Source: an uncultured Oligoflexia bacterium (lineage in GTDB: Bacteria; Bdellovibrionota; Bacteriovoracia; Bacteriovoracales; Bacteriovoracaceae). Taken from it: a stretch of DNA of 64,000 nt. The stretch lies in contig CAJXPQ010000003.1 of assembly GCA_913058265.1 (NCBI GenBank), positions 62,001 to 126,000 of the forward strand, given 5' to 3'. Below the pieces are notes generated by a model. The model was not told the origin of the DNA, made no database searches, and was given only the letters and a program-made list of their open reading frames with translations. How positions within the stretch are numbered: the first letter of the stretch is position 1; every line of letters starts with the position of its first letter. This document shows, piece after piece, positions 1 to 64,000 of this stretch. Position numbers and translations under genes: made by a program.

Positions 1-222
1 CCCAAGCATTTACATGTTTTACATTTATTCATAAAGCCAAGTGAGCTTAAAGCAATGATGATGATTAATGATCTTACAACTCAAGAAATTGTTGGAATAG
101 GTCCACGGTTTAATCTTGGTTTTTTTAAGTCTATCTTTGCAAGAAAGGTTACTCCAGGCTTTGGCTTTAAAGTCGGTGGCCCTACTTTACTTGGATATAT
201 AGGTTACTCAAAGAAACTTTAG
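1..222 (+). CDS. C-terminal fragment of an unknown protein
   Basis: Frame 1 is open from the first base of the window to a TAG at 220-222, giving the last 73 residues of a protein whose start lies outside. The tail is glycine- and aromatic-rich (GFGFKVGGPTLLGYIGY) and has no motif I recognise. Its stop overlaps by four bases the stop of the convergent methyltransferase gene, so the two genes are packed tail to tail. Calling it a gene rests on the open frame and the neat abutment; the function is unknown. Confidence 0.55.
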   Translation, partial: PKHLHVLHLFIKPSELKAMMMINDLTTQEIVGIGPRFNLGFFKSIFARKVTPGFGFKVGGPTLLGYIGYSKKL

Positions 223-863
223 CCTTTTTGGTAATAGTGAATATTCCCTTTGAAGTCAGGCATTTTACTTGATTTTTTCTGGTGGTGAACAAAGCCAAAC
301 TTCTCCATTGCTCTTGTGAAGTTATTTGCGTTTCCACGCTTAGGATCTACGAGAATAATTTCACATTTCTCATTTGCATGGGACACTAAAAAACTTGATA
401 GAAGCTCTATTTGAGGAACTTCATAAAGAAGATCACTTCCTATGATTAAATCAAATCTACCAAGTTTTGACTCCTCAGTATTCCAATCTTCAAGAACAAA
501 GGGAATATCCTGTTGCTCATTAAGTTTCGTATTATCCTTTAGAAAAGTTCCAACTGTTGGGTGGTAGTCAGTCGCCGTAATATTTCCGCCTCTAGCATTT
601 AGAACATGGGAGGCAACAGCAATACCACAGCCAACTTCTAGGATCAATTTTTCTGCTATTTTTTGATTGACCATTTCATGGGCCAAGGCCATTCCTGAAT
701 CCCAAACAACACCAAAGATAGACCATTGAGCAGAAGATATTCCTAGCTTAAGTGCCACGTCATCAGCATCAGAGAATTGATTTTTATCTTTGAGAGATTT
801 AAGGTGAATATCAATATCACCAAATTCGTATGAATTATATTTGAATCTTAGGAGAGTGTGCAT
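219..863 (-). CDS. Class I SAM-dependent methyltransferase (METTL21/Methyltransf_16-like)
   Basis: The 214-residue protein has a Rossmann-type SAM site: motif I LEVGCGIAV near residue 78, an acidic strand end ATDYHP near 98, and FDLIIGSDLLYE near 138. The SDLLYE motif resembles the (D/E)xxY post-motif of the METTL21/Methyltransf_16 family, many of which methylate protein lysines. The substrate cannot be read from sequence. It has no signal peptide, so it is presumably cytosolic. It starts one base after the stop of the upstream exported-protein gene (TAGTATG), so the two are probably co-transcribed and coupled. Confidence 0.75.
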   Translation of the reverse strand: MHTLLRFKYNSYEFGDIDIHLKSLKDKNQFSDADDVALKLGISSAQWSIFGVVWDSGMALAHEMVNQKIAEKLILEVGCGIAVASHVLNARGGNITATDYHPTVGTFLKDNTKLNEQQDIPFVLEDWNTEESKLGRFDLIIGSDLLYEVPQIELLSSFLVSHANEKCEIILVDPKRGNANNFTRAMEKFGFVHHQKKSSKMPDFKGNIHYYQKG

Positions 864-864
864 A

Positions 865-1338
865 CTACCTACAGTCAGGAAAGATTAGGCCTCTTAGAAG
901 GTAACCTTCTGACTCCGTATAAGGGATAGATATTAGAATTCCATTATTATCAAACACATCTTGTATGGTATTTTTTGGGTATCCAAGTAAGTACGTGATC
1001 GGAGTTACTTGAATCCTTTCTTCTGGATAAACTGTAATTGTTTCCTTTAAATTTTCGATGCTATTAGCAATACAAATTCCATTATCCTCTCTATTCTTAT
1101 ATTTTAAAAGGGTTTTCGTTTGTACTTTTTTCCCTAACCATGTCTTTTCACTTATCACTATACAGTCTGCTTCTAATTGAAATTCTTCTGTTAGTGCTTG
1201 ATTTATCTCTTCAATTTTTTCTTCAATTTTACTACATTTAAAATCCATCGTATCCATATCTTCATGAGTTAAATGACCAGCAAAAGCTTGTAGTGATGCT
1301 AAGAATAGTAAGCTGCTAAGTAGTTTTAAGATATTCAT
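865..1338 (-). CDS. Exported cysteine-containing protein of unknown function
   Basis: This is a 157-residue protein with a typical signal peptide (hydrophobic residues 4-18, cleavage expected after AFA). The mature part has four cysteines, compatible with two disulfides in the periplasm or outside. I recognise no family. It is the first gene of a two-gene unit with the methyltransferase downstream. A similar-sized exported cysteine protein lies at 2248-2730 on the other strand, but I see no clear sequence match between the two. Confidence 0.6.
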   Translation of the reverse strand: MNILKLLSSLLFLASLQAFAGHLTHEDMDTMDFKCSKIEEKIEEINQALTEEFQLEADCIVISEKTWLGKKVQTKTLLKYKNREDNGICIANSIENLKETITVYPEERIQVTPITYLLGYPKNTIQDVFDNNGILISIPYTESEGYLLRGLIFPDCR

Positions 1339-1447
1339 GTCTTTCCTTTATTTTCTTTGTAAGAATAGTACATCATAAAGAAAATGTTCGTAGATAAATT
1401 GTAATTACTACTAGAGGTGTTATAAAAATAGACAGTTTTATACTTTT

Positions 1448-2122
1448 CTAATCTTTACAGTATTTATCTCGCCGCCTTTGAAGATCTGCTGCGACATCTG
1501 TGGCTGCAGTCTCTTTACTTGTAAATGATTTTAAGTACTCATCGACAGGTAAAACTTCAATATCAGCTTCGACCTTTTTGAACATTCTTGGGAGCTTATC
1601 GCCTGGGGCCAGGATATGATGCAAACCATGGCTATATACAAGTGCCATTTTTCTGCCTTTATATTTTTGCATGAGCTCATAGACTCCGGTCTTAACCTTC
1701 ATTGTATTTCCATTCTTATCAAGACCATTTTTTCTTTTCATCTGCCCTTCTGGCATAAAGATGCAAATATTATCCTGTTGAATTTGATCGAGAAACTTTT
1801 GCCAAGAATCATCCCTTTTGCGAGTTAAACTGATTGTATGAGGTGCAAGGTATTTAAATATAAACCCGGACACAGGCTTCTTCATGGTCTTTTCGGCAAC
1901 AGGAATCACTAGCTTGCTTGATAGTGCTTTCAGGAAATCGAAGGGTAGTGTAACTCCGTAAACAAACTCAAAGAGGCTAGTATGGTTTAGAACTAAGATT
2001 AATGAAACATCATTCCAATTATCCGGTTTCTGACCAATCCAGTTGAGTTTAGAGGGATATAAGGCATAGCCCGCTACTTTTAGTCCTGCCAAAAATGAGT
2101 ATCGTATTTTATTTAAAATCAT
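1448..2122 (-). CDS. PlsC-like 1-acyl-glycerol-phosphate acyltransferase family protein
   Basis: The 224-residue protein shows the acyltransferase motif I as NHTSLFE near residue 46 and motif III as FMPEGQ near residue 121. This is the layout of the PlsC/LPLAT superfamily, which transfers acyl groups to lysophospholipids at the inner membrane. The usual HX4D is HX4E here (His, Thr, Ser, Leu, Phe, Glu), a conservative change also found in some divergent members. The substrate is unknown. The gene stands alone with no strong Shine-Dalgarno (SD) sequence. Confidence 0.7.
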   Translation of the reverse strand: MILNKIRYSFLAGLKVAGYALYPSKLNWIGQKPDNWNDVSLILVLNHTSLFEFVYGVTLPFDFLKALSSKLVIPVAEKTMKKPVSGFIFKYLAPHTISLTRKRDDSWQKFLDQIQQDNICIFMPEGQMKRKNGLDKNGNTMKVKTGVYELMQKYKGRKMALVYSHGLHHILAPGDKLPRMFKKVEADIEVLPVDEYLKSFTSKETAATDVAADLQRRRDKYCKD

Positions 2123-2247
2123 AGGTTAATTCTAGCAGATTATACTTATTTTTGTGTTTATTCTTTAGACACTAAGTGTAGATTCTACAATGATACAGAG
2201 TATTTTCTGATTATGACTTACTATTAACTTTAACCAATGGAGAAATT

Positions 2248-2730
2248 GTGAAAAAAATACTAATTTCAAGTGCATTATTAGCAGTACTATCTAGTAGTAC
2301 TTTTGCAGAAACACCTAACTCATATGACCTACTCAAATGTTTCCAAAAAGCAGTTGATGAAGTGATAGTAGACATTAAAGAGTCTGGGGGCGAACTTCAT
2401 TGTGATGATATGACCAATAGAGAGTTTAATGTTTACTTTGATGAATTTACAGTTAAACGAGACGGTAAAGATCTTTCATACTCTAAAGAAGCAATGGCAC
2501 AAACACCTATTATCGCTTTCACTAGATGGACAGACACAATAACCCCAGCATGTTTCAGGAAGCCAGTTATTAACCGTGGGTTTATTGGCGATTTTATTGT
2601 TAGAAATGAATTTTATCAAGATAAAGAAATAGTAGCAGAAGCTGTCGGAATGGTTTTAGCGGACTCTGAATATGAGTCAAAATTAGATGTGAAACTCTCT
2701 GAGTTTAACTTAAGTTATTGTGAAAAATAA
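2248..2730 (+). CDS. Exported protein of unknown function
   Basis: This is a 160-residue protein with a clear signal peptide (MKKILISSALLAVLSSS, cleavage after TFA). Four cysteines lie in the mature part, the last next to the C-terminus (YCEK), so disulfide bonding is likely. A GGAGAAATT sequence precedes the start, giving a usable ribosome site. The family is not recognised. It converges with the AlkB-like gene, with only nine bases between the stops. Confidence 0.6.
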   Translation: MKKILISSALLAVLSSSTFAETPNSYDLLKCFQKAVDEVIVDIKESGGELHCDDMTNREFNVYFDEFTVKRDGKDLSYSKEAMAQTPIIAFTRWTDTITPACFRKPVINRGFIGDFIVRNEFYQDKEIVAEAVGMVLADSEYESKLDVKLSEFNLSYCEK

Positions 2731-2738
2731 TCTGAATT

Positions 2739-3338
2739 CTATACTATCTTTCTAAAGGTTAAGTTTATTCTCTCGCCAACTTTTTTTTCTGTTTTGGCGA
2801 GACGATGTTTCCAGTGTTTTTGAGTTTCCCCCTTCATTATTATAAGTGAACCAGATTTTGTTTCGATAGTCTTAGTCTCAAGCTCTTTTTTAGTCTTATG
2901 CTTTAACTGGAACCTTCTTGCTTCTCCAAATGAGAGAGAAGCGATGATAGGGTTGTCCCCAAGTTCCTTCTCGTCATCTGAGTGCCAGCCCATATAATCA
3001 GTTCCAGATCTATAATAATTCAGCAAAACACCATTAAAGGAAATACCACTTGCGATTTCAACCTTCTTTTTTAAGTCTAATAAAGTTAGGTTCCAGGGAA
3101 TGGGAGTTTTAGTCGCACCTGAATATGTGTAATTTATTTCTGGATCGGCATACCACGCAGTAAGTCTTGGTTCTGGAATGGTTTTACCAAAAATCTGAAT
3201 ATTAGACTGACCCCATTGAATATCATTAATTAGTTCTTCTAAGTAATCTTCTTCAATGAAGTTTTGAGAGTAGAGAACTTCTCCATCACAGGGGAGAAAG
3301 TTCGCTTCTAGGTGATTGTATAGTCCAGGAAATTCCAT
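2739..3338 (-). CDS. alkB: AlkB-family 2-oxoglutarate/Fe(II) dioxygenase
   Basis: The iron-binding H-x-D lies in YMGWHSDDE near residue 119, followed by SLSFGEARRF, the distal His region (QKHWKH near 176) and the 2-oxoglutarate arginines in RINLTFR. This spacing and the terminal NLTFRK match the ALKBH2/3-like branch that repairs N-alkylated bases by oxidative dealkylation. At 199 residues it is a usual bacterial length. The reading frame extends one codon upstream with GTG; the ATG at 3338 is the more likely start. DNA/RNA repair is inferred from the family. Confidence 0.88.
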   Translation of the reverse strand: MEFPGLYNHLEANFLPCDGEVLYSQNFIEEDYLEELINDIQWGQSNIQIFGKTIPEPRLTAWYADPEINYTYSGATKTPIPWNLTLLDLKKKVEIASGISFNGVLLNYYRSGTDYMGWHSDDEKELGDNPIIASLSFGEARRFQLKHKTKKELETKTIETKSGSLIIMKGETQKHWKHRLAKTEKKVGERINLTFRKIV

Positions 3339-3523
3339 CACTAAATATAGCCAAGATTTATTTTATTGTACACTTTAGTTATGGAAAATATATGTATAAA
3401 ATTAATCAAAAAACTGGTTGAAATGGATGGGACGTGTAATCTTTTTGATTTTCACCGTTCACTTCCAGACTCGAACACGAATTTAATTTTGCCTATCAAC
3501 TAAGCTCGTACTACAATGACAGT

Positions 3524-3874
3524 ATGAATATCTCAACTCTTTATTATTTAATGAATGAAAACCATAGTTTAGTGGAAGTGAAGCTAAATGATGCTGCCTG
3601 CGATGCCCCCAAAGACCAGTTATATAAGTGGCTATCTATTTCAACTGCAACAAGTGAAGTCAAACAGCTCAAGTTTGAAAGCATGGGAACAGAGCTTGTT
3701 AATGGAAACGAAATGAATATTAGAATATTTACTAATGCAGAACTTCGCTTCGATAAGTCTTTTGGAAAATTTGTCGTTGAAGGTGAAGGGCATATCTTAA
3801 TGAATTGTTCACAACAATCTCTTCCGGAAGAACTGAGCTTAATTATAGATAAATTTCTAGAAAGCCTTACCTAG
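3524..3874 (+). CDS. Hypothetical cytosolic protein
   Basis: A 116-residue protein without signal peptide or membrane segment. It looks like a small alpha/beta domain (alternating short strands such as VKQLKFESMG and NIRIFTNAELRF). I do not recognise the family. The last eight bases overlap the stop end of the convergent SOUL gene. The start at 3524 has no good SD sequence, so the exact N-terminus is uncertain. Confidence 0.5.
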   Translation: MNISTLYYLMNENHSLVEVKLNDAACDAPKDQLYKWLSISTATSEVKQLKFESMGTELVNGNEMNIRIFTNAELRFDKSFGKFVVEGEGHILMNCSQQSLPEELSLIIDKFLESLT

Positions 3875-4493
3875 CTCTAAGTACTATATGAACTTCATTT
3901 CTACGTAAAAACGGTATTGTCCATTGAGGATTATATCCAGCATATGTGTAGTTAGGGTTAACACTATAGTCTTTATACTCTGCTAACCATTCTCGAAGTT
4001 CTTGAGCTTTCTTCCTATTCTTCTTTCTTGAACTAAACCAACTGTATTCGTGACTTGCCACGATTCTAGAAGGAACGACTTCAAAGGCTATACGTTTATC
4101 AACCGGCTCAGGTAGTGTTTCGATCGTAAAGTTTGAAGGCATGGAGAATGACATCGTATATTCGTCTTCTTGCTGGTTCATCTCTACTGGTGATGTCATG
4201 GGAATACTTAAAGGTGTGGGGTTCATTTCAACAGGAGAGGTCATAGATATTTTATTATTACCTTTGTTCTTACCAAAAATATATCCCGCCAAAATACGAA
4301 AAGCTTTATTTGAGGAATCAGTAAAATCTCCCTTAACAGTGGTTTTCGCTACGACATATGAATCATATTTTCTTATTTCAAAGTCGCCGTCTTTTTTGAT
4401 GACTTCGTAATGAGGTTGCTCTTCATTTTGTATGCCTAAGAGGCTACAAGAAGAAACTAGGACTATACTTAAGAGTGTTGTTATCTTTATCAT
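3867..4493 (-). CDS. SOUL family heme-binding lipoprotein
   Basis: The 208-residue protein starts with a lipoprotein signal ending LVSSC, so it should be lipid-anchored after export. The body has SOUL/HBP hallmarks: HYEVIKKDGDFEIRKY, FRILAGYIFGKN, repeated ISMTSPVEM, a FTIETLPEPVD segment and a YAGYNPQWTIPF end. The family binds tetrapyrroles in eukaryotes; in bacteria the role is unsettled. A paralogue without lipobox lies at 26239-26862. The ISMTSPVEM/IPMTSPVEM stretch is an internal short duplication, common in this family. Confidence 0.85.
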   Translation of the reverse strand: MIKITTLLSIVLVSSCSLLGIQNEEQPHYEVIKKDGDFEIRKYDSYVVAKTTVKGDFTDSSNKAFRILAGYIFGKNKGNNKISMTSPVEMNPTPLSIPMTSPVEMNQQEDEYTMSFSMPSNFTIETLPEPVDKRIAFEVVPSRIVASHEYSWFSSRKKNRKKAQELREWLAEYKDYSVNPNYTYAGYNPQWTIPFLRRNEVHIVLRAR

Positions 4494-4583
4494 TTAGCTA
4501 TTATAGCTCACTTTGATGATTTATTGAGCACGTAGAACTCTTGTATAGCACCTAATCTCAGAGAAATGTAGTATATTGGTTTT

Positions 4584-4817
4584 ATGGAAGAACTGATAAC
4601 AGACAAAAGAAAAAAAATTGTCGCTATGATTATTAACAAGTTATCTCAAGAAGATCCGAATCTTTACTATATCGATTCTAGTGCTATTGCTAACCTAGTA
4701 GTTAGTAAAATCAAGAAAGAACAAGGCCTGCTAAGTAAAAGCGAATTAGAACTCGTAAAAGATTTGAATCATAGAGATATTGTTATTCTGATGAGTTACA
4801 ACTCAAACTGTTGCTGA
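4584..4817 (+). CDS. Small hypothetical protein
   Basis: A 77-residue, lysine-rich, probably helical protein (MEELITDKRKKIVAMIINKL at the start, NSNCC at the end). No recognised domain, signal peptide or strong SD. It abuts the stop of the convergent glutathione peroxidase gene by one base, which supports it being a real gene. The terminal Cys-Cys could be redox active, but nothing else supports that. Confidence 0.45.
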   Translation: MEELITDKRKKIVAMIINKLSQEDPNLYYIDSSAIANLVVSKIKKEQGLLSKSELELVKDLNHRDIVILMSYNSNCC

Positions 4818-5354
4818 TTACTTTAAAGCCTCTTTTATAGCTTTCTCTAGCGCCGAATTAAGTGGCTCAACTGATGAAGAAAAACGAGAAACAAACACTC
4901 CTTTACCGTCAAATAGAAACTTTTCAAAGTTCCAGCTTATCTCTTTTCCACCGGCAACAGTAATTATATGATTCATTAGGGGATGCTTTTTATCACCTTT
5001 GACTATAAGCTTAGCTGTAAGCTGAAAAGATACTCCATATTTTAATCTACAAAATTCAGCGACTTTCTCATTGGATTCTGGTGTCTGTCCACCAAAGTCG
5101 TTTGAAGGTATACCAATAATAGTCAGTCCTTTTTTAGAGTATTTCTTATAGAGATTCTCTAGGTCGTCTAACTGGCCAGTATAACCACATTTTGTTGCAA
5201 TATTAACAAGTAGAAGAGGTTTTCCTTTGAAACTATTGATGTCTATTGCTGGTCCCTTAGCTCCTTTTACACTAAATTCATAAAGACTTTTTTTATCCGC
5301 TGAAGCAGATAAAGATAAAAGTAATAGCAAAACAGTTAGTAAGTATTTATTCAT
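4818..5354 (-). CDS. Exported glutathione peroxidase (thioredoxin-fold)
   Basis: The 178-residue protein carries a signal peptide (cut after ASA) and then a complete GPx domain. The catalytic tetrad is visible: Cys56 in ATKCGYTG, Gln90 in NDFGGQ, and Trp141-Asn142 in SWNFEKF. It is a Cys, not Sec, enzyme that reduces hydroperoxides with glutathione or thioredoxin-like donors. Export implies a periplasmic role. It opens a 7-kb run rich in thiol-redox genes (YghU, DsbA/B, peroxiredoxin hybrid), suggesting a shared oxidative-stress theme though not a single operon. Confidence 0.9.
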   Translation of the reverse strand: MNKYLLTVLLLLLSLSASADKKSLYEFSVKGAKGPAIDINSFKGKPLLLVNIATKCGYTGQLDDLENLYKKYSKKGLTIIGIPSNDFGGQTPESNEKVAEFCRLKYGVSFQLTAKLIVKGDKKHPLMNHIITVAGGKEISWNFEKFLFDGKGVFVSRFSSSVEPLNSALEKAIKEALK

Positions 5355-5561
5355 CTGGTACCTTTTAGTGTCAAACTCATTAGAGACTTCTTATATAATT
5401 ATCTATCTATAAGTATATAACTTTACAATATTTTTTTGTTGGTATTTATTTGGAAAATCGCTCTGTCTAATCTATGTCTGGTAGGCATCGGATTTGCTAA
5501 ATTGAGTTTTTTTTAATTGAGTAATCTTTTTGCATATTATTCAACTCAACAAGGAGAGCTT

Positions 5562-6420
5562 ATGAAGTTTAATTTATTTACAATATTAACCAGTTTAAGT
5601 TTAACATTTTTCATGTATTCGTTCTCATCTACGGCCGATCAATCAGGAACAGCATATAACGGAGATCCAAGTAAAACAGATCGAGCTGCTCTTGCGAAAA
5701 ATACTGAAGGCACAGGTTTTGGACCTCAATCTCTAAGAGATTTAAATTCAAAAAAAGGTGTTAATGAAAGAAAATTTAACAAGGCACCTCATTCTAGAAA
5801 ATGAATCTTTGTAATATTCACTTTCATAAAAATGCAGAACATAAAGGTGGAGAATTTACAACTTACGCTGGTGATGGTAAAGGATTCTTAACTGGTTACA
5901 AATATGATGGAAAGCTAACGAGTGCAGAGTTAGCACCAGTTGCAATGAAAGTTTGTGATAGTAAAACAGGAGATTTTGTTCCAGGTGATACAATTGAACT
6001 TCACTACGTACATTCAACAGCAAAAGTTACTCCTGGTCCAACTTTAGGGGCATGTTTAAGTAAAGATGTAATGAATCCACAATTAAAAGTTGAAGCTCAA
6101 GTATATGTTCTAGTGAATGATGCTAAAGCCTTAGACTTTAATGAAGTTTCAGCTCACGGAGTAAAGAATGGTTACCCCAAGCTTTAAATATTCCAAGAAA
6201 CACTGGAAAGCCAATTAAATACGCTGGTTCGACTACTGGTCCTTCATACAATCAAGCAGGTTCACCATTACAAGTTTCATAGAGTGTTAGACCTAAGGTG
6301 GCCAAGGTTAATATCGAGACTGTGGCAAAATGGTGTAAAGGAAATACTTTTAATGAGGACCATGCACACGGTGTAAGGAATCTTGTTATAAATGAAGATT
6401 TATTATCAAAGATTAAATAG
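5562..6420 (+). pseudogene. Delta-class carbonic anhydrase, broken by two frameshifts and a nonsense codon
   Basis: An AAGGAG site precedes ATG 5562 and a signal peptide. The first frame runs to 5804, the second from about 5798 to 6187, and the third to TAG 6418-6420. Restoring one A in the A-run at 5798-5801 and one C in the C-run near 6178 joins all three frames into 287 codons. The product then reads like a delta-class carbonic anhydrase (GTGFGPQSLRD, MNLCNIHFHKNAEH, TIELHYVHS, YAGSTTGP, EDHAHGVRNL). A third lesion is an in-frame TAG at 6280-6282, where the family has Trp (S-W-S). Several cysteines I expect in the family are also replaced. The zinc-site histidine stretch is intact. I read it as a decaying gene for CO2/bicarbonate interconversion in the periplasm. 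Confidence 0.82.
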
Positions 6421-6742
6421 TTCTAATTAATTCGGCCCAGGGAATAACAACTGCTTTACAGCGTTGTCCTGGGTTGGATATCATACTTTTTTGGAAACTC
6501 ACCTGTGCGGTAAAAGGAGGGGTAAAGACCCCTCTCCAGAATTCTCACTCAACTCTACTTGAAATTCAATATGATTTACTCCTTGGGAACTGGTAGTTCT
6601 TTTACTTCGCAAATTAAAGAATTAGTGTAATTGTAAGACCTTAAGTCTTAAGATTATTTTTCACATTTATCTAAGTTCTTAATGTTTCTATTCTCTTAAA
6701 AATATGTAAAAATTGAAACAGATTTAATATGAGGAGTTTTAA
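6421..6742. other. Gene-free interval with one imperfect hairpin
   Basis: No convincing ORF lies here. At 6436-6473 CCCAGG...AACAAC pairs with GTTGTCCTGGG, with a small bulge and a loop of about ten bases. No T-run follows directly, so it is a weak terminator at best for the decayed carbonic anhydrase gene. The last part is very AT-rich and likely holds the promoter of the GST gene, whose SD (GAGGAG) is at about 6730. Confidence 0.5.
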
Positions 6743-7597
6743 ATGAGTGATAATTATACCCCACCGAAAGTTTGGACATATAATTCAGAGAATGGTGGAG
6801 AGTTTGCTAGTATTAACAGACCAACCGCAGGGGCCAGAGAGGAAAGAACTTTACCCCAAGGTGAGCATGATCTACAACTTTACTCGTTAGGAACGCCTAA
6901 TGGAGTCAAAATAACGATTTTACTTGAAGAACTATTGGAACTTGGTGTCAAAGAAGCAGAATATGATGCTTACTTAATTAACATCGGAGAGGGTGATCAG
7001 TTTAGTTCAGGTTTTGTTGATATTAATCCCAATTCCAAAATACCTGCTCTTCTAGATAAAAATGCAGGTCATCCGATTTCAGTCTTTGAATCTGGTTCAA
7101 TACTTATCTATTTAGCGGAAAAATTCGATAAGTTTATACCAAAAGATCCAGCTGGAAGAGCTTGTGTGATGAACTGGTTATTTTGGCAAGTAGGAAGTGG
7201 TCCCTATGTTGGTGGCGGCTTTGGACATTTTTACGCTTATGCTCCAGAAAAATTTGAATATCCTATTGACCGCTTTGCGATGGAGACAAAAAGACAATTA
7301 GATGTTCTGGATAAAGCACTCGCTAAGACAAAGTATATTGCTGGTGATGAATATTCAATCGCAGATATGGCGATCTTTCCTTGGTATGGCGCCTTAGTTA
7401 AGGGAAAGCTTTATGCGGCGGCCGAGTTTTTATCTGTTCATGAATATAAAAATATTAATAGATGGGTAGATGAGCTTATAAAGAGACCTGCACTCCTTCG
7501 CGGCCGACTAGTTAATCGTAGTTGGGGAGAAGAAAATCAGCAAATGAAAGAAAGACATAGCGCTTCCGACTTTGATGGTATGGACTTGAGCTTTTAA
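6743..7597 (+). CDS. yghU: Glutathione S-transferase, YghU type (disulfide-bond reductase)
   Basis: The 284-residue protein begins with the YghU-type leader (YTPPKVWTYN...NGGEFASINRPTAG) followed by a thioredoxin-fold domain. That domain carries YSLGTPNGVKITILLEE, the glutathione-site PNSKIPAL and ESGSILIYLAEKF, and a helical GST C-terminal domain follows. YghU/YfcG enzymes use glutathione without a catalytic Cys and show disulfide-bond reductase activity. The length matches the E. coli protein. It is followed after one base by the DsbB gene, so a redox operon YghU-DsbB-DsbA is likely. Confidence 0.92.
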   Translation: MSDNYTPPKVWTYNSENGGEFASINRPTAGAREERTLPQGEHDLQLYSLGTPNGVKITILLEELLELGVKEAEYDAYLINIGEGDQFSSGFVDINPNSKIPALLDKNAGHPISVFESGSILIYLAEKFDKFIPKDPAGRACVMNWLFWQVGSGPYVGGGFGHFYAYAPEKFEYPIDRFAMETKRQLDVLDKALAKTKYIAGDEYSIADMAIFPWYGALVKGKLYAAAEFLSVHEYKNINRWVDELIKRPALLRGRLVNRSWGEENQQMKERHSASDFDGMDLSF

Positions 7598-7598
7598 T

Positions 7599-8024
7599 AT
7601 GAAAGAATCAAAAAGCCTTTTGTTTTTTTATATTGCTTGGCTCGTGGCAGCGATTGCGACTTTGGGAAGTATGTTTTTTAGTGAAGTCATGAAGTACACT
7701 CCATGTTCTATGTGTTGGTATCAAAGAATAGCTATGTATCCACTTGTGATGATACTACTCATTGGTGCTTGGAAAAGTATTAAAGAAACAACTTTATTTG
7801 CTACTCCGTTTGTATTGATTGGATGGCTTATCGCTCTTTATCATAATCTACTACATTACAAAATTATCCCAGAGAGTGCGGCGCCATGTGTTCAAGGAGT
7901 TCCTTGTTCAACTATTTATATTAATTGGTTTGGATTTATAACAATACCAATTTTATCATTAACAGCATTTACAATAATTGGTGTTTTATTAATACTAGAA
8001 AAAAGGAATAGAAATCATGCTTAA
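7599..8024 (+). CDS. DsbB/BdbC-family disulfide bond formation protein
   Basis: A 141-residue protein with four hydrophobic segments. The first periplasmic cysteine pair is Cys36-x-x-Cys39 (TPCSMCWYQR) and the second is Cys97 and Cys103 (AAPCVQGVPC). This is the four-helix quinone-linked oxidase that re-oxidises DsbA-type partners. The short form resembles BdbC. It overlaps the DsbA-like gene by eight bases, a strong sign the two work as a pair. It starts one base after the GST stop. Confidence 0.92.
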   Translation: MKESKSLLFFYIAWLVAAIATLGSMFFSEVMKYTPCSMCWYQRIAMYPLVMILLIGAWKSIKETTLFATPFVLIGWLIALYHNLLHYKIIPESAAPCVQGVPCSTIYINWFGFITIPILSLTAFTIIGVLLILEKRNRNHA

Positions 8025-8670
8025 TAAGAAAAATATATTTTTTGGAAGCTCAGTCTTTTTAGTTGCACTTTTTATCATTGCCACGTGGGCGTATAAGGAT
8101 GCAAAGAATGAAGCTCTTAGCTTTATGGCCAAAGATAATAAAGAGTTATTTATGCCTGATTATTCCCCACGCTATGGAAATGCTGATGCAAAAGTTTTTT
8201 TAATTGAATTTCTTGATCCTGAATGTGAGAGTTGTAGAAGATTCTATCCACAAGTAAAAGATATCCTTAAAAAGTATGAAGGGAAGGTTCAGTTAGTTGT
8301 GAGATATGCACCTTTTCATAAAAACTCTAAGATTGCTATTAGAGCAATCGAAGCTGCAAGAATGCAAGGATTGTATTGGGAGTCTTTAGAGACTCTTTTT
8401 AAAAATCAACCTTATTGGGGAAATCATCATAATCCTAAGCCAGAACTGATATTTGATTATCTGTTACAGCTAGGACTTGATATGGATAAACTTAGATCCG
8501 ATATGAAGTCTCCTGAAATTACGAAGATGATTGAGCAGGACGTTGCAGATTTGAAGACACTTGAAGTTAGAGGAACGCCTACCTTCTTTATAAATGGAAA
8601 ACCATTAAGTAGCTTCAGTGTGAATACTATCGACTCGATGATTAAGAGTGAGATTGAGACTCTGTATTAG
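8017..8670 (+). CDS. DsbA/BdbD-family thiol oxidoreductase, membrane-anchored
   Basis: A 217-residue protein with an N-terminal hydrophobic anchor (residues 6-24). A thioredoxin-fold domain follows, with active site Cys70-Glu-Ser-Cys73 after FLDPE. A cis-proline motif (VRGTPTFFING near residue 186) and the helical DsbA insert lie between. It should oxidise cysteines of exported proteins and be recharged by the overlapping upstream DsbB-like gene. The many exported cysteine-containing proteins in this window are plausible clients. Confidence 0.92.
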   Translation: MLNKKNIFFGSSVFLVALFIIATWAYKDAKNEALSFMAKDNKELFMPDYSPRYGNADAKVFLIEFLDPECESCRRFYPQVKDILKKYEGKVQLVVRYAPFHKNSKIAIRAIEAARMQGLYWESLETLFKNQPYWGNHHNPKPELIFDYLLQLGLDMDKLRSDMKSPEITKMIEQDVADLKTLEVRGTPTFFINGKPLSSFSVNTIDSMIKSEIETLY

Positions 8671-8726
8671 TTTAAAAGAGCTTGAATTCACTAAAGAATC
8701 CTTGATAAAGTCTCGATAAGTTCTGT

Positions 8727-10079
8727 ATGATAATAAATATGTATAGAATACTTTTTGTAATGATTTCAGTAGTTTGTATTGCGTCTAAGCCAGAAATGGC
8801 CATTGCTCACTTATCACCTTATGCACCTTATGCACCTCAAGCACTTAGAATGCCCGCCGCTTCAAGCATTACCCAGTTAGGGTTGGTTAAAGCAGGTCAG
8901 GGGATGTACCAGGCGCTTAAAAGTGTTTCAATTGAAAACTCTGAGGCATTACAGATTATCAATGCTCTCGCTGATGAGGTTGAGTTTTCAAAACTAAAAG
9001 TCGGAGACAAGCTCGCAGCGACCTACGATTCTAATAACAAATTAGTGAAATTCTCTTTGTCTCAAAATCCCGCAGAGAAACATATCGTTAAAATGAATAG
9101 TCCTAGTGGGACTTGGGAATATTCCTTCTTAGAAGAACCGACTTTTTGGTACAGCCGAATGATTGAGGCTAAGATTCAAAAGGGCTCAACTTTGCAAGGA
9201 ACTCTATTGGCGCGAGGTTTTTCACCAAGCACAGTAAATGAAATTGTTTCGGCCCTTATGTGTAAGGTAAATTTTCGAATGAATGCGAGATTTGGTGATA
9301 GCTTTAAAGCACTCATCCAAGAAAGAAAGTTCAAGGATAAAACTATTGCTACAAAGGTTCTCTATACAGCTTACGAAGGTGTTAGGGCCGGAAAGCACGA
9401 GACTTTTGCTTATATAGATGCAGAGAAAGGCTCAACTTTTAATGCGCATTATACAGCTAGTGGAGAAGCCTTGATAAGATCAGGTCTTCGTTATCCTTTA
9501 TCTCGATTACACGTAAGATCAAGTTATGGTTGGAGACGTCACCCAGTTACTGGAAGAAATACCATGCATAGAGGTGTAGATCTTCGAGGTCGAAAAGGGA
9601 ATCCTGTTCATGCAGTTGCTGCTGGTAGGGTAGTTGCTTCTACCTATAATAAATTTGCTGGCAATAAGATTGCTATTAAGCATCGTGATGGCTCAACTTC
9701 ATACTATATGCACCTTAATAAGCGTAGAGTAAATAAAGGCGCATGGGTAAGGTCTTATCAAGTTATTGGCACCGTTGGAGCTACTGGAAGAGTGACTGGT
9801 CCTCATCTACATTTTGGATTTAAAAAATCCAATGGTAAGTGGATGAACCCACTAAATAAGCGAATGATTGCAACACCAAAATTAAAAAGTCAGAAGCTTG
9901 CGAGTCTTAAGAACCAAATATCAGAGATTAGGCATTTGATGGTTGATCTAGAAGTTAGTAAAAAAACAAATTATCTATTGGCATATATTCCTAACTTGAA
10001 AAAGAAGACAGAAACGTTCAAATGGCCTGATATTTTTAGTTTAAACTCTAAGTCGAAATCAAAGACTCTTAAGATTTAG
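8727..10079 (+). CDS. M23 (LytM) metallopeptidase, MepM/Csd3-like
   Basis: The 450-residue exported protein has an N-terminal signal segment. A middle OapA/Csd3-like region (about 60-240, including the GSTLQGTLLARGFSPS stretch) precedes the LytM domain. Zn ligands are visible at His281 and Asp285 (MHRGVDLRG) and in His360-x-His362 (GPHLHFGF). Such enzymes cleave peptide cross-links of peptidoglycan during growth or, in predators, prey-wall modification. A basic, lysine-rich tail of about 70 residues follows the domain. A second possible start is ATG 8739; no clear SD supports either. Confidence 0.9.
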   Translation: MIINMYRILFVMISVVCIASKPEMAIAHLSPYAPYAPQALRMPAASSITQLGLVKAGQGMYQALKSVSIENSEALQIINALADEVEFSKLKVGDKLAATYDSNNKLVKFSLSQNPAEKHIVKMNSPSGTWEYSFLEEPTFWYSRMIEAKIQKGSTLQGTLLARGFSPSTVNEIVSALMCKVNFRMNARFGDSFKALIQERKFKDKTIATKVLYTAYEGVRAGKHETFAYIDAEKGSTFNAHYTASGEALIRSGLRYPLSRLHVRSSYGWRRHPVTGRNTMHRGVDLRGRKGNPVHAVAAGRVVASTYNKFAGNKIAIKHRDGSTSYYMHLNKRRVNKGAWVRSYQVIGTVGATGRVTGPHLHFGFKKSNGKWMNPLNKRMIATPKLKSQKLASLKNQISEIRHLMVDLEVSKKTNYLLAYIPNLKKKTETFKWPDIFSLNSKSKSKTLKI

Positions 10080-10608
10080 TTTGCAGCGGATATTTTGCTG
10101 TAAGATATATAGTAAGTAGAATACCTAGCATAAAAACACCCCCCATATAACCAAAGATTGCAAACTGTTCCTTAGCAACTCCACGTCCTAAACTAGGTCC
10201 ATAAATAGCGGCAAAAAGCCAGACGAATGGATAGAGAAAACCTCCAAAGGAAACTAAGTAAGCTGCGACTAATTTTTTCACACCAGGTACTACTAAGAAA
10301 TGAAGTAGTAGTAAGAGTCCAAGAGACATGGCGGCAACTCCTGTTGAGTGGAAGTGAAACCGTTGGTAATATCGCCAATTCTTAGCAGATTCTTTCTTGA
10401 GAAATGCATTCATTTTTTGTTCTCCAGCTAAAGATGGATCTTTGGCCAGAGAAATCATTTTGGGATGTGATTTTAATTCTGTACTAATTCTATCTTTGAA
10501 GAAACTCTCATTAACACCAAAAAAGATGGCTATGAGTACACCCAGAAAGATTTGAATGAGGACTATAAGGAAAGGTATTTTATTTTTCAGTAGGCTTTGG
10601 CTTCTCAT
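10069..10608 (-). CDS. Integral membrane protein, unknown
   Basis: Four hydrophobic helices are seen (FLIVLIQIFLGVLIAIFF, AAMSLGLLLLLHFLVV, LVSFGGFLYPFVWLFAAI, GYMGGVFMLGILLTIYL). A periplasmic-looking loop of about 60 residues follows the first. The frame opens further upstream to 10668 but that lies deep inside the DUF6172 gene. I chose ATG 10608, which overlaps the upstream stop by about 29 bases; the start is uncertain. The stop overlaps the M23 gene end by 11 bases. No family recognised. Confidence 0.6.
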   Translation of the reverse strand: MRSQSLLKNKIPFLIVLIQIFLGVLIAIFFGVNESFFKDRISTELKSHPKMISLAKDPSLAGEQKMNAFLKKESAKNWRYYQRFHFHSTGVAAMSLGLLLLLHFLVVPGVKKLVAAYLVSFGGFLYPFVWLFAAIYGPSLGRGVAKEQFAIFGYMGGVFMLGILLTIYLTAKYPLQTKS

Positions 10609-10888
10609 AAGGTGTTTTATAACCATATTTTGCAAGAATTTCAAGATAAAATGTCTCTCTTGATTCATTCACATATTGATCAATATGTTTTCCAATCTGT
10701 TTAATTTGAACAACTTCTGCTACGCTTTCTTCTAGTCCAATGCGACAGTCAAAGTCCCAATAATCGACTTTTGATGGCAGCTCTTTATTTCTTTCTCGCT
10801 TCATATATTTTTTGACCTCAAATTTTATCGCATCAGCAATTCGCTCAGGTTTCTTCTTTGGATCAGTTAGTGAGAATGTTTTTTTCAT
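10580..10888 (-). CDS. DUF6172 family protein
   Basis: A 102-residue soluble protein that starts MKKTFSLTDPKKKPERIADAI and continues with a basic helix (FEVKKYMKRERNKELP) and the YWDFDCRIG motif. This pattern matches proteins annotated DUF6172, whose function is unknown. The tail is proline- and lysine-rich. It is the first gene of a pair with the membrane protein downstream and is divergent from the peroxiredoxin hybrid. Confidence 0.7.
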   Translation of the reverse strand: MKKTFSLTDPKKKPERIADAIKFEVKKYMKRERNKELPSKVDYWDFDCRIGLEESVAEVVQIKQIGKHIDQYVNESRETFYLEILAKYGYKTPYEKPKPTEK

Positions 10889-11076
10889 TTATGCCTCTTA
10901 AAATTAGATTTGGGTGGAACATACACTGGGAGAGGCACAGATGACAAGGCTCTTGAGTTCAACTATGTACAAAGTTCTAATAGATTTTTTCTATCAGACG
11001 ATTTATTCTTAATATTTCAATTTATCCTTAATACAGGCGAAGATACCTACAAAAATTAATCAATAGGAGAGGATTT

Positions 11077-11805
11077 ATGAAATTAGAAAATAAAGAAGGT
11101 AGTAGGGTTCCAGAGGTTGTGTTTAAGGCACGTAGAGATGGAGGATGGTCAGATATTTCAACCGCTGATATTTTTGCAGGCAAGAAAGTGGTGATTTTTT
11201 CACTTCCTGGTGCGTTTACTCCCACATGTTCTTCAACTCACTTGCCTCGTTATAATGACCTTGCTGCGACTTTTAAAGAGCAAGGAGTGGATAGTATTGT
11301 TTGTTTATCGGTGAATGATGCATTTGTCATGGAAGCATGGGGTGGAGATCAAGAGGCGGAGAATATAACGTTACTTCCAGATGGTAATGGTGATTTTACT
11401 GAAGAAATGGGAATGCTAGTTGATAAGTCAGATATTGGCTTTGGAAAAAGATCTTGGCGTTACTCTATGTTGGTTAACGACGGAGTCATTGAAAAGCAGT
11501 TTATTGAGCCTGATAAGGCGGGTGATCCCTTTGAGGTGAGTGATGCTGATACTATGCTTAATTATCTTAGCCCAGGTGCTAAGGCTAGTGATGGCGCTAC
11601 AGTGTTTTCTAAGGTTGGATGTCCACATTGTAAGGTGGCCAAGGAGTTACTTACTAGTAAAGGTATTAAGTATACTGAGGTTCCAGGTCTGAAAACTCAA
11701 GCACTGAAGGCCATGGGCGGTGCTGGTACATTTCCGCTTATTTTTATCGATGGTAATCTAATTGGTGGCAATGATGATTTGAAAAAGGTGATTAGTTATT
11801 ACTAA
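11077..11805 (+). CDS. Peroxiredoxin-5/glutaredoxin hybrid (glutathione-dependent peroxidase)
   Basis: Two domains are fused. Residues 1-165 form a Prx5-type peroxiredoxin with the peroxidatic Cys51 in PGAFTPTC. Residues 170-242 form a glutaredoxin with Cys182-Pro-His-Cys185 and a TFPLIFIDG cis-proline motif. The hybrid enzyme, known from Haemophilus and Vibrio-like bacteria, lets glutathione reduce the peroxidase within one chain. There is no signal peptide, so it is cytosolic. An SD (AGGAGAGG) precedes the ATG. It fits the glutathione theme of the neighbourhood. Confidence 0.95.
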   Translation: MKLENKEGSRVPEVVFKARRDGGWSDISTADIFAGKKVVIFSLPGAFTPTCSSTHLPRYNDLAATFKEQGVDSIVCLSVNDAFVMEAWGGDQEAENITLLPDGNGDFTEEMGMLVDKSDIGFGKRSWRYSMLVNDGVIEKQFIEPDKAGDPFEVSDADTMLNYLSPGAKASDGATVFSKVGCPHCKVAKELLTSKGIKYTEVPGLKTQALKAMGGAGTFPLIFIDGNLIGGNDDLKKVISYY

Positions 11806-11942
11806 AGTTGGCTCTGAGGCCGTTTTGCAGTACAATTATGGCTTTTTTTACCTTGAGCAGCGCATTATACGAAGGCAATTTATTGTCAGTTTAACTTATT
11901 ACTGTAACACTATTAAAAATTAACTTACTAAAGGAATACATC

Positions 11943-12272
11943 ATGGCAGAAGCTAAAGGTTTAAAGAAACCAGTAAAATTACAAACTGAGCTTGCAGGTA
12001 TGCTTGGAGAATCTGAATTACCAAGAACTGAAATTACAAAAAGACTTTGGACATATATCAAAGAAAAAGGTCTTCAGACTAAAACAGAAAACGGAAAGGC
12101 TGAGAACGCTGGAAAGTATATCGTTGCAGACGCTACACTTCTACCAATCTTCAAGAAAACAAAATCAACTAGTAAATCAGGAAAGTTAACTGATCTAACT
12201 GGAATGAAAGAAGGTGAAACTATCAACATGATGCAAATGGCAGCTGTTGTTGGTGCAAATATCGAAGCATAA
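11943..12272 (+). CDS. SWIB/MDM2 domain protein
   Basis: A 109-residue basic protein in which residues 10-85 match the SWIB fold (ELPRTEITKRLWTYIKEKGLQ, then LLPIFKKTKS). In bacteria the domain occurs mainly in chlamydiae and some marine proteobacteria, alone or fused to topoisomerase I, and is thought to bind DNA or chromatin-like proteins. The N- and C-terminal parts are short extensions. It has its own SD (AAAGGAATAC) and a hairpin terminator after it, so it is probably monocistronic. Confidence 0.88.
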   Translation: MAEAKGLKKPVKLQTELAGMLGESELPRTEITKRLWTYIKEKGLQTKTENGKAENAGKYIVADATLLPIFKKTKSTSKSGKLTDLTGMKEGETINMMQMAAVVGANIEA

Positions 12273-12289
12273 TTACAGTACTATAAGGT

Positions 12290-12322
12290 GTGCTGGTTTC
12301 AATGCCAGCACATTTCTCTCTT
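12290..12322 (+). terminator. Rho-independent terminator after the SWIB gene
   Basis: GTGCTGG at 12290-12296 pairs with CCAGCAC at 12305-12311 around an eight-base loop. It is followed by ATTTCTCTCTT, a T-rich but interrupted tract. It sits 18 bases past the SWIB stop. Confidence 0.6.
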
Positions 12323-12428
12323 AATCAATCTTAAAATGAACTGCCTAAACTCTAGTCGATTACCTTTCTTAAAGTGTAAAGATTATAACTACCTTCAACC
12401 TAGCAAAGGACTTAGCTATACTCACGAT

Positions 12429-13086
12429 ATGAATAAAATCATATTAATTTTATGCTTATACGGTCAATTGTCCTTTGCTCAATTTAGACCAACTGACTGT
12501 AGTCACGTTAACTTTTTAAGTAATTCCAATTGCATTGAACTGAATGAGATTGTCTCTGATCTCTAGTTCACATAGATCATTAGATTCTGAAAAGCTTTTT
12601 ATAAACTACTCTCAAATTATGAACCCTACTTACTTTATGCAGTCTAACTTTAAACTATCACGATTATTTTTGGGTAAGAAGAAATACAATATTTCGGTAA
12701 ACCCTTTAATCTTTGAACAAGATATTCCAGCCGCCGCACTTAAAGGTGTTCTGGCACATGAACTGTTCCATACTGAAGACTATAATAGTGGCTCTACTGT
12801 TTCAGCAATTATTCCCACAGGGTTGAAGTACCTACTTCAACGTACTCAATTTGAAAGAAAAACGGATTTAAGAGTCATTCAGAAAGGATTAGCACAGGAG
12901 CTTAAGGATTATAAGCTTTGGCAGTATCAATTGTTATCGGCTGAAGCCTTAGATAAGAAGAAGCAAGAGTACTTAAGTCCCATCGAAATCGACTTTATAC
13001 TAGATATTACTCACGAGAACCCAGAGTACCTTGATGATTGGCTGAAATTTGAAATACCAGAATCACTCACTATCAAATGCTACTAA
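12429..13086 (+). pseudogene. Secreted HExxH metalloprotease-like protein, interrupted by one frameshift
   Basis: ATG 12429 starts a good signal peptide (MNKIILILCLYGQLSFAQ) whose frame ends at a TAG 12564-12566. The adjacent frame carries on from about 12550 to 13086 with the rest of an apparently single protein, including the zinc-protease motif HELFHTED. Removing one base near 12557-12566 gives one frame of 219 codons. The downstream frame alone has no signal peptide or SD. Either a recent mutation or a sequencing error splits the gene. The protein resembles short secreted HExxH peptidases, but the exact family is unknown. Confidence 0.65.
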
Positions 13087-13315
13087 GGCTCCCAATCCTG
13101 AAGAAGTGAGTATAAGGCTAAGCTCAAGCTCAAGCCAAGGTGTAGTAAACATTTTATTTCTTATGAAAAGTGGAGAGTTAAAATTTAGCAGTAAAAGAGA
13201 AATAAAAGTTAGGTCAATGGAAAGGTAGAGATAAGTAATATACCATCTAGATCCACAGGATTTATCTTGTATAATTCGAACTTAGAGCTTCTTGAGTTTG
13301 TATCCTTCTAGCGGG

Positions 13316-14479
13316 TTACTGCTGCATATAGCGTAATAGCTTTGCTCTCTCTTCTTTAGTCATTTGAGTTTTATTTGCAAGAGGCATGGCCTTGCTAGAA
13401 ACTTGCTTAATGATCTTATCTTTATGACTTAATAATAGTTCCTCAGTCTCTAAGATGACTCCCTTCTGTGCCTCGTTAAAGACATCATCAGTATTATTCG
13501 CTGCATGACATGATAAACATCTGTTTGCCACGATAGAACTAATATCATTGTACGAAAGCTCTTCAAGATTTGTTTCTTTAATCTGGTCTTTCTTTGATGT
13601 GATAAACACTAACGCAAGTATGCCGACTGCAGCTGGAAGAACCAGAAGTTTCTCTTTAGGGTTCTTTGTGATCATTGCTTGTCTTGTCATGGCACCAGAA
13701 ACCATGATGAGCATAAGCATCAGCCAGCTTAATTCATGGTTGTAAATACTAGGGTAGTGATTACTAAGCATGATAAATAGAACTGGAAAAATGAAGTATG
13801 TATTATGAACAGATCGTGCCTTTGATTTTAAACCAAGGGAGTAGTCTGGAACTTTTCCATTTTCAGCGTCATTAAGCATCTTTGCTTGGTTGGGAAGAAT
13901 CCTGATCCAAACATTAAGCAGCATACATGTTCCGTAAATGACTCCAACTATTATAAAGGCGCCGCGGCCACTGAATAAAAAAGTAGCACCATAGATAAGA
14001 AAGCAACTCAAAACCAAAGCAAGAATATTGCTAATGGTTTTGTTTTTCATAAGTCTTGGATGGTAGATGAAATCATAGATAAACCAACTCATAGTAATAA
14101 GAGCTAAACTTAGGCCTATGGCCTGAAATTGAGAGATATCCAGAACTTGTTTATTTATCAGAAGACTTGCGTCATTTAAAAAGTACAAATAGCCAAATAA
14201 AAGAAAGCCGGTAATAAAAGTAAGAGTCGCTTCCCACTTAAACCAGTGAAGATTTTTTGGTATTTCGCCTGGATAAATTTTTCTTTTATCTACTTGATAA
14301 TAAAATCCACCGTGAACCATAAAGGCTTCACCGTCAACATTATGTCTTGGCTCTTCAGGTGGCTCGAATGCACTATCTAGCCAGATAAAGTAGAATGAGC
14401 TTCCAATCCATGAGATACCCGCTACAAGGTGTGAGAAACGTAAAATATATTCAACCCATAGATCCAAACTAGATAACAT
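13316..14479 (-). CDS. puuD: Urate hydroxylase PuuD with C-terminal cytochrome c domain
   Basis: A membrane protein of about 387 residues. The N-terminal DUF989 region has multiple helices and conserved segments (RFSHLVAGISWIGSSFYF, HGGFYYQVDKRK, LHWFKWEA). A C-terminal heme c motif (CLSCH) and a MPLANKTQMT Met ligand follow near the end. PuuD oxidises urate to 5-hydroxyisourate at the inner membrane and passes electrons through the cytochrome domain. The start is the ATG at 14479, preceded by TTGGAGG. It is divergent from UraH and the fused enzyme, so it defines a urate-breakdown locus with a shared 160-base control region. Confidence 0.88.
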   Translation of the reverse strand: MLSSLDLWVEYILRFSHLVAGISWIGSSFYFIWLDSAFEPPEEPRHNVDGEAFMVHGGFYYQVDKRKIYPGEIPKNLHWFKWEATLTFITGFLLFGYLYFLNDASLLINKQVLDISQFQAIGLSLALITMSWFIYDFIYHPRLMKNKTISNILALVLSCFLIYGATFLFSGRGAFIIVGVIYGTCMLLNVWIRILPNQAKMLNDAENGKVPDYSLGLKSKARSVHNTYFIFPVLFIMLSNHYPSIYNHELSWLMLMLIMVSGAMTRQAMITKNPKEKLLVLPAAVGILALVFITSKKDQIKETNLEELSYNDISSIVANRCLSCHAANNTDDVFNEAQKGVILETEELLLSHKDKIIKQVSSKAMPLANKTQMTKEERAKLLRYMQQ

Positions 14480-14637
14480 TGGGAAAACCTCCAAGAAATT
14501 TATTAATTAAATATTATCCTATGTTTATTTGTAAGGAATGTGAAGCGAGTTATTGACGCAACGCCATTCAATTGTGTCTAGATAATGCTTATGGATTATG
14601 ATCTAATTCTCTATTAAATTTTAAAAGGATAAAAGAC

Positions 14638-14961
14638 ATGATTAGTACTCATATTTTAGACACAAGTGTAGGCAACCCCGCTGAGAATGTAAGAGTTTTA
14701 CTGGAGAAATTTCAGAACGAATCCTGGAGTACGATCAGCGAAGGCGCAACCAATGCGGATGGAAGATTTGTGTTTGATAACGAGTCAGCTGCCGGGCAAT
14801 ATAGAATAACTTTTTTCACAACAGAATATTATCAAAAGAAAGATCTAGAGTGTTTCTTCTTAGATACGCCAGTGGCATTTAATATTACAGATACACAAAG
14901 AAAATACCATGTGCCACTTCTATTAAATCCGTTTGGTTATTCAACTTATAGAGGAAGCTAA
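14638..14961 (+). CDS. uraH: 5-hydroxyisourate hydrolase (transthyretin-like)
   Basis: At 107 residues this is a standard HIUase. It has the N-terminal ISTHILDTSVGNPA, an RITFF segment, the central YHVPLLL and the diagnostic C-terminal YRGS. It hydrolyses 5-hydroxyisourate to OHCU in the cytosol. No signal peptide is present. An AAAGGA site precedes the ATG. The stop TAA overlaps the ATG of the next gene by one base (TAATG), so UraH and the large fused enzyme are translated from one message and probably feed each other. Confidence 0.96.
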   Translation: MISTHILDTSVGNPAENVRVLLEKFQNESWSTISEGATNADGRFVFDNESAAGQYRITFFTTEYYQKKDLECFFLDTPVAFNITDTQRKYHVPLLLNPFGYSTYRGS

Positions 14962-17900
14962 TGAGCAATCGCGAAATACCTTATTATACAGACTACGTAT
15001 CTGGAGAGTTTCAAAAATACCTAGAAAATGAAGCTAAAGAGTATCCAGGTGTTGCTGGACTGGTACATATTGGCGAAACAGGTGGCCTTGAGAATTCAGA
15101 GTCTTTGAAATTTACCTGTGACCTCTATGACTGCGTTAAGGGTGAACTATTAAAGGTTTTAAATCAAAGAGCTGTTGATAGAAAATTTATAGATGAAAGA
15201 GTCAAGGTTTTCTATGAACTAAACGAAGAATATGAAAATGACTTCGAAAGTAATGAGTATCAAACAATTATTGGTCAGGAAGATTCACAGGGGCGCATTG
15301 TCATAGGCCCGAAGCTAGAAAATTATAGCGGAAAATCTGATTGTGCTAAGATTGCTCCCATCCCAGACTATTTACAGGGATTCCATGTCACTTTATTTGG
15401 TCCGCCAGATGATGCTAAATTATCTGTTAATGCTATGAATGCTTATCACCGAAAACTGAAAGATGAGCCCGCAATCATATCTGAAATATTAAAGACGAAT
15501 AAAGAAACTCCAAAATGGGGGGCAGATGATGAAGATTCAAAAACTCCACTGAGATCCGACCTTATAAGTGCCAGTACAAATTTAACAGATTGTTTAAATG
15601 GAGAGATCTCTTTTTATGATGAAAAAAGAGATAAGAATTATAAGTTAGAAAGTGAAATGCTATCTTACCCTATTAAGAGATTCCCAGGGCTTGCTCTTCC
15701 CACGACGTTTTTATTTTATTATAGAAATCCATTACCGTTACATCTATATGACTTTGCACTTCATCTCTTTGAGCATTGGAGTAATCCAAGAGCGTTAACG
15801 TTCTATGTTCCAAAACTTGAAAATGAAGAAGAAGCTGCCTATATAAAAATTATGATTAAGTCGGCCGAGAAGATGATTCAAAAAATTCACCCCGAATATA
15901 AAATTGGCACCGTTAGAGTCATCATTGTTTTAGAAAATCCAAGGGCCGTTTTTAGAGTTAATGAGATGATTGATGCTTTATACCCATACTTTGTTGGGGC
16001 ATCACTGGGTTGGCATGATTACCTTGGAAGTACTGCAAGGTTAATGAAGAACGATGCAAATTATAGAATTCCAGTTAAAGCAGATCCAGATATCGTTATT
16101 AAATATATTAAAGCTTCACATGACCTTCTAGCTAATGTTGTAGGAGAGCGCGGTGGTATTAAGATTGGTGGGATGTACGGGATACTACCTATCACAAATG
16201 AACTCTTTTCAGATTCCTTTCAGATCACTATGCGAGGTTTCTTTCGTGATGTTATCACCCAAATGAAGAGAGATTTATCTGGATATTGGGTTGCCCACCC
16301 TGACTTTGTTCGAATCGGGATTGCTATTGTCGAAGCTTGGCGAATTCATGCTAATGGCGACTCAAGTAAACTTCTAGGAATAACGAATGCATTATTAAAT
16401 GAAAAATATGCCAAAGAAGTATGGGACTTTGTTTTAGCAGATGATATTGAGGGGCTTGATTATACCGATCCTTTATATGCAAGATCTTTAATTGTTGCTG
16501 ATATTAAAGAGTCGAGTTTTATCGCTAATAATCACCCTGATGAAATAAGATATAATGTTTTTCAAATGCTACAGTACTTAACAGACTGGCTAACTGGTAA
16601 TGGTTGTGTCGCCTTGCCGACGCAAATTAATGGTATCTCCGCAAGAGTCATGGATGATCTCGCAACAGCTGAAAGATCTAGGTGGGAAGTATGGCATGAA
16701 ATTCACCATGGTAGATTTAGAGTTGAAGATCTTATTAAAATTGCCCATGAAGAGATGAACTTTATTCGTCGCGATCTCTCAAATGATAAAAAGATCGTAG
16801 AAGTTAAATATACTGAAGAGAATTCAAAGTGGTATGAGGTTGCCTTTAAGCTTATGCTAAAGCTTATGACCGACAAAGAACCGGTGGAATTTGCGACAGA
16901 GCTATTACTTCCTTTTACAATCGAGTCACTACGTGAGAATCCTGAGCCTTGGGAGAAGATTACTGAAGTAGACACTGAAAAGTTTAAGATTGATTCTTAT
17001 GTTGAGAAATATAATTTTTACTTTGAAAACTGTGGTTCTGAAAAATTTGCATCTGAAAATGTGAGAAATTTATTTGTTGATGAAAGCTGTATGAGAAAAT
17101 CAATTATGGAGTTCTCGAAGGATGATATCGTTCAAGCTGCAGGTTTTCATGGAGATATCGGACAGTCAGCAAAAACACTGGACTCTGTCGCTAAATTAGA
17201 GCAACAAAGCGTAAGTAATGACTCTGCCGAACTTCAACATAAGCTATTAAGCCTAGGTATTGAATATTCTAATAAGTTTAAGATGAAATTTCTTGTCAGT
17301 GCTAAAGGCAAAATAGGATCAGAGCTACTCAATATTTTAGAATCTAGAATAAATAACCTTGAGACAGAAGAGATTGAAAATGCAAAGAAGGCGCTCTTTG
17401 AAATTACAATTAAAAGAATGGGGACAGATAAAGTATCAGATCCTCAAGAAAAATTAAAAAATATTTTTAAACAATCAAATATTCAAGGAACACAAATTAG
17501 TATTTCTTCAGCTAAGGGGAGCTATCAAAACTTGAGTTTTGGTTCTAAGGGCAATAACTCTACTGTTGATTATGATACCCAATTTCAAATTGCTTCCCTT
17601 TCAAAAACATTTGCTACTGCTTTTGCTTTGGAGTTCTTTGTAGATCAAGGAATTTCGGAGTCTGATAAAGTAAATGATATCTTGCGGAAACATAAGAGTT
17701 CTTTTCTCTTAACTTCATCAGTAGATGAGAGTTGGGGGGATCTTGTACAGATTAAGCATTTAATGAGTCATTGTGCCCTTAATATGCATTATGTAGAAGG
17801 CGTTATGAGCACAGACGCTATTCCTGATATTTCAGATCTTGTTATTGATGTTATCAATAAACCAGGTACTAAGTTTAAGTATTCAGGCGCCGGTTTTATC

Positions 17901-19604
17901 GTTTTACAATATCTTATCGAATTGATTGGTCAGTCAGATCTCAACTCATTATCTAAAAACTTCTTTAAGCATTTGGGTCTTTCACATATGGACTTCTCTC
18001 CAGAAATGAATAAGTCGAACTTTAGTGTAGGGTTTAGTGATACTAAGGAAGGAATCGAAGGTGGATACAAAAAATTTCCAGGTTTTGCTGCTGGAATGTG
18101 GGGAACAGCTGCAGATGTTTTAAAATTCCTTGAGCATATTGCCTCCGCTTTTGATGATGTCGAGGGCAGTGGGGGAATCTCTCATGATACAGCCGTCCAC
18201 ATGACTTACGGCACGGATAAAGGGTGCAAACCTTTTATGAATACTCTTATGGGAATGGGAGTCTTCACAATTGAAGCCGGAGAGAATGAGTTCTTACTTC
18301 ATCAAGGTGCTAATGATGGATTTAGAGCAATATACCTTTATTGTTATAAGGGGCCAGATAAATATAAGGGCTTCTGTATAACATCCACAGGTGAGCTTAA
18401 TGGAGTCTTATACATTTCTCAAGCCTCTCAGCTATTATTAAAAGAGTTAGGTATTCAAGGAATTGATTATAATAAATTTCAAACAAATTTTGAATCTAAG
18501 AACCTATCAAGTGAGCAGATAGTTAATATTGGTTATAAGGACCTTTTTCTAAATGCATTTAAAGCAACTCTACCTGAACAGATTAAAGGAGAGAAGCTAA
18601 AGTGTACTTATGCTGATTTTAACTTACTTGATAATGCGGAGATAGTTTCTGTCTCCAATCAAAGATTTGCTAGGGCCGTGAATCTCTTGAGTCCTTATGA
18701 TCCAGTCTTTGACCCCGCTGAATTTGGTCGTCAGGGAAAGGTGATGGATAGCTGGGAGTCAGCAAGACATAATCCTGAAGACTTTGATTATATAAATTTA
18801 AAGCTTTCTAAGAAGTCGGATATTAACTTTGTTTTTCTTTCAACTAAGTATCATGACGGAAATCAAGTGGAGTGGGTTGAAATTCTCTCTGATGAAAATA
18901 CTCTTCTAAGAAAGACTAGGCTTGAAGGGCATAGTGCTCTTAATATTAAATTAAATGAAACGATTCCTGGTTGTGAGAACATTACAATCAGAGTTTTCCC
19001 AGACGGTGGTCTTACGAGAGTGGCGCTCTTTGATGAATTGCCCCCAGATCATCCGGCAGAATTCCTTCCGGAAGATGAAGCCTTTTGTATCCGATTTAAA
19101 GAAAGTATTCCTCAATCATTAAAACCACTTGGTATTAATCCTCATTACTTTAAAAAGAACGATTACTCTAAGAAACTAAATTACGCTTCACTTGCCCTAG
19201 GCGCAAAGGTAGTAAGTGCTACTGATGAACATTATGCTCCAGCGGAGAATGTTCTTTCACCTTTTAAACCTCTGAATATGTTTGACGGGCTTGAATCAAG
19301 AAGGTCTAGAGAGAAAAATCACTTTGAGGAAGTTGTCATTGAACTGGCAACTTCTATTATACCTAATGAGATACATTTTGATTTTACTTACTTTGTGAAT
19401 AATAATCCAAAAGAGCTTTCAGTCTTTTGTGAGAGTGAGTCCGATGGTAAGTGGATTCCTCTATTTGAAAAATATTCATGTAAAGAATATGCCGGTAACT
19501 ACTTAGTCTTAAAATCTGATCAAGGAATTAAATCAAACAAAATTAAAGTGCAACTCTATCCAGATGGTGGAGTTAATAGAGTTAAGGTTTATGGTAAAGA
19601 GTAA
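14961..19604 (+). CDS. Four-domain urate-to-malate fusion: malate synthase, OHCU decarboxylase, serine hydrolase, allantoicase
   Basis: This 1547-residue cytosolic protein appears to join four enzymes. Residues 1-660 resemble malate synthase A (IAPIPDYLQG, LTFYVPKLE, YWVAHPDFV, LTGNGCVAL, MDDLATAERSRWEVW; Asp566 fits the catalytic base). Residues 670-822 match OHCU decarboxylase (His730 in FHGDIG, Glu747-Gln748, KRM end), though divergent. Residues 823-1165 form a beta-lactamase/S12-type hydrolase with Ser879-x-x-Lys882, Tyr974 and HQG at 1114. Residues 1205-1547 are the two allantoicase repeats, each ending FPDGG or YPDGG. With PuuD and UraH this covers urate oxidation, ring opening, allantoate cleavage and glyoxylate capture. 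No allantoinase or ureidoglycolate lyase is visible, and the hydrolase could fill one of these gaps (inference). The frame is intact. Confidence 0.88.
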   Translation: MSNREIPYYTDYVSGEFQKYLENEAKEYPGVAGLVHIGETGGLENSESLKFTCDLYDCVKGELLKVLNQRAVDRKFIDERVKVFYELNEEYENDFESNEYQTIIGQEDSQGRIVIGPKLENYSGKSDCAKIAPIPDYLQGFHVTLFGPPDDAKLSVNAMNAYHRKLKDEPAIISEILKTNKETPKWGADDEDSKTPLRSDLISASTNLTDCLNGEISFYDEKRDKNYKLESEMLSYPIKRFPGLALPTTFLFYYRNPLPLHLYDFALHLFEHWSNPRALTFYVPKLENEEEAAYIKIMIKSAEKMIQKIHPEYKIGTVRVIIVLENPRAVFRVNEMIDALYPYFVGASLGWHDYLGSTARLMKNDANYRIPVKADPDIVIKYIKASHDLLANVVGERGGIKIGGMYGILPITNELFSDSFQITMRGFFRDVITQMKRDLSGYWVAHPDFVRIGIAIVEAWRIHANGDSSKLLGITNALLNEKYAKEVWDFVLADDIEGLDYTDPLYARSLIVADIKESSFIANNHPDEIRYNVFQMLQYLTDWLTGNGCVALPTQINGISARVMDDLATAERSRWEVWHEIHHGRFRVEDLIKIAHEEMNFIRRDLSNDKKIVEVKYTEENSKWYEVAFKLMLKLMTDKEPVEFATELLLPFTIESLRENPEPWEKITEVDTEKFKIDSYVEKYNFYFENCGSEKFASENVRNLFVDESCMRKSIMEFSKDDIVQAAGFHGDIGQSAKTLDSVAKLEQQSVSNDSAELQHKLLSLGIEYSNKFKMKFLVSAKGKIGSELLNILESRINNLETEEIENAKKALFEITIKRMGTDKVSDPQEKLKNIFKQSNIQGTQISISSAKGSYQNLSFGSKGNNSTVDYDTQFQIASLSKTFATAFALEFFVDQGISESDKVNDILRKHKSSFLLTSSVDESWGDLVQIKHLMSHCALNMHYVEGVMSTDAIPDISDLVIDVINKPGTKFKYSGAGFIVLQYLIELIGQSDLNSLSKNFFKHLGLSHMDFSPEMNKSNFSVGFSDTKEGIEGGYKKFPGFAAGMWGTAADVLKFLEHIASAFDDVEGSGGISHDTAVHMTYGTDKGCKPFMNTLMGMGVFTIEAGENEFLLHQGANDGFRAIYLYCYKGPDKYKGFCITSTGELNGVLYISQASQLLLKELGIQGIDYNKFQTNFESKNLSSEQIVNIGYKDLFLNAFKATLPEQIKGEKLKCTYADFNLLDNAEIVSVSNQRFARAVNLLSPYDPVFDPAEFGRQGKVMDSWESARHNPEDFDYINLKLSKKSDINFVFLSTKYHDGNQVEWVEILSDENTLLRKTRLEGHSALNIKLNETIPGCENITIRVFPDGGLTRVALFDELPPDHPAEFLPEDEAFCIRFKESIPQSLKPLGINPHYFKKNDYSKKLNYASLALGAKVVSATDEHYAPAENVLSPFKPLNMFDGLESRRSREKNHFEEVVIELATSIIPNEIHFDFTYFVNNNPKELSVFCESESDGKWIPLFEKYSCKEYAGNYLVLKSDQGIKSNKIKVQLYPDGGVNRVKVYGKE

Positions 19605-19608
19605 TTCT

Positions 19609-20064
19609 TTACCAACTACCTTCGTTCTGTCTACTGGCCCATGGCTCTGTAGGTTCAAGCTTATCACCCTTTTGAAGTAATTCGATTGAAACTCCATCGG
19701 GAGATTTGATAAAGGCCATATGGCCATCTCTTGGTGGGCGGTTAATGACAATGCCTTTCTCTACAAGATCTTGACAGGTTTTATAGATATCATCGACTCT
19801 AAAGGCCAGGTGTCCAAAATTTCTGCCAGAGGTATAGTCCTCAACTTCGCCTTGATCATTTGGCCAATTATAAGTGAGCTCTATTAAGGGACTTTTACTA
19901 TTTTTTGCGTTCTCAGCATTGATTGGATCAGCAAGAAAAATAAGCGTGAAACGACCTGCTTCACTTTCGTATCGACTCGTTTCAATTAACCCTAGTTTGT
20001 TACAGTAAAAATCAAGACTCTCGTCTAAGTTTTTTATTCTTAACATTGTATGTAGATATTCCAT
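19609..20064 (-). CDS. gloA: Lactoylglutathione lyase (glyoxalase I, VOC family)
   Basis: A 151-residue VOC protein with two beta-alpha-beta-beta-beta modules. Metal ligands are visible in YLHTMLRI (His5), LIELTYNW (Glu), FGHLAFRV (His) and VSIELLQ (Glu). The pattern LHTMLRIKNLDESLDFY is typical of GloA, which turns the methylglyoxal-glutathione adduct into lactoylglutathione. It converges with the urate fusion gene, with four bases between stops. A link to glyoxylate chemistry is tempting but nothing in sequence supports it. Confidence 0.9.
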   Translation of the reverse strand: MEYLHTMLRIKNLDESLDFYCNKLGLIETSRYESEAGRFTLIFLADPINAENAKNSKSPLIELTYNWPNDQGEVEDYTSGRNFGHLAFRVDDIYKTCQDLVEKGIVINRPPRDGHMAFIKSPDGVSIELLQKGDKLEPTEPWASRQNEGSW

Positions 20065-20084
20065 ATTATTCCCTTATATATAAC

Positions 20085-20408
20085 TTAAATATTGGTAATC
20101 CCAAATAAGGCAAAAAGCCCAAAAACTATCGTTAGCATCATGCTTCGACTATAGTAACAAACAATTGTCGCCAAAACCAAAATAATAAAACGCTCTTTCC
20201 CAAAAATGAGTTCGACAGATCCTTTATGGTAGAAAACGAGAGGTGCAATTAATGCTGGAAGTACGGCAGCAGGAATAAAGGAAAATATTTCTTTAACCCT
20301 GTCGGAGATTTTAACTTTTGATGAAAGTGCAATAATTGAAAAACGAATGGTAAATGTCCCAATTCCTAGCAAAATAATAAGGCGCCAAAAGTACTCTGGA
20401 TTGATCAT
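20085..20408 (-). CDS. azlD: AzlD-family small subunit of amino-acid exporter
   Basis: A membrane protein of 107 residues with about three or four helices and the family start (FWRLIILLGIGTFTIRFS) and FIPAAVLPALIAPLV core. AzlD works with AzlC to export branched-chain amino acids. The frame extends upstream, but ATG 20408 gives a four-base ATGA overlap with the AzlC stop, so I chose it. Coupled translation with AzlC is expected. Confidence 0.9.
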   Translation of the reverse strand: MINPEYFWRLIILLGIGTFTIRFSIIALSSKVKISDRVKEIFSFIPAAVLPALIAPLVFYHKGSVELIFGKERFIILVLATIVCYYSRSMMLTIVFGLFALFGITNI

Positions 20409-21085
20409 AGCGCCCTCTTCTTTTTGGTGAGGTAAGCACCAAGAGAGATCGCTAAAACTGCGGTACAAATTAGTCCTAAGTTAAAGGGAAGATTGGTCAG
20501 TACTATAGAGCTAATCGATGAAAAACCAGCAACCATAACATATTTATTATTTTTAAGTGAGGGAATAACAAGAGCTACAAAACTTAGGGGCACAGCATAG
20601 TCTAGTGCCCAAGATGTAGGTGCAAAATTTCCAAAAACAAAACCTAATATTACCCCAGTATTCCAAGTTAAGATCATGCACAGAGATGAACCAAAGAAAA
20701 ATTTAATTGTTTCGGTAGAACTTTTCAAATGATCTTGATTCGCAGACATTACGGCATAATTCTGATCAGTAAGGAGGTAGGCGGCAGATAGCTTTGTTAA
20801 AAGCTTAGAGTCTTTAAGTGTAGGGGACATCGCAGCGCTATAAAGCATAAAGCGCATATTAATCATTAGTCCAGTCACCAAAATTATCAAGACTTCTGTA
20901 TTTTTAAGCATGAGATCAATTGAAGCCAATTGTGAGGCACCTGCAAAAACAAATATATTCATGCCGATTGTTTGCATTAGACTAAGTTGCGCTTCAGAGC
21001 TAATTGTACCCATTACAAGAGCAAAAGGAATAATACCGGTTGTAATGGGGAGCATGGCCTTGAATCCATCCTTAAAACTCGTCAT
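20405..21085 (-). CDS. azlC: AzlC-family permease of amino-acid exporter
   Basis: A 226-residue membrane protein starting FKDGFKAMLPITTGIIPFALVMG, with GASQLASIDLM and a NMRFMLYSAAMSP motif typical of AzlC/YgaZ. About six or seven helices are present. Together with the overlapping AzlD gene it should form a branched-chain amino-acid exporter in the inner membrane. The true substrate may differ, since YgaZH and AzlCD relatives have several reported substrates. Confidence 0.92.
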   Translation of the reverse strand: MTSFKDGFKAMLPITTGIIPFALVMGTISSEAQLSLMQTIGMNIFVFAGASQLASIDLMLKNTEVLIILVTGLMINMRFMLYSAAMSPTLKDSKLLTKLSAAYLLTDQNYAVMSANQDHLKSSTETIKFFFGSSLCMILTWNTGVILGFVFGNFAPTSWALDYAVPLSFVALVIPSLKNNKYVMVAGFSSISSIVLTNLPFNLGLICTAVLAISLGAYLTKKKRAL

Positions 21086-21201
21086 AGGTTGATTATTATC
21101 GAGTTTTCTAGATTAGTCATGAAATATATTCAATCTGACGTAGTATTTAAAATATTCTTTTGCTATATAGGACGCAAATATTTAGAGCCTAGGAGCTAAG
21201 C

Positions 21202-21525
21202 ATGAAAGTCTCAATTTTATTTATCTTTATTTCTTTATTTCAATCCTCAGTATTTGCAAGCAATGAATGTACTACGACTGAAGGGCAAGTTATTGCTACT
21301 GTTACCAGAGTTGAAACAGATTCTATGATTTTTTGTAAGGCCTATATTAGTATAAAATCAATCTCTCATTATAGTGCTCATATGATCTGCCCACTTAGTA
21401 TTGATTCTGTTGTAGAGGAAGGAATTATCTTTCCACTTGTAAATGGTCATGACTGTGAAGTTTATGTAGGGGATAGTATCTCTGGTTATCTACTCTCAAA
21501 TGGTAAGAGTATTTATTTAGATTAA
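21202..21525 (+). CDS. Small exported protein, unknown
   Basis: A 107-residue protein with a signal peptide (MKVSILFIFISLFQSSVFA) and four cysteines in the mature part. A good SD (AGGAGCTAAGC) sits before the ATG. Beta-rich alternation in the body suggests an OB- or barrel-like fold, but no family is recognised. It stands alone between AzlC (divergent) and the convergent DUF2237 gene. Confidence 0.6.
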   Translation: MKVSILFIFISLFQSSVFASNECTTTEGQVIATVTRVETDSMIFCKAYISIKSISHYSAHMICPLSIDSVVEEGIIFPLVNGHDCEVYVGDSISGYLLSNGKSIYLD

Positions 21526-21546
21526 TCGTTGAATGAAGCAGAAGTT

Positions 21547-21930
21547 CTAGCTCTCCGATATTGGAGCGTGCCTAAACTCTTTTAGTGCTTTCATAGGAAT
21601 TATCGCTAATGTTTCTTCGTGAGTTGCTTCAAGATTAACGGGGCAAGCACGTCCTTCTTTATATGCTTGATACCATGAGCCAGCACAAACACACCAGTGG
21701 TCTCCCGGCTTCAACCCTGCAAAGCCAAACTGAGGTGCAGGTGTAATAAGATCATTACCTTGACCTCTAAGAAACTCGAGAAATGGTTGGTTTACGATAC
21801 AGCAAACAGTATGAATTCCATGATCTTCTATATCTGTATTACAATAACCATCTCGCTTCCAGCCTGTCATAGGTTCGCAGCTACAGAGATCAATTTCTTT
21901 TCCTAATACATTAACAACTTTTTCCATCAC
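21547..21930 (-). CDS. DUF2237 family protein
   Basis: A 127-residue cysteine-rich protein with the DUF2237 signature: LCSCEPMTGWKRDGYC, HTVCC, a GLKPGDHWCVCAGSWYQA motif and PVNLEATHEETL. The family is widespread and uncharacterised; the conserved cysteines suggest metal or redox chemistry. It starts MM; either Met may be used. It is divergent from the DCC thiol-disulfide protein. Confidence 0.92.
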   Translation of the reverse strand: MMEKVVNVLGKEIDLCSCEPMTGWKRDGYCNTDIEDHGIHTVCCIVNQPFLEFLRGQGNDLITPAPQFGFAGLKPGDHWCVCAGSWYQAYKEGRACPVNLEATHEETLAIIPMKALKEFRHAPISES

Positions 21931-22015
21931 AACTCACCTTATAACTATCTGATATATTAATGTATAGTTATTGTACTAGTAAGTAAAACATAAAGCACTC
22001 TGACCGTGGTAAGAT

Positions 22016-22408
22016 ATGAACATGGAAAAGTTAAAGGTATTATTTGATGGTGCTTGTATTATTTGTGCTAAAGAAGTTCACCATTACAAGAAAATTGATA
22101 AGAATGATCAACTTGAACTTGTGGACATATCTGCTGTTGATTTCTCTGCATCAGACTATGGGATAACAGAGAATGACGCTAACCTTCATCTTCACGCTAT
22201 AGACTCCAATGGGAATATTTTTGTAGGAATTGCATCTTTCGTTGAGATTTGGAGTAGAGTTCCTCCATACCACTACTTAGTACCTGTATTTGATAATAAA
22301 TTTTTAAGACCATTCTTTAATACTGGTTATAATGTTTTTGCTAAGTATATCCGCCCTAAGTTACCTAAAAGAGCTAATTGTGATGATGGAAGTTGTTCTA
22401 TCAGCTAA
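22016..22408 (+). CDS. DCC family (DUF393) thiol-disulfide oxidoreductase-like protein
   Basis: The 130-residue protein starts with the DCC motif DGACIICAKEV, where the DxxCxxC core gives the family its name. ELVDISAVDFSASDYGI and a VGIASFVEIWSRVPPYHYLVPVF body follow. The tail has Cys residues (NCDDGSCSIS). The family is thioredoxin-like and otherwise poorly defined. An ATG two codons downstream is an alternative start. Confidence 0.85.
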   Translation: MNMEKLKVLFDGACIICAKEVHHYKKIDKNDQLELVDISAVDFSASDYGITENDANLHLHAIDSNGNIFVGIASFVEIWSRVPPYHYLVPVFDNKFLRPFFNTGYNVFAKYIRPKLPKRANCDDGSCSIS

Positions 22409-22480
22409 CTTTTGTCTAGTCTTTAATCCTGACATTAGCCATTCCTATTACTAACTTTGTTAAAAACAAGGAGATGTCTT

Positions 22481-22906
22481 ATGAAAGCATTAGTGATGAG
22501 TTTCGGATTAATTTTAGCATTTGCGAGTACAAATACCATTGCAGCCCCAGTAGATGGGCAAATTTTCTATAAATTACCATCAGGTGATGTTGCTACTAGA
22601 GATGTTGTTTTAGAAGTACCTCCACGTGGTCAGGGGGAAGTGATTCTTTCTGGAAGTAATTTTGAGTGGCGTACAAAAGCATTCAAAACGGTACAAGTTA
22701 AAGGACAAACATTATTTATAGCCGTTTTTAAAACAGAGTTTATGAATTTCAAGTCGACAATTATCTTCAAGGGAACATATTTAAAAGGTTCCAACAAGCT
22801 TGTTTATTATGGAGATTTCTACAAGAAAAAAGGTCACTCTGAATTATCAGAAGACCTAGTAGGATTTGACTATGAAGGTGGTTTTAATTTTTCATATGAC
22901 AAGTAA
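22481..22906 (+). CDS. Exported protein of unknown function
   Basis: An AAGGAG site at 22468-22473 points to ATG 22481, giving 141 residues with a signal peptide (MKALVMSFGLILAFA, cut after IAA). The mature part is beta-rich and lysine-rich without cysteine, compatible with a small periplasmic beta-sandwich or barrel. No family is recognised. A strong terminator follows at 22938-22986, so it forms its own transcript end. Confidence 0.65.
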   Translation: MKALVMSFGLILAFASTNTIAAPVDGQIFYKLPSGDVATRDVVLEVPPRGQGEVILSGSNFEWRTKAFKTVQVKGQTLFIAVFKTEFMNFKSTIIFKGTYLKGSNKLVYYGDFYKKKGHSELSEDLVGFDYEGGFNFSYDK

Positions 22907-22937
22907 TTCTTAATTAATTCAGTTACTTTCGGATTAG

Positions 22938-22986
22938 GCCATATTAGAATTAGCTTATTATAGCTAAACTAATGTGGCTTTTTTTT
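22938..22986 (+). terminator. Strong rho-independent terminator
   Basis: GCCATATTAG pairs with CTAATGTGGC (one G-T pair). An inner TTAGCT/AGCTAA stem extends the helix, and eight T residues follow at 22979-22986. It ends the transcript of the exported protein before the nitrobindin-like gene. Confidence 0.88.
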
Positions 22987-23015
22987 GTTGGGTAAACGGT
23001 TAATTAGGAGTTTGT

Positions 23016-23576
23016 ATGAGCAATATTGATTATGGTCCACTTCGATTTTATATTGGGAAGTGGGAGAGTGAAGGATTTTTGGGAAAAAATCGAGCTCCAG
23101 ATCCAGGACGTAAAGTCGAAAACACGAAATTTCGTCAAGAGATGATCTTTGAGCCTATTGGTGATGTTAATAATCATGAGCAAGTTCTTTATTCTTTACG
23201 CTATAGTACCAAGGCCTGGGAAGAAGGGAATGAGTCAGATCCTTTCCACGAAGAAGTTGGATATTTTATTTGGGATAAAGATAACCGTCAGGTTATGAAA
23301 AGCTTTATTGTTCCAAGGGGAATTGCAGTCAATGCCGGTGGAGATGCTGATATAAATGGGACCGAATTTACTGTGAAGGCAGAGCTTGGCTCTCATACAT
23401 ATGGTCTCTGCTCAAATAAATTTTTAGATGAAGAATTTCAAACAATTAGTTATGAGAATAAGTTTGAGTTTATTGATGATGGAGTTTTTAAGTATTCAGA
23501 GAACTCAAGAATAAAAATCAAAGGACAAGGTGAAGTATTTGATCATACAGAATCAAATATTTTTAAAAAGTGCTAA
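23016..23576 (+). CDS. Nitrobindin-like heme-binding beta-barrel (THAP4/DUF1794-like)
   Basis: A 186-residue protein with lipocalin-like features: an N-terminal LRFYIGKWESEGF (GxW motif), YSLRYSTKAW, FHEEVGYFIWD and a FIVPRGIAVNAGGDA stretch, ending in beta strands. This layout matches the FABP-like beta-barrels related to nitrobindin, some of which bind heme through a C-terminal His. Here the only suitable His is uncertain, so heme binding is not assured. It leads an operon with YqjG and the broken DoxX gene. Confidence 0.7.
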   Translation: MSNIDYGPLRFYIGKWESEGFLGKNRAPDPGRKVENTKFRQEMIFEPIGDVNNHEQVLYSLRYSTKAWEEGNESDPFHEEVGYFIWDKDNRQVMKSFIVPRGIAVNAGGDADINGTEFTVKAELGSHTYGLCSNKFLDEEFQTISYENKFEFIDDGVFKYSENSRIKIKGQGEVFDHTESNIFKKC

Positions 23577-23594
23577 GTTTTTAAAGGGAATATT

Positions 23595-24527
23595 ATGGGA
23601 ATGTTAGTTGATGGTCAGTGGATTAAGGGATCAATCGTAAAAAGTGATAAGAAGGGGGGTTATGATCGTATTCCTAGGTCCTTTCGAAGTGTCGTAAGTT
23701 CAGAAGATCCTATTTTTAAGCCTGAGTCAAACAGGTACCATCTTTATGTGAGCTATGCTTGTCCTTGGGCCCACAGAACACTTATCTATCGAAGTCTTAA
23801 GGGGCTTGAAGATCATATTTCTGTAAGTGTAGTAAGTCCTGATATGTTGGAAGACGGTTGGATCTTTGATGAGAAGTTTCCTGAAGCCACTAAGGATGAT
23901 CTGTTTAACTTTAACCTCTTAAGAGAGGTTTACCAAAAAGCCGATCCAAAAATTACAACATCTGTCACTGTGCCCGTACTATGGGATAAGAAAACACAAA
24001 CAATCGTAAATAATGAGTCATCAGAAATAATTAGAATGTTTAATACTAATTTTAATGAGCTGACGGGAAATGCTTATGATTACTATCCTGAGGAGCTGCG
24101 TGAAGAGATTGATAAGCTCAATGATATGATATATCCAAGTATTAACAACGGCGTTTATAGAACAGGCTTTGCCAAGACTCAAGAAGCCTATGATGAAGCA
24201 GTTAGTGGTTTGTTTGATACACTTGATATCTTAGAGCAAAAATTAGACGAAAGTGAATACCTAACAGGAAGCAAAGTGACAGAAGCGGACCTTAGATTAG
24301 TTCCCACTCTTTTAAGATTTGATATTGTTTACGTTACTCATTTTAAATGTAATGTGCGAAGAATTAAAGATTATAAGAATCTGAGTCGCTACACTAAAAG
24401 TCTTTATGATATTGACGCGATAAAAAATTCAACAAACTTAGCACACATCAAACGACATTATTATTATAGCCATGAAACGATCAACCCTTATCGTATTATT
24501 CCAATGGGACCAACCGAAATTTTTTAA
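23595..24527 (+). CDS. yqjG: Glutathionyl-hydroquinone reductase (Xi-class GST, YqjG/EcfG)
   Basis: The 310-residue protein has the Xi-class signature. The active cysteine lies in YVSYACPWAHRTLI near residue 53, SVVSPDMLEDGW and VPVLWDKKTQTIVNNESSEIIRMFN follow, and LTGSKVTEADLRLVPTLLRFD lies in the helical domain. These enzymes remove glutathione from glutathionyl-hydroquinones. It sits 18 bases after the nitrobindin-like gene, with a DoxX-type membrane protein 32 bases downstream, a partner often associated with quinone or thiol redox. Confidence 0.95.
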   Translation: MGMLVDGQWIKGSIVKSDKKGGYDRIPRSFRSVVSSEDPIFKPESNRYHLYVSYACPWAHRTLIYRSLKGLEDHISVSVVSPDMLEDGWIFDEKFPEATKDDLFNFNLLREVYQKADPKITTSVTVPVLWDKKTQTIVNNESSEIIRMFNTNFNELTGNAYDYYPEELREEIDKLNDMIYPSINNGVYRTGFAKTQEAYDEAVSGLFDTLDILEQKLDESEYLTGSKVTEADLRLVPTLLRFDIVYVTHFKCNVRRIKDYKNLSRYTKSLYDIDAIKNSTNLAHIKRHYYYSHETINPYRIIPMGPTEIF

Positions 24528-24559
24528 TTAAAAAAAATATTTACAAACTGGAGAGTCAA

Positions 24560-24948
24560 ATGAATAAAAAAGTATACTTAGGTGCAAGATTAATATTAGG
24601 TCTTGGTTTTTTAGTTTTTGGATTAAATGGATTTTTACAATTTATGGCAAACCCTCCTGTTACTCGGAGGCCGGTGCATTATTAGGGTCATTTGCTAAAA
24701 CGGGTTATTTCTTTCCCATGATTAAAATTATTGAAATTCTTACTGGCGTTATGTTACTTACAAATATATTAGCACCTTTGGCCGCTGTATTAATGGCACC
24801 TGTTCTTGTTGGAATTACGACAATTCATTTATTCTTAAACCCAGCAGGTATACCAATGATGGTCTTACTTCATGTTCTTCATGGAATTATTGTTTACGGA
24901 TATAGAGGTTATTATAAAGAGCTCTTTACACTAAAAGCTCAAGTATAG
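24560..24948 (+). pseudogene. DoxX family membrane protein, frameshifted
   Basis: A GGAGAGT site precedes ATG 24560, whose frame (MNKKVYLGARLILGLGFLVFGLNG...) stops at 24683-24685. The adjacent frame continues from about 24664 to 24948 with the rest of a DoxX protein (EAGALLGSFAKTGYFFP, IIEILTGVMLL, PVLVGITTIHL). Adding one C in ACTCGG near 24665 (giving CCG, Pro) makes a single 130-codon gene with four helices. The shorter downstream piece begins at a later ATG and would lack the first helix. It could be a real frameshift or a base-calling error. Confidence 0.75.
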
Positions 24949-24963
24949 TGATTAAACTAAGAG

Positions 24964-25167
24964 CTATTTTTTATTAAATTTAGCTCTTAGATTTTCTAAA
25001 TAGGAAAGTTTCTTTTTACTGGCAACAGTTCGTTTCTTTGTGTTCTTGGTAGCAATCTTTTTTGAATGAACTTGATTAATTTGAATAGAGCCTACAGATC
25101 CAATATTTACAAAAGCCATGGATTCAACACATCCGATTAATAAGGCAATAACAAGTAAATTTTTCAT
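24964..25167 (-). CDS. Small basic lipoprotein
   Basis: A 67-residue product with a strong SD (AAGGAGGAGAT) and a signal ending in LIGC, a fair lipobox (residues 10-13). The mature part is lysine- and threonine-rich (KKIATKNTKKRTVASKKK). It looks like a small envelope lipoprotein, perhaps binding cell-wall or nucleic-acid polyanions by charge, but that is speculation. Confidence 0.6.
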   Translation of the reverse strand: MKNLLVIALLIGCVESMAFVNIGSVGSIQINQVHSKKIATKNTKKRTVASKKKLSYLENLRAKFNKK

Positions 25168-25323
25168 ATCTCCTCCTTCAGAGCTATCTTACTTAATATA
25201 AAGCAAGTATAATGCCAGTTTTTCCGCTGTGATTTCAAGGGGGAGTACTTGAGCAGTATCAAGTTGGGGTGCATTTACGGTCATTACCATTGACTTCACT
25301 CTATATGACCCCATATTTAATTT

Positions 25324-26028
25324 ATGAGAATTGAGAAAACATTTGTTCGTAATTTTTTATCATCAAGACATAACAACTGGGGCGTTCTAGCTGGAGCGAG
25401 CTTTCTTACAATCTGTTTTATTATGAGTTTATTCTATTGGGATAAAAGTTATCCCATCTCAAGTTTTCTGAGTGCCAGCAGAGACTCTATCTTTGTTAAT
25501 GGTGAATATTGGCGTTTGTTCACTACTAGTTTTATTCATGGAGATCTTCAACACTTACTCGCAAATAGCTTGATGCTTTATATCTTAACTTATTTTGTGA
25601 CTTCATTTTATGGGGGATTACAATCGTTGATTGTCAGTTCAATTATGGGAGTTGCTATTAATCTCTTTGTCCTATACCAGTATCAGACAAATACAACTTT
25701 AGTCGGGGCCTCTGGTATCGTTTATTATTTATGGGGATTTTGGTTGACTCTATACTTCTTTATTCAAACCCATCAAACAGTATTAGGCCGAATTCTAAGG
25801 ATCGGAGCTGTATTCTTTATCTTACTTATTCCTACTCAATATAGTCCTAGTACTAGTTATCTTGCCCATTATTTTGGATTTCTTATAGGCCTTGGAGTTG
25901 GGTGCTTATATTATCTTTTGAAACGTAAGAAATTGCACTCCTTTGAGATCTGGAAATTTAAAGTGATTCAAGATGACGACCTTGATTTTGACTGGAAAGA
26001 ATCGACTTCTATTAAACCTTCTTTATAA
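25324..26028 (+). CDS. Rhomboid-family intramembrane serine protease
   Basis: The 234-residue protein has about six hydrophobic segments and the catalytic features of rhomboids. These are WRLFTTSFIHGDLQHLLANS (His and Asn of the oxyanion region), the nucleophile serine in GASGIVYY and the catalytic His in YLAHYFGFLIGLGVG. It cleaves membrane proteins within the bilayer. The acidic cytosolic tail (DDDLDFDWKE) is a short extension. It is a single gene, converging with the second SOUL gene across a hairpin region. Confidence 0.88.
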   Translation: MRIEKTFVRNFLSSRHNNWGVLAGASFLTICFIMSLFYWDKSYPISSFLSASRDSIFVNGEYWRLFTTSFIHGDLQHLLANSLMLYILTYFVTSFYGGLQSLIVSSIMGVAINLFVLYQYQTNTTLVGASGIVYYLWGFWLTLYFFIQTHQTVLGRILRIGAVFFILLIPTQYSPSTSYLAHYFGFLIGLGVGCLYYLLKRKKLHSFEIWKFKVIQDDDLDFDWKESTSIKPSL

Positions 26029-26172
26029 ATTTATTTCCAAAAGCAATTCCTACCATTCAAGTTAAGTACTATCATCCAATGGTGAAATTGGAAAAATAAT
26101 AAAAATATCAATTTCGGGTCAGTACGAACAAAGAGGGTTATATCATTGGTTTGTTTCAGTATATAAACCAAA

Positions 26173-26202
26173 GAGAGAGAAGTTTTTCAATTCTTCTCTC
26201 TT
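26173..26202. terminator. Possible bidirectional terminator
   Basis: AGAGAGAAG pairs with CTTCTCTCT around a ten-base T-rich loop between the convergent rhomboid and SOUL genes. The T-tracts on both sides are poor, so it may be only a weak terminator. Confidence 0.4.
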
Positions 26203-26238
26203 CGAGTCTATATTTATATAATAGGAGTACAAAAGAAA

Positions 26239-26862
26239 TTATTTCATCACTAAAACAAACATCATCTCATGTCTTTTAGTGTGAGGTAAAGTTAGAGGTG
26301 CATTGTATCCAGCGTAAATTGATTTTGACACTATATTGTATTGGTTAAGGTCATCAATCCATCTCTTCAATTCTGTAGACTTTCTCGCCTGCTTCTTTTT
26401 ACCAGCAAACCAAGAAAATGTATTTGCAGCAACGATTCTAGCTGGAACTTCTTCGACTAAGACTCTATTATCAGTCGGCATAGGTACAGTATTTATATTA
26501 TAGATCGATGGAACCATAAAAGACATTTTACGTAGACCGTCTTTCGATTGATCTAAAACTGGTGAGGTCATAGAGATTTTATTTCCCGGGGCATCTAGTA
26601 CAGGCGAAGTCATAGACATATTTTCGCTGGCTACGTTGGCACCAGAAATATACTTAAATAGAATCCTAAAAGCAGAGCCTTTAGATTCCCCTTTACTCTC
26701 ATCATAAACCACACTTACTGTTAAGTATGGACTGTACTCTCTAATCTCCATTGAGCCTTCATTTAAGAGAACTTTGTGTTTCGGTGAATCAAGATCCTTA
26801 GCACCAAAGCTTAAAAAACTAAACATGACCAAACCTAAAACTAATAAAACATTCTTCTTCAT
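26239..26862 (-). CDS. SOUL family heme-binding protein, exported
   Basis: From ATG 26862 (SD GGAGAAG) the 207-residue protein has a signal peptide (cut after SFG). The SOUL domain follows: KVLLNEGSMEIREYSPYL, FRILFKYISGAN, two ISMTSPVLD copies, IYNINTVPMPTDNRV, FSWFAGKKK and YAGYNAPLTLPH. It is a paralogue of the lipoprotein at 3867-4493 but lacks a lipobox, so it would be free in the periplasm. An upstream in-frame start (26916) is less likely. Tetrapyrrole binding is from the family. Confidence 0.85.
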   Translation of the reverse strand: MKKNVLLVLGLVMFSFLSFGAKDLDSPKHKVLLNEGSMEIREYSPYLTVSVVYDESKGESKGSAFRILFKYISGANVASENMSMTSPVLDAPGNKISMTSPVLDQSKDGLRKMSFMVPSIYNINTVPMPTDNRVLVEEVPARIVAANTFSWFAGKKKQARKSTELKRWIDDLNQYNIVSKSIYAGYNAPLTLPHTKRHEMMFVLVMK

Positions 26863-27065
26863 AATAACTTCTCCTGTTTTAAAGATTAATAATTTATCAT
26901 TAACAAGTAGCAGCAATAATAGTCAAATGGACAAAACCTAAAGCTACATTTTAAACATAGACTAAAGCTAGATGCTGTAAAAAAGTCATACTTATGCTAT
27001 GATCATGCCAAACTTGAGATCTAATCAATGATAAGCAAAGACATGAATTTAAAAGTAGGAAGACT

Positions 27066-27317
27066 ATGGGATTATCAAAAACACTCAAATTAAAACTTAT
27101 AAAACTAGATATAAAACAAACAGAAAAGCTTATAAAGATGTCTGTTGAAGACAAGGTATCATTTTCTGAAATAAAAAAGCTTTTTAATCTAACGCCAGGA
27201 GAAGTAGAAAAATTCTTACTTAAGGAGTTAGGTGAGCAAAGATTTAAACGCTGGAAGCTGAGACAACAAAAGAGGTCTACTCATAAAGGTCGACCACGAT
27301 TAGATACAGAAGTGTAA
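27066..27317 (+). CDS. TIGR03643 family protein
   Basis: An 83-residue basic protein whose core (LIKMSVEDKVSFSEIKKLFNLTPGEVEKFLLKEL, then RFKRWKLRQQKRSTHKGR) matches the small family named TIGR03643. It has a helix-turn-helix-like middle and an arginine/lysine-rich tail, so nucleic-acid binding is plausible. The function is unknown. A GGAAG site lies before the ATG. Confidence 0.82.
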   Translation: MGLSKTLKLKLIKLDIKQTEKLIKMSVEDKVSFSEIKKLFNLTPGEVEKFLLKELGEQRFKRWKLRQQKRSTHKGRPRLDTEV

Positions 27318-27459
27318 TCCATCCTCAGGCTTATTATTTGTCCATATTTCAAGGCATAAATTACTAATATATCAATACTTAGCCATGCCAAGTGCTTGTT
27401 ATTACGTTGATTGTTAAGTTCATGTTAACATTAAGCCTGATCGCGACGATAAGGTATTG

Positions 27460-29424
27460 ATGACTATGAAGCTTTTATTAATATTCACATTCTTACTTAT
27501 TGGCTGCTCACAAGAAGGTGAGTCAACGCTAAGTACTGGTTCAAGTGCTTCAAACAACTCAGATACTTTAAGTATTACAGCTCCTCTTGGTAATGCCTTT
27601 ATGAATGCATCAACTGGTATTACGGATCTTACTATCGCTGGTGTTTGTGAAAATGATCTTACTGTTGTTATTTCAAATAATAATACTGATATTTATTCTT
27701 TCCCTTGTGCCTCAAATTCATATTCACAAATTTTTGAACTAGCGAATATTGTTGTTGGAAGTAATTCAATCAAAGTAAGACAGGCCGGTTCTGAAAGTGA
27801 CTTCGAATTAACTGTAGACCTTGTTGTTCCATCAATGACAATCACCGCACCGGTTTTAATAAATTCAATAAATGAGTCCTCGTATACTTTAAGTGGTACA
27901 TGTGATGAACAAAATGCAACTGTTTCTGGTGATATCGGTGAAACTGACTTTTCAGCGGTCTGTTTAAGTTCAGTTTGGAGTGCTACTGGGATTGATGGTA
28001 GTAGTCTGAGTGAGAGTACTCATACAGTAAACTATCAAATTGAAGATTTAGCTGGAAATATTCAAAGCGCTTCAACTTCTGTGATAAAAAATGCCGCATT
28101 ACCAACAGTAACTTCTGTACTTGCTCCGGTTGATGGGGCATATAGTACAGGTTCAAGTCTCGATTTTCAGTTAACATTTAGTACTAACGTAACCGTTACA
28201 AATATCCCGTGTATCAATATTGATATTGGCGGATCTGCTGAAGAAGCTTGTTATACTTCAGGCTCTAACGGCAATGCTCTTATCTTTAGTTACACTATTC
28301 AAGGTGGGGATATTGACGCTGACGGTGTTAGTCTGGACTCAACTATTAATCTTAAAACAGGTTCCATAGCTGATATCAATTTAAATAATGCGAATCTGTC
28401 CATCTCATCTATTCCAAGCTTAACTGCAGTACTTGTTGATACTTTAACAATAGGTCCTGATGCTGTTGCCGTATTAAATCAAACGAATTTAAGTGTTGAT
28501 AGAACTCAAGCAAGCTTTTCGTGGACAGCTCCTGCACATAACGGGGACCCAATTACTAAGTATATTGTGAGATATAAGAAATCTTCAGACTCTGAATATG
28601 TTTATTTAAATCCAGATCCTACAACTACGAATACAACTATATCAAGCCTTTCTACAGAAGAGTTATATGACGTACAGGTGGCCGCGTTTAATGGAGTTAT
28701 AGGGCCATACAGTTCTGTTTTACAATTCTCAACAGTTTTTAGTCCAGCAAGTCTTGGAGCATTGATTTGGTATGAGGCAAAAGATATCAATGGTGATGGA
28801 GGTGCTGTTGCGGACGGAACTTCAATTACAACATGGACAGATAAATCTGGTAATGGAAATAATGCTGCGAAAATCTCAGGGACATCCGCCACGATAGAAA
28901 CAGTTGATGGTTACAAAGTTATTAGACTTGATAGTAGTGGCTATAGAACGATTGAATCACTTGGAGAAACAAGTAATACAGATATAGAAGTTTATGTTGT
29001 TGCAAAAACCAGACAAGTGACAAACAGCTTCGCCTTTGTAAATGAGAATGAAGGCAATAGTAATCGCTTTGGAACTCATTTTCCTTGGGGAAATGGAAAT
29101 GCTTATATTGACCTTCCCATCGGAAATAGAATGAATGGCCCGTGGGGTGGTAATACTACTGATTTTATTGCTTGGACTTTTAGAGGTTCTACCACTCAAG
29201 GAAAAGCCCTTGAACGAGATGGTGATGAAATCTTAAATGCTGGTAATAGAACACTAAGCCCTCCTCTTAAAAAATGGACTATTGGTTCTAACTACGCTGG
29301 ATCAGGCACTTATTGGAAAGCTGATATGCAAGCGATGTTTGTATTTGATAAAGTTTTAGATGCGCAACAAAGAGCGGACTTCTTTCAATATATTGAAGAT
29401 GAGTACGGAGTTACGATGCCATAA
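27460..29424 (+). CDS. Surface lipoprotein with Ig-like, fibronectin III and LamG-like domains
   Basis: About 654 residues with a lipobox (LLIGC) after the signal. The mature chain has a Ser/Thr-rich start and Ig-like bacterial repeats (about 40-215). A cadherin- or Ig-like domain follows (about 215-335), then fibronectin III (about 345-430, TKYIVRYKKSS and LYDVQVAAFNG) and a LamG/concanavalin-like C-terminal domain (WYEAKDINGDGG, WTDKSGNGNNA). Such modular proteins bind glycans or cells on the outer surface. I chose ATG 27460 over a preceding TTG because AAGG lies five bases upstream. Adhesion is inferred, not shown. Confidence 0.8.
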   Translation: MTMKLLLIFTFLLIGCSQEGESTLSTGSSASNNSDTLSITAPLGNAFMNASTGITDLTIAGVCENDLTVVISNNNTDIYSFPCASNSYSQIFELANIVVGSNSIKVRQAGSESDFELTVDLVVPSMTITAPVLINSINESSYTLSGTCDEQNATVSGDIGETDFSAVCLSSVWSATGIDGSSLSESTHTVNYQIEDLAGNIQSASTSVIKNAALPTVTSVLAPVDGAYSTGSSLDFQLTFSTNVTVTNIPCINIDIGGSAEEACYTSGSNGNALIFSYTIQGGDIDADGVSLDSTINLKTGSIADINLNNANLSISSIPSLTAVLVDTLTIGPDAVAVLNQTNLSVDRTQASFSWTAPAHNGDPITKYIVRYKKSSDSEYVYLNPDPTTTNTTISSLSTEELYDVQVAAFNGVIGPYSSVLQFSTVFSPASLGALIWYEAKDINGDGGAVADGTSITTWTDKSGNGNNAAKISGTSATIETVDGYKVIRLDSSGYRTIESLGETSNTDIEVYVVAKTRQVTNSFAFVNENEGNSNRFGTHFPWGNGNAYIDLPIGNRMNGPWGGNTTDFIAWTFRGSTTQGKALERDGDEILNAGNRTLSPPLKKWTIGSNYAGSGTYWKADMQAMFVFDKVLDAQQRADFFQYIEDEYGVTMP

Positions 29425-29459
29425 AAAAAGGCCCACAATCGTGATCGAGATCGTGGACC
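29423..29459 (-). terminator. Rho-independent terminator of the M28 peptidase gene
   Basis: On the minus strand GGTCCACGATC pairs with an almost complementary arm and is followed by seven T residues (A-run 29423-29429 on the plus strand). It lies 30 bases past the peptidase stop and abuts the stop of the convergent lipoprotein gene. Confidence 0.82.
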
Positions 29460-29489
29460 TATATAAAGTTATTCTATTTTAAATTATCT

Positions 29490-31025
29490 CTACATTTCTT
29501 CATGGTGGTGATTGTCATGACCAATGTCTGAAGTGATAATTCCAGATTCTGGAACAGTACTAATCACTGGCTTATCTTCAGCAAGTTGTTCCTCAAGGAT
29601 TGCTGATGTTGAGTAAGCAAAACTTAAGGCCATAAAGCTTATTGCATTAACATTGATTTCAAGAGCTTCTTGATTAATATTATTAATATCGTCACATTCT
29701 TTGTGGTAACAAGCATCGTAAGCTTCACCTGCAGTTCCACCAAATAGGACTGCTTGCTCTTCAGTCTTTGTTCCCTCAGCTCCTGTAAATAATCCACCAT
29801 ATGAAATACCTGCATCAGAGAAGGCTGCATAGTCAGATCTTCCACTTGCTTCTAGTTCGATATTATTTTGATCGTTAGCTGCGAAGTAGAGTTGAAATAG
29901 TCTCTCTATCGCATACGATCCTTTAGGTGCTTTAAAGTCTGTTAATGATCCATTTCCGTCAAAGACACCGACCATATAATTTGGAGAACCGATCATGTCA
30001 AAGTTTAAGTAGAGAGTGATCTTACTCTTTTCTTCTTCAGTTAGAGCTTCTACATATTTTGTTGAACCGATAAGTCCTAATTCTTCAGATCCCCACCATG
30101 CAAATCTTAATTTATTATTAACATTAACCTTGGCCATTCTTAGGGCCACTGTTAAAATCCCCGCACTCCCTGAACCGTTATCATTAATACCAGGACCTGC
30201 TTGTACGCCATCAAGATGTGACCCAAGCATTACAACATTGTTCGGATCTCCGGCTTTTGTCTCTGCAAGAACATTATATGATGTTGATTCAACAACCTTT
30301 GTTTCTGCTTGGACATTTATTGTTAAGCCTTCTATTTTTGATAACGCCTCTCCAATATCATAAGTTAGAGTTGCTACAGTGATTTTAACATCAGTCTCAT
30401 CTCCAAGAGTTCCTGCAAAAGCTTCTCTTCTGGTAACATCATTACCTTGGTTGAAAATGATAACTGCTGTTGCTCCAGAGGCTGCTGCATTTTCAGCTTT
30501 TTGTGCAAACGTACATGCACCTCTTTGAAGTAATGCTACTTTTCCTTTAGTGAAGTTTGCAAAATCTTCAATTTCACAACCACTTGTGGATTCATTACCT
30601 AAACCTAGTGCTAGATCAACTGCTTCAACTTCACCAGTTATATTACCAGTAGTACTATATGGCATGATTGCAAATTGATCTTCTTCTATATAGTCAACTT
30701 GATTTGGAGCGAGTTGCGCTAGTGAAGCTGTTCCAACTTGTTCATATCTCTCGTATGTGTACGGGCTAAACTCAACTTCATAACCAGCAAGCATTAGTTT
30801 TTGTGCGATATAGTTTGCTGAAAGTTCATGCCCTGGAGTACTTGAAGATCTATTACCATCATTTAAGTCAGCAATCTTTTGTAGCTCGTGTAGGTGTGCC
30901 ATAACTTCACTTGAATCAATGTTTTTACTTGCAGCTTCAGCTCCAGGCATCTCGATAGAGTTTGCAAAACTTAAAGAAGAGCAAAGCATTGTTGAGAGTA
31001 GTAGTGGTTTAATAACTTTTTTCAT
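29490..31025 (-). CDS. Secreted M28 aminopeptidase with PA domain
   Basis: The 511-residue exported protein has a signal peptide and a PA insert (about residues 125-240, including CTFAQKAENAAASGA). An M28 catalytic domain follows with zinc ligands in GSHLDGVQ, INDNGSG, WWGSEELG, NFDMIGS and ACYHKECDD. It removes N-terminal residues from peptides outside the cell, useful for protein scavenging. The C-terminus has an odd His-rich end (HDNHHHEEM), which may bind metal. It has a strong terminator and no coupled neighbour. Confidence 0.92.
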   Translation of the reverse strand: MKKVIKPLLLSTMLCSSLSFANSIEMPGAEAASKNIDSSEVMAHLHELQKIADLNDGNRSSSTPGHELSANYIAQKLMLAGYEVEFSPYTYERYEQVGTASLAQLAPNQVDYIEEDQFAIMPYSTTGNITGEVEAVDLALGLGNESTSGCEIEDFANFTKGKVALLQRGACTFAQKAENAAASGATAVIIFNQGNDVTRREAFAGTLGDETDVKITVATLTYDIGEALSKIEGLTINVQAETKVVESTSYNVLAETKAGDPNNVVMLGSHLDGVQAGPGINDNGSGSAGILTVALRMAKVNVNNKLRFAWWGSEELGLIGSTKYVEALTEEEKSKITLYLNFDMIGSPNYMVGVFDGNGSLTDFKAPKGSYAIERLFQLYFAANDQNNIELEASGRSDYAAFSDAGISYGGLFTGAEGTKTEEQAVLFGGTAGEAYDACYHKECDDINNINQEALEINVNAISFMALSFAYSTSAILEEQLAEDKPVISTVPESGIITSDIGHDNHHHEEM

Positions 31026-31201
31026 TGTTGTCCCTTATCAAAATTATTTAATAATATGTGTGATAAAAACTTTTAGCAAAGCTATCATAAAGACGGAAGG
31101 CGATGTGAGAAAACGTTAGAATTATGTAAAAAAGAGGTGCTATTATGACACTGATATTATCTAATATAGAGAAAATCACCACTTATTAAGGGGCACACAA
31201 G

Positions 31202-32110
31202 ATGGAGTTTAATTTAGACGTTATTGCAGATCGAGAACAAGATATCGCCATTGTAACTGGAGCAAATACAGGACTTGGTTTTGAGACAGTTCTTGGACTT
31301 GTATCTAAAAAGATAACAGTCATTATGGCCTGTCGAAACTTAGACAAGGCCAATATAGCAAAAGATAAAATTATGAATCTAGTTCCTCAGGCTAAAATTG
31401 ATGTGATGGTTCTAGATTTAAGTTCCCTTAAATCTGTTCGTGAGTTTACTGCTAAGTTCAAAGATAAATATTCTAAACTTGACCTTCTTATAAATAACGC
31501 CGGTATTATGTATGGCCCATATACAAAAACGGAAGATGGCTTTGAGTCACAATTTGGTACTAATCACCTAGGTCATTTTTTATTAACAAACTTATTAATT
31601 GATCATATGCCAAATACTTCGGACTCTAGAATTGTTGCCTTAAGTAGCCTTGCTCACAAAATGGGAAAGATAAAATTAAATAATTTAAATGCAGAGAAAA
31701 GCTATTCTCCTTTTAAAGCATATAACCAAAGTAAATTAGCATGCTTAATGTTTGCAGAGGAATTAAATCGTAGACTGAAAAATGATAAAAAAGAGATACT
31801 TTCAGTGGCAGCACACCCGGGTATTTCCCTTACAGATCTTTTTAGAAATCTGCCTCCATTACTTGATACCCTGAGACAATATACTCTAAACCCTTTCTTC
31901 ACTCATCCAGCTTCTAAAGGTGCAAAGCCTACATTAATGGCGGCCTTGGAGAAAAATATTGCTGGTGGGAGTTATTTCGGTCCTCAGGGATTCCTCGAGA
32001 TGAGTGGTAAGCCCGGTATTGCTTTCAAGACGAAGTACTCTCAACGAGCTGATATTGCTCAGAAACTATGGGATTTATCATCTAAGTTAACCAATTTTAA
32101 TGCCCTGTAA
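31202..32110 (+). CDS. Short-chain dehydrogenase/reductase (retinol dehydrogenase-like)
   Basis: The 302-residue classical SDR has the NAD(P) site TGANTGLGFE near residue 22, LLINNAGIM near 100, the catalytic Ser in ALSSLAHKM and the YNQSK motif near 175. CRNLDKA after the second strand has an Arg that favours NADP. It resembles retinol-dehydrogenase-like SDRs (RDH/WWOX group) acting on lipophilic carbonyls. The substrate is unknown. An AAGGGG site precedes the ATG. Confidence 0.9.
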   Translation: MEFNLDVIADREQDIAIVTGANTGLGFETVLGLVSKKITVIMACRNLDKANIAKDKIMNLVPQAKIDVMVLDLSSLKSVREFTAKFKDKYSKLDLLINNAGIMYGPYTKTEDGFESQFGTNHLGHFLLTNLLIDHMPNTSDSRIVALSSLAHKMGKIKLNNLNAEKSYSPFKAYNQSKLACLMFAEELNRRLKNDKKEILSVAAHPGISLTDLFRNLPPLLDTLRQYTLNPFFTHPASKGAKPTLMAALEKNIAGGSYFGPQGFLEMSGKPGIAFKTKYSQRADIAQKLWDLSSKLTNFNAL

Positions 32111-32193
32111 TAAATATGTTGCAAAAAGATAATTTAAGGGGTAGTTTCCGTTATCTTGATTTTTTCTAGCTAGGTAGTTTTATAGCTTCGAAT

Positions 32194-32223
32194 TTGAATA
32201 AATCAGGATAATTAATTTATAAT
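32194..32223 (+). promoter_or_regulatory. Probable sigma-70-type promoter of the cold-shock gene
   Basis: TTGAAT at 32194-32199 and TATAAT at 32218-32223 are separated by 18 bases, about 28 bases before the translation start. The spacing and the perfect -10 are good. It would give only a short leader, unlike the long 5' leader of E. coli cspA. Confidence 0.55.
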
Positions 32224-32251
32224 AAATAAACGTCAAAATAGGAGAATGTTT

Positions 32252-32446
32252 ATGAGTACTGGTAAAGTAAAGTTTTTTAATGACACTAAAGGTTTTGGAT
32301 TTATTACACCTAATGATGGTGGACAAGATCTTTTTGTTCATGTTTCTGCAGTTCAATCTGGAACTTTAAATGATGATGATACTGTTGAATACGAAGTTGG
32401 TGAAGGTCAAAAAGGTCCTTGTGCTGTAAATGTAAGAAAAGTATAA
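32252..32446 (+). CDS. Cold-shock domain protein (CspA family)
   Basis: A 64-residue single cold-shock domain with RNP1 KGFGFI and RNP2 LFVHVSAV. Csps bind single-stranded RNA or DNA and act as RNA chaperones. The AGGAG at 32240-32244 supports ATG 32252, not the upstream in-frame ATG at 32246. It probably has its own promoter just upstream. Confidence 0.95.
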
Positions 32447-32508
32447 TTACATATTTGGTATAATTCCTAAAGTTAAGCTAGTATAAGACTCATTAATATG
32501 AGGAAAAT

Positions 32509-33930
32509 ATGAAACTTAACTTTAGGAATACCTACCAAAAACTTCCAGAATCTTTTTATCAAAAAGGTTCTCCTGCAAAATTTCCAAACCCCACTCTTAT
32601 AAAATTTAATAAATCATTAGCAGAACAATTACTTATTGATTGTATTGATACGTCTGATATCCGATTGGCCGAGTTTTTTTCTGGCAATAAATTAATTGTT
32701 GGTGCTGAGCCAATTGCCCAAGCTTACTCAGGACATCAGTTTGGACATTTTAATCCAAGCCTTGGTGATGGAAGAGCATTACTTCTTGGGGATGTTGAAG
32801 ACTTACAAAGAAAATTGATGGATATTCAGTTAAAAGGGTCTGGGGTTACCGCTTTCTCTAGAAGAGGTGATGGTAAGTCAGCTTTAGGTCCGGTTATAAG
32901 AGAATATATTCTTAGTGAGGCGATGTTTAATCTTGGCGTACCCACAACTAGGGCATTAGCTGCAGTGAGAACTGGAGAGGATGTTGTTCGAGAAGATGTA
33001 CTTCCTGGTGGAGTCTTTACTAGAGTTTCAGCAAGTCATATTAGAGTTGGAACCTTTGAATACTTTTCTTCAAGAGAGATGCTAGATGAATTAAAACAGC
33101 TTACTCATTATTCAATCAAAAGACTTTACCCTGAGCTTTTGGATGTAGAAAATTCTCATTTTCTATTTTTAAAAGAGATATCCAAAAAGAAACTTGACCT
33201 TGTTGCTAAGTGGATGGGGCTAGGTTTCATTCATGGTGTAATGAATACTGATAATACTTCAATTGCAGGTCTTACTATTGACTATGGGCCATGTGCTTTT
33301 ATGGATAAGTATAGTCGTGATAAAGTTTTTAGTTCCATCGATAGACAAGGAAGATACGCTTACTCAAACCAAGGCAAAATAGCTCTTTGGAATTTATCAA
33401 TGTTAGCAAACTCTCTGTACCCAGTTTTAAGAGTAGACGGAGAGTCAGATGAAGAACTGATTCAAAGACTTCAAAAATTATTTTCTGAACTAGAATTATA
33501 TTATGAAAATAGTTATCAAGAAGAAATGAGAAAGAAGTTTGGTTTTCTTGAAAACTCAGATGAAAGTAAAATCTTTATTGCTAATTTCTTAAAACATATG
33601 GAGCAAGAGAAACTAGACTTCACAAATACTTTTTATGACTTACGAAACTTAAAGTTTCCAAATGCAGAGCTTGAAGAGAATTGGAAGAATTTACTTACTG
33701 GAGATCAAGCGGATGCAGTTAAGCTCATGGAGAAAGCGAATCCTTTTATTATTCCGAGAAACCATCAAGTCGAAAAGGCGATTCAACAATCAGTAGTAGG
33801 GGATGATTCTCATTTCCATTACCTAGTTGAAGCCTATTCTCATCCATTTGAATATAATGAAAGCTATCTTGAATTGACCAAAAGCCCAGCTCCTTCAGAG
33901 GTGGTTTATCAAACATTTTGTGGGACGTAG
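32509..33930 (+). CDS. selO: SelO/YdiU protein adenylyltransferase
   Basis: The 473-residue pseudokinase-fold protein has the SelO hallmarks: AYSGHQFGHFNPSLGDGRA, QLKGSGVTAFSRRGDGKSALG and MNTDNTS, followed by IDYGPCAFMD. SelO transfers AMP to protein hydroxyls and is linked to redox regulation. Mitochondrial homologues end with Sec; here a Cys remains near the end (QTFCGT). The start has an AGGAAAAT site. The protein ends cleanly and stands alone before the beta-helix protein. Confidence 0.95.
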   Translation: MKLNFRNTYQKLPESFYQKGSPAKFPNPTLIKFNKSLAEQLLIDCIDTSDIRLAEFFSGNKLIVGAEPIAQAYSGHQFGHFNPSLGDGRALLLGDVEDLQRKLMDIQLKGSGVTAFSRRGDGKSALGPVIREYILSEAMFNLGVPTTRALAAVRTGEDVVREDVLPGGVFTRVSASHIRVGTFEYFSSREMLDELKQLTHYSIKRLYPELLDVENSHFLFLKEISKKKLDLVAKWMGLGFIHGVMNTDNTSIAGLTIDYGPCAFMDKYSRDKVFSSIDRQGRYAYSNQGKIALWNLSMLANSLYPVLRVDGESDEELIQRLQKLFSELELYYENSYQEEMRKKFGFLENSDESKIFIANFLKHMEQEKLDFTNTFYDLRNLKFPNAELEENWKNLLTGDQADAVKLMEKANPFIIPRNHQVEKAIQQSVVGDDSHFHYLVEAYSHPFEYNESYLELTKSPAPSEVVYQTFCGT

Positions 33931-34018
33931 ACAGACAAAGGTTAGTCCTTTAGTCAGACTTGAAGTCCTTTGCAATGAGTGTCTTTTTTCTTAAAATATT
34001 AAAAAAGGATTTATCACT

Positions 34019-34489
34019 ATGAAACTATTTGTAATCTCTACTCTATTTACTCTCACATTGTTTTCCACTTCTGTATTGGCCTTAGCAACCGCTAATACTC
34101 CTTGTAATGGGGAAGCAGGTTCTTACTTTGTGAATCTGAGTGGTGAAATTGGTGGCTTTGTTGCAGATACCGCTTCTGTTTCAAACAAAGTTTATCTTGG
34201 AAAAAATACTCAAATTTGTGGGCAAGCTGAAATATCACAGTATGCTCAAATCACAGGAAATGCGATCATCAAAGACCATGCGAAAGTTTATGGCCGTGCT
34301 CGAGTATTTGGTAATGCTCTTGTTTACGATCATGCAGAAGTGTATGACTCCGCAAGTGTTTGGGGTAATGCTAAAGTTTATGGGCATGCAAGAATATATG
34401 GAATCGCTGGACTTAAAGATAATGTTCGAGTTTATGGCCAGGCCAGAATGTATGATGCTACATATGGCGGAAATGCCGTATATTTCTAA
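34019..34489 (+). CDS. Exported left-handed beta-helix (hexapeptide-repeat) protein
   Basis: A 156-residue secreted protein with a signal peptide (cut near ALA). From about residue 60 it is built of regular six-residue steps of the kind A-x-V-Y-G-x/N (AKVYGRARVFGNALVYDHAEVY), typical of left-handed beta-helices. A Cys pair (CNGEAG and QICGQ) precedes them. The repeats look like those of YdcK-type proteins. It may be structural or surface-binding; no enzyme domain is seen. Confidence 0.75.
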   Translation: MKLFVISTLFTLTLFSTSVLALATANTPCNGEAGSYFVNLSGEIGGFVADTASVSNKVYLGKNTQICGQAEISQYAQITGNAIIKDHAKVYGRARVFGNALVYDHAEVYDSASVWGNAKVYGHARIYGIAGLKDNVRVYGQARMYDATYGGNAVYF

Positions 34490-34680
34490 GTAGCTGAATT
34501 TATATTTACATCATGACTAGTTAAATAAAATCTCTCAATTACCGATAAATTAAGAGCGTAAGCTGTTGGAATGCCTAATATTGTGGGTGTTTTTAGGTAA
34601 GTTACATATAGTGGCTTAGCTAATTACTTGAAATTACTCAAGTCCTAGGTAGCTTTCGGGATGAGGATTAAAATTAGTCT

Positions 34681-37600
34681 ATGACAAAAGTATTGGGATT
34701 TTTAAGCCATTTAATGCTTTTTCTTTTAGTTTCCTGTGTTGGAGACGCGATTGAAAATACAGAAAAGCGACAAGAAATTGCCGATGCGGCCATATCGACT
34801 CCCTTTATATCCTCTGTATCACCTGCAAATGATGGGCTTACTGGTGGTGGAACTTTAACAATTACCGGTATTCGTTTAGACGGAACCTCTGTAACTGTTG
34901 GAGGAGCAAACTGTCCAATCATAACTCAATCAGGATCAATTCTTACTTGTACTATTCCAGCTGGATCAGTTGGTGGTGCAGATATTGTTATTATTAACTC
35001 TGATCTTGAATCTGATTTAGATAATACTTCTTTTACTTATGTTACCGCTCCGACTGTTTCCGCTATAAATATTTCGGTTGGATCAGATCTTGGTGGTGAT
35101 AGCGTTATGATCACAGGTACTGACTTTTATAATGTGACAGATATTCAGATTGGTGGCACTAGCTGTACTTCTATAGTGCAGACACTATCAACAGTTGCTA
35201 CTTGTACCACAGCAGCAACGGCGGCCGGTGGTCCTTTTAATGTCGTTGTAACAAACGGTGATGTCGCTGCTCAAACAGGAACGGGACTCTCATTATTTAC
35301 ATATGAAACACCTCCAAGCATTACAAGTCTTGATCTTACTTCACTATATGAAGCAGGAGCTCAAACCCTCACTATAACTGGAACTGATTTCATTTCACCT
35401 CCGGTAGTAAGAATAGATGGAAATATTTGTACAGCAGTATCAGATAACGCTACCACGATTGTTTGTACGACTCCTGCTGGAGTTGGAACTGGAGTAAACG
35501 TAGTTGTTGCAAACCCAAGTGGAATTTCAGATACTACGACGACAAATTATACTCCGGCACCAACAGTAAGCTCTATTGACTTAAACTATGGCCTACTTGC
35601 TGGTGGAGATTTAATTACAATTACCGGGACAAATTTTACTTCAGGGGGAAGCTTTGATATTTCTGCCGCTGGAGTTCCTTGTACGACACCTACATTTCTA
35701 AGTGCAACAAGTGTCACTTGTTTAACAGCAGCAGGAGCCTCTAGTGGAGTTGTCGTTGTTACAAATAATGACGGTCAAACAGCAAGTAGTGCAACCAACT
35801 TTACTTATAGAGCTGCGCCTGGACTAACCCTCGTTGCACCAATTGAAGGTGCTACAGGTGGAGGAACAAATATAACTCTAACCGGATCAGGTTTTGATCT
35901 AACAAATATATCTGTATCGATTGATGGTGACCCATGTACAAATATTGTTGTCGGAAGTGCTACTAGTTTAACATGTGACACTCCTGCTCACGCTGCAGGT
36001 CTTGTTGATATTATTGTTACTAATACAGAAGATAATCAGTCATCAGTAGCGTTAGCAAATTCTTATACTTTTAACTTACCACCATCTCTAGCTTCACTCT
36101 CTGTGAATTATGGACCTGTGGCCGGAACAAATACTATTTCATTTTTAGGTACAGACTTTTCAGCAGGAGCTATTGCAAGTATTGATGGTTTTAACTGTAC
36201 TAGTTCAACGGTTATTAGTACCGCCCAGGTTGACTGTGATGTACCTGCTCACGCGGCAGGATTAGTTAATATTGCCATTACTAATGCTGACGGACAGTCC
36301 GTGTCACTTAATTCAGCCTATACTTATACTCCGGCTCCAACTGTTACAGCTGTTTCTCCTGAAGCAGGACCTACAGCGGGCGGACAAACTATAACTCTAA
36401 CGGGAACAGCTTTTTTTCCTGGACTTGCAATTACTGTAAATAGTGTTGCTTGTACGACAAGTACATATATTAGTTTTACCTCTGCTACATGTGTGACTCC
36501 AAGTAATGGAGGAGCTGGTGGACCTTTCACAGTTGAAGTGACAAATACTGATGCTCAAGTTGGGAACCTTGTAACTTCTTATGAATATATTGTTCCGCCA
36601 ACAGTAACAAGCATGGCGCCAACAATTGGTAACGGTGCTGGTGGAGACGTAATTACTGTGACCGGAACAGACTTCTATGTTGCTGGTGGAGTAAGTGCAA
36701 CAATAAATGGAGTTTCTTGTACCGGTATAACGAGTCTTACTGCAACTAGTTTTGATTGTACAACTGGAAATAATGGCGGGCTTGGTGGTCCATTCACAAT
36801 GACTGTTACTAACACAGTCGATGGTCAAACTGGAACTGGTGGAGCCTTTGAATTTATTGCACCTCCTACAATTTCTGATATTAAAGAAAGTACTGCTACT
36901 GATTCAATCGACGGTGGTACTTTAAACGGTGGAAATACAATTCGCATTGAAGGTGGGAATTTTCAAGTCGGTGTCGCTGCCACCATAGGTACTGCAACTT
37001 GTACTATTACAAGAATTGATGCAAATAATTTAGACTGTATTCTTTCCGCCGGGCCACATGCGCTTGGAGCAACAGATCTTGTTGTTACAAATATTGATGC
37101 TCAATCTGCAACATCTGTTGGTGCTTATACTTTTAGAACCCCACCAACAATTACAGGCTATGATTCACCTGTTGGCCCTATCGCAGGGGGAAATACATTA
37201 ACTATAACTGGAACCGACTTTGTTGATGGTGATGATTTCGCTATTAGTATTGGAGGGACTCCATGTACATTATCTACTTTTCTAACGACCACTTCTGCTA
37301 CCTGTGATGTCCCAGCTGGTATTCTAGGAGCTGCAGCAGTTTTAGTTTTTAATGATGACTATCAAAGTGTAACAGATGGAACAGGATATACTTATGTTGC
37401 AGATCCAACCATAGTGAGTTTCGCTCCTACAACAATTTACGAAGTAGGTTCTCAATCTTTAATTATTACTGGAACTGATTTTTATGCAGGAGCAACAGTT
37501 ACTGTTGACGGTAACGATTGTACTCCACTAGTTGTGGATTCAGTGACTCAAATTACCTGTACTACACCTCCAGCTGACTCCGCCGGTATTGGGACTGTTA

Positions 37601-40581
37601 CTGTGGAAGTGACAAGCCTTGCAGGTCAGACGGGTACAAATACTATTGATTATACACCAGCACCAACTATTACTGGTTATGACTATGCCTATGGTCCTGC
37701 TATAGGTGGAAATACAATTACTATTGCAGGTACAGGCTTTGTAGCTGCGGGAAGTTTTGGAATTTCTATTGATGGAACACCATGTACAACTTCAACTCAT
37801 TTAAGCGCAATATCTGCAACATGTGTTGTACCAGTCGGTACGGGAACAGTTGATATTGTACTTACTAATAATGATGGTCAAACTGTGACTGATCCTGGTG
37901 CCTTTAACTATGTTCCAGGTCCTACTTTGACAAGTTTTAATCCTACTACAATTCATGCCGTGGGTTCTCAGACTTTAGTGATCACTGGGACTGACTTTCA
38001 GTCGGATACTGTTATAACTATTGATGGAAATCCATGTGGTACTCTTACTTATGATAGTGCGACTCAATTAACTTGTGTGACACCTGCCGGTACTGCTGGA
38101 TCAGTCAATGTGATTGCGACAAACTCAGATACACAAACAGATACAACGACAATTACTTATGTTGATGCTCCAACTATTGCCTCATTTAACCCCACAACAA
38201 TAACCGAGGTGGGCAGTGAGTCCTTAGTTATAACGGGAACTGGATTTTTAGCATCAGCAACTGTCACGATTGACGGTAATGCTTGTACTCCACTTACTGT
38301 TGATAGCTTAACTCAAATTACTTGTACCACGCCACCTGCAGATTCTACTGGAGTTGGAACAGTTACAGTTGAGGTGACAAATACAGACTCACAAACAGGG
38401 ACAAATACTATTGATTATTTACCTGTTCCAACGATAACAAGTTATGATTATGCTTATGGTCCTGCTGCAGGTGGAAACACGATTGTTCTTACAGGAACTG
38501 GCTTTGTTACAGGGGGAAGTTTTGATATCGCTATTGATGGTACTCCTTGTACAACCGCAACCTTCTTAACAGTTACTACAGCAAGCTGTGTGGTTCCCGC
38601 TGGTGCTCTTGGATCAGTTGATGTTTTACTCACAAACTTTGATGGTCAGACAGTGACTGATTCTGGAGCATTTGAATATGTTGCTGCTCCAACATTAGTA
38701 AGTTTTAACCCTACAACTCTACACGCCGCTGGCGGGCAGAGTTTAGTTATTACTGGTACTGGTTTTCAAGCAGATTCAGCTATAACTATAGATGGAAATG
38801 CTTGTACGACTTTAGTGTATAATAGTGCTACTCAACTTACATGTACGACCCCAGTTGGGGCCGCAGGAACTGTTAATGTCGTTGTAACAAATTCAGATGC
38901 GCAAACAGATACTACGACAATTGATTATGTGAACGCCCCAACGATTAGCTCTTTTAACCTTGCTACAATAATGGAAATCGGAAGCCAAAGTCTGGTGATT
39001 ACTGGAACTGGTTATTTAGCTGGAGCAAGTGTTACTGTTGGTGGAAACCCATGTGTTCCATTAACTGTTGACTCTCTTACACAAATTACTTGTACCACTC
39101 CTTCTGGATCAGGTGCAAGTTCAAGTATTGTTGTGGCCAATACTGATGGGCAAACAGCTACTTCAAGTCTAGATTATAAACCAAAACCGATTATAACATC
39201 TGTTACTACTACCGATGGAGCTTATGGAAGTTCAGGTGGTGGAGATACAGTTACCATTTCAGGCTCTGGTTTTTATGATGATATAGGATCTCCTACGATT
39301 ATGATTGGAGCCGCGGCTTGTAGTGCTCCGACAATTGTTAGTACTTCAACTATCACTTGTACCTCTGGAGTAAATGCAGCAGGGCTTGTCAGTATTACGA
39401 TTACAAACGCAGATACACAAACGGATACACTGGCAAGTGGTTTTACCTACACAAATTTACCAACTTTTATTAGTGTGTTACCGGTCTCAGGTTCTATTGC
39501 TGGCGGAACAGTTCTCGTTATTACGGGAACTAATTTTACTGCTGATACAACGGTTGATGTTGGTGGTAGCACTTGTTTATCTTTATCTTTTGATAGTGTC
39601 AGTCAGATAACTTGTACCTCTCCAAGTGGGAGTAGTGGTTCTGTGGCGATTGATATTGATAATCCTGGTCGTCCTACAGTTAGTACTGCAGCTGCTTATA
39701 CCTATTTAAATAACGGACCTAGTATAACTTCAATTTCTCCACAAGGTGGAGCTATTACTGGTGGTACTGCAGTAACAATTACTGGAACCGATTTTGATCC
39801 TACTATTACTGATGGAGATGTGGTTATTGGTGGAATTAATTGTACCGGTGTTTCAGCTGCTGCAACCTCGATAACATGTACGACTGGAAATCATATAACG
39901 GCAGGTTTTGGAGACGTTGTTGTTACTAATACGGATGCTCAAGCAGATACTCTGGCGACAGGATACCTTTATGCTCAAGGGCCTACACTTACTTCAATCT
40001 CTCCAACTAGCGGATCTACTGCTGGTGGAACAACTATAACACTTACGGGTAGTGACTTTGCAGCCTCTGCAGTTATAACTGTCGGTGGAGTTAGTTGTGG
40101 AAGTGCTGTTTATACGAGTGCAACAACAATGAGCTGTGTGACTCCGGTAGGAACAACCGGAGCTGCTGATGTGGTCGTAACACAATTTTTTCAATCATCC
40201 ACTTTAACTGGTGGTTTTACTTATAGTGCTGGTGCAACACTTGCTTGGCAAGTTGGAGCTGGAGCACCAAACCCTCCGAATCCAGCAGACTACGCAGACC
40301 CTGGAGCAGATCTTGGAATGGTATTTACACTTCAAAACACAGGTGTTGTAACATCATCAACTATATCCTTAACTTTATCGGGTACAAACTCAACAGTGTG
40401 GACATTACTATCTGACAATTGCTCTGGAACGACTTTAGCTGCTGGAGCATCCTGTACAGTCAATGCATACTTTCAATGGTCTTTACTTCCTGACGGTCCG
40501 ACAGTTTACTCTGCAACTTTAGAGGCCTCTGCCGCTACAGGTGGAACAACAACAAATGCCTTACAAGGACAAAACCTATGA
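34681..40581 (+). CDS. Giant lipoprotein with 21 TIG/IPT repeats
   Basis: The 1966-residue protein starts with a lipobox (LLVSC). I count 21 TIG/IPT-like repeats of about 80-90 residues from residue 40 to about 1840. Each has GG-x-x-(I/L)-T-(I/L)-T-G-T-x-F, then a Cys, then C-x-x-P. The pair of Cys per repeat should form one disulfide each. A C-terminal domain of about 115 residues (LSDNCSGTTLAAGASCTVN) resembles choice-of-anchor domains. TIG rods make long surface fibres or adhesins. Units 11-13 and 14-16 are near-copies, pointing to recent segmental duplication. The partner gene overlaps its stop by four bases. Confidence 0.9.
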   Translation: MTKVLGFLSHLMLFLLVSCVGDAIENTEKRQEIADAAISTPFISSVSPANDGLTGGGTLTITGIRLDGTSVTVGGANCPIITQSGSILTCTIPAGSVGGADIVIINSDLESDLDNTSFTYVTAPTVSAINISVGSDLGGDSVMITGTDFYNVTDIQIGGTSCTSIVQTLSTVATCTTAATAAGGPFNVVVTNGDVAAQTGTGLSLFTYETPPSITSLDLTSLYEAGAQTLTITGTDFISPPVVRIDGNICTAVSDNATTIVCTTPAGVGTGVNVVVANPSGISDTTTTNYTPAPTVSSIDLNYGLLAGGDLITITGTNFTSGGSFDISAAGVPCTTPTFLSATSVTCLTAAGASSGVVVVTNNDGQTASSATNFTYRAAPGLTLVAPIEGATGGGTNITLTGSGFDLTNISVSIDGDPCTNIVVGSATSLTCDTPAHAAGLVDIIVTNTEDNQSSVALANSYTFNLPPSLASLSVNYGPVAGTNTISFLGTDFSAGAIASIDGFNCTSSTVISTAQVDCDVPAHAAGLVNIAITNADGQSVSLNSAYTYTPAPTVTAVSPEAGPTAGGQTITLTGTAFFPGLAITVNSVACTTSTYISFTSATCVTPSNGGAGGPFTVEVTNTDAQVGNLVTSYEYIVPPTVTSMAPTIGNGAGGDVITVTGTDFYVAGGVSATINGVSCTGITSLTATSFDCTTGNNGGLGGPFTMTVTNTVDGQTGTGGAFEFIAPPTISDIKESTATDSIDGGTLNGGNTIRIEGGNFQVGVAATIGTATCTITRIDANNLDCILSAGPHALGATDLVVTNIDAQSATSVGAYTFRTPPTITGYDSPVGPIAGGNTLTITGTDFVDGDDFAISIGGTPCTLSTFLTTTSATCDVPAGILGAAAVLVFNDDYQSVTDGTGYTYVADPTIVSFAPTTIYEVGSQSLIITGTDFYAGATVTVDGNDCTPLVVDSVTQITCTTPPADSAGIGTVTVEVTSLAGQTGTNTIDYTPAPTITGYDYAYGPAIGGNTITIAGTGFVAAGSFGISIDGTPCTTSTHLSAISATCVVPVGTGTVDIVLTNNDGQTVTDPGAFNYVPGPTLTSFNPTTIHAVGSQTLVITGTDFQSDTVITIDGNPCGTLTYDSATQLTCVTPAGTAGSVNVIATNSDTQTDTTTITYVDAPTIASFNPTTITEVGSESLVITGTGFLASATVTIDGNACTPLTVDSLTQITCTTPPADSTGVGTVTVEVTNTDSQTGTNTIDYLPVPTITSYDYAYGPAAGGNTIVLTGTGFVTGGSFDIAIDGTPCTTATFLTVTTASCVVPAGALGSVDVLLTNFDGQTVTDSGAFEYVAAPTLVSFNPTTLHAAGGQSLVITGTGFQADSAITIDGNACTTLVYNSATQLTCTTPVGAAGTVNVVVTNSDAQTDTTTIDYVNAPTISSFNLATIMEIGSQSLVITGTGYLAGASVTVGGNPCVPLTVDSLTQITCTTPSGSGASSSIVVANTDGQTATSSLDYKPKPIITSVTTTDGAYGSSGGGDTVTISGSGFYDDIGSPTIMIGAAACSAPTIVSTSTITCTSGVNAAGLVSITITNADTQTDTLASGFTYTNLPTFISVLPVSGSIAGGTVLVITGTNFTADTTVDVGGSTCLSLSFDSVSQITCTSPSGSSGSVAIDIDNPGRPTVSTAAAYTYLNNGPSITSISPQGGAITGGTAVTITGTDFDPTITDGDVVIGGINCTGVSAAATSITCTTGNHITAGFGDVVVTNTDAQADTLATGYLYAQGPTLTSISPTSGSTAGGTTITLTGSDFAASAVITVGGVSCGSAVYTSATTMSCVTPVGTTGAADVVVTQFFQSSTLTGGFTYSAGATLAWQVGAGAPNPPNPADYADPGADLGMVFTLQNTGVVTSSTISLTLSGTNSTVWTLLSDNCSGTTLAAGASCTVNAYFQWSLLPDGPTVYSATLEASAATGGTTTNALQGQNL
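37405..38937 (+). repeat. Tandem three-unit duplication inside the TIG gene
   Basis: A 765-768-base block is repeated (starting near 37405 and 38170, with the next one-unit copy near 38938). Units 11/14 (EVGSQSLIITGTDF vs EVGSESLVITGTGF), 12/15 (DYAYGPAIGGNTI vs DYAYGPAAGGNTI) and 13/16 (SFNPTTIHAVG vs SFNPTTLHAAG) pair better with each other than with their neighbours. This is expected from unequal crossover or slippage in a surface gene. Confidence 0.75.
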
Positions 40582-41162
40582 TGAAAATATTAATGATATC
40601 TACTCTTTTAACTTTATCATCAACTCTTTATGCAAATATTGACTGTCAAAATCAATTTTTCAAGTATGGAAGTGGCGACACTGCAAATGAGATATCTACT
40701 GAATGTATTGAATCATATGAGGTGAGTGCTAGTGATGATTTAAAAGTGAATACGACCTCTGGAAAAATTACGGCTTTTGCCAATGCTATTCTACTAAAAG
40801 ATTCAGCAAATAAAGTGATTAAAATGATTGCTGGAGAATATACAACTTTAAATAATATTCAAAGTCTTAGCTATAATTCAAATAATGATGAGCTCGCTAT
40901 CCTCGAAAAAGATACTGGTGAGATCAAAGTCTTTTCCTTGAAATTTGCGGGAAATACAGCACCACTTCGTATTTTAAGAAGGAACGAACTCATTGGAGCT
41001 ACGAGCTTTAAACTAACAAATGAAAAACTATGTGCTTATGATGAAAATCAGAAAACAGTTTATACCTTTTCAAGTCAGGCAAATGTTAATCGAAGACCGG
41101 CTTATCAAAATGCAGATATCCTTTCTGTCCTAGAAAATCAAAATGAATTAACTTGTTTGTAG
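40578..41162 (+). CDS. Exported protein translationally coupled to the TIG lipoprotein
   Basis: The 194-residue exported protein (signal ending SSTLYA) shares ATGA with the TIG stop. ATG 40578 or 40581 may start it, with AAGGA upstream. The body has a beta-propeller- or strand-like alternation (ITAFANAILLKD, NNDELAILEKDTGEIKVFSLK). Cys residues sit near both ends. The coupling suggests it assists assembly, anchoring or binding of the TIG fibre; no family recognised. Confidence 0.6.
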   Translation: MMKILMISTLLTLSSTLYANIDCQNQFFKYGSGDTANEISTECIESYEVSASDDLKVNTTSGKITAFANAILLKDSANKVIKMIAGEYTTLNNIQSLSYNSNNDELAILEKDTGEIKVFSLKFAGNTAPLRILRRNELIGATSFKLTNEKLCAYDENQKTVYTFSSQANVNRRPAYQNADILSVLENQNELTCL

Positions 41163-41165
41163 TCT

Positions 41166-42017
41166 CTAGAAACTTATACTGACACCAAATTTATATTCAT
41201 TGATGGTTTCATCCCAGTTAATTGTGGATGAATGAAAGTAGAGACTGCTGACGGCAATACGATTCTCTAGCAGCCAACGCTTCTTGGCAAAGGTATAGCC
41301 TACACCTGTTGTGAGAATACGCAAGCTTTGTTGATAATCAATAAAGTAGTGGCTACCACCACCAATATCAAAAAAGAATAGCTTAATATATTGTCTTAGA
41401 AGAAGTTGAGTTTTAAGAGCAAAGCTTGTGACTTCTTTTAAATCATCATCTTCTGTTACATAAGGAGAGAGTGACAATGATAATCTCAGTCCTGTCGTAT
41501 CTCCGATTCTCCAATAGGGAAGCCAAGATATCTCACTTGAATATTGTGAGCTATTATCTATTCTCACAAAATTTGAACTGAAATTAAATGTACAGTAAGC
41601 ACAATGAGTTTTCTCAACTGTTTTTGTTTTAATTTTTTCATAAGGAATAGTTTTAATGTATTTTTTCTTATCAAAGCGAATGAACTTTCCCTCATCCATT
41701 TGATATAACTTTTTTTCCTTCCTCACGACGATGAGGTAGCCATCATTTTTATATCTAAGAACGTCGCGGGCTATTCCTTTAGCGCTGAGTTCTACTTTAT
41801 AGCTTTGGAATCTATTAGGCTTTAAGAACTCATTATAGGTCATCTCAATATTCTCTCGAGTACCTGTTATCAGGTAGACCTCTTCTTTTTTGAGGGCAAA
41901 GAAGCTGTAACCTTTGTTATGAAGCTTTAGAATGACTTTATTGTAATTAGTGCTGGCCTGTGAGTGTAGTGCACACAAGAGGAGAGCAAAGATTAATAGT
42001 TTTGTTAAAAAAGTCAT
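41166..42017 (-). CDS. Exported beta-rich, possibly outer-membrane protein
   Basis: The 283-residue protein has a signal peptide (cut after SQA). Its second half is a run of amphipathic strands ending in a terminal Phe (YKFGVSISF), typical of outer-membrane beta-barrels. The first half is a lysine-rich globular part with a CAYC motif. I cannot name a family. It converges with the partner of the TIG protein, only three bases away. Confidence 0.6.
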   Translation of the reverse strand: MTFLTKLLIFALLLCALHSQASTNYNKVILKLHNKGYSFFALKKEEVYLITGTRENIEMTYNEFLKPNRFQSYKVELSAKGIARDVLRYKNDGYLIVVRKEKKLYQMDEGKFIRFDKKKYIKTIPYEKIKTKTVEKTHCAYCTFNFSSNFVRIDNSSQYSSEISWLPYWRIGDTTGLRLSLSLSPYVTEDDDLKEVTSFALKTQLLLRQYIKLFFFDIGGGSHYFIDYQQSLRILTTGVGYTFAKKRWLLENRIAVSSLYFHSSTINWDETINEYKFGVSISF

Positions 42018-42108
42018 ATATGAGTATTTTAGTTAAAAATGCTGTTATGAGCAATATAGACTAATTTTACCGCTAAACTGCTAATATCTCATAAGTTAAG
42101 CGTAGATC

Positions 42109-43281
42109 TTACCTAACACGGGTAATGTCGTAGTCTTCTGGTGGAAGCTTTTGGAAGTAGAGAGCGGGTAGGATACTTGAAATTAAAGTATAGACCACAA
42201 GCCCTGATAGTATCGCCGGATCAATCTCGAATCTTTGTTTGAGAATTCCAATTATGACCAGACCGAAAATAAGGTTAGGGGCAATAGATATGGAGATTTT
42301 CATGCGGTCTTGCCAGAAATCCTTAATGAAAAATTTAATACTTAAAATCACTGAGTATATTCTTATTGGAAGGAATATCACACATAGGGCAACTCCATAA
42401 AGCAGGCCCTCTACAGTGAAGAAGTCTTTGGTAATTATTAGGCCCGCACTAAAGAAGTAGAAGGGAACAAAGATACTATAAAATGTCACAAGAGAGCTTT
42501 CAATTCTCTTAGAATGCTCACTACTAATAAAGTGATTAAACTGTCCAGCGATAACACCGGTGGCAAAAGCTCCGACTAAATAATGGGTTCCAAGCTTCTT
42601 AGTTAGAACTCCAGCAAGAAAGGCCATAATCACTAAAAATGAAACTTCACTTTTCGGTGCATAAGGTGCAATGAATCGAAGATACATTTTAAATACATGT
42701 GGAAGTAAGAATAGTAGGATTAAGAAAATACCTTTCGCCTTAAATAAGCCTGGAAGGTCATCTAGTTGCAGTGCCACAAATAAAACTAAGATCGCCGCAA
42801 TCTCTTTTGATATCGCCTTAAGCTTCACCCAAAAAATTTCTTCCTCAGTTAGATCATAGTGCCTTAAAGAGTTGAGGATAAATCCTGCTGATGGTGTGAA
42901 TATTGCGATGGAAATGATAAGTGAAATTTGAAATGAAAGCTGTAGGGCGTAATATATTCCAATGGCAGCAACAATTATAATTAATAAAGATTGAACTAAG
43001 TACTTAGACAATGGAGCGATATTTTTCTTCAAGTCTTCTAGGTCAATTTCAAGCCCAGCAAATAAAAAGAGAGATGTAATACCTAAGCGGGCAAGGGTAA
43101 GAATCATCTGATCAAATTCAAACCAACCGAATATATTTGCAAAAAGACATCCAAGGGCAAGAGCTGTAATTCCTGAAGGGATTCTTAAACGGAGTAATAT
43201 CTTAGGTAGTAAAAGGACCAAGCTAAAGGTTACAAGGTACTGATATTCCAGAGAAAGATTGATTATATTGTCCATCAGCAT
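42109..43281 (-). CDS. CPA2-type cation/proton antiporter
   Basis: About 390 residues with roughly 12 hydrophobic segments and the Na+/H+ exchanger pattern (IPSGITALALGCLFANIFG, LFLFAGLEIDLEDL, a GAFATGVIAGQF loop). This is the Kef/NhaS-like CPA2 group, moving K+ or Na+ against protons. The frame starts at 43314, but ATG 43281 fits better near the first helix. It lies 68 bases (from this start) after the NhaP2-like gene and is probably co-transcribed. No RCK domain is attached. Confidence 0.82.
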   Translation of the reverse strand: MLMDNIINLSLEYQYLVTFSLVLLLPKILLRLRIPSGITALALGCLFANIFGWFEFDQMILTLARLGITSLFLFAGLEIDLEDLKKNIAPLSKYLVQSLLIIIVAAIGIYYALQLSFQISLIISIAIFTPSAGFILNSLRHYDLTEEEIFWVKLKAISKEIAAILVLFVALQLDDLPGLFKAKGIFLILLFLLPHVFKMYLRFIAPYAPKSEVSFLVIMAFLAGVLTKKLGTHYLVGAFATGVIAGQFNHFISSEHSKRIESSLVTFYSIFVPFYFFSAGLIITKDFFTVEGLLYGVALCVIFLPIRIYSVILSIKFFIKDFWQDRMKISISIAPNLIFGLVIIGILKQRFEIDPAILSGLVVYTLISSILPALYFQKLPPEDYDITRVR

Positions 43282-43349
43282 ATTATAGACCAATATAGTC
43301 CAAAATATGAACAAAAAAATGACATTAAGTTAGATATAAACTGTATCTT

Positions 43350-44873
43350 TTAGGCGGCTTTCTTTCTTGAATTAAACTTATTGAACTGGCGCTTTTTATT
43401 TGGAATATGAACCATTCCTTTAAAACACGACATAATCTGAGGAACCTGAGCCTTGAGAGGTGTAAAGATAAGTAACTTATCATTCTTAAGAACACATGTT
43501 TCACCATTAGGAATAAGAACCTCGTCATCTCTATTGATGTATAGTACTAGCACACCGCTAGGTAGGTTGAGGTCAATCAATCTCTTTGTTTCATCTTCTA
43601 AACTTGCAGAGATCTGAACTTCCTTAATTCCTTGATTCGCAAGATTTATAATATTGAGATTTTTATAAAAGTCTGGAGAAGTTGTAGGTTCATATGTAAG
43701 TCCTAATTTTTTTGCCAATATTTTTATAGTAGATCCCTGTAGAATAGCAGAAAAAACAACTGTGAAGAATACGATATCAAAAATAATATTTGTCTGACTT
43801 CCCATTTGTGTTGCCACTAAACTTGCAAATACAATTGGAGTTGCACCCTTGAGTCCTCCCCATGAGACAAAAATCTTTTCTTTAAAATCAAGCTCAGAGA
43901 AAAAAGTACTAAAGGCCATACTTAGCGGTCTTCCAACAAAAATCAAAAATAGAGCGATAACCGAAGCCTGAGGTGCAACATCAATTAACCTTGATGGAGA
44001 AACAAGTAGTCCCAATAGCAGAAATAAACCAATTTGAGATAACCACGCTAGACCATCAAAAAACTGAGTTAAAGATTTTTTGTGATTGAGTTTAGTATTT
44101 CCCATTTTTATGGCAAATATATAAACAGCAAGAAAACCGTTGCCATCAAATTTAGTTACTGCAGAGTATGTAAGAAATAAAAAGCCTAAAGTTAATGCTG
44201 GATACAGACCTTCAAAATCTAGCTCAATCTTTTCATTGATAAATTTAAATAGTTGAAAGATAGCAATACCACCAATAAAACCAACGACAGGGTTAATGAT
44301 GATAAGTTGTAAGGTTTCAGTATTTGATGACAGCTCTGCTTGGAATAAACCAAGAAATACAGTGACCAAAAGGTAGGTCATTGGATCGTTACTAGCTGAC
44401 TCAAGCTCGAGTAGCGTACGAACTCTTTTTCTAATATGTATCTTCTTGCCCGCAAATGCAGTAAAGACCGCCGCAGCATCCGTTGAAGAAAGTATAGCGC
44501 CAATGAGTAAGCATTCATAAAATGCAAGATCTAGAAAATAATAGCAAAATGAGCCAACAAAAATTGTTGTATGAAGAACACCAAAGGTGGAGAGTGACAC
44601 ACCTGTATGTAAAATTGGTTTAATATGCTCCATATTTGTCATCAATCCACCGGAGAAGATAATCAAACATATGGCAATAATAGATATTGAATGGGTGAAA
44701 TCGTAAGAGTGGTGTGCAATAAACCCAAGACCCTCAGGACCAGAAATCATTCCAATTCCCAAGAAGAGAATAAGCACCGGTACACCAAATTTCTGCAGTG
44801 ATTTACTTAGTAAAACACAAGAAAGCAGTAAAACCGACAGTATCAATATGGAATTATTCAGAACTTCACTCAT
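43350..44873 (-). CDS. CPA1-type K+/H+ antiporter with TrkA-C domain (NhaP2/CvrA-like)
   Basis: The 507-residue protein has 12 or so helices and the CPA1 signature GGLMTNMEHIKP, LSSTDAAAVF and ELESASNDPMTYLL. A C-terminal TrkA-C/RCK-C-like domain (about 415-490, LPSGVLVLYINRDDEVLIPNGETCVLKNDKLLIF) follows. NhaP2-type proteins expel K+ or Na+ and aid survival in low or high salt. With the CPA2 gene downstream it forms a two-antiporter unit, consistent with a marine habitat. Confidence 0.88.
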   Translation of the reverse strand: MSEVLNNSILILSVLLLSCVLLSKSLQKFGVPVLILFLGIGMISGPEGLGFIAHHSYDFTHSISIIAICLIIFSGGLMTNMEHIKPILHTGVSLSTFGVLHTTIFVGSFCYYFLDLAFYECLLIGAILSSTDAAAVFTAFAGKKIHIRKRVRTLLELESASNDPMTYLLVTVFLGLFQAELSSNTETLQLIIINPVVGFIGGIAIFQLFKFINEKIELDFEGLYPALTLGFLFLTYSAVTKFDGNGFLAVYIFAIKMGNTKLNHKKSLTQFFDGLAWLSQIGLFLLLGLLVSPSRLIDVAPQASVIALFLIFVGRPLSMAFSTFFSELDFKEKIFVSWGGLKGATPIVFASLVATQMGSQTNIIFDIVFFTVVFSAILQGSTIKILAKKLGLTYEPTTSPDFYKNLNIINLANQGIKEVQISASLEDETKRLIDLNLPSGVLVLYINRDDEVLIPNGETCVLKNDKLLIFTPLKAQVPQIMSCFKGMVHIPNKKRQFNKFNSRKKAA

Positions 44874-44932
44874 ACAAGCTCTTTATCGGCTTAAAGGCAG
44901 TAATATTAAAGGGTTTTTTTAGACTTTTTACG

Positions 44933-44958
44933 AAAAAAAAAGGCCCAGTTAAGGGCCT
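44933..44958 (-). terminator. Rho-independent terminator of the FKBP gene
   Basis: On the minus strand AGGCCC pairs with GGGCCT around a six-base loop (TTAACT) and is followed by a long T-run (A-run 44933-44941 on the plus strand). It separates the FKBP gene from the antiporter gene. Confidence 0.88.
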
Positions 44959-44963
44959 CTCAA

Positions 44964-45566
44964 TTATTTAACAGCGATTAATTCTACTTTGAAAAGTAAT
45001 GTTGAGTGTGGGGCAATCTGTGCTCCAGCACCTTGAGATCCGTAAGCAAGGATCGATGGAATTGCAAGTTCCCAAGTATCTCCTTCTTTCATTAATTGAA
45101 GAGCTTCGGTCCAACCAGCGATAACACCATTTACTGGAAAGCTAATTGATTCACCTCTGGCATATGAAGAGTCAAAGATAGTTCCATCAATAAGTTTTCC
45201 TTCGTAATTAACTTCGACTGTACTTTCTGCAGTCGGAGTAGCTCCTGATCCGCTTTCAAGAACTCTATATTGAAGACCAGTATCAGTAACTTTAACACCG
45301 TCTTTAGCTTTATTTTCTTCTAAGAACTTAAGTCCTACTTCAATTTGACCTTCAGCCGCTTGTTCCATTTGTTGGTTCATATGAGCTTGAAAAGCTTCCA
45401 TTGTGGCCTGAGTTTCTTCTGGAGTAAGCTTATTTTCATCACCATTTACTGCAGACATAACCGCAGATGTAAAAATATCAGTGTTAATTTCTAAACCTTG
45501 TTTCTTGAAGTCGCTACCAATTTGACGCCCAATAATATAACTAACTTTTTCAATTTGAGTTTCCAT
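44964..45566 (-). CDS. FKBP-type peptidyl-prolyl isomerase (FklB-like)
   Basis: The 200-residue protein has the N-terminal dimerisation/helical part of FklB/FkpA/Mip proteins (KVSYIIGRQIGSDFKKQGLEIN) and a C-terminal FKBP domain (about 105-200). The FKBP domain has VEVNYEGKLIDGTIFDSS, VIAGWTEALQLMKEGDTWELAIP, AYGSQGAG and STLLFKVELI. It speeds proline isomerisation in folding. With no signal peptide it is cytosolic, like FklB. Confidence 0.92.
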   Translation of the reverse strand: METQIEKVSYIIGRQIGSDFKKQGLEINTDIFTSAVMSAVNGDENKLTPEETQATMEAFQAHMNQQMEQAAEGQIEVGLKFLEENKAKDGVKVTDTGLQYRVLESGSGATPTAESTVEVNYEGKLIDGTIFDSSYARGESISFPVNGVIAGWTEALQLMKEGDTWELAIPSILAYGSQGAGAQIAPHSTLLFKVELIAVK

Positions 45567-45634
45567 CTTTATCCTTATCCTTTGCTAAGTGAAGTGAAAA
45601 CTTAGCATAAATGAATACTATCGAAAAGTAGTTT

Positions 45635-46222
45635 TTAGCCCTGAATACTAGTGAGAAATCGGTGATAACAATCTATAATGATATCCGCTTCTGGCTTTAG
45701 GACGTGGTTTGCGTCATTCAGGTAAAGACCTGCTTGGACGTTTGCATTTTTAGCGGTTTGAATATCATAGAGATAGTCACCGATATAAATGGCACTTTCT
45801 GGATTAATTTTATGAAGCTCACATAGATAATTAAGCGAGTCTGGAGCAGGTTTTGCTGCAAAGTTGTCACGAGTAATAATATGCTCGAAATCTAACTTAT
45901 GCATATCTAATGTCAATTTAGCGACTTCACATGAGTTCCTAGTAATAATTCCTGTTGGGATTTTAGCATCATTAATATACTTAAGAAGTTCATTCACCCC
46001 TGGCAGCAGAGTTGAGTTCTCGGCCCCAGTTTGTTCGTGCTCATGAATAATTTGGCAGGCCCGCTTATATTCGAGTTTGTCCTCTAAGGTCTCTATATAT
46101 TCCAAAATATTACAGTCTTCAGGAAAACCTAAATCCCTTTTCATATTAGAAAAATTCAAACCAGAGTCAACAAGAGTTCCATCTAAGTCAAAGTAGATCG
46201 CCTTAAATTTATTTCTCATCAT
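45635..46222 (-). CDS. HAD-family phosphatase (phosphoglycolate phosphatase-like)
   Basis: The 195-residue HAD enzyme has motif I YFDLDGTLVDS, motif II GIITRNS, the motif III lysine in FAAKPAPDS and motif IV YIGDYLYDIQTAKNA. The alpha-helical cap follows motif I (type C1). It most resembles phosphoglycolate phosphatase/Gph-like proteins; the substrate is uncertain. It overlaps the upstream DUF6435 gene by 14 bases, so the two are probably coupled. Confidence 0.9.
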   Translation of the reverse strand: MMRNKFKAIYFDLDGTLVDSGLNFSNMKRDLGFPEDCNILEYIETLEDKLEYKRACQIIHEHEQTGAENSTLLPGVNELLKYINDAKIPTGIITRNSCEVAKLTLDMHKLDFEHIITRDNFAAKPAPDSLNYLCELHKINPESAIYIGDYLYDIQTAKNANVQAGLYLNDANHVLKPEADIIIDCYHRFLTSIQG

Positions 46223-46382
46223 TTTTTAATTTGTTTATTTCAGCTAGCAGTAAATCTGCTTCTTTTGATAGCTTTGCGTAAAGTGCGATATCTCCACCTC
46301 TTTGGGCATGCATGCCTTGCTCCATAAGCTTTTCATATTTCTTTTGTAGCTTATCAACTTTACTTCCAAATAAATTAAACAT
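46209..46382 (-). CDS. Small DUF6435 family protein
   Basis: A 57-residue ORF begins MFNLFGSKVDKLQKKYEKLM with a good GAGGTGAAAG site. It is helical, charged and has the KQY-like core and MHAQRGGDIALYAKLSKEAD repeat-like pattern of DUF6435 (Lacal_2735-like) proteins. The function is unknown. Its end lies within the start of the HAD phosphatase gene, implying coupled translation. Confidence 0.72.
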   Translation of the reverse strand: MFNLFGSKVDKLQKKYEKLMEQGMHAQRGGDIALYAKLSKEADLLLAEINKLKNDEK

Positions 46383-46464
46383 CTTTCACCTCTTTTTTAT
46401 ATTTATCATACTCTATTTTTTGTAAGCTTGGTATAAGCGCCTGTGATAAAAGGATTTGTCTAGC

Positions 46465-48762
46465 TTAGAAAAATGCCAGCTGGGAACCTGTGAATATTGC
46501 ATCAAAGTGCTTACCTTGAGAGTTTAAAATATCATCTGCAAGTGGCTTAATTTGCTTTTCAATATAATGCTGATAATCATAACTTGTCGGATTTGACTGT
46601 ATCGGCTCTGGCCCTGATGGAGTAATAACATAGCTCACTTCTTTTAATCTATAGGGTCCTGTGTGATTCACCTTCAAGGCGGCCTTAACATGAATGGGGA
46701 TATTCTTTACATATTCTTCTGGTGCCTTTGATAGTCTTTTAGTGTAAACAAGAAGGTCGTCAAATTTTCCTTCTTCAAGATCAGCAATATACTTTTTAAT
46801 AAATTGCTCCATCTCTTCACCTTGAAAGTACATTTCATAGATGGTGCGTTGGAAGTTTTTGGCAAGTTCAGTCCAATCAGAGCGGACTGTTTCCATTCCT
46901 TTAAATTCGATTTCACCGTCAAGGTAGCCAGCATACCGTTTCTTGGCCGCAGTATTAGAGCCTCGTGACATACTGAAGAATATCTGGTCAAAAGTCTTCT
47001 CGAATTCACATTCTAGATATGAGGTTACTTGGAACTCATCAGCAAGAAGTCTCTTTATATAGATATCTATTTCGTTGGTGAGTTCTTGACAATAGTCTTT
47101 GTCTTTTACTTGAGACTCGTTGAGTTTTACAAAAATAGAGTCGGTGTCACCATATATAACTTCATGCCCACGATTTTCAAAGAACTGCATCGTCGCTTTC
47201 AAAATATAATGCCCAGTTGTGGTAATGGCAGTAGGGAGGTCAGAATGGTAGAATCTACATCTCGTTGATCCCATAACACCATAGAAGCTATTCATTAAAA
47301 TCTTAATCGCTTGAGAAAGATTTTTATTATTATTTTGTTTGGCAAACTCTCTTTGTTCTAAAAGCCGTTCGATAATACTTGGAAGTAAGTGCTCCGTGTG
47401 AGAAAACTCAAAACCTTCAGGAGTTTTGAGGGGATTGGTATCACTTTTGATATTTGAATAGGGGTCAATATTAAAACTTCGAATAATAGATGGATATAAG
47501 CTTTTAAAATCAAAGATCGCAACATTCTTATGGAGACCAGCTTTTGGCTCTATAACGAGTCCTCCCGCGGTAGTTTCATCTCGAATAATATCGACTCTAT
47601 TCGGTCCTATATAGCCTTTTCTGTGAAGCAAAGGGAGGAAGTGGTGGTCGAAGGCCGCAGTTGAAACGCCAATTCTATCCATGAGTAATCCCGATATCTG
47701 AACTCTTTTAATCATTAAATCAAAGATACCAAGTTTAAGGTATATATCCGTGACAAGAGTACAATCTAAGATATTATATTTTGCTAATGCTTCTTTATCT
47801 TCTTTGAACCTTCTCTCTATTTCATTTACCTTGCCCGCATCTGAAGCAATATCTTTACCTGTGCCTAGAACTTCACTGGCAACGGTATCAAGTTTAAAGT
47901 TTTTAAATTGGTAAAAAGCATTTCTTAGAACTGGAGGACCGTCCAGTACGATTCGTCCCGTAATATTGGCAAAGAATCCAGCACCACGTCTTTCGTCTAA
48001 TTTTATTTTTGAATTATTTCTACCAATCGTGAAGCCAAGCCCATATTTTACAAGTTTTCTCTCAAGAAACATCAAGTCAAAACCAATCACATGCCAACCA
48101 ATTAGTAAGTCAGGGTCATACTCATTAAAGGTATGAATAAAAGATTCTAGTAGTTTTTTTTCATTATCAAAGTAAGTGAGCTCATTTGAAACTTTTCTAT
48201 TTTCATTACTCATCATCAGGACAAGATTTTCTCTTTGGCCTTCCTTCTCATAAGAAAGCGCAATTGAATAAAGATCGCCATTAGATCCCGTCTCAATATC
48301 CAGAGAGATAAGACTAAGTGATACCGCATGTGATGATTTTCTAATCTGAGGATTTAAGTAAGTTGTAAGTCCATTTTTCTCTTCAGGTACACCTTGGATT
48401 TCAATATTACCATTAACAAATCGCTCCATGAGATATCTCTCTGTTGGAGGAACATCTACTTCATAAGTTCTAATACCTTTTGTTTCACAATACTCTCTAG
48501 CTAGTTGCAGATCTTTGTATTGGTTTAGATAAATTGTATCTACGCTTTTGTGAGCGAAGCTTTTAAGCCCACCTGGTTTTCTTTCAAATTTAATATGATC
48601 AGGGTTAAACTTTGAATCATTGTCGACAAAAAAAACAACCCGTTCATTTTGTATCTTAATTACAAAAGGATTATGATTATTTGTACAGTAGTAGGTCAGC
48701 TCCAGACCGTTATGAGTATCATAATAATGTGAGGTAAGGATAAAGCCTAGTTCAGTTTTCAT
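46465..48762 (-). CDS. polB: DNA polymerase II (family B)
   Basis: The 765-residue protein has intact exonuclease motifs (SLDIETGSNGD; LIGWHVIGFDLMFLER) and polymerase motifs (FDFKSLYPSII; ILMNSFYGVMGS; YGDTDSIFV), ending with KKRYAGYLDG. This is the E. coli Pol II (PolB) type, used in repair and replication restart, often in the SOS response. No LexA box was identified. The length is close to the 783-residue E. coli enzyme. The ATG overlaps the end of the ABC-F gene by 11 bases. Confidence 0.96.
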   Translation of the reverse strand: MKTELGFILTSHYYDTHNGLELTYYCTNNHNPFVIKIQNERVVFFVDNDSKFNPDHIKFERKPGGLKSFAHKSVDTIYLNQYKDLQLAREYCETKGIRTYEVDVPPTERYLMERFVNGNIEIQGVPEEKNGLTTYLNPQIRKSSHAVSLSLISLDIETGSNGDLYSIALSYEKEGQRENLVLMMSNENRKVSNELTYFDNEKKLLESFIHTFNEYDPDLLIGWHVIGFDLMFLERKLVKYGLGFTIGRNNSKIKLDERRGAGFFANITGRIVLDGPPVLRNAFYQFKNFKLDTVASEVLGTGKDIASDAGKVNEIERRFKEDKEALAKYNILDCTLVTDIYLKLGIFDLMIKRVQISGLLMDRIGVSTAAFDHHFLPLLHRKGYIGPNRVDIIRDETTAGGLVIEPKAGLHKNVAIFDFKSLYPSIIRSFNIDPYSNIKSDTNPLKTPEGFEFSHTEHLLPSIIERLLEQREFAKQNNNKNLSQAIKILMNSFYGVMGSTRCRFYHSDLPTAITTTGHYILKATMQFFENRGHEVIYGDTDSIFVKLNESQVKDKDYCQELTNEIDIYIKRLLADEFQVTSYLECEFEKTFDQIFFSMSRGSNTAAKKRYAGYLDGEIEFKGMETVRSDWTELAKNFQRTIYEMYFQGEEMEQFIKKYIADLEEGKFDDLLVYTKRLSKAPEEYVKNIPIHVKAALKVNHTGPYRLKEVSYVITPSGPEPIQSNPTSYDYQHYIEKQIKPLADDILNSQGKHFDAIFTGSQLAFF

Positions 48763-50593
48763 GTATATCGCTCAATTGTTTATCAAATTTTTCACTTAAC
48801 TCTAGAAATTCCATCTCAAACACCTCTAGTTCTTCAAAGGCGCTGTTGATCTGAGTTTCGAGTTTACCAATTTTCATTGATGCATCCATGATTTTATCAT
48901 TGTCTGCAGCTTCAGTCGCTTCTGCTATGATTTTTGTTTGTTCATCCATTTCTTTTTCATAGTCTGAAATAAGTTTTTCGTGTACATCGATTTTTTTCTG
49001 GATCGGATTACAAGTTCTCGCTCTCTCTTTTATTATCTCGGCCCTGCGTGCATGTATTTCTTTCTTAGAAAGAGTTGGCTTTTCCTCTTTACTTTCTTTG
49101 TTGAGATTTTCTTCTTCCCAGCCAATTTTTTCAAGAAACTCTGTATAGTTACCTAAGAAGACCTCTGCGATTCCCTTATGAAATATAATGAGCTTCGTAC
49201 AAAGATTTTTTAATAATGATTCATTATGGGTCACAAGTGTAATTGCCCCTGGGTAGTTGATCAGTTCATCTGCAAGAATCTCAATGGATTCCATATCAAG
49301 ATGGTTGGTAGGCTCATCAAGCATTAAGATATTTGTTTCGTTTGCAATGATTTTTCCAAGTAAAACTCTATTTTTCTCACCACCAGATAAGACTGATATT
49401 TTCTTTTTTGCAAGGTCACTTGAGAACATCAGGCTTCCTGCGATATTTCTGATTGCAGTTGAGGATAGCGCGTCGTTTGCAGACTGTATTTCATTAATGA
49501 CTGTATTTGATCCATGCAGACGGTCAATATTTGTTTGTCCAAAATGGCCTGTTTGTATGGAAGGGTGAGTTTTTATCGTGCCAGATAAGGTGTCTAATTC
49601 TCCGTTCATAACATTCAGAAGGGTAGACTTACCTTTTCCATTTTTTCCAATGATACCGATTCGATCTTTTTTTCCCACGCTCAAAGTGAGATCTTTGAAG
49701 AGAATTTCATCCTCTTTAAATCCAAAGCTTATATTATTAAGTTCCAAAATAGTTTTTCCAGGGCATTCTTTATAATTAAATTGCAGGCCCATACTGGCTT
49801 CATCTTTTAGGTCATCCATGGATTCAAGTTTATTTAATTGCTTAAGCTTACTTTGGGCCTGAGCAGCCTTTGAAGCTTTTGCACTAAAGCGATCAACAAA
49901 GGCTTCAAGGTGTGCCTTCTTCTTATCAACATTAACCTTTGTTTTAAGATAGATTTCATCTTCTAATTCTAGTTGTTCGTAGAACTTATTGGTTGAGCCT
50001 TTTATTTTCTTAAGTGTTGATCTCGTAATACCCATTGTGTGGGTTGTGACACTATCCATGAAGGCCCTATCATGGGTAATCAATATAACTTCCCCAGTAA
50101 ATGATCTTAGGAATGATCTTAACCACCTTAATGAAAGTATATCCAAGTAATTTGTTGGTTCATCAAGTAATAAGAGATTAGGTTCAATGAGAAGACATTT
50201 ACATAAATTAATACGAATTTGATATCCGCCAGAGAAACTATTAGGGTTCTTTTGCAAGTCTTCATCGGTAAAGCCCAGACCAAAGAGGATTTTATTTGCA
50301 AGATGAAAATCAAACTGCTGTTCTTCGGGAAGGACCTGAACACATTCCTCTAAGACCGTTGGTTTAGTAAATTGGATATGCTGCTCCAATGATCCAATTT
50401 TATAGCCTTTAGGGATAGAGATGTTTCCGCCATCAGCTAACTGTTTTCCAAGTATCATGGAGAAAATGGTCGATTTTCCAGAACCATTCCTTCCCACGAG
50501 ACCACACCGTTCACCTTTTTGAAGATTAAAAGATATATTTTCAAAAAGAATTTGATCGGAAAATGATTTCGATAAATTTGAAATTTGAATCAT
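48752..50593 (-). CDS. ABC-F family ATPase (YheS/Uup-like)
   Basis: The 613-residue protein has two ABC domains with no membrane part. The Walker A motifs are GRNGSGKST and GKNGKGKST, the signatures are FSGGYQIR and LSGGEKNR, and the Walker B motifs are LLLLDEPTNYLD and ILMLDEPTNHLD. A charged linker sits between them and a coiled-coil C-terminus (about 510-610) follows. ABC-F proteins act on ribosomes, in translation factor or resistance roles. It is placed between the 399-residue gene and polB in one tight unit. Confidence 0.93.
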   Translation of the reverse strand: MIQISNLSKSFSDQILFENISFNLQKGERCGLVGRNGSGKSTIFSMILGKQLADGGNISIPKGYKIGSLEQHIQFTKPTVLEECVQVLPEEQQFDFHLANKILFGLGFTDEDLQKNPNSFSGGYQIRINLCKCLLIEPNLLLLDEPTNYLDILSLRWLRSFLRSFTGEVILITHDRAFMDSVTTHTMGITRSTLKKIKGSTNKFYEQLELEDEIYLKTKVNVDKKKAHLEAFVDRFSAKASKAAQAQSKLKQLNKLESMDDLKDEASMGLQFNYKECPGKTILELNNISFGFKEDEILFKDLTLSVGKKDRIGIIGKNGKGKSTLLNVMNGELDTLSGTIKTHPSIQTGHFGQTNIDRLHGSNTVINEIQSANDALSSTAIRNIAGSLMFSSDLAKKKISVLSGGEKNRVLLGKIIANETNILMLDEPTNHLDMESIEILADELINYPGAITLVTHNESLLKNLCTKLIIFHKGIAEVFLGNYTEFLEKIGWEEENLNKESKEEKPTLSKKEIHARRAEIIKERARTCNPIQKKIDVHEKLISDYEKEMDEQTKIIAEATEAADNDKIMDASMKIGKLETQINSAFEELEVFEMEFLELSEKFDKQLSDIHEN

Positions 50594-50608
50594 AACTTAG
50601 CCTTAACC

Positions 50609-51808
50609 TTAAAATTGGATCCCTGTCTCCGAGCATTTGTAATTATTGAGACCTTGGATATAATGAGCCTCGAACTCTTCAAGAGAGCGGTCAGCAATCT
50701 TTTTAAATTTAGATTTCTTTATCTCGGCCAAAATATCAAAAGGAAGATTTCTTTCAACGTCATCAATAATTGGTAAGGACTTTATCATGGCACCATAACC
50801 TCTAGCATATCCGAAAGCTTGATCTTGTCTTTTGTATCCTTCGAAAAGTGCCGCAATAATTTCAGCTTTTTCCACTGGATTTAGTTTCTGGCTACTCCCT
50901 AAAGTCGTCCCCCAGTTATCCATAAAGGGCCCCACCGGAATCAAAAACTCATGAGATTGTCTAATACACTTTGGTTGCCTCATGGACATATGTCTATGAT
51001 TCTCTTTTGATGAGAACTCTTTGTTTACTTTTCCTGTATAAACTAAAATAGAGTCATATTCTTCATTTTGAATATGTCCTAGTTTAAAGATACTTTTACA
51101 GAAAGGGTCTTCGAGCATATCCCATTGAATAATAACACGATCAAGGTCTCCGAAGTTATGTGCAATAAGTGGAGCGGCACGTAGAAAATTGATATGATCT
51201 TTATCTTCTCTTAGTTGGAGCATTAGCTGCTCTTCTTTTCTTGCTTCATTAGTTATAACCTGTGCAACTTCAGCTGCTAGATCATCCATTTTATTCTTTT
51301 TAAGAGCACAGTAAGCTCCAATCGCGACAGAAAACCAGGTTCCCTCATGGGTACTCATAACACCATCATCTTTTGAATTATAGGATTTCCTATTAGTGAC
51401 TTGTGTATAATCCCATGACCAAGAATCTATCGTAATTCTTGCCATCTTCTCGATATGCTTCTTAATATCTTTATGTTTCCAGAGACCTTCGCGTATTTGA
51501 TTATCCACATCGGTGGGGACAAAGGTACCAGCAGTCGACCAGTGGGCGGCCATGCAAATATGAAAATATTCAGTAAGGTCAATATGGGCAAGACTTTTGA
51601 GGTTTTTTTTATAAAATCGAAGCTTTTCTAGGTACCCTCTTTTGGCGCCATCAGTTTCTAACTCGCCACTAAAGAGGAAAGGAGCGGTATTTTCTACGTG
51701 TTGTAGCAGTATATTTGGAGCAATACCTATGAGTTCAAACCCAGATTTCAATTTCTTCTTTTTTGCCATATATTCATATAGCAAAAAGACTCTATATTTA
51801 ACAGTCAT
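50609..51808 (-). CDS. Hypothetical cytosolic protein of about 386-399 residues
   Basis: A 399-residue protein with no signal, membrane segment or motif I can name. Recurrent features are a Trp- and Tyr-rich middle (SWSWDYTQVTNRKSY), an EARKEEQLMLQL helix and a CIRQSHEFLIPVGPFMDN stretch. Its real start may be the Met at about 51769 (MAKKKKLKSG). It ends 15 bases before the ABC-F gene, so it heads a three-gene unit with ABC-F and polB. Confidence 0.55.
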   Translation of the reverse strand: MTVKYRVFLLYEYMAKKKKLKSGFELIGIAPNILLQHVENTAPFLFSGELETDGAKRGYLEKLRFYKKNLKSLAHIDLTEYFHICMAAHWSTAGTFVPTDVDNQIREGLWKHKDIKKHIEKMARITIDSWSWDYTQVTNRKSYNSKDDGVMSTHEGTWFSVAIGAYCALKKNKMDDLAAEVAQVITNEARKEEQLMLQLREDKDHINFLRAAPLIAHNFGDLDRVIIQWDMLEDPFCKSIFKLGHIQNEEYDSILVYTGKVNKEFSSKENHRHMSMRQPKCIRQSHEFLIPVGPFMDNWGTTLGSSQKLNPVEKAEIIAALFEGYKRQDQAFGYARGYGAMIKSLPIIDDVERNLPFDILAEIKKSKFKKIADRSLEEFEAHYIQGLNNYKCSETGIQF

Positions 51809-51910
51809 TTAACGCGGTGTTGTTACAAAAATAGCTATTGTGGCTTAAGTCTGTTGATTTTTTAAGCACAATATAGTCCAATGTAATCTATCACTTTAGA
51901 AGGAAGATTT

Positions 51911-52120
51911 ATGGATCAATCAATTGTTGGAAAATGGGTAGAAGTAGAGTTAGTAAACGGTAATAAGTGGGTTGGTCGCCTTGAAGAGTGGGATGAAGAG
52001 GCAGTATTTATTAGTAATGGTAATGAATTCGGTCATCCTAATCATAAGGGTGCAGAGTGCACAAACGATGAAGTTGCTAAAATTGTTGAAACCAACTTGA
52101 GAGACTTCTCAGTCGCTTAA
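51911..52120 (+). CDS. Small hypothetical protein
   Basis: A 69-residue acidic protein (WVEVELVNGNKWVGRLEEWDEEAVFI) that looks like a small beta-barrel, SH3- or Sm-like fold. A good SD (GAAGGAAG) precedes it. It is directly followed, after a two-base gap, by the Nudix gene with a TTG start, so they are likely co-translated. The function is unknown. Confidence 0.6.
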   Translation: MDQSIVGKWVEVELVNGNKWVGRLEEWDEEAVFISNGNEFGHPNHKGAECTNDEVAKIVETNLRDFSVA

Positions 52121-52122
52121 TA

Positions 52123-52644
52123 TTGAGAGAACTACACCTTTCCATTCACCCAAATATAGATATCGAATCAGGCTCTAAGTTTATTAGACATGCCACCCGT
52201 GGGATTACCCTTAGGGGGGAAGATATTCTTCTGCTTTATACTGAGCGCTATCATGACTATAGTCTGCCAGGTGGTGGAATTGACGATGGTGAGGATCATA
52301 TAAAAGCACTCAAGCGTGAACTTAGAGAAGAAACCGGTGCAAAAAATATTACTAATATCAAGGCCTTCGGAGTCTATGAAGAGTATAGACCTTGGTATAT
52401 GCCTGACTTTGATATTATGCATATGCTCTCTTACTGTTACACCTGTAATATTGATAAAGAGCTTGGGGACACTCAGCTGGAGCATTATGAAGTCGCAAAT
52501 GGTATGAAGCCGGTTTGGATAAATATCCACACGGCCATAGCTCATAACGAGAAAACCATAAGCGAAAGTTCAAAAAAGGGAATGTCCATTAACCGAGAAA
52601 CATTTCTTTTAAAGCTTATTGTTAAAGAATTAATTACACCCTAA
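52123..52644 (+). CDS. Nudix hydrolase
   Basis: The 173-residue protein has a full Nudix box, GGGIDDGEDHIKALKREL then REETGA, at about residues 51-73. Nudix enzymes hydrolyse nucleoside diphosphates linked to other groups. The start is TTG at 52123, only two bases past the previous stop, with no in-frame ATG before the domain. The substrate is unknown; the linked small upstream gene may be its partner. Confidence 0.9.
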   Translation: MRELHLSIHPNIDIESGSKFIRHATRGITLRGEDILLLYTERYHDYSLPGGGIDDGEDHIKALKRELREETGAKNITNIKAFGVYEEYRPWYMPDFDIMHMLSYCYTCNIDKELGDTQLEHYEVANGMKPVWINIHTAIAHNEKTISESSKKGMSINRETFLLKLIVKELITP

Positions 52645-52825
52645 TCCACTTATATACTTAGAATTAGAAAAAAAATCGATCAAATTTTAGACACTTTCCT
52701 TTGTAATTAGTTCACTTGAATGTAGTGAAATGAAAATACCTTATACAATCTTTCAACATCTATAAGTTTTAATGACTTCTGGCCTAACTTTATTACGCAA
52801 AGAGATCGCGCGTTAAGGAAACCTA

Positions 52826-55800
52826 ATGAGAATTAGTTTATTTATCTTTACTCTAGCATTGATGTCGAACTTATCTATTGCAAGTTCTCATCTACCCTTT
52901 GGTACTGAATTTAAAAATAAGCTAGATAGTACTTTCTTTACTGAAAGTAAGCTTGATCTTGGAAAGGTAGATAGTTTTAAATCTTTAGTTGAAAAAAGAA
53001 TGGAAGAGCTTGTCGATATTATTGTAGATTATGAAAAAAAGAAGAAGGGTAAGAATAAGAAAAAAGCCATGAAGAAGGCTCTTAAGAATGATACCGTTGT
53101 TGCTCTAAATAATTTACTCCCCATACTCGAAGAGTTACAAACCGAAACATCTTTATATAATCAATACCAAATTGCTGAGAAAGTCCTTGATCTTGATAAC
53201 GCAATCAAAAGTGAAATTACTCCCATTGGATCAAATGAGCACCTAGTAAAAGAAATTGTGCAATTTGCCCGTCTGTATGAAATCTATAATAAGCCTTCAG
53301 TAGAGTATGGTGAAGCTAGCAATCTTGTGAACCCAATAACAGGCGAAATTTATTCCGCAACAGATCTAGTAAATTTAAAACAAGCTAAGGTCGATATATC
53401 AAAGTTGAACCCACCTAAAAAAAATGGAGTGATTGAAGAAATTGAAGATATCGCTTCAGTTGATGTTAAGAAAAAATTCTTAACCGGTGATAATGATATG
53501 CATCGAGGACTATCAATTACTTGGCCTGCAGAAAATGTAGGAACATTAAAGAAAATCAGGAAAACTCAAAGTCGACCAAAAGTTATATTCGAGTCAATCG
53601 ATACCGAGGGAAATAAAAAAGAGTGGAAACTAAAAATGCTAATGGAGATTCACTCCGAGCCTACTGCTGCATCACTTGCTTCAGCTCTCGGTTTATATTC
53701 AGATGTTTCAAATTATGTTAAGTCATTTAAAATATATCTTGATGATCAATCTTATGATGAATTTGTTGTAGATTTTTCAGACTACTTTGAACTAGATGAC
53801 CTCCACCACCTGATTGAAACTAAAGGCTCTGATGATAAGGGTGCTTATATTGTTTTCAAAGAAGGTATGCTTGAAGCAAGATTTGATGATAGTGAGCTTA
53901 ATCGTGTTGGGCCTTACTACCCAACAAGTAAGAAAGGTAAAAGAGAAACAAGAGCATGGCAGATTTTCAATATTTGGGTCAATAATACTGATTTAAAACC
54001 TGGTGAAAATAATAAGCTAACTTCAAGATATATCGATGGTGAACTGAGACTGTTTGGACTTCAACATGATATGGGTTATGGGTTTGGAAACTGGCAAAGA
54101 GAGAAACCTACAAACTTTAAATGGAAGGCTATTCATAAAAAAACTAAAAAAGGGTTAATTTTTAACTTTAGATCTGGAGTTATCCATGAGGGCTGGGATC
54201 ATGTAACTATGGCAGATGGTAAGTGGTTTACAAGAAAGATAGCTCAACTTTCAAGAGAGCAGATTACAGCAGCAGTTGAGCTTGGCAATTGGCCTAATAA
54301 ATCACCTTATAATTATGAGCAACTCTTAATAGAGAAATTGATTTCTAGACGAAATGATATGGTCAAAGGATTTGGTTTACTAGGAGAAGTTCTTCCAAAT
54401 GGAAAGAAAATAGAACTCATTGAGTTTAATCGTGACATTGATAAAGATGCAATACCCACAAATATCTTTTTAGAAGATGAGACGGTTGATTTTAGAGAAG
54501 AGACAAAATTATTATTTAAGACAGGACCTCTTGAAGCTTTGAATGATGCTGTTGTGTCAGGTGCTAAGGCGTTAATTACTGGGATAAACAATGTAAGCCT
54601 TGAGCCTGTATGGTATGGCTTTGACGCATATGGAGTGATCGCAGAGGTTTTAACACATGTTGACCGACAAGTTGTCTCAAATCCGAGCCCTACTAGTGAA
54701 TACGATCAGTTTATTGTTAGAGATGATTTTCAGTTAGGAGTTAAGGTTGGTAAGCAATTTGGTACTGGTGTAGAACTTGGTACAGAAATAGCATACGTAA
54801 AAGAATACTCCGTTATTTATCCTGTTGAGAATGCTGAAGAGGCGAATAAGAGGTCGAACTTCATTGTTGACTTTAAAATGCCTTATAGAATTCTTAAACA
54901 AGGTCTGCCAAAGGATCATATATTTATTTCTCAGGACTATATCCAAGGTGGGGAAGTACTTGAACTTGGAGTGCCCGGTGCTCTCGTTGGGCCAGGTGTA
55001 GAAGCTGAAATTTCTAAGACTGTTTTAAATAGAACGATTATTGGACACAAAGCGGATGGAAGCATTACTGTTTATGAAGATGCTTCAACTTCAAAGGCTT
55101 TAGAAACCGAGGCGTTTATTGATTTTAGTTTGTTTAAACTTAGACAATTTGAGAGTAGCTCTGCAAGAGGAAATATCGAACGTTTTGTGACGAAGCTTGA
55201 TGGTAACTCCTCTGATGAAGGCACTTTAAGAGCGATTGATGCGGCAGTTTTTAATCATGACTTCACACAGCTTAAAAAATATTCAGCGGAACAAAAAATT
55301 AAATCAGACTTTATAACAAAATCTTCCGGTATCAACATATTAGGTTTTAAAAATTGGCAATCTGATTTACGTATCGATGACCTTGAAATATTTAACTTTG
55401 ATAGTGAAGGACATCTTATTCGAATGGATTATCAGTTAGATGCTTCACTGATCAAGTCTAGTTCTTGGAGTTTTTTACAGAACGGAGAAAATACATACAA
55501 AAAAGTGAGACTTAATTCTTCATATAACGAGATGTCAGGAGAGATTATTGACCCTTACTTAGAGATAAATATTGGAACAGAAGACTTAAATACAGTTTCA
55601 GACGAGATCTCAGATTCCTACATACCTTTCTTCAATGGTGTGGCAGGATCATCTAAATTCTTTGTATTTAGCCCTGATATACATGCTTATAATCATGAAT
55701 ATGGTCATGTCGAGTTTCTTCTCACTTTAAAATATCATAAAGAAGCGATTGAGAAGATTTTAACTATGACTGAGAGTGATTTTAGGTATGCTCTCGCAGA

Positions 55801-56284
55801 TTCATTTGGCATTAGTCACTCAAAGATAGATAAGCAGTGGGCCTATAACACAGCTAGAGGCTTTCGAAAAAGAAGTATGAAAGTGCCGGAAAAGCTGACT
55901 CTAAAATTCTTTGGAAAAAAATATTCCGTTGATTCAATCATTAGGAAAGCATCTTCGTTTTATAGACTGATATCAAATGCTAAGAATATGCAATCACGTA
56001 GAGATAGTGCTGAGAAGATTGTTGAGGCTTTTAAGAATTTAATCCCTCGTAAAGGACAGTTTTATAGTCCGGTCTTTTTAAATGTGATAAATAAGTTTGT
56101 AGGAAAAAAGAATTATCTACTAACAGCACAGATGATTATTCCTAAAATTTTAGAACTTGAAAATAAACTACCTGGTAGAGTTAGGCCATATTCACAAAAA
56201 GGTACTAAACGAAAAAAACTTCATAAGGATAAAATTATTATGAGTGTCACAGAGGCACTTGATATTTATGAAATGGTTTTTTGA
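52826..56284 (+). CDS. Large secreted protein with kinase-like motifs and a C-terminal HExxH motif
   Basis: A 1152-residue protein with a signal peptide (cut near IAS) and a lysine-rich coiled stretch near residue 70 (KKKKGKNKKKAMKK). Residues 265-430 read like a divergent kinase fold: KWKLKMLMEIHSEPTAASLASALG, a catalytic-loop-like NNTDLKPGENN near 386 and a DFG-like HDMGYGFG near 413. The C-terminal third has HEYGH at 957-961, a possible zinc-protease motif. No known family covers the whole. It could be a toxin-like or surface enzyme; both catalytic readings are inference. Confidence 0.72.
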   Translation: MRISLFIFTLALMSNLSIASSHLPFGTEFKNKLDSTFFTESKLDLGKVDSFKSLVEKRMEELVDIIVDYEKKKKGKNKKKAMKKALKNDTVVALNNLLPILEELQTETSLYNQYQIAEKVLDLDNAIKSEITPIGSNEHLVKEIVQFARLYEIYNKPSVEYGEASNLVNPITGEIYSATDLVNLKQAKVDISKLNPPKKNGVIEEIEDIASVDVKKKFLTGDNDMHRGLSITWPAENVGTLKKIRKTQSRPKVIFESIDTEGNKKEWKLKMLMEIHSEPTAASLASALGLYSDVSNYVKSFKIYLDDQSYDEFVVDFSDYFELDDLHHLIETKGSDDKGAYIVFKEGMLEARFDDSELNRVGPYYPTSKKGKRETRAWQIFNIWVNNTDLKPGENNKLTSRYIDGELRLFGLQHDMGYGFGNWQREKPTNFKWKAIHKKTKKGLIFNFRSGVIHEGWDHVTMADGKWFTRKIAQLSREQITAAVELGNWPNKSPYNYEQLLIEKLISRRNDMVKGFGLLGEVLPNGKKIELIEFNRDIDKDAIPTNIFLEDETVDFREETKLLFKTGPLEALNDAVVSGAKALITGINNVSLEPVWYGFDAYGVIAEVLTHVDRQVVSNPSPTSEYDQFIVRDDFQLGVKVGKQFGTGVELGTEIAYVKEYSVIYPVENAEEANKRSNFIVDFKMPYRILKQGLPKDHIFISQDYIQGGEVLELGVPGALVGPGVEAEISKTVLNRTIIGHKADGSITVYEDASTSKALETEAFIDFSLFKLRQFESSSARGNIERFVTKLDGNSSDEGTLRAIDAAVFNHDFTQLKKYSAEQKIKSDFITKSSGINILGFKNWQSDLRIDDLEIFNFDSEGHLIRMDYQLDASLIKSSSWSFLQNGENTYKKVRLNSSYNEMSGEIIDPYLEINIGTEDLNTVSDEISDSYIPFFNGVAGSSKFFVFSPDIHAYNHEYGHVEFLLTLKYHKEAIEKILTMTESDFRYALADSFGISHSKIDKQWAYNTARGFRKRSMKVPEKLTLKFFGKKYSVDSIIRKASSFYRLISNAKNMQSRRDSAEKIVEAFKNLIPRKGQFYSPVFLNVINKFVGKKNYLLTAQMIIPKILELENKLPGRVRPYSQKGTKRKKLHKDKIIMSVTEALDIYEMVF

Positions 56285-56300
56285 TATATCTTAATGATTT

Positions 56301-57269
56301 TTAATATCTTAAGAGAGTTGTCGTAGTATTAACATTATCTGTGAAAATACCATCTACATGGGCCTTATTAAATAAAAGGTCGAGTAGATGTTTTTCAGAA
56401 GATATCCCTTTAAATATGCTATCATTCCTAAGTGTATATGGATGAACAACAAGCCCATGCCCCTGCGCCATCGATGTTATTTGATTTGGTTTGAAACTTT
56501 CATTAAAGAGTAGAGGGATCCAGGGGCCAATACCATCAGCATATGTGGAAACCTCTTTAAGTCCTGGACTGGTTAACATCTTAGTGTAATCTACTGAATT
56601 TATTTTCCATGAATTACTTCCAATGAGCTGAACTCTTTTAAAAGGTGAACCTAACTTTTTTAATCTTCTTAGAGGCCCATCCTCAAAACACTGAATAATG
56701 ACTTCTAGTTCTCCTTGGTATTCGAGTAAAAGTGTATGTGTTATTTTGGTAATATCAGCTTTTTGACTTCGGTGGAATTTAGGCGCTTTTAATTCAGGAT
56801 AGATACCAATGTTCTTACCGTGTACTTTATTTTGACTCAGAACTAACTGTATAAACTCTTTAAGAGTGGGGATTGTATACTTACTGTCCCTAATAAGAGG
56901 TCTGGTCTTAAATGCACTTTGACCTGTTTTTAAATTAATACGATGATTTATAGATAATTTTTTTATTTCATTCAATTTAAAATCAATGGCATAATATCTG
57001 CCATCAGTTCTCTTTCTAGTTGGATATAACTTTGCGACATTAGTTGTCGTATCTAAGTGTGTATCGTGTAATACAATAGGTACTAAATCTTTAGTTAGTA
57101 CGACATCCGGCTCTACAAAGTCTATATCATAGGCCATGGCCGCCTCTACACCTTCAAGGGTATGCTCTGGTAGTAACCTTGGTAATCCTCTATGTGCGAT
57201 AATAGTCGGTCTGCTTGTTTGACATGAAATTTGAATGAGGAGCAGTAGAGAGATTGCAAGTAACTTCAT
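56301..57269 (-). CDS. Glycerophosphodiester phosphodiesterase, exported
   Basis: The 322-residue protein has an N-terminal signal with a poor lipobox (IQISC) and the GDPD catalytic HRGLPRLLPEHTLEGVEAAM. Metal ligands lie in FVEPDVVLTKD and a HDTHLD motif (His, Asp). GDPDs split glycerophosphodiesters into glycerol-3-phosphate and alcohol, supplying phosphate or lipid precursors. The YPELKAPKFH motif is the third metal segment. It converges with the large secreted protein. Confidence 0.92.
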   Translation of the reverse strand: MKLLAISLLLLIQISCQTSRPTIIAHRGLPRLLPEHTLEGVEAAMAYDIDFVEPDVVLTKDLVPIVLHDTHLDTTTNVAKLYPTRKRTDGRYYAIDFKLNEIKKLSINHRINLKTGQSAFKTRPLIRDSKYTIPTLKEFIQLVLSQNKVHGKNIGIYPELKAPKFHRSQKADITKITHTLLLEYQGELEVIIQCFEDGPLRRLKKLGSPFKRVQLIGSNSWKINSVDYTKMLTSPGLKEVSTYADGIGPWIPLLFNESFKPNQITSMAQGHGLVVHPYTLRNDSIFKGISSEKHLLDLLFNKAHVDGIFTDNVNTTTTLLRY

Positions 57270-57283
57270 AGTGATTTTATCCC

Positions 57284-57309
57284 AAAAAAAAGCCAGGCTT
57301 TCGCCTGGC
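57284..57309 (-). terminator. Strong rho-independent terminator of the HExxH protein gene
   Basis: On the minus strand GCCAGGC pairs with GCCTGGC around a GAAA tetraloop and is followed by eight T residues (A-run 57284-57291 on the plus strand). It lies between the HExxH gene stop and the GDPD start. Confidence 0.93.
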
Positions 57310-57335
57310 CTATATTTAACTCATACTAACTTTAA

Positions 57336-58211
57336 TTATAAAGCAGCTGGCTTATACCAACATAGAGGTCTTACACCTTCAGAGTAACCTTGAACTCTAT
57401 TACAAGTACCTGCTGTAACATCTTCGTTACTTACATCTTCACTTACAATTTTGTCACAAAGTGCACCTTGAAAATAAGTATCAAGTCTACATTGAGCAGC
57501 TGGGTGAGCATTGTTTGTTGATGATGCAACAGAAGTATCTGGAGTGTCAAAATCAGTTGCTGGCGATGATCTTAATGATCCAAGTAAGTCAGCAAGACTC
57601 TTTCCTGCCATTGCACCTCTAATACAAAGAGCTCTATCGTTTGATAATGTGTAATTTGCTTCACAGTTTGCTGTAACTGTAGCTGGAATTGTCATGTTTG
57701 CAATTGCTAGTTCATTGTTATCAGCTTCGAATATTCTTCTGAAACATTTAAGTGTTCCAAAATAATCTGATTGACCTTCGTTTGCGGCCCATTTCATCAT
57801 TCCACCAACTTTCGGTGCTCCACCAAGGTGGTGACCTAGTTCGTGACAAACAACTAATGCAAATGCATCGTCTGTAACTAACTCGTGACGAGCAAGCCCA
57901 CCAAACATATTTACTTTCCAAGAACCAAATAATGTTCTATTAGCAGAAGCATTTACAGTTCCGTCTTTCCACTTTCTTGCCCATTTAAGCTTTCCACCTT
58001 TAGCTTTTACAATTGGCTTGTAATGCTTATCTGCAAGGTCAATGATTTCGTTAAAACGCGCTTCAGTCATATTATTTCTTAATGCTTTAGCATCAACAGA
58101 AATATTAAGATCATTTTCTGGCATAAACCCAGTCTCACCGTTAATATCACAAGCTTGTGCTGTTGATACCATAAGTGCGAGGATTGTTAATATTGATAGA
58201 TTCTTGAACAT
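57336..58211 (-). CDS. Secreted HExxH metalloprotease-like, cysteine-rich protein
   Basis: From ATG 58211 (SD AAGGAGG) it has a signal peptide (cut after QA). The zinc motif CHELGHHLGG is near residue 125, with a candidate third ligand in NEGQSDYFG about 20 residues on. About ten cysteines suggest several disulfides. The domain looks like short secreted zinc peptidases but I cannot fix the family. The long form from 58241 is less likely because the SD sits between the two starts. Confidence 0.78.
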   Translation of the reverse strand: MFKNLSILTILALMVSTAQACDINGETGFMPENDLNISVDAKALRNNMTEARFNEIIDLADKHYKPIVKAKGGKLKWARKWKDGTVNASANRTLFGSWKVNMFGGLARHELVTDDAFALVVCHELGHHLGGAPKVGGMMKWAANEGQSDYFGTLKCFRRIFEADNNELAIANMTIPATVTANCEANYTLSNDRALCIRGAMAGKSLADLLGSLRSSPATDFDTPDTSVASSTNNAHPAAQCRLDTYFQGALCDKIVSEDVSNEDVTAGTCNRVQGYSEGVRPLCWYKPAAL

Positions 58212-58335
58212 GTTTTCCTCCTTGAAAACTAATTTGTACATATTTGAAATTAATTAATTTTATAGATTTTATGCACGGTTTGACAAAGATTTAAGTTCAA
58301 ACAAATTATATCTCGAGTAAAGAGCTTTAGTCAGT

Positions 58336-58683
58336 TTAAGCCGAGGCGGCGAGAGTTTTCTTGATACTTTTGACTAGATAGGTAAGGTGACCGATTGTTA
58401 TAAAGTCATTAAGACTGATAGCACTGGATTGAACTCGTTTATTGTTAAGGAAGACCCCATTTTTTGATTTCATATCATTAATATAGACTTGTTCAAACTT
58501 CACATCAAAGAAGAAGTGTTTTCTAGAAGCATTATCATCATCAACGGGAAACTGAGCTTCGGTTGACCTTCCTCCAACGATTATCTCGCCAGGGGATAGA
58601 GATATGCGAAAATCTTTGACGTATTCAAGTCCGGTGACATCCAGTAATGACAAGGCAACTCTATATTTATAAGACTTAGGCAT
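58336..58683 (-). CDS. FHA domain protein
   Basis: The 115-residue protein is almost only an FHA domain with the expected motifs: IIVGGRSTEAQFP, the DNASRKHFFF Ser-Arg-x-His and SKNGVFLNNKRV. FHA domains bind phosphothreonine peptides. Standing alone without kinase or other domain, it probably acts as a small adaptor. No partner is obvious in the flanking genes. Confidence 0.9.
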   Translation of the reverse strand: MPKSYKYRVALSLLDVTGLEYVKDFRISLSPGEIIVGGRSTEAQFPVDDDNASRKHFFFDVKFEQVYINDMKSKNGVFLNNKRVQSSAISLNDFITIGHLTYLVKSIKKTLAASA

Positions 58684-58926
58684 TTAACAATTATAGTAGG
58701 TGAATTTTTGTGAAGCAAGATATTCTTCAGATATATAGTATTCGATATCTGAGGTCTTGAGTCGGAAATCTAAAGATCTTTCCCTCTTTTATGACATTTT
58801 TACTGTCCCTGTACTTTCAGGGTTTTAGTTTCGAAATTTTTTGTACAATCTTTTTACACTAAGTAGATATGACTCATATCTAACTTGAATACTTGAATAG
58901 CATCTGTGCCCCTGTAAGATTGCCTT

Positions 58927-59727
58927 ATGTTTATTTTAAAGAACATATTTCGTTTGGTTTTACTTTTTCTGGTATTAACAGGATGTAGTTTAAAGTCTTT
59001 AGTGATTCCAAACCTCGCTTATATCATGACTGAGGGAGTGGATAAAAAGCTCGACCTATACTATTCAGAGGAAAAAATCGTTCAATCTGATTTAGAAGAG
59101 CTTTTAAAGAGTGAAGTTACAACTGTGGAGGATCTCAAGAAAAATCTTAGTGAACTTACCTTCGAGAACTTTGATCCTGAGCTTGTTGCGCGAAAGTTTT
59201 CAAAGTACTACGCTTATTTTGCTCCCAAGCTTAATAGAATTCTTTCTAAGCAAATGGCCAAGTTTACGCCAGAGCGTCAAGTAGAGCTTCTAGCAATTGC
59301 AATTGATGATAATAAGACAATTGAAAATAGAATCAAGAAGAAGAGAACCGATGAAATTGTAAAACGATACGAGTTTATTTTTGGTGAAATGAGTAAAGAA
59401 CAAGTGAAGATGATTGATAAAAACATGCATCTTTACCAAGAACTGAATAAGAAAAGGCTAGCTAGAAGACTTGCAATTCAGGCAGAGCTAAAAGTTATTT
59501 TTAAAGAAGAAAAGCAGGAACTTAGACAGAAAAGAATTGAGAGCTTATTTAACTCTCAAATAGATATAGAGAAAGGGTTAAAAGACTTTTCACCAGTGCT
59601 AAAACTAGTAAAAAGTATTTTACCAACTCTATCAAAAGAACAAGTTAAAAGTTTTAAGAGTAAGCAGCTAATTGCTGATGATTGGTTAAAAGCGTTTATT
59701 GAGTATTATACAAAACAAAAGGAATAA
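58927..59727 (+). CDS. Helical lipoprotein (DUF6279-like)
   Basis: The 266-residue protein has a lipobox (LVLTGC) and a mostly helical, lysine- and glutamate-rich body. The start CSLKSLVIPNLAYIMTEGVDKKLDLYYS and repeated Q-x-x-x-L and E-x-x-K helices look like DUF6279 lipoproteins, but the match is weak. It is followed two bases later by an exported gene, so they are co-translated. The function is unknown. Confidence 0.65.
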   Translation: MFILKNIFRLVLLFLVLTGCSLKSLVIPNLAYIMTEGVDKKLDLYYSEEKIVQSDLEELLKSEVTTVEDLKKNLSELTFENFDPELVARKFSKYYAYFAPKLNRILSKQMAKFTPERQVELLAIAIDDNKTIENRIKKKRTDEIVKRYEFIFGEMSKEQVKMIDKNMHLYQELNKKRLARRLAIQAELKVIFKEEKQELRQKRIESLFNSQIDIEKGLKDFSPVLKLVKSILPTLSKEQVKSFKSKQLIADDWLKAFIEYYTKQKE

Positions 59728-59729
59728 AA

Positions 59730-60293
59730 ATGAAAGTATTACTAATGTTATCGATTTTAATATCTCCTGTCGTTTACGCAGGTGAGATGCAAAATATTGT
59801 TGATCAAGGTGATTACCAATTTATTACTTCTCAAAATATAAATTTATCTAGCGCTGAAGTTAAAATTTCTTGTACTACATATAATAAGCTTCGTATTTTT
59901 GGAGCCCCAGTGGGATCAGCTGAGCATGTAAGTAAATCAGTTCAAATTTCAACGATTTCACATATGGCCGATGAAACATTAGCAAATGGTCTCGAAATCA
60001 GAAAAATGCAGATTACATTAAACAAAGATTTAGAACTTCGATATGAAATGCCTTTTAATCATCAGTTACATGCTTGTAATCTTATTTGGAAAGTTAAGGC
60101 GATTGGTTCTAAGGATTCAGTGACATATGAAGCAAATGTTTCAAATGGTATCCATCATAATGAGAGTAATTCTAATGTGACATCTGATTTTGTAAGAGTA
60201 TTAGACACCCAGATTATATATTTAAATAAGTATGCCAATAACCTTAGAAAGAATTTTATTACTAACGATGGTTTTATTTACACGATAAAATAG
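59730..60293 (+). CDS. Exported protein of unknown function
   Basis: A 187-residue protein with a signal peptide (MKVLLMLSILISPVVYAG) and two Cys residues (ISCTT and HACNL) that can pair. The mature part is beta-rich. It starts two bases after the upstream lipoprotein gene stop and ends before a strong terminator at 60405-60430. No family recognised. Confidence 0.6.
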   Translation: MKVLLMLSILISPVVYAGEMQNIVDQGDYQFITSQNINLSSAEVKISCTTYNKLRIFGAPVGSAEHVSKSVQISTISHMADETLANGLEIRKMQITLNKDLELRYEMPFNHQLHACNLIWKVKAIGSKDSVTYEANVSNGIHHNESNSNVTSDFVRVLDTQIIYLNKYANNLRKNFITNDGFIYTIK

Positions 60294-60322
60294 GAAAAAC
60301 AATCTCATTTCGCCCTATCTAA

Positions 60323-60341
60323 AGCGCTTTTAGTAAGCGCT
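60323..60341 (+). other. Perfect short inverted repeat downstream of the exported-protein gene
   Basis: AGCGCTT at 60323-60329 and AAGCGCT at 60335-60341 form a 7-bp stem with a 5-base loop, 30 bases past the stop. No T-run follows. It may stabilise the mRNA 3' end or be part of a two-step termination with the terminator at 60405. Confidence 0.4.
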
Positions 60342-60404
60342 ATAGAGCTTTCTAACAAAGTCCTCACATTTTTCATTAATTCTTGACATTCAATTGAATT
60401 ACAT

Positions 60405-60430
60405 AGGAGGTCTTTGAACCTCCTTTTTTT
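60405..60430 (+). terminator. Rho-independent terminator
   Basis: AGGAGGT pairs with ACCTCCT around a short loop (CTTTGA) and is followed by seven T residues at 60424-60430. It ends the lipoprotein/exported-protein unit and lies just before the stop of the convergent cluster. Confidence 0.85.
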
Positions 60431-60437
60431 ATGAGAA

Positions 60438-61076
60438 TTAGTCTAGAAAATAATGAAGACCTAACTCAAAGAAACTTGAGTCATATTTATTCATTTGACC
60501 GATTGCAAAGGTGTAGGCATATTCTTTTTTAGTCCACTCTAAGTTCATTTCTAACCCATAACTAAATTTTTGCTCATCCTCAATTGTACCTAGTGCAAGG
60601 CTTCCATAATCTGCTTCTCTGTAGACTAAAGGAATTCCGACTCCAATCTTAGTGTCCGTCTTTGGTCTCCAGAAAACCGAGTTTTTACTGTAGAGCCCAT
60701 CAATCCTAATATTGTTTTGATTTAAAGTTATGACATTGTCTTTTGATTCACCAATTGTTCCTGTTAGCATGGCATAGCAAAGACTGAATGATGAGCCCCA
60801 GCTGTCTTTCAACAATTCGATTCCACCGCCGACACAAAGTCCTTTCTCTTGTGAGTAGAGATCAATATCAGAATCATTTTTTCGATTAAGCTTTGGAAGT
60901 GTGCTCCAAGAAAGGTAGCTGACTTTTAGGAAATATGTATTTTTTTGAGAAAACTCTATTTGTGAGTTTTCATCTGTAGGTGATATCTCAAGCTCATCAA
61001 AGCTGAATTCTTCTTCCTCTGCATATAAAGAGCTTACTGATAGGGTAAGAAGAATGACAGCAAGTCTTAGAACCAT
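60438..61076 (-). CDS. Exported, probable outer-membrane protein next to the heme beta-barrel
   Basis: From ATG 61076 (212 residues) it has a signal peptide (cut near LYA) and an acidic start (EEEEFSFDELEISPTDEN). Amphipathic strands follow that end with FELGLHYFLD, compatible with a small beta-barrel. The ATG overlaps the stop of the upstream gene by 10 bases, so the pair is coupled and likely works together at the outer membrane. The frame extends to 61103 but that start has no support. Confidence 0.6.
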   Translation of the reverse strand: MVLRLAVILLTLSVSSLYAEEEEFSFDELEISPTDENSQIEFSQKNTYFLKVSYLSWSTLPKLNRKNDSDIDLYSQEKGLCVGGGIELLKDSWGSSFSLCYAMLTGTIGESKDNVITLNQNNIRIDGLYSKNSVFWRPKTDTKIGVGIPLVYREADYGSLALGTIEDEQKFSYGLEMNLEWTKKEYAYTFAIGQMNKYDSSFFELGLHYFLD

Positions 61077-62212
61077 AAGTGTACCTGCATTGCTGAGTCC
61101 CAAGCATCTTTTGTCACAGAACCCGGGGTATATGTTTTAGTATTAAAAAGATCAAGTCTCAGCTCGATACCTTGACTCAAAAAATATTGTAGCCCCGGGC
61201 CTAACCTTACGACCTCAACTTCAATTTCATTATTAGGCTTTAAGTAGTCTGTATTCACAAAAAAGAGGAGCCCTCTTCTGAGGTACATATGATTTTGCAT
61301 CATTAAGTAACTTGAGGTTACAGCTGTTTTGTTTAAATCATTCGTTTTCTTTGCTTGTCCGACTTCAATTAAAAGACTTGAACCTTTAGAGAAGGCAAGC
61401 TTTGAATGAACGGACATATTCTCTTGAACAAAATAATCATTCTGAGATTTTAGAAAGGAGATACCTGGTTTAAAGGTATAGCTCACTTCATTTTCATATT
61501 TGATTGAAATACCTTTTTGTCTTAAATCTTCATCTTGAACCAGATTCCCGATAAAAAGGTGAGCACCAAGTTCGTGATCTTCTTTGATATAATGTCCCAT
61601 GAGACCATGAGTTTGATCGTTTTGAGTCAGAGCGGTGATGGTCCTACTAAAGGCGATATGATCAGCTATTCTGATACCATAAACCTTATCCATCAACCCA
61701 ACATAGAGACCTAGATCATCGTTGGGTCTCCAGCCAATATAGTGCTCACGTGTTCTATACTCTTCTATTCCTTGGTCTTCTAGTGACTCAGGAACGGGAG
61801 CATAACCATATGTAATTGAAGTGAATAAATTATTTTCACCTTTATATCTTAAGACAAGATTTAAATCACCCTGCATATTAATAAATTGGTTTTCTTGATC
61901 GTCGGTATTGATATTTCTATCAAGACTAAGTCCACGGTAATCCACAGAAGGTCTTACCCAACTTTTAAATTCTTTCATATAGAGAAAACCGGAGTTCTCT
62001 GCGAGTTGTTCTTCACTTTTTTCACTCGCATGTAAAATACGATCTGATATCGTTGTCGCCGAGAGCCCTCTTCCATAATCTGTTAGTGGACCATTACCAT
62101 ATGGGTTATAATGACACGTTAGACATTTAGAATATCCATACCCTATGAAGTTGGGGTACGCGTACACCTTTGAGAAAGAAATGGTAAATATGATTAAAAT
62201 TAAATTTTTCAA
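61067..62212 (-). CDS. Outer-membrane beta-barrel with N-terminal c-type heme motif
   Basis: The 381-residue protein has a signal peptide and a single heme motif CLTCHYNPYGNG right after it. About 300 residues of alternating strands follow and end in VHLWF, the terminal Phe typical of barrels inserted by Bam. Similar heme-plus-barrel proteins exist in deltaproteobacteria-like lineages and are thought to be electron conduits or redox-linked porins, but the family is not well studied. It is the first gene of a coupled pair, divergent from two cytochrome lipoproteins. Confidence 0.8.
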   Translation of the reverse strand: MKNLILIIFTISFSKVYAYPNFIGYGYSKCLTCHYNPYGNGPLTDYGRGLSATTISDRILHASEKSEEQLAENSGFLYMKEFKSWVRPSVDYRGLSLDRNINTDDQENQFINMQGDLNLVLRYKGENNLFTSITYGYAPVPESLEDQGIEEYRTREHYIGWRPNDDLGLYVGLMDKVYGIRIADHIAFSRTITALTQNDQTHGLMGHYIKEDHELGAHLFIGNLVQDEDLRQKGISIKYENEVSYTFKPGISFLKSQNDYFVQENMSVHSKLAFSKGSSLLIEVGQAKKTNDLNKTAVTSSYLMMQNHMYLRRGLLFFVNTDYLKPNNEIEVEVVRLGPGLQYFLSQGIELRLDLFNTKTYTPGSVTKDAWDSAMQVHLWF

Positions 62213-62270
62213 TATATCTAAATCTAGCTTTAAAATTAGGATAATGCTAGTATGTATTTACTGAGGATTT

Positions 62271-62645
62271 ATGAGAATTATTTTAGCTTTATTCACTTCA
62301 TTTATATTCGGCTGTGGCCAGGATTTAAACTCAAATTCTTTTGATGAGCTTGAGTCAAAGGTTGTGGAGATTGATACTTCAACTCCCGCAGGAGTCAGGC
62401 TAGCTAAAGCTTATGGGGTCTTGAAAGACAATTGTATGAATTGTCACTCCGCCTATCATAGTAATTGGTATGACTATAATACAGATGCTAAATGGCTTGG
62501 TGATGGGGTTGTCTTGGAGGGCGATTTTTCAGGGTCTGACCTAATTTCAAGGTTGAAGAATTACGGAGGAGACATGCCCAAAGGCTCCTCGAGCATCTCT
62601 CAAGCTGAAATTGATAGCTTACAGGACTGGATAGATAATATTTAG
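62271..62645 (+). CDS. Monoheme cytochrome c lipoprotein
   Basis: A 124-residue protein with a lipoprotein-like signal ending FGC (FIFGCGQ) and a heme site CMNCH near residue 55. A Met ligand is likely in GGDMPKGSS. This is the size of a small class I cytochrome c domain. It should be anchored at the envelope and pass electrons near the divergent heme barrel. It has 57 bases to the next cytochrome gene and is probably co-transcribed with it. Confidence 0.85.
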   Translation: MRIILALFTSFIFGCGQDLNSNSFDELESKVVEIDTSTPAGVRLAKAYGVLKDNCMNCHSAYHSNWYDYNTDAKWLGDGVVLEGDFSGSDLISRLKNYGGDMPKGSSSISQAEIDSLQDWIDNI

Positions 62646-62716
62646 TCACTTTTTGAAATACTTACAATTCAGCCCTTTAAGGGGTCGCTTTTCTACATAA
62701 AATGTTAGAATTAACT

Positions 62717-63586
62717 ATGTATAAATATCTAATTTTACTATTACTCGTTTCATGCTTAGAACGTCCAAACTCTAGTGATGTTACTTTTTCAACTCCTGAT
62801 TCTCGACGTGTAGAACGAGAAGCTAGACAAGCAGAAAGAGAGCTTCAAATAGAGCGAGAAAGGGCGATATTTCAAGGGAAAAAAGATGAAGCCTGGAATA
62901 AGATCGTATTAGATGCAAAAGAATCTTTCCAGCCAATAAAGCCAATGATGTCCAAAAAATGTTTTGATTGTCATGATAAAAATAGAAGACTTCCACTTTA
63001 TGGACGTATTTTTAGAAGAATAAACCCCGTTTATAAGCATCAAGTTGACGGCTTAAAAGGGTTCGATTTCTCAGAAGAATTTCCTATACGAGCAAACGGC
63101 GCAGAAAATACAGACAATGCTTCAAGCCAAATAGCTTTCTTAAAAGCTTTAAAAAATTCAGCATTAGATCGAAATATGCCACTTCCATCATACAAATTGA
63201 TTTATAGAAGTAGAAAAATTTTTAATCGAGATGAAGCAGCTATTATGGCATGGGCCGATCCAATAATTGAAAACCTTAGCGAGTTCAAAAAGGTTTACGA
63301 GGCAGATCTAGATGATGGTTCAATGAGATATCAGGCCAGGAAAATTTTTGAAGCAAAGTGTTTCCGATGCCATGCGAATGGTAAAAACCGTGGTGGCTTT
63401 GGTGAAATGGAAGATATGGATAAGCTTGCTACTTCAAAATATATTAACCTAGAGAATTATGAAGACTCAGAATTATACAAACAAGTTCTTTCTGGAGAAA
63501 TGCCAACAAATATTCGTGAGCGTTTAACTGAAGAAGAACTAGGCCATGTCTTAGAATGGATTAGGGAAGAGTCTGCGTCTCAATAA
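62717..63586 (+). CDS. Two-heme cytochrome c lipoprotein
   Basis: From ATG 62717 the protein of about 289 residues has a lipobox (LVSC), a glutamate/arginine-rich helix and two heme sites: CFDCH near residue 85 and CFRCH near 215. The second domain has a Met in SGEMPTNI as axial ligand. The first domain resembles Haem_bd-type folds, the second planctomycete-type cytochromes. The frame opens to 62702, but the later ATG sits right before the signal. Confidence 0.82.
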   Translation: MYKYLILLLLVSCLERPNSSDVTFSTPDSRRVEREARQAERELQIERERAIFQGKKDEAWNKIVLDAKESFQPIKPMMSKKCFDCHDKNRRLPLYGRIFRRINPVYKHQVDGLKGFDFSEEFPIRANGAENTDNASSQIAFLKALKNSALDRNMPLPSYKLIYRSRKIFNRDEAAIMAWADPIIENLSEFKKVYEADLDDGSMRYQARKIFEAKCFRCHANGKNRGGFGEMEDMDKLATSKYINLENYEDSELYKQVLSGEMPTNIRERLTEEELGHVLEWIREESASQ

Positions 63587-63944
63587 TTATACTCACTTAA
63601 TTTTCTTTTTAATAAGCTCTCTTTGCTGTTTTTATATTCATCTTGAAACAAATTATTCACCAATTCTTGTAAGTGCCACTATTGGTTTTCTTGGAACACT
63701 CATTCCAATAAAAAAATCAACAAATCTTAATAATATCCCTGAAGCTATTTATTCTGGAAGTTTCCTTGGAATGTGCTCTGCTAATAGAATTGAAAGTTAT
63801 AATGAAATAATTCTTGCCTCAATTGTCGGTGCAATCGCCTTTCACTTTCTAATTAAAAGGTTCAATGGATTCGGGGGGAAATTAGGTAGTATCGCTTTTG
63901 TAGGATCACTTACTCTCTTTATTTTAAAGGAGGTGATAAAGTGA
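63573..63944 (+). CDS. Small membrane protein with non-ATG start
   Basis: An open frame ends at TGA 63942-63944 and codes for a protein of about 120 residues with several hydrophobic segments (PILVSATIGFLGTLIPIK, IILASIVGAIAFHFLI, GSIAFVGSLTLFILK). It has no ATG before the first helices; candidate starts are CTG 63573 (AGGGAAG upstream) or an ATT codon at 63600 or 63633. The four-base GTGA overlap with the next gene supports its being real. The family is not recognised and the start is uncertain. Confidence 0.5.
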   Translation: MRLNNYTHLIFFLISSLCCFYIHLETNYSPILVSATIGFLGTLIPIKKSTNLNNIPEAIYSGSFLGMCSANRIESYNEIILASIVGAIAFHFLIKRFNGFGGKLGSIAFVGSLTLFILKEVIK

Positions 63945-64000
63945 TAATTCTCCTGACTTCATTACTTGGCTCTCTAATGACTTATGAGTTATCTAAAGTT
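63941..64000 (+). CDS. N-terminus of a membrane protein, truncated by the window end
   Basis: GTG 63941 follows a near-perfect anti-SD match, AAGGAGGTGAT at 63927-63937, and begins a hydrophobic segment (VIILLTSLLGSLMTYELSKV). The stop of the previous gene overlaps it (GTGA). It runs off the end. The two genes are likely subunits of one membrane protein pair. Confidence 0.55.
   Translation, partial: MIILLTSLLGSLMTYELSKV

Follow-up and report, generated by a model that had tools for sequence, protein, structure and literature searches.

One gene in the window (the whole stretch of 64,000 nucleotides analysed here) raises the question of why a malate synthase and a beta-lactamase-like serine hydrolase should share a polypeptide with two enzymes of purine degradation, and which step the serine hydrolase would carry out there.

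Domains and neighbours of the fusion gene

The gene occupies positions 14961-19604 of the forward strand as one open frame of 1547 codons, the same intact frame that a preliminary description of this DNA had pointed out. HMM searches matched its four segments to PF01274, PF09349, PF00144 and PF03561, all above gathering score, in the order MS_TIM-barrel, MS_C (PF20659), OHCU_decarbox, Beta-lactamase and Allantoicase twice; the domains are referred to here as MS (malate synthase), UraD (OHCU decarboxylase), Hyd (serine hydrolase) and Alc (allantoicase). Upstream lies uraH (14638-14961, forward strand), encoding a hydroxyisourate hydrolase (profile score of 127 bits, cutoff 87), whose stop codon shares one base with the start of the fusion in the sequence TAATG (14959-14963). 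It is preceded by the divergent puuD (13316-14494, reverse strand), encoding a membrane cytochrome c urate oxidase (Urate_ox_N match, 2.8e-93); both the overlap and the divergent orientation had been noted correctly. The PuuD of the window is a short form, with 392 residues compared to about 550-570 in most relatives, which keeps Urate_ox_N and the CxxCH haem motif. A scan for promoters and terminators gave signal no better than shuffled sequences. Elsewhere in the window, positions 11943-12272 encode a small protein with a SWIB/MDM2 domain and 11077-11805 a fusion of a peroxiredoxin and a glutaredoxin.

Based on these assignments, PuuD and UraH would turn urate into OHCU, which would be converted to (S)-allantoin by the UraD domain (16986-17438, residues 676-826). 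The preliminary description regarded UraD as the weakest of the domain calls, a reservation that is no longer needed: OHCU_decarbox covers residues 710-820 (1.5e-13), and His730, Glu747 and Arg819 fall on the conserved His, Glu and Arg when aligned to solved OHCU decarboxylases (PF09349; 3o7h, 5uou) and are invariant in 64/64 full-length fusions, which makes this call as solid as the others. Unlike the known enzymes, the fusion UraD has a divergent N-terminal part, shows HGxIG for HPxIG and is embedded in a larger chain. The Alc domain (18624-19601, residues 1222-1547) would produce ureidoglycolate and urea from allantoate; its two repeats, as previously proposed, both match PF03561 over the cutoff (1.3e-39), and it has these repeats and the conserved motifs in common with known allantoicases such as the yeast protein (1sg3). 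Fusion-type Alc domains are the more divergent, with Pfam E-values of about 1e-17 to 1e-30 versus 1e-47 to 1e-58 for standalone allantoicases of the same phylum.

To our knowledge, none of the known fusions of purine enzymes includes a malate synthase or a serine hydrolase. In open-licence PMC papers no account was found of a malate synthase-allantoicase fusion or a beta-lactamase-fold allantoinase, nor of purine use in Bdellovibrio or of DUF6986, in agreement with the earlier statement that no described protein of this domain order was known; the novelty of the fusion rests on these searches. The joining of purine-degradation enzymes as such has parallels in the allantoicase/OHCU decarboxylase architecture NF010371 and in an AllB-UraD fusion of the genome G011, from the same family of bacteria.

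Distribution, conservation and possible transfer

In a first homologue search of 39 genomes (the window's own and 38 relatives), full-length fusion homologues with 46-58% identity were found in seven other genomes. When GTDB species genomes were scanned using the Hyd domain as the sole query, 80 loci were obtained, every one of them in a fusion gene according to domain HMMs, and at 71 of these all four domains lie in a single frame, so that the same order recurs across many species. The other nine are at contig ends (L054, L079, L089, L110, L113) or carry one frameshift (L050, L076, L105, L117). As most carriers are metagenome assemblies, an error of assembly or reading frame could conceivably have fused what are separate genes, but the identical order at 71 single-frame loci from many assemblies and at least two phyla, together with G125, a carrier whose assembly is a single contig, rules out a chimeric origin for practical purposes.

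The gene neighbourhood is also recurrent: uraH was found at 65 of the 80 fusion loci, puuD at 50 and xdhAB at about 30. Most Bdellovibrionota loci show the order puuD-uraH-fusion. At nine Planctomycetota-type loci (L073, L080, L081, L091, L093, L096, L097, L109, L116) uraH is on the opposite strand, xdhAB comes after the fusion and no puuD was seen.

The carriers span Bdellovibrionota plus a set from Planctomycetota, and in a FastTree phylogeny of 64 fusions the Planctomycetota rows form one set nested within Bdellovibrionota, which suggests that the entire gene was transferred between phyla. The few carriers titled Pseudomonadota or Bacteroidota fall within these clades as well and could be bins with a wrong label.

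In an alignment of the 64 full-length fusions, four MS residues, the UraD His/Glu/Arg and the SxxK, Tyr974 and HQG of Hyd are invariant, in support of the domain calls of the preliminary description; the Alc motifs show no or almost no variation in those alignment rows that extend to them.

A candidate for the missing allantoinase

UraD yields allantoin whereas Alc takes allantoate, and therefore an allantoinase is needed between them. The preliminary description, which had the chain bring glyoxylate from purines to malate, was incomplete in this respect, since it named no enzyme for the step from allantoin to allantoate and gave the hydrolase no role. To follow the known enzymes for this step, 369 genomes of the phylum were compared, counting AllB above its curated cutoff and defining as fusion-type those genomes whose Alc is divergent, usually within a frame of some 1,550 codons. 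Allantoicase is present in 96 of them, 68 fusion-type, 25 standalone and three belonging to an odd genus (g9). AllB was found in 0/68 fusion-type genomes versus 22/25 with a standalone Alc (Fisher p = 1.9e-18); as species are not independent this p-value overstates the weight, and the count by genus, 0/23 versus 14/16, is the safer number. The three standalone-Alc genomes lacking AllB are 67-83% complete, AllB never occurs without Alc, and in genera g149 and g160 congeneric species differ in AllB and Alc type together. The Hyd profile, in turn, was detected in 50 of the 52 fusion-type genomes tested, in 0/25 standalone genomes and in 3/3 of genus g9; the two genomes without a hit are G121, whose Alc lies at the edge of a contig, and G129, with a completeness of 62%.

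Neither AllB over cutoff nor PuuE was found in the 35 genomes behind the fusion loci, including all the Planctomycetota listed. Other hydantoinase-like candidates may nevertheless exist in some genomes, as several Planctomycetota encode a further amidohydrolase that scores about 270 bits, under the AllB cutoff. A hidden AllB homologue was rejected as the allantoinase of the carriers, the best AllB-family protein in the six fusion genomes checked being dihydroorotase-like, and so was PuuE, not found in the fusion genomes tested. Anti-correlation between unrelated genes that serve a single reaction was also the logic by which PuuD was found (PMC4562309).

The Hyd domain (17439-18560, residues 827-1200) lies between UraD and Alc in the chain, matching the place of an allantoinase in the pathway. 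Beta-lactamase PF00144 covers residues 838-1064 (4.4e-15), and a confident AF2 model (pLDDT 95.5) has class C beta-lactamases as nearest structures, at about 15% identity. The PF00144 match, the fold and the invariant SxxK, Tyr974 and HQG agree with the earlier call of a serine hydrolase with full catalytic motifs, and by fold, SxxK and Tyr the domain belongs to the serine beta-lactamase-like superfamily. It shares fold, SxxK nucleophile and Tyr with class C beta-lactamases and NylB-type enzymes; apart from the low identity, it differs from them in invariant motifs of its own (HxALNMHYV, FPAFAAG, HQGANDG), and it scores 35.9 bits against the NCBIfam class C beta-lactamase model, whose cutoff is 415. 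In the genome scan Hyd was confined to the fusion gene and its relative in genus g9. It is not AllB, as it has a different fold and is not a cyclic amidohydrolase over TIGR03178. Apart from AllB, the characterised allantoinases include PuuE-type proteins; AllB (TIGR03178) and PuuE (TIGR03212) would share with Hyd the predicted reaction, allantoin to allantoate, with unrelated folds. That the characterised allantoinases other than PuuE are metal amidohydrolases (PMC9863593) speaks against Hyd in this role. NylB-type Ser-Tyr-Lys hydrolases are able to cleave amides (PMC10858056).

As an allantoinase, Hyd would open the hydantoin ring through an acyl-enzyme. Ser879 of the motif S879-L-S-K882 (codons at 17595-17606) would attack the carbonyl of the ring amide, with Lys882 and Tyr974 (motif Y974-S-G, 17880-17888) in the roles of general base and acid; allantoate would then be freed by water. 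Both motifs, like HQGANDG at residues 1114-1120 (18300-18320), are encoded on the forward strand, and SxxK, Tyr974 and HQG are conserved in 64/64 fusions.

Standalone Alc genes are found in operons of the type allB-alc-uraD-uraH-DUF6986, and since these gene sets differ from those of the fusion by AllB/Hyd and DUF6986/MS, the allantoinase reading of Hyd is preferred. We estimate at roughly two in three the probability that the fusion carries OHCU through to malate, Hyd acting as a serine-type allantoinase in place of the metal-dependent one. A broader proposition, that Hyd represents a new class of metal-independent allantoinases derived from the fold of penicillin-recognising serine hydrolases, within an OHCU-to-malate chain that passed in one piece between Bdellovibrionota and Planctomycetota, is also probable and is put forward a little more cautiously.

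It could be argued that Hyd stands outside the chemistry of the pathway, as a scaffold or as an esterase or peptidase acting on a different substrate, and that the pathway ends at allantoin or uses another allantoinase, as the PF00144 fold also covers esterases and peptidases and only about 15% of the sequence is identical to solved relatives. This seems rather unlikely given the invariance of SxxK, Tyr and HQG in 64/64 fusions and the strict anti-correlation with AllB; moreover, the conserved downstream Alc would be left without substrate if there were no allantoinase. Similarly improbable is that Hyd supplies the absent ureidoglycolate lyase or hydrolase, with allantoin opened by an amidohydrolase that escaped recognition elsewhere in the genome. 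The ureidoglycolate lyase AllA is indeed missing in fusion-type genomes (0/68), and in one genome of genus g9 (G138) it adjoins a degenerate Hyd-Alc gene. However, AllA is missing from most standalone-Alc genomes too, which also lack Hyd and have AllB, so that the partner exchanged for Hyd is AllB rather than AllA; Hyd is placed before Alc in the chain; and the spontaneous decay of ureidoglycolate to glyoxylate (PMC6320678) makes a lyase less needed than an allantoinase. A role as ureidoglycolate lyase is thus less likely than that of allantoinase.

Genus g9 offers a natural test of the allantoinase assignment. Its protein is shorter and comprises Hyd and Alc only, MS being a separate gene. 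A standalone MS gene is found at the g9 loci L025, L027 and L118; it occurs twice in G011, once away from the purine genes on the stretch read. The g9 Hyd has Phe for Tyr974 and HHA for HQG (HHAANDG), and N941, H943, Q1115 and G1116 are lost; altogether 7-9 of its 43 near-invariant sites are lost versus 3 of 50 in Alc, compared with a leave-one-out loss within the fusions of 0.6% on average and 6.8% in the worst case. The Hyd-Alc copy of G011 is cut short within Hyd by the start of its contig, so that the third motif alone is readable. This genome also encodes the AllB-UraD fusion (L026:7874-9727, 617 residues, followed by uraH). The decay of Hyd beside an intact Alc thus takes place in a genus that has another allantoinase. 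Among the g9 genomes, with a completeness of 68-85%, AllB was detected in G011 alone, and the relaxation of Hyd could be due to AllA, as found in G138, instead of AllB.

Malate synthase and the probable fate of glyoxylate

The MS domain (14961-16976, residues 1-672) would condense glyoxylate with acetyl-CoA to form malate. MS_TIM-barrel covers residues 242-454 (4.8e-19) and MS_C 527-647 (3.2e-12), and R240, E325, D353 and D566 align with R166, E250, D278 and D447 of E. coli malate synthase A (MSA), the catalytic Arg, the Glu and Asp ligands and the Asp base of that enzyme. In the AF2 model (pLDDT 93.0) the nearest solved structure is MSA (3cv2/3cuz, TM 0.84 by target). Pfam, residues and model concur with the malate synthase call of the preliminary description. 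The fold and the four mapped residues are shared with MSA (AceB, TIGR01344), from which the domain differs in an extra N-terminal part, an insert around 454-527, its joining to purine enzymes and a score far under the equivalog cutoff (143 versus 594.5 bits); judged by sequence, it is a malate synthase-like branch and not MSA proper.

Isocitrate lyase (ICL), missing in most fusion genomes checked, was not found in seven of eight (G000, G001, G007, G008, G017, G019, G038); in the eighth, G016, it lies beside a separate malate synthase on contig C32. The glyoxylate shunt was thus rejected as the role of MS for most carriers checked, and because ICL is missing the domain most likely serves purine-derived glyoxylate. 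This absence strengthens the earlier idea that malate synthase is supplied with glyoxylate from purines.

An alternative is that MS belongs to the TIM-barrel relatives of malate synthase and has some other derivative of glyoxylate or ureidoglycolate as substrate, which may also be the case for DUF6986; this alternative concerns the MS domain and does not compete with the readings of Hyd. The score far below the MSA equivalog cutoff would fit it, as would the observation that MS stands in for DUF6986, which is mutually exclusive with AllA, so that an MS-like partner may handle ureidoglycolate; against this, all four MSA residues are matched and invariant and the model is closest to MSA, and such a function is considered improbable. 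Among the 25 standalone genomes DUF6986 occurs in 21 and AllA in three, never together, the AllA carriers being three of the four that lack DUF6986. DUF6986, a malate synthase-like protein encoded together with allB, alc, uraD and uraH in one operon, may act on ureidoglycolate or on the glyoxylate derived from it. For MS as a malate synthase, ureidoglycolate would reach it as glyoxylate, formed spontaneously or by some further activity.

A class V aminotransferase is encoded within allantoin loci (L025:1745-2872, L029:6377-7579, L118:7120-8244), that of L025 having as best NCBIfam match, under cutoff, the aspartate-glyoxylate aminotransferase BhcA; it is a possible second glyoxylate sink.

The fusion would provide, within one polypeptide, a direct link from purine waste to central carbon metabolism, in carriers related to predatory bacteria, which would take up prey nucleotides. 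It provides a natural test case for the channelling of unstable OHCU, ureidoglycolate and glyoxylate, which its domains may pass from one to the next. If Hyd is an allantoinase, it would be a serine-hydrolase solution for a ureide step known from metal-dependent amidohydrolases and PuuE, one that routine annotation would call a beta-lactamase, and it would correct pathway reconstructions that score these genomes as lacking an allantoinase.

Follow-up and report, generated by a model that had tools for sequence, protein, structure and literature searches.

We propose that the S12-type serine-hydrolase domain of a four-enzyme fusion protein, encoded in the window (the whole 64,000-nucleotide stretch of DNA that was analysed), is likely the allantoinase of its pathway. 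This assignment is drawn from comparative genomics and the evolution of the active site, and the activity on allantoin itself is inferred. Its active site is intact, and it always lies between the OHCU decarboxylase and the allantoicase. An earlier note had argued for a non-homologous allantoinase from position alone, and this idea is now supported by both lines of evidence described below.

The fusion protein and its S12 domain

The features of the locus are listed in Table 1. All four domains of the fusion passed the Pfam gathering scores in the stated order, confirming the earlier placement of the S12 domain between the OHCU decarboxylase and allantoicase. The Pfam matches covered residues 242-454 (malate synthase TIM barrel), 527-647 (MS_C), 710-820 (OHCU_decarbox), and 838-1064 (Beta-lactamase, PF00144); the best Pfam stretch of the allantoicase repeats was 1414-1546, and the NCBIfam allantoicase model also matched 1226-1363. 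The earlier picture had to be corrected in that three NCBIfam models (OHCU decarboxylase, malate synthase, allantoicase) did not reach their curated cut-offs with the fusion. The malate synthase region met both Pfam cut-offs (MS_TIM-barrel, 68.8 bits; MS_C, 47.3 bits) but not that of the equivalog TIGR01344 (143 bits against 594.5), and it is a divergent malate synthase. Its Arg240, Glu325, Asp353, and Asp566, which we take to be the catalytic residues, aligned with positions conserved in E. coli malate synthase A. Similarly, His730, Glu747-Gln748, and Arg819, taken here to be functional residues of the OHCU decarboxylase domain, are common to separate UraD proteins, and alignment indicated that the OHCU-decarboxylase and allantoicase domains retain columns common to the separate enzymes.

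The HIU hydrolase gene lies upstream of the fusion, its stop codon overlapping the fusion's start (TAATG), and its product exceeded the TIGR02962 cut-off (127.3 bits against 87.45). The gene of PuuD, which oxidises urate via a cytochrome c (PMC4562309), is divergent from both and is also a cluster partner in relatives. It encodes a membrane Urate_ox_N domain and a C-terminal CxxCH cytochrome c (haem) motif, CLSCH at residue 326. Elsewhere in the window, a 1966-residue protein with 21 TIG/IPT repeats (34681-40581) is probably a giant surface protein, and a DNA polymerase II gene (46465-48762; NF004421 above cut-off) overlaps that of an ABC-F-type ATPase (48752-50593).

Table 1. Positions in the window of the fusion gene, its domains and S12 motifs, and the neighbouring urate genes
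Feature	Position	Strand	Basis or remark
Four-enzyme fusion ORF, 1547 aa	14961..19604	+	Malate synthase, OHCU decarboxylase, S12, allantoicase x2 (Pfam)
Malate synthase domain, residues 1-675	14961..16985	+	PF01274, PF20659; alignment to PDB 3cuz
OHCU decarboxylase domain, residues 681-822	17001..17426	+	PF09349
S12 serine-hydrolase domain, residues 823-1165, proposed allantoinase	17427..18455	+	PF00144, 4.4e-15
Motif 1, Ser879-Leu-Ser-Lys882	17595..17606	+	Proposed nucleophile and general base; kept in 64/64 copies; codons Ser879 17595-17597, Lys882 17604-17606
Subfamily loop, His937-Cys-Ala-Leu-Asn941-Met-His943	17769..17789	+	Near-invariant; proposed substrate recognition
Motif 2, Tyr974-Ser-Gly976	17880..17888	+	Tyr proposed as proton shuttle; codon Tyr974 17880-17882
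Motif 3, His1114-Gln-Gly-Ala-Asn1118-Asp-Gly-Phe-Arg1122	18300..18326	+	His kept in 67/67; codons His1114-Gln-Gly 18300-18308
Allantoicase repeats, residues 1216-1547	18606..19601	+	PF03561, 1.3e-39
HIU hydrolase, transthyretin-like, ends YRGS	14638..14961	+	PF00576, 2e-33; HIU to OHCU
PuuD-type urate oxidase	13316..14494	-	PF06181, 2.8e-93; urate to 5-hydroxyisourate

By family, the domain is an S12 serine hydrolase with the standard fold. It scored 56.1 bits against PF00144 (cut-off 27) and met the Ser-x-x-Lys, catalytic Tyr, and (Lys/His)-x-Gly criteria of S12. The earlier domain limits (residues 823-1165) and the assignments of Ser879, Lys882, Tyr974, and His1114-x-Gly held when the positions were recomputed from the DNA. 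However, motif 2 is Tyr-Ser-Gly and not the classical Tyr-x-Asn, so that the Asn is not present; Tyr-x-Asn is typical of S12, but its Asn is not required of all S12 enzymes. The AlphaFold2 model of the domain showed a mean pLDDT of 94.2. Its top structural match was the IS11 esterase 7spn (Z 34.7, 316 residues, rmsd 2.5), followed by a Pyrococcus PBP homologue (Z 34.2) and a D-amino-acid amidase (Z 33.6), and LACTB, an FmtA-like protein, ClbP, and class C beta-lactamases were also matched. The class C beta-lactamase model NF033085 was not met (35.9 bits against 415), and searching PDB sequences with the S12 alignment brought up generic S12 enzymes only. The generic fold does not point to a substrate, since its matches range over esterases, lactamases, peptidases, and amidases. 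As true amidases and peptidases are among these relatives, we infer that the fold could open an activated ring amide.

The active site was then compared among the phylum-wide copies covering each position. Besides the residues counted in Table 1, Tyr974 was kept in 64 of 66 copies, Gln1115-Gly1116 of motif 3 in 64 of 67, and Gly976 in 66 of 66. Every exception at the catalytic columns, including the only replacements of Tyr974 by Phe, falls in one genus, g9. The catalytic Ser, Lys, Tyr, and His were likewise invariant in a separate 48-sequence alignment, 47 of whose sequences came from named genomes, Planctomycetota included.

Distribution of the fusion and its exchange with AllB and PuuE

A search of 59 related genomes gave full-length relatives with 46-58% identity in 8 genomes besides the own one, all belonging to two families. 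These relatives, together with the near-invariant S12 active site across phylum copies, indicate that the fusion ORF is not a chance product. Allantoicase was present in 96 of the 368 genomes of the phylum sample, and S12-bearing copies were retrieved from 65 of those 96, genus g9 being excluded; the 65 include genomes in which the S12 domain is cut by a contig end or frame-broken (G117, L054). Every complete copy showed the domain order of malate synthase, OHCU decarboxylase, S12, and allantoicase, and in two genomes (G063, L049; G316, L050) the chain was split inside the OHCU decarboxylase domain. Frame breaks within the S12 domain were seen at L054:4036-8671 (G117) and L136:5544-10151, where decay and assembly error are indistinguishable. 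When the S12 alignment was used to scan named genomes, 80 loci carrying the fusion, whole or in part, were recovered, some of them in Planctomycetota; 47 of these loci entered the separate 48-sequence alignment. As most of these genomes are metagenome-assembled, the labels of single bins need caution. The fusion is old and stable, recurring widely in Bdellovibrionota and Planctomycetota.

At the planctomycete locus L160, the neighbours by Pfam were genes for soluble uricase, HIU hydrolase, and xanthine dehydrogenase; locus L139 additionally carried a cytidine/guanine-deaminase-type protein, and L180 resembled both by eye. These three loci carry the four-enzyme fusion and look like nearly complete clusters for taking purines to malate. 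The S12 tree placed 14 planctomycete-type rows in one group (SH-aLRT 99) amid Bdellovibrionota rows, and this nesting suggests transfer of the whole fusion between the two phyla. Owing to a very long outgroup branch, the position of the root is uncertain.

Two cluster designs were observed in the phylum. The separate type contains PuuD, AllB, allantoicase, OHCU decarboxylase, HIU hydrolase, and DUF6986, whereas the fusion type contains PuuD, HIU hydrolase, and the fusion. Matching them step by step indicates that S12 stands for AllB and malate synthase for DUF6986; the presence of AllB in the corresponding place is in line with the earlier allantoinase idea. The separate type varies: PuuD is not adjacent in all, and one stretch (L041) is without AllB, its genome having PuuE elsewhere. 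Among 80 genomes searched, DUF6986 was found in 21 of 25 separate-type, 0 of 52 fusion, and 0 of 3 g9 genomes. Of two DUF6986 proteins compared with PF01274, one gave a match, below the cut-off. We consider DUF6986 (PF22484; for example L036:9588-10937 and L043:9071-10477) a probable malate-synthase-like glyoxylate enzyme, regular in separate-allantoicase urate clusters. An ORF of 875 residues joining PuuD and AllB was also noted (L057:1338-3965, G350).

We next analyzed whether the fusion coexists with a known allantoinase, defined as AllB (TIGR03178) or PuuE (TIGR03212) above the curated cut-off; at most four AllB and six PuuE first-look candidates were scored per genome. The S12 fusion and AllB/PuuE were mutually exclusive in the surveyed genomes. 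In the phylum sample, neither enzyme exceeded its cut-off in any of the 65 genomes with the fusion, among them the own genome, whereas 23 of the 25 separate-allantoicase genomes had one (22 AllB, 1 PuuE; Fisher p 1.9e-19, uncorrected for relatedness). With completeness of 90% or more and contamination of 5% or less required, the counts were 0 of 39 against 17 of 17. In the two separate-type exceptions, AllB was cut by a contig end (G301, L055) or the allantoicase lay at a contig end (G361). Conversely, AllB passed the cut-off in 23 of the 368 genomes, each with allantoicase (22 separate-type and G011 of genus g9), and PuuE in a single genome, G033, one of the 25 separate-allantoicase genomes. 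Genus g9 (G011, G146, G147) was counted apart from both types. Three further allantoicase genomes (G131, G140, G125) were left out of the 65 since the S12 stretch was not seen, and these showed no AllB or PuuE above cut-off. Another 25 fusion genomes, mostly Planctomycetota, were drawn from the 80 named loci (18 planctomycete or otherwise labelled, 2 proteobacterial, and 5 Bdellovibrionota/Oligoflexia by title); AllB and PuuE were each above cut-off in 0 of 25.

The earlier note had seen no AllB or PuuE in the window. This held, and the genome search that the note had called for extends it to the whole genome, which is 99.6% complete; neither enzyme was above cut-off in the other 64 fusion genomes or the 25 further ones. 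A single strong TIGR03178 match came up in the own genome, at 216 bits (cut-off 358), and PuuE matched nowhere in it; the fusion protein itself matched neither TIGR03178 nor TIGR03212. Several AllB-like proteins were rejected as candidates. The 216-bit protein is a dihydroorotase (TIGR00857, 394.7 bits, cut-off 279), and two weaker amidohydrolase matches, L002 and L003, were YtcJ-like by eye. In G019, the strongest match proved likewise to be a dihydroorotase (NF006559, 576.7 bits against a cut-off of 482). Of the below-cut-off matches in the further fusion genomes, those typed, in G373 and G371, are dihydropyrimidinases with TIGR02033 above cut-off.

Both cluster types occurred within families f1, f6, and f8 and within genera g151 and g162, which favours repeated exchange. 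It remains possible that the types swap as whole blocks, in which case the exclusion would partly reflect one correlated event per transfer and not 65 independent ones.

Genus g9 and alternative explanations

Genus g9 encodes S12 and allantoicase together in a protein of their own, 763-791 residues long and detached from UraD, and its malate synthase, observed in G011 and G146, likewise stands alone. In G011, AllB is fused to the OHCU decarboxylase in one 617-residue ORF adjoining HIU hydrolase (L048:6877-8730; TIGR03178, 507 bits), and G146 and G147 carry an extra separate allantoicase. The S12 active site was altered in this genus: Tyr974 was replaced by Phe (2 of 2), Asn941 and His943 were changed (2 of 2), and motif 3 had turned from His-Gln-Gly to His-His-Ala, with Gln-Gly lost in 3 of 3. 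Near-invariant columns were changed at 6 of 38 in g9, compared to 0-2 of 32-33 in nine other, mostly long-branched lineages. A loss of this kind would follow if the arrival of AllB had made the S12 reaction unnecessary. AllB was detected in one of the three g9 genomes, the other two being 68-72% complete. We regard the g9 loss as strong but not conclusive support, as it is one event, with AllB in one of three incomplete genomes. At two g9 loci (L044, L034), two class-V-aminotransferase-like genes (by eye) and a half-allantoicase of 166-179 residues stand beside the split S12-allantoicase; the pathway seems rebuilt, and a route through ureidoglycine is conceivable.

Alternatively, the S12 domain might act on ureidoglycolate, as an amidohydrolase or a urea-releasing enzyme, and feed glyoxylate to malate synthase, while an unrecognised enzyme opens allantoin. 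This was the other reading offered by the earlier note. It is favoured by the absence of AllA (PF04115) from the S12-bearing genomes (found in 0 of 10) and by the glyoxylate requirement of the malate synthase domain. However, AllA was likewise found in 0 of 8 separate-allantoicase genomes with AllB or PuuE, making it absent from all 18 genomes searched, the own included (the control search was positive in E. coli only), and PF04115 did not match the fusion protein. Moreover, no S12 gene was recognised in separate-type clusters. Because the AllA gap is common to both designs, it is not what S12 fills by exchange; AllA is ruled out as the exchanged function, and S12 swaps with AllB and not with a ureidoglycolate enzyme. 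This alternative, which would also leave about 90 genomes without any allantoinase, is thus weakened and unlikely. The ureidoglycolate-splitting enzyme of the pathway, for which AllA and UAH have been distinguished (PMC3793230), remains unaccounted for. Either the allantoicase or a slow, non-enzymatic breakdown of ureidoglycolate might account for this step.

Another explanation is that a promiscuous dihydroorotase or dihydropyrimidinase opens allantoin and the S12 domain does other work, such as on another pathway amide. Dihydroorotase is indeed present in the own genome and G019, and dihydropyrimidinase in the two other-phylum fusion genomes checked. Nevertheless, the sole match under 1e-20 in G000 is the dihydroorotase needed for pyrimidines, the best TIGR03178 matches in G007 and G017 reached only ~120 bits, and a housekeeping enzyme leaves the constant absence of AllB beside the fusion unexplained; we judge this very unlikely. 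The same holds for a purely structural or regulatory S12 domain without catalysis. Although S12 is the least conserved domain of the fusion (14% invariant columns against 35% for malate synthase in nine fusions), its catalytic residues are all invariant outside g9.

Proposed reaction and its meaning

With allantoinase as the preferred function, Ser879, activated by Lys882 and Tyr974, would attack allantoin at the imide-like carbonyl of its hydantoin ring. The ring (acylurea) nitrogen would leave, protonated by Tyr974, and stay tethered as a ureido group, comparable to the tethered amine left by beta-lactam opening. Water activated by Tyr974/Lys882 may then release allantoate from the acyl-enzyme, and His1114, Gln1115, Asn1118, Arg1122, Asn941, and His943 are predicted to keep the ureido and ring carbonyl groups in position. 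The route would not depend on a metal, in contrast to that of AllB. Allantoate would be split to ureidoglycolate by the allantoicase, the next domain of the same chain, so that UraD, S12, and allantoicase would stand in reaction order, and the final glyoxylate would be taken up by the N-terminal malate synthase to give malate.

The allantoinase reaction has so far been assigned to two unrelated families, the AllB amidohydrolases and PuuE. AllB, a metal-dependent amidohydrolase TIM barrel, corresponds to the S12 domain in its pathway step and, as the exchange shows, in its position within the cluster, and in G011 it is even fused to UraD; its fold and chemistry are unrelated to the serine acyl-enzyme proposed for S12. 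PuuE, which is polysaccharide-deacetylase-like and also unrelated to S12, is a precedent for a non-homologous allantoinase. With S12/family VIII proteins (IS11 esterase 7spn, D-amino-acid amidase 2drw, ClbP, LACTB, and class C beta-lactamases) the domain shares the fold, SxxK, Tyr, and HxG, but at only 13-21% identity to the listed structural matches, and it differs from them in Tyr-Ser-Gly, the subfamily residues Asn941, His943, Gln1115, and Asn1118, and the fusion to urate enzymes. The study that found PuuD as the missing urate-pathway enzyme by gene neighbourhood and co-occurrence (PMC4562309) was likewise based on gene association; it covers urate to allantoin, and the word "allantoinase" is absent from its main text. 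In the open-licence PubMed Central literature searched, nothing relevant was found on the fusion, a serine/beta-lactamase-type allantoinase, or DUF6986.

A bolder reading, which we also consider likely with the reaction inferred, is that the domain represents a third non-homologous allantoinase class: a metal-free, penicillin-binding-protein-like acyl-serine S12 enzyme within a four-enzyme megaprotein, which would carry urate to malate with three genes (PuuD or uricase, HIU hydrolase, and the fusion) and would have spread between Bdellovibrionota and Planctomycetota as one unit. If true, the missing allantoinase step would be filled for a broad set of predatory-type and aquatic bacteria, and allantoin opening would have a serine-hydrolase solution, with an S12 fold acting on a hydantoin. 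As S12 proteins are usually annotated as beta-lactamases, correct naming also bears on resistance annotation. Furthermore, a single polypeptide would unite four steps of the pathway, three of which follow the order of the reactions, and the fusion would thereby be a natural test case for the channelling of unstable ureides and reactive glyoxylate.
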